A stretch of 35,477 nt of DNA from Acidobacteriota bacterium (lineage in GTDB: Bacteria > Acidobacteriota > Terriglobia > Versatilivoradales > Versatilivoraceae), in the NCBI GenBank assembly GCA_003224715.1, contig QHZP01000008.1, forward strand, positions 55,570 to 91,046. The letters are read 5' to 3'. The position numbers and the translations under genes are program-made. The number at the start of each line of letters is the position of its first letter. Position 1 is the first letter of the stretch. The notes under the pieces are model-generated. The model made no database searches and was not told the DNA's origin. It saw only the letters and a list, made by a program, of their open reading frames with translations. Of the stretch, positions 1-35,477 are shown in pieces.

Positions 1-485
1 CCCATTTTTGCAACATAACGCGGCCCTCTTGGCCCATCCACGGTAAAAGCAACATCCACTCCTCGTCTAAGACTTCTAGCCATTTCTGCCAGGGCTTTCA
101 GCCCCCCTCGCGAACTTGACCCACGGGCCACACCGTAGCCATGTTTTCGGATACAACGGGCAATATACTCTCCATCAAAGTTTTGACTGGTCATAACAAC
201 GATCCCGCGCTTCCTCCAGTACCAGGTAGCAGGGAAGATTCGCCCATGCCAAAAAGCAAAAATAGCCCGTTTGCCCGCCCCATAAACCGATTCCAGGTTC
301 TCGTCTCCGCGACTCTCCCAACGCAAGCTTCTTCCGATCAGACGAATGAGCCACGCGCTTATCTCAGCAATCAGGAGGGCTTGTATTCTTTGCCAGGGAG
401 AAAATCGGCGCGGGCCGCTCCAATAGGCAATATTGGAGAGGACTTCGGACGATCCTTTCGTTTGGGTACGATGAGACATTTTCAT
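1..485 (-). CDS. DUF374-type lysophospholipid acyltransferase (LPLAT) family protein, C-terminus cut by window edge
   Basis: Open minus-strand frame from ATG at 485 to the window edge, absent from the ORF track because it has no stop. Translates as MKMSHRTQTKGSSEVLSNIAYWSGPRRFSPWQRIQALLIAEISAWLIRLIGRSLRW...AIFAFWHGRIFPATWYWRKRGIVVMTSQNFDGEYIARCIRKHGYGVARGSSSRGGLKALAEMARSLRRGVDVAFTVDGPRGPRYVAKMG. FWHGR, SQNFDGEYIA, RGSSSRGG and DGPRGP motifs are typical of DUF374. Confidence 0.87.
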   Translation of the reverse strand, partial: MKMSHRTQTKGSSEVLSNIAYWSGPRRFSPWQRIQALLIAEISAWLIRLIGRSLRWESRGDENLESVYGAGKRAIFAFWHGRIFPATWYWRKRGIVVMTSQNFDGEYIARCIRKHGYGVARGSSSRGGLKALAEMARSLRRGVDVAFTVDGPRGPRYVAKM

Positions 486-575
486 CAGATGCTAATGGAC
501 GAAAAGTAGGAGTCTACCAATATCACTGGATATTTGTGACTTTCGGCGACGAAGGTTTTTCAGTTGCCGTCGAAG

Positions 576-1562
576 TTATTTTCGAATTTCTTTCGCGAGT
601 TCAATGAGGACCGGCAGGACTTTGAAGACATCTCCGACAATTCCATAATCAGCCACACTGAAAATGGGGGCATTGGGGTCTTTGTTGATGGCAACAATGC
701 AGGAAGAATTCATCATTCCCACAAGATGCTGAATCGCGCCTGAAATGCCGCAGGCGATATAGAGTTTAGGAGTCACAGTTTGTCCGGAACTTCCAATTTG
801 ATGTTCTTTAGGAAGCCAGCCGCCATCGGTGACAGGTCGCGAAGCCCCTACAGCCGCGCCAAGGGCCTCGGCCAGATCGAGTATAAGCTGAAACTTCTCT
901 TTGCTCCCTAAGCCTCGACCTCCGGCAATGATAATTTCAGCCTGGCTTAAATCTACCTTCCCCTGGGCAGCCTGAAAAATCTCCAGAACTTTTCGCTTGA
1001 GCACTTCATCCGGTAGGGGGATAGTCAGATTGACAACTCGGGGCGATTGACGCGATTGGACTTCGTAGGCATTAAAGGCTCCCTGCTGCAAGGAAACAAA
1101 GTAAGGGGGTTCACCTTTCAGACCCACCTGCAAATTGATTTTTCCGTTGAAAACTTGTCGAACAAACACGACACGGTCTGCGTCTATTTGACAATCAACG
1201 CAGTTGGGAATGAACCCGCGGCCCAGCCTCGTAGCCAGTTTGGGAGCGAAATCGATCGCTTGATAGGTGTGTCCCATCAAGAACAGGAAAGGAGTTTCCT
1301 GCTGAGCCACTTGCGAAAGGATGTGGCAGTAGGCTTCGGGAGTGTAGGTTTCACAGTGATCGTTAACCAGGGTTAAGACCTCTTGCCCACACCTCCGAGA
1401 CACCTCTTCCGCCAAATCTCCAATAGCTTTGCCGATGAGTACAACCTTTAATTCTTGATTAAGCCGTTCGGCTAGCTTCTGGCCAAAACCAATGGCTTCC
1501 CATGAAATACTTTTAATTTTTCCGGCCCGATGTTCAGCGAGAACCAGAGTCTTGCCCGGCAT
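576..1562 (-). CDS. etfA: Electron transfer flavoprotein alpha subunit
   Basis: 328 aa; C-terminal FAD-domain motifs GGRGLGSKEKF, GASRPVTDGGWLPKEHQIGSSGQTVTPKLYIACGISGAIQHLVGM; adjacent to etfB. Confidence 0.95.
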   Translation of the reverse strand: MPGKTLVLAEHRAGKIKSISWEAIGFGQKLAERLNQELKVVLIGKAIGDLAEEVSRRCGQEVLTLVNDHCETYTPEAYCHILSQVAQQETPFLFLMGHTYQAIDFAPKLATRLGRGFIPNCVDCQIDADRVVFVRQVFNGKINLQVGLKGEPPYFVSLQQGAFNAYEVQSRQSPRVVNLTIPLPDEVLKRKVLEIFQAAQGKVDLSQAEIIIAGGRGLGSKEKFQLILDLAEALGAAVGASRPVTDGGWLPKEHQIGSSGQTVTPKLYIACGISGAIQHLVGMMNSSCIVAINKDPNAPIFSVADYGIVGDVFKVLPVLIELAKEIRK

Positions 1563-1609
1563 AACTATCCCTTATTGATGGCAGGTTGCAGGCTGCACTC
1601 CGCAACCGT

Positions 1610-2404
1610 CTAAAGCACTTTCGCTTCTTTGCGCAATCTTTCCATCAAAGTCCTAGCAGCCTCTTCAGGGGTTCCCTCGAGGATAACCGTCTTTTTCTTC
1701 TTCTCTGGAAAGAACATTTTTTGGTGGTCAACCATGGAACCCGTCTTTCCCAGCTGGCTACTTTCCAAACCCAGATCTTGCGCAGAGAACCTTCGTATTT
1801 CCTTCTTTTTGGCTTGCATAATCCCCTTCAGCGTAGCATACCTGGGTTGATTGATTCCGGATTGAATGGTTAGGACAGCCGGCAAAGAGATTTCAACAAC
1901 TTCAAAAAGGTTGCTCTCCAGTTCGCGTTTCACTCGGGCTTTCTTACCCCCCTCACTCACATTGACTTCCATCACAATGGTAGCGTGAGGCCAACCTAAG
2001 AGCTGGGCGAGAATTGTGCCTGTTTGAGCGAAGGCCATATCTTCTGACTGCACCCCTGTGAAAATGATATCGAAATTCTGACCGCTAATTGCCCGCGCTA
2101 TGGCTGTGGCGACCACAAAAGCATCGGAACCTTGGAAGGCAGGGTCGCTGAGATGGAACGCGCGATCGGCACCCATGGCCAATCCACTCTTGATAGTTTT
2201 TAAGGCCCGTTCTTCTCCCAGCGATAAGACGCCGACTTCCCCTCCCAGTTTCTCTTTAAGTCGCAGCGCTTCCTCCAGGGCGTATACATCGCTTTCGTTG
2301 GTTTCGAAAACGAGATCGTCTTCGCGAATCCAAGTCGCTAGGTCGTCTATTTTGTACCGTGAGTCTTTCTCTGGAACCTGCTTTAGACAAACCAGAATTT
2401 TCAT
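1610..2404 (-). CDS. etfB: Electron transfer flavoprotein beta subunit
   Basis: 264 aa; N-term MKILVCLKQVPEKDSRYKID, ETNESDVYALEEALRLKE, GADRAFHLSD, TGVQSEDMAFAQTGTILAQLLGWPHAT are characteristic of EtfB/FixA. Confidence 0.95.
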   Translation of the reverse strand: MKILVCLKQVPEKDSRYKIDDLATWIREDDLVFETNESDVYALEEALRLKEKLGGEVGVLSLGEERALKTIKSGLAMGADRAFHLSDPAFQGSDAFVVATAIARAISGQNFDIIFTGVQSEDMAFAQTGTILAQLLGWPHATIVMEVNVSEGGKKARVKRELESNLFEVVEISLPAVLTIQSGINQPRYATLKGIMQAKKKEIRRFSAQDLGLESSQLGKTGSMVDHQKMFFPEKKKKTVILEGTPEEAARTLMERLRKEAKVL

Positions 2405-2439
2405 AATGGCCTCGTGAGCGCGTTAGGAACATAGGGTCC

Positions 2440-2469
2440 AAAATAGCCCATATGCAATTACATTGTCAA
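2440..2469 (-). promoter_or_regulatory. Putative sigma70-type promoter for etfBA
   Basis: Minus strand TTGACA (2464-2469) - 18 nt - TATTTT (2440-2445), just upstream of the etfB start at 2404. Confidence 0.5.
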
Positions 2470-2477
2470 ATGGCGAG

Positions 2478-3656
2478 CTATCGCAAGAACCAACCCAACC
2501 CACCTGCGGCGAGAATAATCCACAAGGAACTAACCTTGAAACGAAGCGATACCACCAGTGTCGCAAAAGCAATCAAGAGACCGACCAAACTGTGGATGCT
2601 TATCTTACCAATACTCAAAGTTGCGGAGGCCAGCATACCCACGACGGAAGGAGAGACTCCGCGGAGAAAGGCTTGGAGCACTTTGTTGCTTTTGAAACGC
2701 CGGTAATAGAAACTGACCGCCAGCGTGATACAGTATGAAGGTAAAAAAACGGCCACGGTCGTCAGGCATGCCCCCAATAGTCCAAGAACTTTGTATCCCA
2801 CAAAGGTTGCCGTGATGACTACGGGACCCGGAGTTATCTGTCCCAGAGCAACGCTGTCGACGAACTCACGGTGATTAAGCCATCCAAACCTTCGGACTAC
2901 TTCACCTTCGAGAAAGGGAACCATGACATACCCTCCCCCGAACGTGAAAGCGCCAATCTTTAAGAAGACATACAGCAAACGCCAGATATCGTTGCTTAAG
3001 AAAAACGTTATCAGAATCCCAACTCCTAAGCATAAAGGTGAGAAACAACGAAAATCTCCGGCGAATGCGCGTTTCCAGACAGAAGCCAGGAGTCCCAAAC
3101 TCCCGGCAACTAAAACCGCCTGAACCACCCCACAATCAAAGAACGAGATGGCCAAAAAAGAAAGGATAGCAAGTGGCCAATCCCAGAAACTGCGGAGAAC
3201 AGAGTGTCCCAGCTTGTACGTAGCTACCAAGATAAACGCGGCAATTGATGGGGTCATTCCGCGAAACAGACGTTCCAGGTCCGGCACTTCCTTAAAAGTC
3301 AAATAAAACTCAGACAGCAGCAACATGGAGACGAAAGCAGGTAGGAGCATAGCCACGACGGCAACCAAACCACCGATCCAACCTCGCAGTTTAAACCCGA
3401 TGTAGCAACTAATATTCACGGCTATGACCCCGGGTAGGGACTGAATTACAGCTGTTGCCTCGACAAATTCCTCGTTGGTAAGCCATTTTAATTTTTCTAC
3501 AACATGCCGTTGTAGCTGGGCCAAAATGGCCAGGCCTCCTCCGAAACCAATGACCCCCACATAGAAGAAGGCCCTCGCAATCTGCAACAGGTTGCGGTTG
3601 CAAACTACGTTGGTTGTGCTGGCCTGGGATGAAGAATGGCTCAAATTTTTATCCAT
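2478..3656 (-). CDS. chrA: Chromate transporter, CHR family, bidomain (long-chain) type
   Basis: 392 aa with two homologous halves, each carrying FGGG and PG motifs: GFGGGLAILAQLQRHVV..QSLPGVIAVNISCYIGFKLRGWIGG and TFGGGYVMVPFLEGEVV..GQITPGPVVITATFVGYKVLGLLGA. Confidence 0.88.
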   Translation of the reverse strand: MDKNLSHSSSQASTTNVVCNRNLLQIARAFFYVGVIGFGGGLAILAQLQRHVVEKLKWLTNEEFVEATAVIQSLPGVIAVNISCYIGFKLRGWIGGLVAVVAMLLPAFVSMLLLSEFYLTFKEVPDLERLFRGMTPSIAAFILVATYKLGHSVLRSFWDWPLAILSFLAISFFDCGVVQAVLVAGSLGLLASVWKRAFAGDFRCFSPLCLGVGILITFFLSNDIWRLLYVFLKIGAFTFGGGYVMVPFLEGEVVRRFGWLNHREFVDSVALGQITPGPVVITATFVGYKVLGLLGACLTTVAVFLPSYCITLAVSFYYRRFKSNKVLQAFLRGVSPSVVGMLASATLSIGKISIHSLVGLLIAFATLVVSLRFKVSSLWIILAAGGLGWFLR

Positions 3657-4023
3657 CGGAAGGAAACAAACCGGACTCGCTACTAGGACGGCAGTTTGAG
3701 CCTCCTTTTTGAGGAAGGCTTCACAACAGTTCTGAGTACCTTTTCTGATTTACGTTGGTACCAATGCGGTAGTCCAGTCGTGTCGTGTCGAGCTTCGTAG
3801 ATTTTGACTGGACATATCCTACCCTTTCGTTTTACATGGTATTTCTTTTTGATTTCGATTCGTTTAGATTAGAAATTGGGGTTTTTCTTGCAATTGGATG
3901 GTTCTCCCTTCTAAATGACTTTGAAGGCAGTCGCCTGTCCCAATCAAAGAAGACTCTGTGGAAAATCTGCCTCACCACGGAAAACCAAGTTCAAAGGGCT
4001 CCTACCATAGTTCAACAAAAACC

Positions 4024-5031
4024 ATGATGTCAAGCCAGGGCAGCCAGCTCAAATTTAATCGGAAGTCTAGGGCCAAGCCTCTTGGGTCAGTTCTAGTCAT
4101 TCTGCTCTTGGCCATTTCCTGCGAACGAAGTAAAGAAAAGGTAATTGCCGTAGTCCCCAAGGGGCAGGCTCATATTTTTTGGCAAATGGTTCATGCCGGA
4201 GCGCTCGCGGCCGGCGCCCAATTTCGGGTTAAGGTCCTGTGGAATGGACCCGCCTCAGAAATTGAAATCAGCAAACAAATTAACATTGTGGAAGATTTTA
4301 TCAACCGTAGAGTGAACGGCATTGTTCTCGCGCCCTCCGATGAAAAAGCTCTGGTCCCCGTCATTGAAAGTGCTGCACGGCGTGGCATTCCTGTAACTAT
4401 ATTCGATTCCGGGGCTCAAACTGAATCTTATGTTTCCTTTGTGGCAACCGACAATTATGGGGGTGGTGTGAAAGCAGCTCACCGAATGGCTGAAATGCTC
4501 GGTAAGAAGGGGAACGTGGCAATTGTCGGCGTCATGCCAGGTAGTTCTTCTACTACCCAACGGGAAAACGGATTTAAAGAAACGATCGCCAAAGAATATC
4601 CACAGATCAAAATCGCCGCCTTTCAATATGGGATGTCAGATCGCGCCAAGTCTCTGTCGGTGACTGAAGACATCCTTACCGCCAACCCGGGTCTAAAGGG
4701 AATTTTTGGACCTAACGAGTCTAGTTCGATTGGCGCCGCTCAGGCGGTCAAAGGTCGTGGACTCAGCGGTAAGGTCAAAATTGTCGGGTTCGATTCTTCA
4801 CCCAGCCTGATAGGAGACCTGCGAGAAGGTATTATCGATTCTTTAATAGTACAAAATCCCTTCGCTATGGGTTTCGAAGGCGTACGAACCCTTTGTGAAA
4901 AACTCGAGGGGAAAACCCCTCGGCGACGGGTTGATACCGGCGTGACCCTGGTTACAAAGGAAAACTTGTCCGAGCCGCAGATTCAGCAGTTGATAAGCCC
5001 AACCCTCGAAAGGTACTTGGGTAGGCAATAA
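4024..5031 (+). CDS. Sugar ABC transporter substrate-binding lipoprotein (RbsB-like, Peripla_BP_4)
   Basis: ORF 3958-5031; ATG at 4024 fits better because it gives a lipoprotein-type signal (GSVLVILLLAISCERSK). Core motifs: VPKGQAHIFWQMVHAGALAAG, VNGIVLAPSDEKALVPVIESA, GIPVTIFDSGA, FVATDNYGGGVKAAHRMAE, VKIVGFDSSPSLIGDLREGIIDSLIVQNPFAMGFEGVRTL. Confidence 0.9.
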   Translation: MMSSQGSQLKFNRKSRAKPLGSVLVILLLAISCERSKEKVIAVVPKGQAHIFWQMVHAGALAAGAQFRVKVLWNGPASEIEISKQINIVEDFINRRVNGIVLAPSDEKALVPVIESAARRGIPVTIFDSGAQTESYVSFVATDNYGGGVKAAHRMAEMLGKKGNVAIVGVMPGSSSTTQRENGFKETIAKEYPQIKIAAFQYGMSDRAKSLSVTEDILTANPGLKGIFGPNESSSIGAAQAVKGRGLSGKVKIVGFDSSPSLIGDLREGIIDSLIVQNPFAMGFEGVRTLCEKLEGKTPRRRVDTGVTLVTKENLSEPQIQQLISPTLERYLGRQ

Positions 5032-5118
5032 TCGAGGCTGGGTCTGGAATGCTCGAATGGACTGTCGCGTTTCACTCATGGTCTATGATTCCAGCTTTCC
5101 GTTCTTCGACCCCTCGTC

Positions 5119-6051
5119 ATGAGAGATCTCTTCAAAAAGCTTCTCCCGTTTCTTAGTTTTGTAGCCTTGTTTGTTTCTCTCTCGATTCTTTCCCCTTATT
5201 TCCTGACAGTTGACAATCTCTCCAGTGTGGCTCGACAGACCGCTGTAATTAACATCATTGCTATTGGGATGACCCTGGTAATCATCTCCGGAGGCATTGA
5301 TCTCTCCGTCGGGTCTGTCCTAGCGTTCTCTGGAGTCTGTGGAACTTTGCTGATGGAAAGGGGGATGGGAGTTGTGTCCTCGACACTCCTCGGCATTTTC
5401 TCAGGTTTGGCCTGGGGACTCGGCAACGGCCTCATCGTCACTCAGTTTCGAGTCCCACCCTTCATCGCAACTTTGGGCTGCATGGGAATGGCTCGTGGTT
5501 TGACCTTGCTGATCACCGATGGGATTCCAGTCACAGCCATCCCCAAAAATTTTGGACGGCTGGGAGACGGAATTTTTTTTGGAATGATCCCTGTCCCAGT
5601 GGTGATTTTGCTCGGGATTGGAGTGATGATGTCTTACGTTTTGCGCTATACCCGTTTGGGCAGGTACGCCTATGCCATCGGTGGAAACGCTCAAGCCGCC
5701 TACCTTTCAGGGATAAATTTGACGAGCTGGACCCTGATAATTTACTCGATCTTGGGTGCCCTCACTGGTTTGGCAGGAATGATCGAAGCTTCCCGCTTGG
5801 TGACCGGTCAGCCTACTGCTGGAGACGGTTATGAACTGAGAGTGATTGCGGCTGTGGTCATCGGCGGAGGCAGTCTGAACGGGGGAGCAGGAACGGTATT
5901 GGGAACGACCGTCGGAGCCTTCATTATGAGTCTGCTGAACAACGGCTGCAACCTGCTGGGAATTTCGCCTTTCATCCAGCAAATTCTCATTGGTGGCATC
6001 ATCGTTTTGGCTGTGGCTGTGGATGAATTACGGCGGCGGCGGTTGGAGTAG
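5119..6051 (+). CDS. Sugar ABC transporter permease (RbsC-like, BPD_transp_2)
   Basis: 310 aa; IAIGMTLVIISGGIDLSVGSVLAFSGV, PPFIATLGCMGMARGL, GGNAQAAYLSGIN, GDGYELRVIAAVVIGGGSLNGGAGTVLGTTVGAFIMSLLNNGCNLLGISPFIQQILIGGIIVLAVAVD. Confidence 0.94.
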   Translation: MRDLFKKLLPFLSFVALFVSLSILSPYFLTVDNLSSVARQTAVINIIAIGMTLVIISGGIDLSVGSVLAFSGVCGTLLMERGMGVVSSTLLGIFSGLAWGLGNGLIVTQFRVPPFIATLGCMGMARGLTLLITDGIPVTAIPKNFGRLGDGIFFGMIPVPVVILLGIGVMMSYVLRYTRLGRYAYAIGGNAQAAYLSGINLTSWTLIIYSILGALTGLAGMIEASRLVTGQPTAGDGYELRVIAAVVIGGGSLNGGAGTVLGTTVGAFIMSLLNNGCNLLGISPFIQQILIGGIIVLAVAVDELRRRRLE

Positions 6052-6262
6052 AACCCCTCACTGCCCCGTTTCACAAGTCACGGGGCCGAATTCCCTTTAG
6101 TCGCGACCAGGAAAAAGCAGATTTCGTTCTAGTCCCCTGAGCGGATTCGGATTCAACCCTAGGTGTCGGCCCTTCGGACCCGCTCTCGTTCCTTGCTTTT
6201 CCCCGCCCTTGCGATTACCTGGCGGCCCTTCGAACCTCCCACACCTTCCAGGCGACGAGGCG

Positions 6263-7438
6263 CTAAATATGAATCGCCTTAACCTGAGTCTTGATATATT
6301 CGCGATTGCCTTCAAAGTCTTCTATACTCAGTCGCCCTTCACTCGTGAGCTTTCCCTTTTGAATTGCGGTTTGCAGTAATTCCACAAACTCCCCGCCACA
6401 TTCGCACCGGGGTGGAGGGGCTTGATAAGCTCGGACGACCTCTTGCTGGCAGGCGCTGCACCGAAAGAAAGATTTGGAGCCGGACCGTTTTCCCTTCTTG
6501 GCAATAGGCGTGCCTTCGATCTCTACAATGTCTAGCGAAAAATCCAGGGTCGGAGCATTGCTGATGTGTGTTCCAACACCGTAACCATCGGCCAGTTCGT
6601 TGAGTTCGCGAATGCTTTCTTCGGTTAAGCCGCCGCTCAAGAAGAGCCGTATGTTCTTATGCCCGCGAAGATCCAGCTCCCACCGGATCTCACGCAAAAT
6701 ATCCAGGAGGCTTCCCTTGCGTGACGCCGGAGTGTCTAAACGTAAAGCAGAAACTTTGTCTCCCAGAGCTTCGGCAACCCGGATCGCTTCAAACTTTTCG
6801 TCGTTGAAAGTATCCACCAAAGAAATGATGTTCACTCTGTGGCCGAAAGAATCGTAAAAGGCCCGAGTTGCTTCTACCGTGTCGCCATAAAGCAATATCA
6901 GAGCATGCGGCATGGTTCCTGACGGCTCAATTCCCAGCTCGGATGCGCTTTTGACGCCAGCCACACCTTCACATCCTCCTAAGTAAGCGTAGCGTTCCAC
7001 CAGGGGCGCGATAATGGGATGAATTCGACGCGCCCCGAAACAGACGACCGGCTTTCCTCGAGCAGCGTCCACGCATCGGGCAGCTCGCGTCACGATTCCA
7101 GATGCCTGGCAAAGCAATCCTAAGAAGGCTGTTTCATAAATGCAAAAATCCAGGTAGCGACCTTCTATTTCGATAACTGGTTGATGGATTCGAAAGAGAG
7201 TGCCCTCGCGAACTGCGCGAACATTCAGAGGCAGATTCAGTCTTTCAATCAGCGCCAGAAATTCCTCTGTCCCCGCCAAAATGCCCCAATGATAATTCTC
7301 GGGAAGACTCTTAACCGCCAACTCTGCTTTCACTTTTTTGTTAATATTGTTCTTTCTTAGAATCTCAACTGTCCGGGTGAAATAAACATCGGTAATGTCA
7401 CCACGAACGACATCCTGTTCAGTGGCAGTATGGAACAT
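6263..7438 (-). CDS. pncB: Nicotinate phosphoribosyltransferase
   Basis: 391 aa; DVYFTRTVEILRKNNINKKVKAEL, CFGARRIHPIIAPLVERYAYLGGCEGVAGVKSASELGIEPSGTMPHALILLYGDTVEAT, FLSGGLTEESIRELNELADGYGVGTHISNAPTLDFSLDIVEIEG; C-terminal Cys-rich CSACQQEV...CECGG module. Confidence 0.9.
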   Translation of the reverse strand: MFHTATEQDVVRGDITDVYFTRTVEILRKNNINKKVKAELAVKSLPENYHWGILAGTEEFLALIERLNLPLNVRAVREGTLFRIHQPVIEIEGRYLDFCIYETAFLGLLCQASGIVTRAARCVDAARGKPVVCFGARRIHPIIAPLVERYAYLGGCEGVAGVKSASELGIEPSGTMPHALILLYGDTVEATRAFYDSFGHRVNIISLVDTFNDEKFEAIRVAEALGDKVSALRLDTPASRKGSLLDILREIRWELDLRGHKNIRLFLSGGLTEESIRELNELADGYGVGTHISNAPTLDFSLDIVEIEGTPIAKKGKRSGSKSFFRCSACQQEVVRAYQAPPPRCECGGEFVELLQTAIQKGKLTSEGRLSIEDFEGNREYIKTQVKAIHI

Positions 7439-7505
7439 GATGAATCCTCCCTAGCTGGTGTGTTAAAATCGCTCATAATCTAGAATAATTTGGAGTGCCT
7501 TGGGA

Positions 7506-8049
7506 ATGACAAAACCCAAATTCATTCTAACAACAATTTGTCTCCTCAGCTGCACTTCTTCTTCCTGCATCAGCCGAGGACCAGAAGTGAAACCTGCTGG
7601 CGTGGAATCTAGCACGTCATTTCCACGGACCGTGCGTGCCTTCAGGAGCGATAGCTATCACTATTACATGGAGCAACGGCTCAGGGAAGATCTTTCCTCT
7701 CTCTTTCAGCTCGGACAAGAGATAAGCGGAGAATCCCAACCCTCTCTTGGAATCGAAAATTATAGGCAGGTTTCTCAAAGGGCCAACAAAATTCGAAAGC
7801 TGGCCAGTCGAATAAAATCTGCTCTAACCTTAGGTAATCAGCCCCAGGATAAAAGCCCCAAAGCAGCCGTGCAATCCCTCAGCCCTGAAAGCTTACGGCG
7901 CTCGAAAAATCCGATGGTGCTACGCGGGGCGCGGAAAGCATATTCTCGATGCCAAGTTGCAGACACAACTCTACGCTGAAGTTGACGCCTTGGAGAGCTT
8001 GGCCTTGCACGTCAAGCAAAGCGCGGATGAGCTTTCACAAACGAATTAG
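7506..8049 (+). pseudogene. Small putative lipoprotein; reading frame appears to shift near 7915-7945
   Basis: ORF 7500-7979 starts MGMTKPKFILTTICLLSCTSSSCIS (lipoprotein-like). The coding-like sequence continues in another frame as KHILDAKLQTQLYAEVDALESLALHVKQSADELSQTN* ending at 8049. Confidence 0.5.
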
Positions 8050-8408
8050 AGAGAGCTCTAATGAAAACCGTATCGTTGTGTTATGCTTTTCTTCGGTTGG
8101 CTAGCAGGGGAGGTTTTCCATTGATGGTCCCGCCTTTGATGGACGACAAAGTAAGCAAACCCAAATTTTTTAGCCAATTTCCTTGGGCTCTAGCTAACTA
8201 TCGAAGAGATAGTGTGGAAAGAGGCGGAGCTCGGTTGCTCAAGAAGGTCGCACCACCGCTGGTAAGGCTGATTGATACATCCTCCACAACACTCCATTTC
8301 CTCCCATTTTAATTGATAGTGTAGAAAACGCCCCGGACATTCGGATGGCACTCCCTAAGAATTTCTATTGCTCAAAAGCCTGGGCTACCTTCTCTCGCTA
8401 CAAAGGTG

Positions 8409-8455
8409 ATACTATATTTTGTGTAGGGGCTAAGAAAATATCCACTATTTTGTGG
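8409..8455. promoter_or_regulatory. Tandem NrdR-box-like operators
   Basis: 8409-8424 ATACTATATTTTGTGT (14/16 to recalled consensus ACACWATATATWGTGT) and 8440-8455 ATCCACTATTTTGTGG (11/16), start-to-start distance 31 bp, upstream of nrdJ. Confidence 0.6.
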
Positions 8456-8474
8456 ATTCTTTCAAATATTCCCC

Positions 8475-8502
8475 TTGACAAATCCCTTTATGTGGCTAAA
8501 AT
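8475..8502 (+). promoter_or_regulatory. Putative sigma70-type promoter of nrdJ
   Basis: TTGACA (8475-8480) - 16 nt - TAAAAT (8497-8502). Confidence 0.55.
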
Positions 8503-8663
8503 TCGATCCATAACTTTGGTCAATACGGGCTAGCCGTACAGACACTGGTTGTTTTCTTATTGTTAGGAATTGTTACCTCCGGGTGAGACTTAGGAAGACA
8601 ACCAGTCGCTTTCAAATTTTGTGAACTACCGTTTTATTCTGTCCTATATAAGGAGGCGTTACA

Positions 8664-11363
8664 ATGTTAGTGAAGGAGATAAATGAAACAGGCGAGGCAG
8701 CAGCTTTGACCGCAACCAATATCCGCGAGGAGAGACAACTCCACTTCAAGCGAGTCTTTACTAAACCTGGAGTGCATCCATTCGACCAGATCAAATGGGA
8801 AAAGAGAAAGGCTGTGATAACTAATGAAAAGGGAGAGGTCATCTTTGAACAACCCGATGTGGAGGTTCCCTCTGCCTGGTCAATGCTGGCTACAAACGTA
8901 GTTGTATCCAAGTACTTTCGTCGTTCCAGCGATGGTAAAGGCCGCGAGACCAGCGTGAAGCAGTTGGTCGGCAGGGTCGTTGACACCATTTCTCGATGGG
9001 GTCGACAGGGGGGGTATTTCGCTTCTCCGGAGGAAGCAGACGCCTTTGAGGCAGAACTTTGCCATCTCCTAGTAGAACAGAAGGCTTCCTTTAATAGTCC
9101 AGTTTGGTTCAATTGCGGCATTGAAACCAAACCCCAATGCTCGGCTTGCTTTATCAACTCAGTTCAGGATCGTATGGAATCCATACTGGAACTGGCCAAA
9201 ACAGAAGGGATGCTTTTTAAATGGGGTAGCGGGACGGGTACCAATCTTTCCGTCATTCGTTCCTCTAAAGAGTTACTCTCCAGTGGGGGGCAAGCCTCCG
9301 GTCCGGTCTCCTTTATGAAGGGCTATGATGCCTTTGCAGGAGTCATCAAATCTGGCGGAAAAACCCGGAGAGCAGCCAAGATGGTCATATTGAACATTGA
9401 TCACCCGGATATAGTGGACTTCATCACGTGCAAGGAAGAGGAAGAGAAAAAAGCCTGGGCGCTGATTGCAGCGGGTTATGATAGTTCTTTTAATGGGCCG
9501 GCTTACAGTTCCATTTTCTTTCAGAACTCTAACAATAGCGTTCGAGTCACTGACGATTTCATGAGAGCGGTCATTGAGGACAAAGAATGGCAGACCCGGG
9601 CTGTGACCACCGGGGAGGTGGTAGATACCTATCGAGCTCGCGATCTTTTGAGAATGATTGCCAAGTCCGCGCACGTCTGCGGTGATCCCGGAATGCAGTA
9701 TGACACGACCGTGAATGACTGGCATACCTGTACCAACACGGCCCGCATTAACGCCTCCAATCCCTGCAGTGAATACATGTTCCTTGATGATACAGCGTGC
9801 AATCTCTCCTCCTTGAACCTAATGAAGTTCAGAAGACCGAACGGCGAGCTGGATGTGGAAACCTTCAGACACGGCGTTCAGGTGATGATTACAGCACAAG
9901 AGATCATTGTGGATAAGGCGAGTTATCCAACGCCGGCAATTGCCAAAAATAGTGCTCTCTTCAGACCTTTAGGACTTGGATATGCCAACCTGGGAGCCCT
10001 TTTAATGTCCCTGGGGATTCCTTACGATAGCGAAGCAGGAAGGGCCTATGCCGGTGTTATTACTGCGCTCATGTGTGGCGAAGCTTACCATACCTCGGCC
10101 TTGATTGCTGCAGACATAGAGCCTTTCGCGGAATTCCCCCTCAACCGAGATCCCATGTTGCGTGTTATTCGTAAGCACCGGGCAGCTGCGGGAAAGATCA
10201 ACCCAATGTATGTTCCTTCAGATCTCTATAATGCCGCCCAGAAATCCTGGAACGACGCCCTCATTCAAGGTGAGCGATTTGGATACAAGAATTCTCAAGT
10301 CACAGTCCTGGCTCCGACGGGTACAATCGGATTTATGATGGATTGTGACACAACAGGGGTGGAGCCTGACATTGCCCTCGTCAAATACAAAAAGCTAGTC
10401 GGAGGTGGATTGCTCAAAATTGTCAATCAAACGGTTCCTGACGCGTTGAGACGTTTGAAATACAACGATGCTGAGATCAATGACATTATCAAATACATTG
10501 ACGAAAATGAGACCATTGAGGGTGCACCTTACCTCAAAGAGGAACACCTGCCCGTTTTTGATTGCGCCTTCAAGCCCTTAAATGGTGTGCGCTCCATTCA
10601 CTACATGGGGCATTTGAGGATGATGGGTGCAGTCCAGCCTTTTCTTTCTGGCGCTATCTCCAAAACGGTGAACATGCCGGAAGAATCAACGGTTGAAGAA
10701 ATCGAACAGGCTTACATTGAGGCGTGGCAGCTTGGCCTGAAGGCTTTGGCTATCTATCGTGATGGTTCCAAACGTTCTCAACCTCTCAATACTAGTCTTA
10801 AGGAAGAGACGCAGGTTGCTGCCTCCCGCCCGGTGCGCCGGCGCCTACCCGATGAGCGTAAATCCATCACCCACAAATTCAGCGTGGCCGGACACGATGG
10901 CTATCTTACTGTTGGCATGTACGACGACGGCTCTCCCGGTGAGATTTTCGTGGTGATGGCCAAGCAGGGCTCAGTCGTTTCGGGCTTGATGGATACCGTC
11001 GCCACTTCGATTTCGCTGGCCCTTCAGTATGGAGTTCCGTTGAAAGTCCTGGTAGATAAATTCAGCCACACGCGGTTTGAGCCGTCGGGATTCACCAACA
11101 ACCCTCAAATCCCTATCGCCAAATCGATTGTGGATTATATTTTCCGCTGGCTGGGTCAAAAATTCCTGCCCGCTTCGGATCAGCCTCAACCTGAGGCTGA
11201 CACTCGAACCAATGTGGGTCAAGCAGCCATTGAAGCACGGGAACGACAGGTCTTTCAAACCCAAGCCGATGCACCTCCCTGCCCTGATTGCGGTTCCATC
11301 ATGGTACGGAATGGAGCCTGCTACAAATGCTTGAACTGCGGCGGCACCAGCGGTTGCAGCTAG
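8664..11363 (+). CDS. nrdJ: Adenosylcobalamin-dependent (class II) ribonucleoside-diphosphate reductase
   Basis: 899 aa; FNSPVWFNCGI, QCSACFINSVQDRMESILELAKTEGMLFKWGSGTGTNLSVIR, NPCSEYMFLDDTACNLSSLNLMKF, LAPTGTIGFMMDCDTTGVEPDIALVKYKKLVGGG; C-terminal CPDCGSIMVRNGACYKCLNCGGTSGCS zinc-ribbon-like tail. Confidence 0.97.
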   Translation: MLVKEINETGEAAALTATNIREERQLHFKRVFTKPGVHPFDQIKWEKRKAVITNEKGEVIFEQPDVEVPSAWSMLATNVVVSKYFRRSSDGKGRETSVKQLVGRVVDTISRWGRQGGYFASPEEADAFEAELCHLLVEQKASFNSPVWFNCGIETKPQCSACFINSVQDRMESILELAKTEGMLFKWGSGTGTNLSVIRSSKELLSSGGQASGPVSFMKGYDAFAGVIKSGGKTRRAAKMVILNIDHPDIVDFITCKEEEEKKAWALIAAGYDSSFNGPAYSSIFFQNSNNSVRVTDDFMRAVIEDKEWQTRAVTTGEVVDTYRARDLLRMIAKSAHVCGDPGMQYDTTVNDWHTCTNTARINASNPCSEYMFLDDTACNLSSLNLMKFRRPNGELDVETFRHGVQVMITAQEIIVDKASYPTPAIAKNSALFRPLGLGYANLGALLMSLGIPYDSEAGRAYAGVITALMCGEAYHTSALIAADIEPFAEFPLNRDPMLRVIRKHRAAAGKINPMYVPSDLYNAAQKSWNDALIQGERFGYKNSQVTVLAPTGTIGFMMDCDTTGVEPDIALVKYKKLVGGGLLKIVNQTVPDALRRLKYNDAEINDIIKYIDENETIEGAPYLKEEHLPVFDCAFKPLNGVRSIHYMGHLRMMGAVQPFLSGAISKTVNMPEESTVEEIEQAYIEAWQLGLKALAIYRDGSKRSQPLNTSLKEETQVAASRPVRRRLPDERKSITHKFSVAGHDGYLTVGMYDDGSPGEIFVVMAKQGSVVSGLMDTVATSISLALQYGVPLKVLVDKFSHTRFEPSGFTNNPQIPIAKSIVDYIFRWLGQKFLPASDQPQPEADTRTNVGQAAIEARERQVFQTQADAPPCPDCGSIMVRNGACYKCLNCGGTSGCS

Positions 11364-11385
11364 AATACTCTTTGAAATTCCTTGG

Positions 11386-11438
11386 AAAGGGGAAACCCTC
11401 GTTGTTCGTCGCACGAATAATGGGACTTTACCCTTTTT
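11386..11438 (+). terminator. Putative imperfect-hairpin terminator downstream of nrdJ
   Basis: AAAGGG...CCCTTT outer stem enclosing TTCGT-CGC-ACGAA, followed by a T-rich run (CCCTTTTTCTTGT). Confidence 0.4.
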
Positions 11439-11673
11439 CTTGTCTGAGGAAGTAGCACCAGGTATCAAAATCGAAATTGGGCCGATAAATCCCGCAATAC
11501 GCAGGCCGTGAGAAACTGAAGATAAGTCAGTTTTCAACTCTGCGGCCTTTCCTAAAACTAGCAAGCGGGGCTAACGAACCTGCCATTTCCGTCTGGAGTG
11601 TCTTCCCTGGATTCTGTTGGCGTCCTGGGAAATGCTACTCGGAGGACTTGATAAGTTGCTTCAAGATTGGGGT

Positions 11674-12018
11674 TTATCCCGGAGGCCAGGCCATCGGCCG
11701 TCCGCCGAGAAGGTGAAGGTGGATGTGAAAAACTGACTGGCCTGCATCGGTACCAGTGTTGATGACAGTCCTATAGCCGGACCGATGAACCTTCTTCTCG
11801 CGAGCCAAATTTCTGGCCACCATGAAGAGGCGACCCACCGCGAACTCATCCTCCTCCACCATGGTGTCTAATGATTCAATATGCTTCTTGGGAATGATCA
11901 GAATATGAGTGGGGGCCTTGGGATTAATATCTTCAAAGGCCAAGAAATGAGTGTCTTCGAATAGAACTTTGGCAGGCATTTTCTTTTGAATGATCCGACA
12001 AAAAATACAATCTGGCAT
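11674..12018 (-). CDS. HIT (histidine triad) family protein, HinT-like
   Basis: 114 aa; MPDCIFCRIIQKKMPAKVLFEDTHFLAFEDINPKAPTHILIIPKKHIESL ... GQSVFHIHLHLLGGRPMAWPPG. Confidence 0.94.
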   Translation of the reverse strand: MPDCIFCRIIQKKMPAKVLFEDTHFLAFEDINPKAPTHILIIPKKHIESLDTMVEEDEFAVGRLFMVARNLAREKKVHRSGYRTVINTGTDAGQSVFHIHLHLLGGRPMAWPPG

Positions 12019-12051
12019 TGAGAAATACCTCTCCCGTAGTCACGCATCAAT

Positions 12052-12884
12052 CTAGAGTTTTTGAGCCACCACGACTCGTGGAATTCTATTAAGATCTTCT
12101 CGGATTCTGCTGAGTTGCCATCCAGGGCCCAGCAAAGCACATACCTCATCCCGCATATTGAAGCCGATTTCCACAACCAGATAACCCCCCGCTTTCAGAT
12201 AGGATCTAGCTTGAGGAATGAGGCGGCTGTAAATCTCCAATCCATTGTTAGCGGCTAGCAAAGCCAGCTTCGGCTCCCACTGCCTCACCTCCCGCTGGAG
12301 TTTTGGAAAGTCGTTCTCAGAAACGTAAGGGGGGTTTGAAACAATGCAGTCGATCTTTTCTTCCAAATTAAAGGTCTGGAGTGGGCTTAGGAGATCGCCT
12401 TTTAAAAAATGAATATTTCCAGAAAGGCTATGCCTGGAGGCATTTTTTTTGGCAACTTCCAGCGCAGGTCCGGACAAATCTACAGCAAAAATCCTCGCTT
12501 GAGGTAACTCAACCGCAAGAGCAACGGCAATGCATCCGGAACCTGTGCCCAGGTCAACCAGTACTGGCTGTTTTGTAGAGACGCATCGAAGAGCTTCTTC
12601 GACGATTAATTCGGTTTCCGGTCTGGGAATTAGAACGTCTGGCGTAACTTCGAGTTCCAGACCCCGGAATTCTTGCCGACCCGTAATGAACTGGATTGGC
12701 TTACCTTGGCTGCGGTCTTGCACTAAAGCAAGGAAAGAACAGACCACCGAATCATCTAATTTGTCGTGATAATGAGCGAGAAGATAACTATAAACGATAA
12801 GAGCAACTCTGCCTCTGATCTGGAACGGGGGGTACAATCCTCTAGGAGATGGGCAGCATGCGAAAGCGCTTCGAAAACCTTCAT
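12052..12884 (-). CDS. prmC: Peptide chain release factor N5-glutamine methyltransferase; N-terminal region appears frameshifted
   Basis: VTPDVLIPRPETELIVEEAL, VDLGTGSGCIAVALAVELP, DCIVSNPPYVSENDF (NPPY motif); downstream of prfA. A better N-terminus (MKVFEALSHAAHLLEDCTPRSRSEAELLLS, ATG at 12884) lies in a different frame from the body, so the ORF-track start at 12906 is probably wrong. Confidence 0.88.
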
Positions 12885-12902
12885 GAGCTGGAGAGCAAAG
12901 GA

Positions 12903-14009
12903 TCAATCCTTTGAGACGAGTCCGCGACTTGTCTCTGCCACCAACTCGTTCTTGAGCTTCTCCGCTTGATAGTGCGTCACCAGAGCATCGATGACTCCAT
13001 CGATATTTCCATCCATGATGGAGTCAAGCTGATGAATAGTAAGTCCGATGCGGTGATCTGTCATCCGATTCTGAGGAAAGTTATAAGTGCGAATCTTTTC
13101 GCTGCGGTCGCCTGTGCCAACCTGAGATTTACGATCCAGAGCAATGCTTTTGCGTTGCTCTTCCAAGGCAATATCGTAAAGACGGGACCGAAGAACACGC
13201 AACGCTTTGGCTTTATTTTTTATCTGGGACTTTTCATCCTGGCAGGAAACGACCAACCCACTAGGCAGGTGAGTAATTCTGACAGCCGAATAGGTCGTAT
13301 TAACGGATTGTCCTCCAGGTCCTGAAGAGCAGAAGGTATCGATTCTTAAATCTTTCTCAAGGATATCGAGCTCAACGTCATCGGCCTCTGGTAGCACCGC
13401 TACGGTTACCGCAGAAGTATGAACTCTGCCGCTAGCTTCAGTCGCGGGGACTCTCTGCACTCTATGAACGCCACTCTCATATTTAAGCTTGCTATAAACA
13501 CCCTTTCCCTCAACGATGGCAATGACCTCCTTGAGACCACCCACTCCAGAGGGACTGGAAGAGATTACTTCAACCTTCCACCCCCGGGATTCGGCAAAAC
13601 GGGAATACATGCGAAACATTTCTTGGGCGAAAAGGGTCGCCTCGTCTCCACCGGTCCCTGCCCTAATTTCGAGAAGCACATTCTTCTCATCATTTGGGTC
13701 TTTGGGAAGGAGAAGGACTTTGAGTTCTTCTTCGCGCTTGAGGAGCTTCTGCTCTAATTGGACAAGTTCATCCTGCGCGAGCTTCTTAAGCTCCTCCTCT
13801 AAACGAGTGTCCTGGGCCATCTGCTTAGTGTCAGCTATGGCGACCCGCAGACCCTTATACTCTCGAAACTTCTCGACAACGGCCAAAAGATCACGGTGTG
13901 TTTTGGCGTGCTTTTGGTACCGAGCTGTGTCTGCCAAGACTTCGGGATTACTAAGCAGCCGAGTAACTTCCTCGTACTTAGCTTCTAACTGCTCAAGCTT
14001 TTCAAACAT
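12903..14009 (-). CDS. prfA: Peptide chain release factor 1
   Basis: 368 aa; [25 protein letters not shown] and GGQ motif [35 protein letters not shown]. Confidence 0.97.
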
Positions 14010-15019
14010 TAGATGACAGCTAATTGCCCCTCAGCATTTTCAAGGATTATAGTCTCGTCCAAAGCTCTAATGGCGATCTCCAGTTGATCATCACTGGGCT
14101 CTCTGGTAGTCACTTTTTGCAGCCAAAGTCCTGGCAAAGTTATCAAATTCAGAACAGAGTCTTCGTGAGCGGCTGCAAACCTGATAATCTCATAGGAGAG
14201 ACCCGCGATTAGAGGAATCAAAACAACGCGGGAAAGAAGCTTGAGGGAAAAGGAGTCGAAGGGGATCAGCGCATAGACAAAGGTGCTCGTTAGCATGACC
14301 ACCATCAGAAAACTGGTGCCGCATCGAGGATGCAGCGTGGGATACTTTCGAGCATTTTGAACCGATAACTTTTCTCGAGATTCATAGGTAAATACAACTT
14401 TATGTTCGGCACCATGATATTCAAAAATTCGCCTTATGTCTTTGATCTGCGAAATAGAGAAAATATAGGCAAGGAAAATAAAGAGCCTAACACTTCCGTC
14501 CACCACACTAAATAGAAACCGGTTATCCAATAGGGCAAAATACTCTTTGAGCTGACTCGCAATTAACAAAGGAAGCAATTTGAAAAACACAATGAAAAAG
14601 AAAACAGCAAATCCCACATTTAGAGCCATCATCCATGGGCTAATCTCAGTTTTTCCCTCCGTTTGGCTTCGCCCCGCTGCCCCAGACTGCGTTGCTCGAC
14701 CAATCAAAACTTGGTCGGTGGAAAACTTTAATGCTCGAAGCCCCAGAACAAAGGCCTGACCTAAGGTCATCACGCCGCGAATGACAGGGTATCGCCAGAT
14801 CCTGTTCCGCTCCGACGACCTCTTGAGATAATCCCTTTTGACAACGATCGACCGATCTGGTTTTCTCACTGCGATCGAATAAGATCCGGGCGAACGCATC
14901 ATAACGCCTTCAAATACTGCCTGACCTCCGACTAGCACCTCTTCACCCGCCTTCATAAGAAAGACCGTAAAGTTCGCAATCAAAAGCTCAAGCTTCGAAA
15001 CAAAATTATTTATCATCAT
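14009..15019 (-). CDS. DUF1385 domain-containing membrane protein (YqhQ-like)
   Basis: 336 aa; [81 protein letters not shown]; sits between rpmE and prfA, a common arrangement. Confidence 0.92.
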
Positions 15020-15114
15020 TTCAGATTTGATTTCTCCAACTCCTCAATTCCAAAATTCGCAAATTTCCTGGCAGTCTCGAGAGAATTTCGATCAGGCCGA
15101 GTTCCCAGTCGATC

Positions 15115-15336
15115 CTAATTGGCTAGAACATCCTTGCCCTTGCTCCTGTACTTTTTCTGAAAGCGCTCGACGCGTCCCGCGGTATCCACCAGTTTTTGCT
15201 TGCCAGTAAAAAACGGGTGACATCTAGAGCAGATTTCCAATCGAAGATCTCCCTTGGTAGATCTGGTCTTAAATGTCTCCCCACAAGCACATGAAACAGT
15301 TACTTCGATATACTTCGGATGAATGTTTGGTCTCAT
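15115..15336 (-). CDS. rpmE: 50S ribosomal protein L31 (Cys-containing form)
   Basis: 73 aa; [63 protein letters not shown]. Confidence 0.97.
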
Positions 15337-15442
15337 TAATGATTTCTCTTCCCTACAATTTGATCTTCTATATCGTCAAAAAGCGTTGATTGTGCGATCG
15401 GAACGCTCCGTGATCAAACACCAATTATAGGGCAAAATGTAG

Positions 15443-15472
15443 TTGACAGCAATTTTTATGTTCCGCTATATT
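15443..15472 (+). promoter_or_regulatory. Putative sigma70-type promoter of rpsA
   Basis: TTGACA (15443-15448) - 18 nt - TATATT (15467-15472). Confidence 0.55.
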
Positions 15473-15515
15473 AGGACGGTTTTGAACACCACCTGAATCT
15501 AGAACGTACAGGGTT

Positions 15516-15630
15516 GCACACTGGGTGTGTGCTCCCGCCAAAGAATCTATCCAAATAATTCTACCTAATTTTAAGGTTTCTTTTCCGAGCAAGCCAGCCT
15601 CGCTCCGATGGTGGAAATAAAGACCTTAAA
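15516..15630 (+). promoter_or_regulatory. Candidate structured 5' leader of rpsA (two stem-loops)
   Basis: GCACAC(15516-15521)-TGGGT-GTGTGC(15527-15532); extended hairpin TTTAAGGTTT(15570-15579) with AGACCTTAAA(15621-15630) including one G-U pair, plus inner TTTCC/GGAAA and GAGC/GCTC helices. Confidence 0.45.
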
Positions 15631-15769
15631 TTGTGGAATATTTGACAGGAGGACTGAGGATTTTGTCAACCAAAGAATTTTCTTGTGGTATTGCAAAAGG
15701 TTAGTGCACTAAATTTCACATTTCGCGGATTCATTTTACCAAACTTAATCGCCGGCAGGGAGTTTGAAT

Positions 15770-17551
15770 ATGTCTTCATTAGATCGTGGAGGAGCTGTCA
15801 ATGCGCACGTTTTGTCCCCGAACGGCAAAGGAGCCAGTCTCGGAGAGAACATCCAAGAAAATGGATCGACTGATTATGCACAGTTATTAGATCAATATGG
15901 TGGTGTGGGGGACCTGATTGAGGGCGAGGTCGTCAAAGGAAAAGTACTTAAGGTGACTTCAAGCGAAGTGATCGTCGATGTGGGGTACAAGTCTGAAGGG
16001 ATGATTTCCATCCGAGAGTTTATCGGTTTAGATGGGGTTGTCAACGTGAGAGCAGGTGATGAAATTGATGTCCTACTAGAATTTGCCGAAGATCGGGAGG
16101 GCCATGTTGTTCTCTCGAGGGAAAAGGCCGAACGCATCAAAGTTTGGGATGATATTGAGAAGGCTTTCACTGAGCAATCGATCCTTACAGGAGTAGTGAT
16201 TGATCGCATTAAAGGTGGACTATGCGTCGACATCGGGGTTAAGGCCTTCCTGCCAGGGTCTCAAATAGATGTGAAGCCCGTTAAGAACCTGGATAATTTT
16301 CGCGGACAAACAGTCCAATGTCAGGTGATAAAAATCAACAAGCGAAGGGGCAACATCGTTCTTTCCCGCAAGATCGTCCTTGAGGAGCAGCAGTCCAAGC
16401 GAAAGAGCTATATTTTGGGTGTGTTACAAGAAGGGTCGATTGTCTTTGGAATAGTCAAGAACATCACTGATTATGGGGTCTTCGTCGATTTGGGAGGCAT
16501 TGATGGCTTGCTCCACATTAGCGATATTGCTTGGGGAAGAGTCAATCAGCCAGCTAGGCTTTTTTCATTGGGATCACAAATCAAAGTCAAGGTTTTGAAA
16601 TTCGATCGAGAAAGGGAACGAGTCTCTTTGGGCTACAAGCAATTGCTACCTGATCCTTGGGCGTCGGCTGGAGAAAGATACGGAATTGGGACTCGAGTCC
16701 AGGGAAGAGTTGTCAGTCTAATTGATTACGGAGCATTCTTGGAAATTGAAGACGGCATTGAAGGATTAATTCACGTTTCCGAAATGTCTTGGAACAAACG
16801 CATTAAATCTCCCTCAAAGTTGTTGTCACTGGGGGATGCGGTGGAAGCAGTAGTCTTGGACATCAACGCTGAGGGGAGAAGAATGTCTCTGGGCCTGAAA
16901 CAAATTGCCCCAGACCCTTGGACCACACTGGCCGATCGTTACTCAGTGGGCACACTGGTCACCGGTAGGGTGCGTAACCTTACAGATTTTGGGGCATTTA
17001 TCGAAGTGGAAGATGGGATAGACGGACTTGTCCACATTTCCGACCTCTCCTGGACTCGAAAAGTAAAACATCCCTCCGAAATGCTCAAAAAAGGTGACCA
17101 GGTTCACACGGTCGTCCTTCATATTGATGCCGAAAATCACAGGCTCTCTTTGGGTATTAAACAATTACAACCCGACGTCTGGGAGCAGTTTTTTGCAAAA
17201 TATCAGATCGGAGACCTAATCAGGGGAGTGGTTGTCCGCTTCACCTCCTTTGGCGTATTTGTGGAGCTGGAAAATGGAATCGAAGGACTCTGTCACATTT
17301 CTCAATTGGAAGAGGGGAATGATCCCACAGCGAAAGAACAGCTTGTTGTGGGGGGATCCTATGATTTCAAGATTATCAAATTACAACCACATGAGAAAAA
17401 AATTGGACTTAGTTTGAAAGCAGTCATCGAGCTGAGGGCGAAACAGGAAATCAATTCTTACGTAGCTAAAGCTAGCGCACAGGGAGCCTCGACCAGCGGA
17501 GAAATGACAGGCCTCCAACCACGACACACCAACGACCCGAAAAAAGAATAG
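15770..17551 (+). CDS. rpsA: 30S ribosomal protein S1, six S1 domains
   Basis: ORF 15764-17551 begins at TTG; ATG at 15770 preceded by GGGAG is preferred. Six S1 repeats, e.g. GSIVFGIVKNITDYGVFVDLGGIDGLLHISDIAW, GTRVQGRVVSLIDYGAFLEIEDGIEGLIHVSEMSW, GTLVTGRVRNLTDFGAFIEVEDGIDGLVHISDLSW. Confidence 0.96.
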   Translation: MSSLDRGGAVNAHVLSPNGKGASLGENIQENGSTDYAQLLDQYGGVGDLIEGEVVKGKVLKVTSSEVIVDVGYKSEGMISIREFIGLDGVVNVRAGDEIDVLLEFAEDREGHVVLSREKAERIKVWDDIEKAFTEQSILTGVVIDRIKGGLCVDIGVKAFLPGSQIDVKPVKNLDNFRGQTVQCQVIKINKRRGNIVLSRKIVLEEQQSKRKSYILGVLQEGSIVFGIVKNITDYGVFVDLGGIDGLLHISDIAWGRVNQPARLFSLGSQIKVKVLKFDRERERVSLGYKQLLPDPWASAGERYGIGTRVQGRVVSLIDYGAFLEIEDGIEGLIHVSEMSWNKRIKSPSKLLSLGDAVEAVVLDINAEGRRMSLGLKQIAPDPWTTLADRYSVGTLVTGRVRNLTDFGAFIEVEDGIDGLVHISDLSWTRKVKHPSEMLKKGDQVHTVVLHIDAENHRLSLGIKQLQPDVWEQFFAKYQIGDLIRGVVVRFTSFGVFVELENGIEGLCHISQLEEGNDPTAKEQLVVGGSYDFKIIKLQPHEKKIGLSLKAVIELRAKQEINSYVAKASAQGASTSGEMTGLQPRHTNDPKKE

Positions 17552-17588
17552 TTTCATTTGTTACGAAAAATTATATATTTCAACGTTA

Positions 17589-18497
17589 ATGAATAGGAAT
17601 CAATCTAAGTTGTTAGTATGGATTGTCGTGGGTGGAGGAGCTTTTGTTTTATTTGTCGTAACTCTTTTCGCCCTAGTCTTGTTTTCCTTGCGAGAAAATG
17701 AGAGCAGAGATTTTAGCTTCAGCAATAACAAGATTGCCATCTTAGATTTAAACGGTATTATTCTGGAGTCCAAGTCTGTTGTTGACCAACTCCAAAAGTT
17801 CGCTGATAATCCATCAATCAAAGCCATAATTCTCCGAATTGACAGTCCTGGGGGTGGGGTAGCTGCTTCCCAAGAAATCCACAATGAGGTCCTCCGGCTC
17901 AAAAAGAAGAAGAATAAGGTTTTCGTTTCCTCTATGGCTTCAGTCGCAGCGTCTGGGGCCTATTACATAGCCTGTGCTACGGATAAGATTGTGGCCAACC
18001 CGGGAACCATTACGGGAAGTATTGGTGTCATCGCAGAATGGTACAACTATGGAGAGCTCATGAGATGGGCCAAACTTAAGAACGTTGTTCTTAAGAGCGG
18101 TGAGTTCAAGGATGCTCCTTCTCCCGTACGAGACTTAACCGATGGAGAAAAAAAATATTTGCAAAACCTTATCGATGATATGTACAGTCAGTTTCTAACT
18201 GCTGTGGCTGAGGGCAGAAAATTGGATCTTGAAACCGTCAGAAAGTTTTCCGACGGTCGTGTTTACACGGGAAAGGATGCTAAGTCTAAAAAGCTGGTTG
18301 ATGAAATTGGAGGCTTACAGGATGCGATAGAGATAGCTTCTAGACTCGCGAAAATCTCGGGCGAGCCCAAGTTAGTGACTCCTCCTAAGGAGCGAAGAAC
18401 TCTTTTGGACCTTCTAATGGGGGACGTGTCAGAAATCATTCCCTTTAATTCTCACATAAAGGAGACCAGACTACAGTTCTCATATTTATGGAAATAA
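17589..18497 (+). CDS. sppA: Signal peptide peptidase SppA (S49 family)
   Basis: 302 aa; N-terminal TM, KAIILRIDSPGGGVAASQEIHNEVLRLK, SSMASVAASGAYYIACATDKIVANPGTITGSIGVI. Confidence 0.94.
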   Translation: MNRNQSKLLVWIVVGGGAFVLFVVTLFALVLFSLRENESRDFSFSNNKIAILDLNGIILESKSVVDQLQKFADNPSIKAIILRIDSPGGGVAASQEIHNEVLRLKKKKNKVFVSSMASVAASGAYYIACATDKIVANPGTITGSIGVIAEWYNYGELMRWAKLKNVVLKSGEFKDAPSPVRDLTDGEKKYLQNLIDDMYSQFLTAVAEGRKLDLETVRKFSDGRVYTGKDAKSKKLVDEIGGLQDAIEIASRLAKISGEPKLVTPPKERRTLLDLLMGDVSEIIPFNSHIKETRLQFSYLWK

Positions 18498-18528
18498 GAT
18501 TCACCAAGCTTTCTCGTTAATCCATCGT

Positions 18529-18537
18529 TGGTATAAT
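18529..18537 (+). promoter_or_regulatory. Extended -10 promoter-like element upstream of the HU-like gene
   Basis: TGGTATAAT (TGN-TATAAT) in the sppA-HU intergenic region; no convincing -35. Confidence 0.3.
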
Positions 18538-18621
18538 CAGTCGGCAGACCCAGGATTTTCACTTCGAGGAACCATTAATCGCAAAACTTTGAGAACACTT
18601 TACATCGGCAAAGGAGTGAGT

Positions 18622-18897
18622 ATGACGAAAGCAGACCTCGTGGACGAAGTTTCAAAGGTAACTGAGCTGAGCAGGAAAGACTCAGAGGTGATTGTGGAAA
18701 CACTGTTTGACAGCATCATCAAAGCTCTCAAAACGGGCGATAAGTTGGAAGTCCGAGGATTTGGTAGTTTCAGAATCCGTGAGCGCAAGGCAAGACAGGG
18801 GAGAAATCCCAAGACAAGCGAAAAGGTAAGTGTTCCCGAGAAGAAGGTTCCCTATTTCAAGCCCAGTAAGGAATTAAAGGATCTGATCAACACTTAG
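18622..18897 (+). CDS. HU/IHF family DNA-binding protein
   Basis: MTKADLVDEVSKVTELSRKDSEVIVETLFDSIIKALKTGDKLEVRGFGSFRIRERKARQGRNPKTSEKVSVPEKKVPYFKPSKELKDLIN; ATG at 18622 preferred over the track start 18589. Confidence 0.95.
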   Translation: MTKADLVDEVSKVTELSRKDSEVIVETLFDSIIKALKTGDKLEVRGFGSFRIRERKARQGRNPKTSEKVSVPEKKVPYFKPSKELKDLINT

Positions 18898-18898
18898 C

Positions 18899-19381
18899 AT
18901 GGATTATTTATGGAGCCCATGGAGATATCAATACATCGTCAATATCAAAAACACGAAGCACTGTGTGTTCTGTATTGATAGTTCAGCCGAAAGCGACGAA
19001 AAGAAATTCATCCTATTCCGGGGAAAATACAATTTTGTGATGTTAAACATTTTCCCCTACACGACCGGACATGTCCTGGTTAGTCCTTATGAACACGTGT
19101 CCGATTTCTCTGATTGCTCTCCTGAACAAACAGCAGAGATGATGCAGCTTGCCAAGCAGTGCAAGCTCGCCCTTGAACGAAGTTACGAACCCAATGGATT
19201 CAACATAGGCATGAATGTCGGCAAATGCGCCGGGGCAGGAGTTGAGCACCATGTCCACCTTCATATCGTGCCTCGTTGGATTGGAGATGCCAATTTCATG
19301 AGCATCGTTGGGGAAAGTAGAGTTCTACCTGAAACCCTGGAGGTCACCTACCAAAAGTTGAGAAAATTTTTCAAGGAATAG
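18899..19381 (+). CDS. HIT family hydrolase (Ap4A phosphorylase-like)
   Basis: 160 aa; MDYLWSPWRYQYI, CVFCIDSSAES, VMLNIFPYTTGHVLVSPYEHV, NGFNIGMNVGKCAGAGVEHHVHLHIVPRWIGDANFM. Confidence 0.94.
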   Translation: MDYLWSPWRYQYIVNIKNTKHCVFCIDSSAESDEKKFILFRGKYNFVMLNIFPYTTGHVLVSPYEHVSDFSDCSPEQTAEMMQLAKQCKLALERSYEPNGFNIGMNVGKCAGAGVEHHVHLHIVPRWIGDANFMSIVGESRVLPETLEVTYQKLRKFFKE

Positions 19382-19590
19382 GTTTCCCCGCCTTTGACGC
19401 GGTTTAATAATTGCAAGTACAAGAAAGACCTGTCTCTCCCGAACTGCCTCTCTAAAAAAATTAGACTTATAGAAATTGCTGAGGATGACGATATCTTGGT
19501 TGGAAATGGTCAAACCAGTCTCCTCAAATAGCGGTTGCGAAGATGTAACCGGATACCCTGAATAGAACAAATTTGTAATCAGCTTGAAAT

Positions 19591-20712
19591 ATGTTTTACG
19601 CTATTCGCGAACAAGGCTTTGGACTAAAAATCCTTAGCAGCCTGCGCTGTGGCATTATTTCAGTGAACTTGCAGAGAGAGGTCACGGCAATAAACGAAAT
19701 CGCGATACGGATTTTTGAGTTGGACCATGTCGACCACGTTGGCAAGAAAGTTGAAGAGGTATTTGGGGATCAACCGCAACTTCTACAAATACTCAACGAC
19801 GCCTACCAAATGAAAAATTTGCCAAGCCGAGCCGAACTGGAGCTAAACATTAAAGATGGGAATAGCCGGACCGTAGGTTATACCATCTCCTTTATCAAGA
19901 AAGACGATGTTGATATTGAAGGTATTTCTCTTTTCCTGAAAGATTTAACTCTTGTCGAGCAAATGAATGAGCAGGAAAAACTGAAAGATCGGCTGGCGGC
20001 CCTGGGTCAAATGGCAGCAGGTTTAGCTCATGAAATTAGAAACCCATTGGCCGCCATTGAACTCACTACGAGCTTAATAAAGCGCAAACTAAGCGACTAT
20101 CCGGCCCATGTGTCGCAACTGGATTCGATCCATTCCGAAGTGAGAAAAATGAACAAAATCGTTTCAGACTGTCTGGAGTTTGTGAGACCTGTAAAGGTCA
20201 GCACAGAAAAGGTTGATTTGCAGTCCCTGCTGGAAGAATCCCTGGTCAATTCGCTTTCTACAGTGAAAAAGGACGGAATTCAGGTTAGAAGGACCTATTA
20301 TTCAATACCGCCCGTTTCCCTCGACCACGATCAGATGAAACAAGTCTTTGTAAACATCTTGATCAATGCCTTGCAGGCGATTGGCCAAAATGGCACTATC
20401 GAAGTCGCCTGTGGCCCCTCATCCCTCATCCAAAAGAATGGCGTTCATTCCAAGGGAAAACATGCTGAAACGAATCTTAGTCTGCAGGTTAACTTGGCAC
20501 CCTATGCCTGGGTAAAAATTAGCGACAATGGCCACGGCATCCCAGGCGATTTCTTAAGTAGAATTTTTTATCCCTTCTTTACCACCAAGGAGAAGGGATC
20601 AGGGATCGGTTTGGCTATCGCTCAAAAGATCATCGATAGTCATCGAGGAAGTATTGATGTGGAAAGTGAAGTGGGGAAAGGGACTGCCTTTATTATTAAA
20701 CTTCCGCTGTAA
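19591..20712 (+). CDS. PAS-containing soluble sensor histidine kinase (NtrB-like)
   Basis: 373 aa; GQMAAGLAHEIRNPLAAIEL H-box, VFVNILINALQAI N-box, VKISDNGHGIPGDFLSRIFYPFFTTKEKGSGIGLAIAQKII G-boxes; no obvious TM helix. Confidence 0.93.
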   Translation: MFYAIREQGFGLKILSSLRCGIISVNLQREVTAINEIAIRIFELDHVDHVGKKVEEVFGDQPQLLQILNDAYQMKNLPSRAELELNIKDGNSRTVGYTISFIKKDDVDIEGISLFLKDLTLVEQMNEQEKLKDRLAALGQMAAGLAHEIRNPLAAIELTTSLIKRKLSDYPAHVSQLDSIHSEVRKMNKIVSDCLEFVRPVKVSTEKVDLQSLLEESLVNSLSTVKKDGIQVRRTYYSIPPVSLDHDQMKQVFVNILINALQAIGQNGTIEVACGPSSLIQKNGVHSKGKHAETNLSLQVNLAPYAWVKISDNGHGIPGDFLSRIFYPFFTTKEKGSGIGLAIAQKIIDSHRGSIDVESEVGKGTAFIIKLPL

Positions 20713-20763
20713 GGAACGAATTACTCAACCACAATTGAATTCATTCGAAGGACGTTGGAAAGC

Positions 20764-22143
20764 ATGGGGAAGATTCTAGTAGTAGAAGATAACGATGTGC
20801 TCAGAATGAGTGTCGTCCAAGCCCTAGTGGAAAATAGCCACAATGTCTCAGAAGTGTCAGACGGCGAAGAAGCCACTGAAAGACTCCAAGAAGAAAGCTA
20901 CGATGTGGTTCTAACCGACATGCGGATGCCCAAGAAAAGTGGACTCGAGGTTTTGCGCTTTGCCAAGCAAGTGAACGAACTAACGGTGGTTATCATGATG
21001 ACTGCCTTTGGCACCATTGAAAGCGCAGTCGAAGCCATGAAAAATGGCGCCTATGATTACATTCAAAAGCCTTTTGAGCTGGAAGAGCTAGAAGTAAAAA
21101 TTAATCGCGCTCTTGAGCATCGCAGGGACTCAGGCGTACTACAAATATTGCGTAGTCAGAGCAACGTGCTTCTCGAACACAATGATATTGTAGGCACTAG
21201 TCCGCAAATCAAGAAGATACTGGAGATTATAAAAAAGATCGCTAAGAGCAATGCCTCCATTTTGATTACGGGTGAGACGGGGACTGGCAAAGAACTAATT
21301 GCTTCTCTGGTTCACTACAATAGTCTCAGAGCAAAACAGAGTTTTGTAAAGGTCAACTGCGCAGCGTTGCAGGAGAATCTTCTGGAAAGCGAGCTTTTCG
21401 GCCACGAGAAAGGCGCCTTTACCAGTGCAGACCGTCAACGAATTGGCAGATTTGAACAGGCCAACTTCGGCACCCTCTTCTTGGATGAAATTGGAGATAT
21501 GAGTCCCAGCACTCAAGCCAAAGTACTTCGAGTTCTGCAAGAACAGGAATTTGAGAGACTGGGCGGAATGAAAACCATCAAGGTCGATGTACGTATCATT
21601 GCTGCCACTAACAAGAATTTGAAGGAAGCCATTACCAGTCACCGCTTCCGCGAAGACCTCTATTACCGCTTGAACACCGTCTCCATAGAAATGCCCGCTC
21701 TGCGGGAGAGAAAAGAAGATGTCCTCCCATTGGCTAACTTTTTCGTAAAAAAATACGGGGATGAACTCAAGAAAAACTTGGTTGGATTCTCCCCTCAGGC
21801 CGCTAAATACCTGACCCGACATAATTGGCCTGGCAATATACGCGAGTTACAGAATACCATTGAACGAGCTGTCTTGATGGCTGAGTCTAATGTCATTGAG
21901 GCCGAAGATCTATCTCTTAATTCGACCTCTGCCGATTCTTCATACGCTGACGCCGTGAAGATAAAAATACCGCCGGGCGGTATTAAACTGGATGATCTGG
22001 AGCGTGACACCATTCTCGAAGCACTCAAGATGAGTAATTGGATCCAGAAGGATGCGGCAGAACTCCTCGGAGTCAGTCGCCGCGTTCTTAACTATAAGGT
22101 TAAGATTCATAATATAACTCATGAACGCTGGCGTAGAAAGTAA
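20764..22143 (+). CDS. Sigma54-dependent response regulator (NtrC family)
   Basis: Receiver (KILVVEDNDVLRMSVVQAL, VVLTDMRMPKKSGLEVL), AAA+ domain with GETGTGKELIA, ESELFGHEKGAFTSADRQRIGRFEQANFGTLFLDEIGDMS, Fis-type HTH C-terminus. ATG at 20764 preferred over TTG 20755. Confidence 0.95.
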   Translation: MGKILVVEDNDVLRMSVVQALVENSHNVSEVSDGEEATERLQEESYDVVLTDMRMPKKSGLEVLRFAKQVNELTVVIMMTAFGTIESAVEAMKNGAYDYIQKPFELEELEVKINRALEHRRDSGVLQILRSQSNVLLEHNDIVGTSPQIKKILEIIKKIAKSNASILITGETGTGKELIASLVHYNSLRAKQSFVKVNCAALQENLLESELFGHEKGAFTSADRQRIGRFEQANFGTLFLDEIGDMSPSTQAKVLRVLQEQEFERLGGMKTIKVDVRIIAATNKNLKEAITSHRFREDLYYRLNTVSIEMPALRERKEDVLPLANFFVKKYGDELKKNLVGFSPQAAKYLTRHNWPGNIRELQNTIERAVLMAESNVIEAEDLSLNSTSADSSYADAVKIKIPPGGIKLDDLERDTILEALKMSNWIQKDAAELLGVSRRVLNYKVKIHNITHERWRRK

Positions 22144-22297
22144 ATGGTTAAGTACAGGCCTTCGTCAGCCCTGTCCCTTTAAGTAACAGCTCAAACCAGT
22201 TACCCGCAACCTGCATTTCGAAAGACGTCTGCTGTTCACAGCCAGCAACCTTGCAAGGGCCATCGAGCGAACGAAGGACGCGGCGATTCCTTAGAAG

Positions 22298-23641
22298 CTA
22301 AGGAATGCCCATAACAATACTGGGGTCATCGGTCCCATTATTGATCTTGCTGGCCCAAGCGTGGATGGGCTGATCGGATATCAACTTCAGATAGGCGTCA
22401 ATTCCGGTCGGTGAGTTAGTGCCCAGAATGTTCCGCACAATATCATTGATTTGCGTTAATCCGTTGGCAGGAACTGTGATGGTCCGGGTTCCCAGCAGGT
22501 TTCCGGAACTGCCTATGAGTTGAAGGGTGACGCGAGCAGTGACTGGCCCTAGATTGTTGACACCCAGATTAGTCCTAAAAGTGCCTGGAGTCCCTCGATC
22601 ACCACTGTCCACTACTTCAGCAACAACCCGCCGCAGGGTAGCGTCCGCCGGGCTGACAGCCGGGAAAAATCCGGCCGTCCCGTCGGCACTTCTTACCTCG
22701 GAAATGGCAGTCAAAAGGTTTCCACCGGCAGATTCCACGGTCAGTGGACCAAAGGAGTTCGGCGGCGCTCCTATATCCCCCAAAACATCCGCACTCCGAT
22801 AGAATCCTCTTGGCGGGAGTTGTCGGCTAAGAGTCCCAATGACGCCACCGTTGGGGTCGCGAGCCGTTAAGATAATTTGATTTTTTACATCCTCGCGATT
22901 AATCACCACCAGTAGCGTCTTAAAACGATCTGTGCCCGACGCTGAAGGGATTAGAAGTTTAACGCCAGTCTCCGAAATCTCCTGCCCCACGGCCGCCTCC
23001 AGACTGGGGTCTTCGGTACCATTATCGATCTTACTGGCCCAAGCATGGATGGGTTGATCACTCGTCAATTTCAAATAGCCAATGAGCCCGGTAGCAGAGC
23101 TACTTCCCAAGATACTCCTTACAATGTCATTCACCTGAAGCATCCCTTGTGACGGGACTTGAAGCGCATGACTCCCCAATGCTGAACCGTCACTGTTCAT
23201 TAAACTCACTTGCACGTTAGCCAGCGAAGGGCTGAGATTGTTGACTCCCAGATTGGTTCGGAACGTGCCCGAGGTTCCCCGCCCACCGGTATCCACCACC
23301 TCTGCGATGACGCGTTCTGTCGAAGCCGTCTTCTCTGCTCGCCCTGCAAAAAAACCGCCTGTTCCGACAGTACTTCTGACTTCTGAAACTGCCGCCAGCA
23401 TTTTGTTGTTGGACGATTCGACCGTTAACGGGCCAAATGAACCCATCGGCAGCTTAAGCCCTCCTAAGATATCAGTGCTGCGAAAGAATCCTCCCGGCGG
23501 CAGGGAGACATTCAAGCTTCCATCAACGGCGCCGTCCACACGCCGGCTGGTAATCGCGACTTCATTGGTGCTCGAGTCCTGATTGACAACAAAAAGCAGC
23601 GAGGTGAATCGATCCGATTTTGCTGATGAGGGAATCAGTGT
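22298..23641 (-). repeat. Tandem duplication of a ~220-codon module within the sugar dehydrogenase gene
   Basis: Copy 1 about 22959-23641 (TLIPSSAKSDRFTSLLFVVNQ...FRTNLGVNNLSPS...QPIHAWASKIDNGTEDPS) and copy 2 about 22298-22958 (LLIPSASGTDRFKTLLVVINR...FRTNLGVNNLGPV...QPIHAWASKINNGTDDPS). Confidence 0.9.
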
Positions 23642-24808
23642 CTGTTGACTATTATTAGACGGGGGACTGGTCACTCGAATCCGATGAATACTGCCTCCGT
23701 AGTTGACCACATAGATCTCTCCTTCCTCGTCCTCTCCAAAGGAGCTGATGTTGAAACCAGGACGCAGAAGTTCGGATCGGGTCCACGTACCACGGTTGGT
23801 TTCGGTGAGTCCCCAGATCCGTGAAGAGCCAAAATCAGCAAACAGATAAGTTCCGATCAAATCGGGAAATTGTCTCCCCCGATAAACGTAACCGCCTGTC
23901 ACTGCTATCCCCAGGGAATGATCGTATTCATTAATGGGCAGTAATAGTCCTGTGGTTGTGCAGCCCGTCGAAGGAGAGAAGCAATGAGCCCCTTCCATAA
24001 TGTTCCAGCCATAATTCCCTCCCCTCTCAATGATATCTACCTCTTCGAACGCGTTCTGGCCCACATCTGCCAGAAAGAGCCTGCCGTTGGCGCGATCAAA
24101 TGAAAACCGCCAAGGATTTCTCAAGCCGTATGCCCAAATTTCATCGGCGCCGACCGTATTGACAAAGGGATTATTTGGCGGAACGGTATAAGTGAAGCCG
24201 TTATCAACGTCAATTCGAAGCAGTTTTCCCAAGAGCGAGTTCTTGTTTTGCCCATTCCCCATGGGATCGCCACCTGAACCACCATCCCCCATACCAATGT
24301 AAAGGTATCCATCCGGACCAAACTGGAGTTGTCCTCCATTGTGATTCTCGAAAGGCTGATCAATCTCAAGTATGACTTTCTCGGTTGTATCGGCAATGTT
24401 AGGGTTGGTGGCTGATGCCTGGTACTCGGCTATAACAGTTTTTAGATTAGGGCGACTGGCTGTGTAGTTGATGAAAAAGCGCCGATTGTTCCTGTAATCC
24501 GGATGAAAAGCGACGCTTAGAAGTCCCATCTCCCCGCCCGAAGTCACGCTGGTGTGGATGTCTAGAAACGGGGTGCCAAGCAGATTTCCATTTTGGGAGA
24601 TCAAAATCGCGCCGGCTTGCTCAACAATGAATAGGCGACCGGATCCATCCCCTCCATGGGTGACGTAAACTGGATTGGAAAGCCCGGAAATTACGGTATC
24701 CAAAGCAATGGTTGGTGGATCCACGGCTAAAGTATTTGGAGCAGGATTTACAAGGATCAAAAGCAGAAACAACAGGCTGGCAAAAAGCAATCTTAAAAAG
24801 TTGGGCAT
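22298..24808 (-). CDS. Secreted PQQ-dependent sugar dehydrogenase / glucose-sorbosone dehydrogenase with two tandem C-terminal modules
   Basis: 836 aa; signal peptide; GLSNPVYVTHGGDGSGRLFIVEQAGAI, GGEMGLLSVAFHPDY, ENHNGGQLQFGPDGYLYIGMGDGGSGGDP, LLGKLLRIDVD, GLRNPWRFSFD; repeated modules ending QPIHAWASKI(D/N)NGT(E/D)DPS. Confidence 0.92.
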   Translation of the reverse strand: MPNFLRLLFASLLFLLLILVNPAPNTLAVDPPTIALDTVISGLSNPVYVTHGGDGSGRLFIVEQAGAILISQNGNLLGTPFLDIHTSVTSGGEMGLLSVAFHPDYRNNRRFFINYTASRPNLKTVIAEYQASATNPNIADTTEKVILEIDQPFENHNGGQLQFGPDGYLYIGMGDGGSGGDPMGNGQNKNSLLGKLLRIDVDNGFTYTVPPNNPFVNTVGADEIWAYGLRNPWRFSFDRANGRLFLADVGQNAFEEVDIIERGGNYGWNIMEGAHCFSPSTGCTTTGLLLPINEYDHSLGIAVTGGYVYRGRQFPDLIGTYLFADFGSSRIWGLTETNRGTWTRSELLRPGFNISSFGEDEEGEIYVVNYGGSIHRIRVTSPPSNNSQQTLIPSSAKSDRFTSLLFVVNQDSSTNEVAITSRRVDGAVDGSLNVSLPPGGFFRSTDILGGLKLPMGSFGPLTVESSNNKMLAAVSEVRSTVGTGGFFAGRAEKTASTERVIAEVVDTGGRGTSGTFRTNLGVNNLSPSLANVQVSLMNSDGSALGSHALQVPSQGMLQVNDIVRSILGSSSATGLIGYLKLTSDQPIHAWASKIDNGTEDPSLEAAVGQEISETGVKLLIPSASGTDRFKTLLVVINREDVKNQIILTARDPNGGVIGTLSRQLPPRGFYRSADVLGDIGAPPNSFGPLTVESAGGNLLTAISEVRSADGTAGFFPAVSPADATLRRVVAEVVDSGDRGTPGTFRTNLGVNNLGPVTARVTLQLIGSSGNLLGTRTITVPANGLTQINDIVRNILGTNSPTGIDAYLKLISDQPIHAWASKINNGTDDPSIVMGIP

Positions 24809-24915
24809 TTATTGAATAGTGTGGGAATCTGCTTTCAGCACGTGAGCAACGATAGTCGCCCGTGCTGGGAGGCCGTCTCCAAACTTCAGTCCTTTTTCCG
24901 AGGGGAGATTGAGGA

Positions 24916-25770
24916 TCAACTTTTCAGGTTCTTGAAAATCTCCCAGGTTGCCTTGGAACGGTTGAGGGTGTAAAAGTGTATCCCAGGGGCCCTTTCTTCC
25001 AGTAATTCGTGGCACTGGACGGTCGCGTATTCAACTCCACACCTCTCAACCTCCGCTGGATCATTCTGAACCGATTCAATACGTTGGAGCAATTCGCCTG
25101 GAATCTTGGCCCCACACATTTCTGTGAAACGTTTAATTTGTGGAACGCTCAATATCGGCATAATACCTGGGATGATGGGAAGATTGATGCCTGCTTTTCT
25201 GGCACGCTCGACAAAACTAAAGAAGTCGCGATTATCAAAAAAAAGTTGGGTTATTAGAAAATCTGCCCCGGCATCCACTTTGCGCTTGAGATTGATCAAG
25301 TCTTGTTCCAGGCTGGCGCATTCAGGATGCTTTTCTGGGTAAGAGGCTACGCCGATACAAAGGTCATAATGCGAACGAATGAAATGGACCAACTCGTTGG
25401 CGTAGCGAGGATCAGGAAGGAATGCCGCTTGCCCCTTGGGAGGGTCTCCTCGCAAAGCCAAGACGTTTTCCATTCTATTGGCCACGAGCTCCTCTAACAC
25501 CTGCTGGACTTCTTGCCTGGAAGCGGCCACACAGGTTAGATGTGCCATGCTCTCCACGCCCAAGCTATGCTTGATGCGCGTGACCAAGTCGATGGTCTTG
25601 CGTCGAGTGCTTCCACCTGCACCGTAAGTTACCGAGACAAATGTGGGATCGAGCTGTTTTAATAGTTTGACAGTTTCAAAAAGGCTTTGAAATCCAGCCT
25701 CCTCCTTAGGAGGGAAAAATTCAAAGGAAAAACAGGGGCTCTCTCGCTTGAGAAAGTCTCGAATCTTCAT
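24916..25770 (-). CDS. metF: Methylenetetrahydrofolate reductase
   Basis: 284 aa; CFSFEFFPPKEEAGFQSLFETVKLLKQLDPTFVSVTYGAGGSTR, AHLTCVAASRQEV, LALRGDPPKG, GADFLITQLFFDNRDFFSFVERARKAGINLPIIPGIMPI. Confidence 0.97.
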   Translation of the reverse strand: MKIRDFLKRESPCFSFEFFPPKEEAGFQSLFETVKLLKQLDPTFVSVTYGAGGSTRRKTIDLVTRIKHSLGVESMAHLTCVAASRQEVQQVLEELVANRMENVLALRGDPPKGQAAFLPDPRYANELVHFIRSHYDLCIGVASYPEKHPECASLEQDLINLKRKVDAGADFLITQLFFDNRDFFSFVERARKAGINLPIIPGIMPILSVPQIKRFTEMCGAKIPGELLQRIESVQNDPAEVERCGVEYATVQCHELLEERAPGIHFYTLNRSKATWEIFKNLKS

Positions 25771-27144
25771 TTATTCTTCCGGAAGGGGTTGGCCGTGGGT
25801 CTCTGGAGCGAATGGGAGCGCCGCCAGCCCGATCAGAAAGGCCAGAGACATGGTAACACCCGCGTAGCGCATCGGCTCAGGATAGCCGGCATAAGCGCGG
25901 CTGGTCAGCAGGCCCAGACTCAACGGACCGAGCGCGGCGACGAACCGGCCCACATTGTAGCAGAACGATGTTCCCGTGCTGCGCAGACGTGTCGGGAACA
26001 GCTCGGGCAGGTAGATCGCGTAGCCGCCGAACAACGCCAACTGGGCGAAGCCCATCAGCGGGATCATCCAAAAAATGTCGGTGAAGCTTTTCAGATTCCA
26101 GAACGTGTATGCTGTGGACAACATGGCCACCACGAATGAAATGGCAAACGCCTTGCGACGCCCCGTGTAGTGGGTTACGCGGGTGAACGTGTAAATTCCG
26201 AAGAACGCCCCCGCGTTTTGCAGCAGAGACATTATGCCTGTCCACAACGTCTTCTTCCCGGCGATCATCTGCTCGGAGAGGCCCTGCGCCCGGAAGGTCT
26301 TATCGAGTACCGACCCTAGCAGGTCGAAGCTGAAGAAGCCAATTCCCCACAGCCCTACGACGCCCGAAAACGCCAGCAGCATTCCCACAATGGCATTCCG
26401 TCGCCAGCGCGGGTGGCCGAACAGATCGCCGACTGATCCGAGCCTCTTCTGTTCGTGTTTTGCCTTCCGCCACGGCTCTGGCTCCTTCAGTCGTTTAAAA
26501 ATGATGATCGCCAGCAGCGCCGGTACGGTACCTACCAGAAACATCGCCCGCCATGCGGCGTGAATAGCGCCCGACTGCTCGAGCTGGCCCAGCCCGATCC
26601 CCGTGAGGGCCGCCAACATGTTGCCTAGGGCTGAGAGTGCCTGCAGCCAGCCCAATGCAAAAGGCCTTGACCGATCGGGCATCGTTTCGGCCACCACGGC
26701 GACACCCACCGCGAATTGCCCGCCGACTCCGAGCCCCGTGAGCAGCCGGTAAAACGAAAAATCCCAGACGTTCTGAGAGATCGCGCTCAACCCGGTGAAC
26801 AAGGAATAAAACAGAATCGTCATGATCATCGTCTTGACGCGTCCGATGCGGTCGCCAAGTATGCCGAACAAAAGACCTCCCGAGGCCCAGCCCATCATGA
26901 AGATCATCGTGGCGTAGCCCGCATGTTCGGCCACTGCGCCCGCCGCTGCGGGATCGCCCGGACGCACGCCGAGCAATTGGATGATCGCCGGCCGCCGTGC
27001 CAGATTGAATAACTGCTGGTCCATGGTGTCGAACAGCCAGCCCAGCGACGCCACGATGAGAACCCACCAGTGATAGCCGCTCAGCTCTTTGTACCAAGGG
27101 CGTGTTGGAGATAGGGCCGTACTCTGTACTTTGCCAGATTCCAT
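25771..27144 (-). CDS. MFS transporter (sugar/organic acid type)
   Basis: 457 aa, about 12 TM; GWLFDTMDQQLFNLARRPAI, GWASGGLLFGILGDRIGRVKTMIMTILFYSLFTGLSA, LPELFPTRLRSTGTSFCYNVGRFVAALGPLSLGLL. Clearly GC-richer than its neighbours. Confidence 0.9.
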   Translation of the reverse strand: MESGKVQSTALSPTRPWYKELSGYHWWVLIVASLGWLFDTMDQQLFNLARRPAIIQLLGVRPGDPAAAGAVAEHAGYATMIFMMGWASGGLLFGILGDRIGRVKTMIMTILFYSLFTGLSAISQNVWDFSFYRLLTGLGVGGQFAVGVAVVAETMPDRSRPFALGWLQALSALGNMLAALTGIGLGQLEQSGAIHAAWRAMFLVGTVPALLAIIIFKRLKEPEPWRKAKHEQKRLGSVGDLFGHPRWRRNAIVGMLLAFSGVVGLWGIGFFSFDLLGSVLDKTFRAQGLSEQMIAGKKTLWTGIMSLLQNAGAFFGIYTFTRVTHYTGRRKAFAISFVVAMLSTAYTFWNLKSFTDIFWMIPLMGFAQLALFGGYAIYLPELFPTRLRSTGTSFCYNVGRFVAALGPLSLGLLTSRAYAGYPEPMRYAGVTMSLAFLIGLAALPFAPETHGQPLPEE

Positions 27145-27299
27145 TCCACCTCTTCAACAGGATGAACCTGTCAAAACAATCAGGATGCTATCTAGAAAAA
27201 GGAGGAGATGACAAAAATACGTTTTGCTGACACTGGAAGGACTTCGGGCAGGCGGTGGCTGAACACCGAATTCACCACGAAGCCCCAAGAGAAAGAAGG

Positions 27300-27950
27300 T
27301 TATCTTGACCTGGCGGTTCTCACCGCTTCGGAGAATTTCCTGGCATTCTCCGTAATCTTAGCGAATTCCTTAGCAGCGACCGCTTTCTTATCCACCAATT
27401 CCGAACCCACTGCGAGTGCCGCAGAACCAGCTGCGATGAACTCGGCTGCCGTATTCAGGTTCACCCCACCCGTAGGAATAAAGTCGATCTGGGGAAAGGG
27501 TCCCTTTAGAGCCCTTATATACTTTGGACCTCCGACATTGTCACAGGGAAAAACCTTTACAAAGTCCGCCCCAGCCTCCCAGGCCGTGATCACTTCAGTA
27601 GGAGTGAGGGCACCTGGAATAACCACTTTGCTGTAACGTTTACAGACTTCAATGGTGGATAGTCTCAGCGAGGGTGTCACGACAAATTCGGCTCCAGCCA
27701 GAATCACAGCTCGAGCTGTTTCCGCATCAAGCACAGTTCCCGCTCCCAGTAAGACATCGCTCCCATAACGCTCGGCGATTCTTTCAATCAGCCTGATGGC
27801 GCCGGGGACGGTCATAGTGATCTCCAGAACAGAAACTCCCCCACTCTTAATGGCTTCTACGATGGCACTCGCCTCGTCAGTTGATGAAGCTCGAACCACG
27901 GGAATAAGCCCTACTTCCATGATACGTTGGTTAATTTTCAGATTTGGCAT
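27300..27950 (-). CDS. eda: 2-dehydro-3-deoxy-phosphogluconate aldolase / 4-hydroxy-2-oxoglutarate aldolase
   Basis: GLIPVVRASSTDEASAIVEAIKSGGVSVLEITMTVPGAI, LLGAGTVLDAETARAVILAGAEFVVTPSL, PGALTPTEVITAWEAGADFVKVFPCDNVGGPKYIRALKGPFPQIDFIPTGGVNL. ATG at 27950 (MPNLKINQ) preferred over 27998, whose extension is repeat-derived. Confidence 0.93.
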   Translation of the reverse strand: MPNLKINQRIMEVGLIPVVRASSTDEASAIVEAIKSGGVSVLEITMTVPGAIRLIERIAERYGSDVLLGAGTVLDAETARAVILAGAEFVVTPSLRLSTIEVCKRYSKVVIPGALTPTEVITAWEAGADFVKVFPCDNVGGPKYIRALKGPFPQIDFIPTGGVNLNTAAEFIAAGSAALAVGSELVDKKAVAAKEFAKITENARKFSEAVRTARSR

Positions 27951-27966
27951 AGGCACCTTTTTGTCG

Positions 27967-28008
27967 CTCGTGACCAACAGTCGGCAGTCAGTTGTCACTT
28001 GTCACGAG
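27967..28008. repeat. Inverted repeat with iterated GTCA/AGTC core upstream of eda
   Basis: CTCGTGAC (27967-27974) and GTCACGAG (28001-28008), perfect 8-bp arms, spacer CAACAGTCGGCAGTCAGTTGTCACTT. Confidence 0.6.
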
Positions 28009-28064
28009 ACTTAATTATCCTCTAGACAGACTCCAACAAGGGACAAGGAGAACAGAGGCAAGCA

Positions 28065-29050
28065 TTATCGCGCCACTCTCAAGCTGCCACCCTTCATGAC
28101 AGACTCCATCTCTGTCCTAGTGGCCCAATTTAAATCGCCTGGTATAGAGTGTTTGATGGCAGAATAAGCATTACCCATCTTGAGTGCCGTTTCCACATTT
28201 TGGGAAGTAAGATATCCGTAGATGAAGCCGCCACTGAAAGAGTCACCGGCTCCAACCCTATCCACAATTTCAACCATGTACGACTTGTCGCTATAAAATT
28301 TCCCGTCACTGTAGGCAATGGCTGTCCAGTTATTCTTCCAAACAGAAGGGTTTTCCCGTAAAGTAACGGTCACGATTTTGAATTTGAATTTTTCCTGAAG
28401 CTTTTGGGCCACAATTTTGAAGGAATCAGCCGAAACCTTGGCAAATTTCTCATCCTCTTCGTCATTGACCGCGGTAATCTTAAAAACTACTTTGGTATCT
28501 TCCTCAGTCGTAATGAGCACATCCACGTTTTCCATCATAGGTTCTTGACAGGCTTGTGCTTCTTTGTCGCTCCAGAGTTTACTGCGAAAATTGAGATCAT
28601 AACTGGTCAGCAAACCGGCTCTTTTGGCCGACTTCAAAGCTTCCGTGGTAACGGCCGCAGCTGACTGGCCTAAAGCCGGTGTGATCCCGCTGACATGAAA
28701 CCACTTCGCCCCTCTAAAAACTTTTTGCCAATCCACTTCGCCCACTGTGATTTGACTGATCGCAGACAAAGACCGATCGTAAAGCACAGAACTGGCACGA
28801 GGCGAAGCGCCAAATTCCATGAAGTAAAGACTCCCTGCTCCCGCGCCTTGTTTCGGATGAGCCTCCCCAGTGCGTTTTCGGGAAGCTTCGAAACCCAGGC
28901 CGACGACAATCCCAGACGGCTGACGGCCACCGCCACGTTTAGTTCCCCGCCTCCGACTTGAACATCCAGGGACGAAGTTTGTTCCAGCCGCTGGAAGCCG
29001 GGAGGAGAAAGTCTAATCATCGCTTCGCCAAAGGTAACAACCTCCGCCAT
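28065..29050 (-). pseudogene. kdgK: 2-keto-3-deoxygluconate kinase (PfkB family), reading frame interrupted
   Basis: N-terminal part ORF 28670-29050 (MAEVVTFGEAMIRLSPPGFQRLEQTSSLDVQVGGGELNVAVAVSRLG..NKAREQGV) and C-terminal part ORF 28065-28820 (EFGASPRASSVLYDRSLSAISQ..DRVGAGDSFSGGFIYG) are two frames of one PfkB gene, joined near 28820-28845. Confidence 0.85.
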
Positions 29051-29070
29051 CGCCTCTTCTCCTCATGATC

Positions 29071-30087
29071 CTATTTTAATAAAACAAAACTCTTCTTCTT
29101 AAATTCCGAAAACATTTTCCTTATACTCCCATCTTTGACTTTGGCAGCGCGCTTTTCAGTTCGTCGCTTAGATACAATGTCAGGAAAACACCGTATTGAA
29201 TCCCAAAGTCCCAAGAAGAATGCCACTCGAAAAGTAATCAAGGACTGAAGAACCAGGAGAAACAGCGATCCCAAATGCATTATCAGCATGCTAGGATCAT
29301 GAAGATTTTTCCACATAAAAATAAATCGGTTTCGAGTATTGATTCTCTCGACTCGTATCCGGTTGAAGGTACCCCGAATGGTCGTACTGGCGTCATGGTA
29401 GACAATGCTGTTGGGCTCGTAATGGATCACCCAACCTCGCTTCCAGGCGCGGTAAGAAAGTTCAACATCTTCCCAATAAAACGGCGACATCATCGGTTCG
29501 AAGCCACCAATCTCCAAAAGTTTGCGACGATCAAAAGCGCAAAAACCTCCGCAAACGCAAAAAGAATAAAGGATGTCACTTCCTTGCGCCCGAAGCAAAT
29601 CGCCGTTTGTCACATCGTAATTTCGGAAGGCTTTCCAAAAGCCCATGCGGAATTCGCCTATCTTACCGCCATTGCAGAAGGTCAGTTGATCAAGAGCCAA
29701 AGCTTTAAAAGTCACCCCAAAAACTTTTTGGTCTGCGAAATGAGGGATGAGAGGCAGAATGAAATCCTTGTGAACAATTACATCGTTGTTTAATAGAATC
29801 ACTGTCTCGTAACGGCAAGCGGAAAACCCCAGGTTACAGGCCAAGGCGAAACCGCTGTTGCGTCGTCGCGTAATTAGCTTTATGTTTTTTTCAGGGATGG
29901 TCTCTATCCAAGAAATGGTGTCGTCAACACTTCCATCATCGACGACGATGATCTCCCACGGACCGCCCATCTTGAGGTGAAATTCGTTCGTGGCAGCCAA
30001 AAGTGAGGGGAACATCTCTTCCAGGAGCATTCTTCCGTTCCAAGAAGGGATGACCACGCTGATTGAGGGACTGGGGGTGACATTCAT
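29071..30087 (-). CDS. Glycosyltransferase family 2
   Basis: 338 aa; ISVVIPSWNGRMLLEEMFPSLL, EIIVVDDGSVDDT, VILLNNDVIVHKDFI, FYWEDVELSYRAWKRGW. Confidence 0.92.
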   Translation of the reverse strand: MNVTPSPSISVVIPSWNGRMLLEEMFPSLLAATNEFHLKMGGPWEIIVVDDGSVDDTISWIETIPEKNIKLITRRRNSGFALACNLGFSACRYETVILLNNDVIVHKDFILPLIPHFADQKVFGVTFKALALDQLTFCNGGKIGEFRMGFWKAFRNYDVTNGDLLRAQGSDILYSFCVCGGFCAFDRRKLLEIGGFEPMMSPFYWEDVELSYRAWKRGWVIHYEPNSIVYHDASTTIRGTFNRIRVERINTRNRFIFMWKNLHDPSMLIMHLGSLFLLVLQSLITFRVAFFLGLWDSIRCFPDIVSKRRTEKRAAKVKDGSIRKMFSEFKKKSFVLLK

Positions 30088-31304
30088 TCAAGATAACTTT
30101 TGAAAACCCTAGCGAGCCTTTCGATGCCGACGCGAATATTATCTTCATTTTCCTTACAAAAAGCCAGACGCAAGGTGTTGGCTCCTTCTCCGTTGACATG
30201 AAAGGGACGTCCTATAACGTAAGCCACCTTCTGATGCTCCAGGCATGAATAAAGAATCTCTTCACTGTTCAAAGTCGCAGGCAATGTCACCCACAAAAAC
30301 AACCCTCCCATAGGCCGCGTCCAGCGTACTTCACTTGGCATAAAACACTTCAAAGAGTCCAACATCACTTGGCACTTGGCACGATAGAACTCGCGAATGC
30401 TTGGCAAATGTTTCTGAATGATGCCACGTCTCAGACACTCGGCGACTATGCGCTGGTCCAACATACTGCCACACAAGTCAGTGGCCTGCTTGGCAATATC
30501 CAACTTCTCGATGATCTGCTTGGGGGCTACGATCCATCCCGTTCGCAAACCAGGAGCCAGAATCTTGGAGAAGGTGGAAATGTAAAGGACGCGACCCTCT
30601 CGATCAAACGATTTAATCGGCGTCAGTTGCTCCAGCAGGCCTGGGTCGAAATAAACCTCCCCGTAAGGATCGTCTTCAACAATCAATAAGTCGTACTTCT
30701 CAGCTACCTCCAGCAGTTGCTGGCGCTTCCTCAGGGAAAGAGTCACACCGGAAGGATTTTGAAAATTCGGGATAACGTAAATCAGCTTGGCGCGCTTTCC
30801 GGAGCGTCTTGATTGCTCTATTCTTGTTATCAATTCCTCAATTACAAAACCGTCTTCTGCTTGTCGGACTTCGATCAGGGTCGCCTGAAGATTACGAAAG
30901 GCCGAGATGGCTCCGATGTAACTGGGCAATTCGAAGAAGACAACGTCTCCCGGATCAATCATCAGTCGCCCAATTAAGTCCAAACCTTGTTGTGAACCGC
31001 TGGTAATGGCAATCTGCTCGGAAGTCACAGAAGAGATTCCTCTCTTAAGACAGAAATCGACTATCGCGTCAACCAGTCCTCCAAAACCCAATGTCAAACC
31101 ATATTGCAAGGCCGTTTTACCTTCGCTGGCCAGAACGGAGGAGATAATTACCCCAATTTCCCCAGCAGGGAAAGTTTCCTCATTCGGAGCCCCGGCAGAA
31201 AAGCTGATAATCCCGGGTTGGGTTGAAATTCTGGCCATCCTGCGGATGGCAGAATATTGCATTAGCTGGGCATCACCGGAAAAAAATTCTTGATAGTTGA
31301 CCAT
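30084..31304 (-). CDS. PLP-dependent aminotransferase, 2-aminoadipate/MocR-type class I fold
   Basis: 406 aa; ISFSAGAPNEETFP, ITSGSQQGLDLIGRLMIDPGDVVFFELPSYIGAI, YVIPNFQNPSGVTLS, YISTFSKILAPGLRTGWIVAP. Confidence 0.93.
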   Translation of the reverse strand: MVNYQEFFSGDAQLMQYSAIRRMARISTQPGIISFSAGAPNEETFPAGEIGVIISSVLASEGKTALQYGLTLGFGGLVDAIVDFCLKRGISSVTSEQIAITSGSQQGLDLIGRLMIDPGDVVFFELPSYIGAISAFRNLQATLIEVRQAEDGFVIEELITRIEQSRRSGKRAKLIYVIPNFQNPSGVTLSLRKRQQLLEVAEKYDLLIVEDDPYGEVYFDPGLLEQLTPIKSFDREGRVLYISTFSKILAPGLRTGWIVAPKQIIEKLDIAKQATDLCGSMLDQRIVAECLRRGIIQKHLPSIREFYRAKCQVMLDSLKCFMPSEVRWTRPMGGLFLWVTLPATLNSEEILYSCLEHQKVAYVIGRPFHVNGEGANTLRLAFCKENEDNIRVGIERLARVFKSYLE

Positions 31305-31322
31305 AGCAAATTTGCGTTAGGC

Positions 31323-32258
31323 TCATTGACCGATCAAGGCCAAAAGCGAACCCGATTTGATTAGAAATAAATAGTTTTTCAATAGTCCATACCCAAGGTA
31401 GACAAGTAACAGGAGAAGGAAAAAGGGCCCTAACAATCCAGTGCCCAGAAAGAAACTCATTAGCGCCAAGAACCCAATTGCGCTGCAAGTGAGCATAAGA
31501 TTAAGCGCATAAATTAGACCCAAAATTGCGCTCAAGGGTCTTAAGTTCGCAAAAAGAAATTCCGCTGATTGATTCCAGGCGCTCCAAAGTGAACACTCAT
31601 GTTGGGCCACACACAGCTTTGAAATTTCAAGGAATTGGAGGGCCACGCCCAGGATGCCCAATAGAGCCATGATTCCCACACTACAAACCAAAATGGTCCA
31701 GAATTCACTTGAAGCTTCCCCCAGGAAATAGCTTAGTCTCAACGAGTACCTGAGAATGACAAGCAAAGAAATCGAGCCGGTAAAACTGAAAAAAAGGACG
31801 GCAAGGTTTATTAAAAAGAAGGAAGAAAAAAGCCGAACCCCTTTACGACAAAACCCGAGAGCAAACACGATTCCGGAGCCTAACGCATCGCGTGCTTTAA
31901 TCCCTCTGCTATCTTGTTCTCTCGTCAGTAAACCCAGGATACCCGCCTGGAAGAAAGAAGCCAGCAATAACCAGATCGTCGCAGCAAAGCATAAAGTCAG
32001 CAGAATTATCTTGAAAATAAGAGTATCGTTTCTTTGCAGGATCCTGACCAGGACTTTGAAAATGCCAACGCCGCTTTCTGCACTTTCAAATTCAAAGTCT
32101 GAAAATCCCACGGTCTCCAACAGCGTGTAACCCGCAAGAAGAGCAAATCCGAGCGAGAGAGAAAACTGGACCATTCGCCATCCGGTTTGGAGCCACAAGA
32201 GGGAGAAATGAGTGTGGCAGAGTTGAATGCCTTTTCGGAAGGCATGGAAGCCTGTCAT
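31323..32258 (-). CDS. Polytopic membrane protein of unknown function
   Basis: 311 aa with several hydrophobic helices; 4-nt overlap with the upstream Asd-like gene. Confidence 0.8.
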   Translation of the reverse strand: MTGFHAFRKGIQLCHTHFSLLWLQTGWRMVQFSLSLGFALLAGYTLLETVGFSDFEFESAESGVGIFKVLVRILQRNDTLIFKIILLTLCFAATIWLLLASFFQAGILGLLTREQDSRGIKARDALGSGIVFALGFCRKGVRLFSSFFLINLAVLFFSFTGSISLLVILRYSLRLSYFLGEASSEFWTILVCSVGIMALLGILGVALQFLEISKLCVAQHECSLWSAWNQSAEFLFANLRPLSAILGLIYALNLMLTCSAIGFLALMSFFLGTGLLGPFFLLLLLVYLGYGLLKNYLFLIKSGSLLALIGQ

Positions 32259-33268
32259 CGAAGAAATATGCTTTCGGCAGCGGCTACGGCATTGAGGGCT
32301 GAAAGCCTCAGGTTATCCGAAACCGCCCAAAACCAAAATCCTTTGGGATTGAGGAAGTCACGTTTCATCCCGCCCACCTGGACCGTGTCGGTGCCTGAGA
32401 CCTGGACGGGTGAAGGAGGTTCGTCGGCTGTTTGAATGACGGTAAGGTGATCTGAACCGAGGAGACCCTCTACTTCTGCCACCTTAACCGCCTGGTCCAT
32501 CTCGACAAAAATCGAAAAAGAATGGGAATGAAAAATCGGGGCCTGAAGGAGGGTAACGGCCGGCAACGGACAAGTACCCTCCAGCAGAGTTTTTAGCTGA
32601 GAGGAAATAATTTCTTCCACATCGATAAGTTTTTCGCTGGCTTCATCTCCCAACCGTGACAACAGATTGAAGGCAAGCTGGCGATCGAAAACCGCTTGGG
32701 GTCCTTTCTGAAAGGAAAAAATATTGAGCGTTTGTTGCTCCAATTCTTCCACCCCCGTGTTTCCTCGCTCTGAAGCTGGTTCGAAGATACTAATAACACA
32801 GTTCCTTATCTCATGCCGAAGGCATAATCGCTTAAGGAGGACCGCTATCGAAATTACGGCCGGGTGAGGGGAGCAGACCACCCCCTGATGGGGTTGAATC
32901 GGAAAACCTGTTCCCATCTGATCTTCAAGATATATAGGGATCTGTCGATCTTTGGGAAAAGCATGAGTCAAATCAATAGACACAAAATTATTTTGGCGAG
33001 CCAAAGGGGCGTAGGTTTGAGTCGTGCTAGGATCGCCTGCGAAAAAAACCAAGTCGATAAACGCAAAGCTGCTTTCCTGGATGGCGAGCGAAAAGACGGG
33101 TTCTCCATCGAACTCGCTGAGACGTCCCAGGTCCTCGTCACTATCCATCAAGACCATTTTGGAAATGGGGAATTTCCTTTCATTCAAAACAGTCTGAACC
33201 TCTTTGCCTTTGAGCGTTGAAGCTCCAACGATCGCGACTTTTAATTTCGTCGAATTGGGCTGCGTCAT
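32255..33268 (-). CDS. Aspartate-semialdehyde dehydrogenase-like protein (USG-1/Asd family), likely non-catalytic
   Basis: 337 aa; LKVAIVGASTLKGKEVQTVLNERKFPISKMVLMDSDEDLG, FAGDPSTTQTYAPLA, PVQVSGTDTVQVGGMKRD; canonical Cys position appears replaced in CSPHPAVISIAVLLKRL. Confidence 0.83.
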   Translation of the reverse strand: MTQPNSTKLKVAIVGASTLKGKEVQTVLNERKFPISKMVLMDSDEDLGRLSEFDGEPVFSLAIQESSFAFIDLVFFAGDPSTTQTYAPLARQNNFVSIDLTHAFPKDRQIPIYLEDQMGTGFPIQPHQGVVCSPHPAVISIAVLLKRLCLRHEIRNCVISIFEPASERGNTGVEELEQQTLNIFSFQKGPQAVFDRQLAFNLLSRLGDEASEKLIDVEEIISSQLKTLLEGTCPLPAVTLLQAPIFHSHSFSIFVEMDQAVKVAEVEGLLGSDHLTVIQTADEPPSPVQVSGTDTVQVGGMKRDFLNPKGFWFWAVSDNLRLSALNAVAAAESIFLR

Positions 33269-33340
33269 GAGTCGGACCGACCAAGTATGTCTCTAAGCGG
33301 GAAAATGAAGGCAGGAACAGGTTCAGGGGCGAGAGGAGGT

Positions 33341-34180
33341 CTACTTGTTATCATCCGTGCGAGGGACAAGGGTTTCAGAAGACAAGATGGCTTCATTTCT
33401 ATGTTTGAGCAAGTTGTAAACCTTAGCCAGCAACCCGGAACTTGCATAAACTGTAGCCAAGACCAGAAGAACCACCTGGGAATACAGATAGATCAGAGCG
33501 ACTAGCATCGCTAAAAGGTATACATTGATGTAAGACTTCCGATTTCGCAGGTCAATGTCCTTAAAACTGGGATAGCGGATGGTACTGATCATTAGGAACG
33601 CCAAGAAACCGATTAGGATATTCCAGAGGGCCCCGACAGACCAATGGTTAACTGGTTCTGGAGTGAAGTGGATAATCGCCGCAATCATTCCTGCGCCGGC
33701 GGGGATCGGCATACCGATAAAGTACTTCTTCAGGAGGGTTTGAGCCAAGGACGATTGCGGCTTGCTAGTTTGTATATTAAACCGGGCCAATCGCATGGTT
33801 CCGCAGATTAGGAAAGCGAAACAAACAATCCATCCGATCTGCTGAGCATGTTTGGCGTAAGGAGGAAATGTCGCGGTAATCGACTTCAGTCCCCAAATAT
33901 AGGCCAAGACGCTGGGTGCCAAACCGAAGGTGACAACATCTGCCAAGGAATCCATCTGAACTCCAAATTCACTGCAGGAATTGGTCAGGCGAGCGATCCT
34001 TCCATCCATCCCATCAAAAACAACCGCCAATCCTATGGCAATAGCGGCCAAATCAAACTCGCCTTTCATCGTGTTAATCAACGCGTAAAACCCGCAAAAA
34101 ATCGTTCCGATACTAAACAAGGTAGGAAGAATATAAATCCCACGACGAAATTTTCGATTTTTCTTGCCGTCCTCAGACAT
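33341..34180 (-). CDS. pssA: CDP-diacylglycerol-serine O-phosphatidyltransferase
   Basis: ORF 33341-34210; ATG at 34180 (MSEDGKKNRKFRRGIYILPTLFSIGTIFCGFYALI) preferred; CDP-alcohol phosphotransferase motif FDGMDGRIARLTNSCSEFGVQMDSLADVVTFGLAPSVLAY. Confidence 0.94.
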   Translation of the reverse strand: MSEDGKKNRKFRRGIYILPTLFSIGTIFCGFYALINTMKGEFDLAAIAIGLAVVFDGMDGRIARLTNSCSEFGVQMDSLADVVTFGLAPSVLAYIWGLKSITATFPPYAKHAQQIGWIVCFAFLICGTMRLARFNIQTSKPQSSLAQTLLKKYFIGMPIPAGAGMIAAIIHFTPEPVNHWSVGALWNILIGFLAFLMISTIRYPSFKDIDLRNRKSYINVYLLAMLVALIYLYSQVVLLVLATVYASSGLLAKVYNLLKHRNEAILSSETLVPRTDDNK

Positions 34181-34756
34181 GGCTGAACCTCCCGATGACG
34201 CTATTTCCACCCTTCACTTTATCGCCTAAAGTTACTTCCAGTCTTACATTCTCTGGCAAGAAAATATCTACCCGGGAGCCAAACTTGATCAAACCGATAC
34301 GCTCTCCCTTCCCGACATTGTCTCCTGCCTTTTTCCAGCAGACAATCCGCCTTGCCAGAATGCCAGCAATTTGACTGAATCTCACCTTTTGGCAGTCGTT
34401 GTCTCCACAGAGGCTCCATCGTCGAAGGCTACTTTAAACTTGCCTGGGACATAGCGAATGCTTTCAATTTTTCCTGCGATGGGAGAACGGTTGACATGTA
34501 CGTTGAAGATAGACAAAAAAATCGAGACCCGCGTGGTTCCGTCGGATTCGCCGGAAATCTTCACAACCTTTCCATCGGCGGGAGAAACCACCACGGCTTC
34601 ATCCGCGGGTATAGACCTGTCAGGGTCACGAAAAAAGAATCCGACAAACAGTGTCAAAGCAAGAAACAAAAATGCACCCCATTTAGGTCCGAACCAAAAA
34701 GAGAAAGCGGTACTCAGGGCGAGAGGAATCAAAAATGGGTAGGCTTCTTTGGCCAT
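34173..34756 (-). pseudogene. psd: Phosphatidylserine decarboxylase, reading frame interrupted
   Basis: N-terminal ORF 34382-34756 (FFFRDPDRSIPADEAVVVSPADGKVV..SIFLSIFNVHVNRSPIAGKIESIRYVPGKFKVAFDDGASVE) and C-terminal ORF 34173-34385 (RFSQIAGILARRIVCWKKAGDNVGKGERIGLIKFGSRVDIFLP, with the F-G-S processing motif) are two frames of one gene; stop overlaps the pssA start. Confidence 0.85.
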
Positions 34757-34786
34757 AAAGTAAAGAGGTCGATTACCTCACACCCG

Positions 34787-35032
34787 TCATTGAGATGTAC
34801 CACCATCGGGCAAACCCGCGTTCTTCTGCCAGACCTGGAATAGAGCACGTCCCATCAAAGCGTATCCCAAAGACCTGCTGAGTATTATAGCCCAAGACCC
34901 GCAGCCGAGGAAAGCAATCAAAGAAGCTTGAGCCCAGGCGAAGAACAGCCCCCAAATTTTGGCGATCTTTTTGCGGGAATCGGCAAGCGGCTGCCCGCCA
35001 GGGGGCCACTTTCTCCCACTCCGTCTGCCCAA
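34787..35032 (-). CDS. Small hypothetical membrane protein
   Basis: 81 aa ORF with hydrophobic stretch IWGLFFAWAQASLIAFLGCGSWAIILSRSLGYALMG; positioned between psd and the DUF465 gene on the same strand. Confidence 0.4.
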   Translation of the reverse strand: MGRRSGRKWPPGGQPLADSRKKIAKIWGLFFAWAQASLIAFLGCGSWAIILSRSLGYALMGRALFQVWQKNAGLPDGGTSQ

Positions 35033-35105
35033 AAGCCTAGACCTTAAGGAGATCTTGTTGCCGTTGTTTTCGTCGGCCTTTCTGCTGCTCGGGGATCAAC
35101 AAAAA

Positions 35106-35129
35106 GGGGGAATCGTTTTCGATTCCCCC
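35106..35129 (-). terminator. Rho-independent terminator downstream of the DUF465 gene
   Basis: Perfect 10-bp stem GGGGGAATCG-TTTT-CGATTCCCCC preceded on + by AAAAA (= TTTTT on the minus strand after the stem). Confidence 0.85.
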
Positions 35130-35190
35130 TGTTATTCCAATCTCTTTATCGAAGGGATAAATGGTTCAAGCGAGTCTACTAAGGGCCATT

Positions 35191-35442
35191 TTACTTCGAA
35201 GGACCTGCTTGCTTAGCGGCTTGCTGGCGGTATTTCTGGATCATGATTTCCATTTGGTCTTTGACGTGAAGCTTCCATTTCTTGAGCTTAACTTCTTCAA
35301 CCTTTTCTTCTTCGGACAGATAATTCTTATGGAGTAGTTTCTCCAACTGCTCTTCATAGTTAGAATGCTTTTGGGCCAGCCTTCTGAATTCTTCGCTAGA
35401 CTGCAAGAGATGTTCCTTAATATCGAAGGTCCCTAATTCCAT
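35191..35442 (-). CDS. DUF465/YdcH family protein
   Basis: MELGTFDIKEHLLQSSEEFRRLAQKHSNYEEQLEKLLHKNYLSEEEKVEEVKLKKWKLHVKDQMEIMIQKYR; SD AGGAGG upstream. Confidence 0.88.
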   Translation of the reverse strand: MELGTFDIKEHLLQSSEEFRRLAQKHSNYEEQLEKLLHKNYLSEEEKVEEVKLKKWKLHVKDQMEIMIQKYRQQAAKQAGPSK

Positions 35443-35477
35443 CACCCAACCTCCTTTTTTCTTATTGAGGATTTTTC

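Follow-up and report, generated by a model that had tools for sequence, protein, structure and literature searches.

Comparison of the broken kdgK gene with its counterpart in a closely related genome, together with the pattern of like lesions in other genes, leads us to infer, strongly although short of proof, that the break very probably arose as an artefact of scaffolding or local assembly. The broken gene lies in a 35,477-nucleotide stretch of acidobacterial DNA, referred to here as the window, which is part of a 91-kb contig (C144) of the draft soil metagenome-assembled genome (MAG) G000. This draft comprises 6.6 Mb in 806 contigs and is estimated to be 85% complete with 4.5% contamination. 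The features discussed are listed in Table 1.

Table 1. Coordinates of the kdgK pieces and of other genes located in the window
Feature	Position	Strand	Remarks
eda, KDPG/KHG aldolase	27300..27998	-	Intact, downstream of kdgK
kdgK C-terminal part, in the other frame, YFMEFGAS... to stop	28065..28828	-	Catalytic GAGDSF motif intact
kdgK junction	28828..28829	-	43 nt of G001 missing; window free of N's here
kdgK N-terminal part, PfkB family 2-keto-3-deoxygluconate kinase	28829..29050	-	74 codons before the break
psd, phosphatidylserine decarboxylase	34176..34756	-	25 nt of G001 missing at the 34402 junction, without N's; frame-shifted

Structure of the kdgK break

On the minus strand between positions 29050 and 28065, the kdgK reading frame switches between ...RNKAREQGV and YFMEFGAS. 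The frame containing the KdgK N terminus begins with an ATG at 29050, is open to 28670, and reads ...NKAREQGVFTSWNLALRL past the break; the C-terminal part reads YFMEFGASPRASSVLYDR... in a different frame, within an open reading frame of 251 amino acids (28820..28065) that ends at the stop at 28065. In a profile search, the PfkB match in the window falls into two pieces in different frames (profile positions 1-80 and 124-289), whereas the orthologue in the related genome gives a match over the whole length in a single frame. The catalytic GAGDSF motif and the substrate-side GGxxN motif are both present in the window, one in each of the separate pieces, and no internal stop was found in the C-terminal part. 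The pattern of the break is not due to chance.

The sole same-genus genome compared is that of Acidobacteria gp11 AA57 (G001), itself a MAG and about 13% divergent from the window at the nucleotide level. Its kdgK, on contig C731 (QHZQ01000026.1), is intact and continuous, encodes 342 amino acids, and sits at the same locus in the same gene order; amino acid identity to the window is 97% for the N-terminal part and 89% for the C-terminal part. When the whole window is aligned to C731 at the nucleotide level, exactly 43 nt (about 14 residues) are absent at the junction, with no further indel in kdgK; the missing stretch encodes roughly DTSLIVWSKQGRAG in G001. The earlier note had described a gene split over two minus-strand frames by more than a one-base indel, with a linker of about a dozen residues gone; the frame and open reading frame analysis and the alignment to G001 agree with both points. 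It had also proposed a sister-genome comparison at this site and anticipated a close relative with about 40 extra nucleotides and one continuous frame, which is what G001, with its 43, provides.

The missing linker is a conserved element of these kinases. The distance from GGxxN to (M/V/L)EFG is 58 residues in 7/7 of the nearest relatives and 63 to 65 in more distant ones; a linker of that length or longer is present in every KdgK homologue inspected, and the KDG kinases of solved structure, 2afb and 1v19, align across it. The best match of the G001 orthologue is to a characterized KDG kinase, 2afb (E value of 1.8e-85), with an alignment over 334 residues that includes both the linker and GAGDSF, and, as in KdgK systems like that of 2afb, the gene adjoins eda. 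Matches to the NCBIfam KDG/KDGal kinase models fall below their cut-offs. The window copy differs from 2afb in its frame switch and in lacking 43 nt of the linker, a difference we judge to be an assembly fault.

Other PfkB genes and repeated sequences

No second kdgK was seen among the PfkB places classified in the 85%-complete draft. Besides kdgK, the PfkB genes that were examined match models for ribokinase, IolC-type, and heptose-7-phosphate kinases, and their resemblance to the C-terminal half of KdgK is weak at best (no more than 41 bits).

The spacer between eda and kdgK in G001 holds one of the tens of copies that this genome has of a roughly 110-nt interspersed repeat (L128:3027-3138; G001:C731:32332-32433); the spacer in the window is about 97 nt shorter. 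Two more repeat families match L129:4263-4410 and L129:11945-12013.

Selection on the two halves of kdgK

Both halves of kdgK are under ordinary purifying selection, which fits an intact gene. The dN/dS values between the window and G001 are 0.077 for the N-terminal part and 0.068 for the C-terminal part, compared with 0.06 to 0.16 for the intact neighboring genes, and the nucleotide differences lie mostly at third codon positions (4, 1, and 10 at the first, second, and third positions of the N-terminal part, and 18, 12, and 86 in the C-terminal part). We found neither relaxed selection nor further disabling changes, with the single lesion being the only one, although a very recent loss of kdgK would not yet show relaxed selection.

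Similar deletions in other genes of the draft genome

Because kdgK is dispensable, it cannot alone decide whether the deletion is real or artefactual, and other genes were checked for like lesions. The survey set 438 kb of G000 against 603 kb of G001, yielding about 200 kb of alignment and 227 orthologous open reading frames; it is not a random sample, as the contigs were chosen by their ABC-transporter matches. Six mid-size deletions free of N's were found in G000 among the 227 open reading frames, mostly on C144. The psd gene cut in the window is the sole psd of G000 and is matched as two pieces, and its C-terminal part has ordinary differences by codon position (5, 3, and 18). A sigma factor gene with regions 1.1 to 4 (G000 C459, L134:18084-19797) has a 26-nt N-free deletion relative to G001 that breaks its frame, and it is the sole match in the G000 draft to the sigma-70 region 1.1 domain, being of the primary sigma factor type. 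N-free deletions relative to G001 also occur in mreB on C144 (26 nt; L130:6346-7351), in a hydrolase gene (31 nt), and in a 450-aa open reading frame (65 nt).

A cell does not survive the loss of its primary sigma factor. Since this gene is indispensable and yet is cut, the class of lesions must be at least partly artefactual and cannot all be real; the sole psd and mreB, which bacteria likewise cannot do without, are also cut. The lengths of the gaps provide a further indication, in that among the N-free gaps of 10 nt or longer within open reading frames, G000 versus G001, 12 of 13 are not multiples of three. This would be expected of a process that is blind to reading frames; selection acting on real genes leaves the reverse pattern.

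We note that a second mreB-like gene (C141:9950-10878), for which there is no G001 comparison, is also matched in two frames. A second PfkB gene of G000 (C342) was considered as a like lesion and set aside, its interruption being a scaffold gap of N's and not an N-free break.

Undersized runs of N's in both assemblies

The gap sizes estimated in these assemblies are systematically too small. In 13 of the 15 measurable cases from G000 and G001 combined, the run of N's is shorter than the corresponding sequence in the other genome. All five measurable runs in G000 are too short (deficits of 33, 43, 58, 11, and 23 nt; median, 33 nt), and in G001 eight of ten are too short and two of ten too long, with a median deficit of 19.5 nt. 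The deficits across both assemblies include 25, 25, 33, 40, 43, and 58 nt.

On C731 of G001, sppA (L120:3292) is interrupted by a run of 65 N's and an MFS transporter gene (L120:11886) by a run of 7 N's, each run falling 25 nt short of the intact sequence that the window has there.

Discussion

The most probable course of events is that two pieces of kdgK flanking a short unassembled gap were joined end to end, with 43 nt dropped and no N's added. A scaffolding or local-assembly step probably made this particular join; if gap sizes are underestimated by tens of bases, true gaps of 25 to 65 nt would be assigned lengths of zero or less, and their flanks would be joined directly with no N's between them. 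IDBA-UD was used for assembly in the study that produced G001 (PMC6784897), and the genome containing the window was likely made in the same way. Scaffold joins with local assembly errors have been described in short-read metagenomes, and it is suspected that they feature prominently among assemblies made with IDBA-UD (Genome Res. 2020; PMC7111523). As in those errors, unsupported joins and scaffolding gaps lead to incomplete or incorrect protein-coding genes; the lesions here differ in being seen as N-free deletions of 25 to 65 nt known from sequence comparison, whereas the described errors were defined by read support.

The earlier note had left two choices, an inactivated kinase beside an intact eda or a wrong sequence, and the second is the better. 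The first would hold that a real and recent 43-bp deletion abolished the KDG kinase of a single Gp11 acidobacterial lineage, making kdgK a simple recent pseudogene and leaving eda to serve only the KDPG of the Entner-Doudoroff pathway or some other keto acid. Such a loss is biologically possible in a non-essential gene; a deletion that is not a multiple of three and removes the conserved linker would kill the enzyme, and eda is indeed intact. We nonetheless regard a real loss as unlikely: like lesions are present in the sole sigma-70 region 1.1 gene, the sole psd, and mreB; purifying selection on kdgK is undiminished, with no second lesion or internal stop; and the undersized runs of N's offer a non-biological route to the same deletion. 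Nor does the junction suggest how a deletion would have formed, as its ends in G001 share only about 1 nt, leaving little for slippage or recombination, and we rejected a deletion between direct repeats for this reason.

Still less probable is a mixture of strains, in which a minority population has the deletion and the consensus of the assembler followed that path. Soil MAGs are population composites and G000 has its estimated contamination of 4.5%, but a mixture leaves the sigma factor, psd, and mreB lesions and the undersized gaps unexplained. That kdgK functions as assembled, whether through ribosomal frameshifting or through separate translation of its two halves, is hardly credible, even though both parts are open and conserved and an ATG (28820) is present at the start of the C-terminal part; frameshifting would not supply the missing 14 residues, whose position and length are conserved in close relatives and which are aligned in 2afb and 1v19, and G001, of the same genus, has a single continuous frame. 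Programmed frameshifting was rejected on the same grounds, the 14 conserved residues also being absent.

An assembly origin of the kdgK break is of interest only as a caution about the draft, since N-free deletions cut about six conserved genes within the roughly 200 kb that aligned. Gene losses or "pseudogenes" reported from G000, and probably from sister MAGs made alike, are not credible without reads. The undersized gaps suggest a screen, in which mid-size, out-of-frame, N-free deletions in conserved genes flag assembly joins. A real kdgK pseudogene, if true, would be of little interest, and no claim of a loss of the KDG branch or of rewiring around eda is warranted from the window. Judged from the sequence comparisons, the kdgK break is almost certainly not a real feature of the organism, which most likely has a kdgK that is intact and continuous and lies upstream of eda, as is the case in its closest relative.
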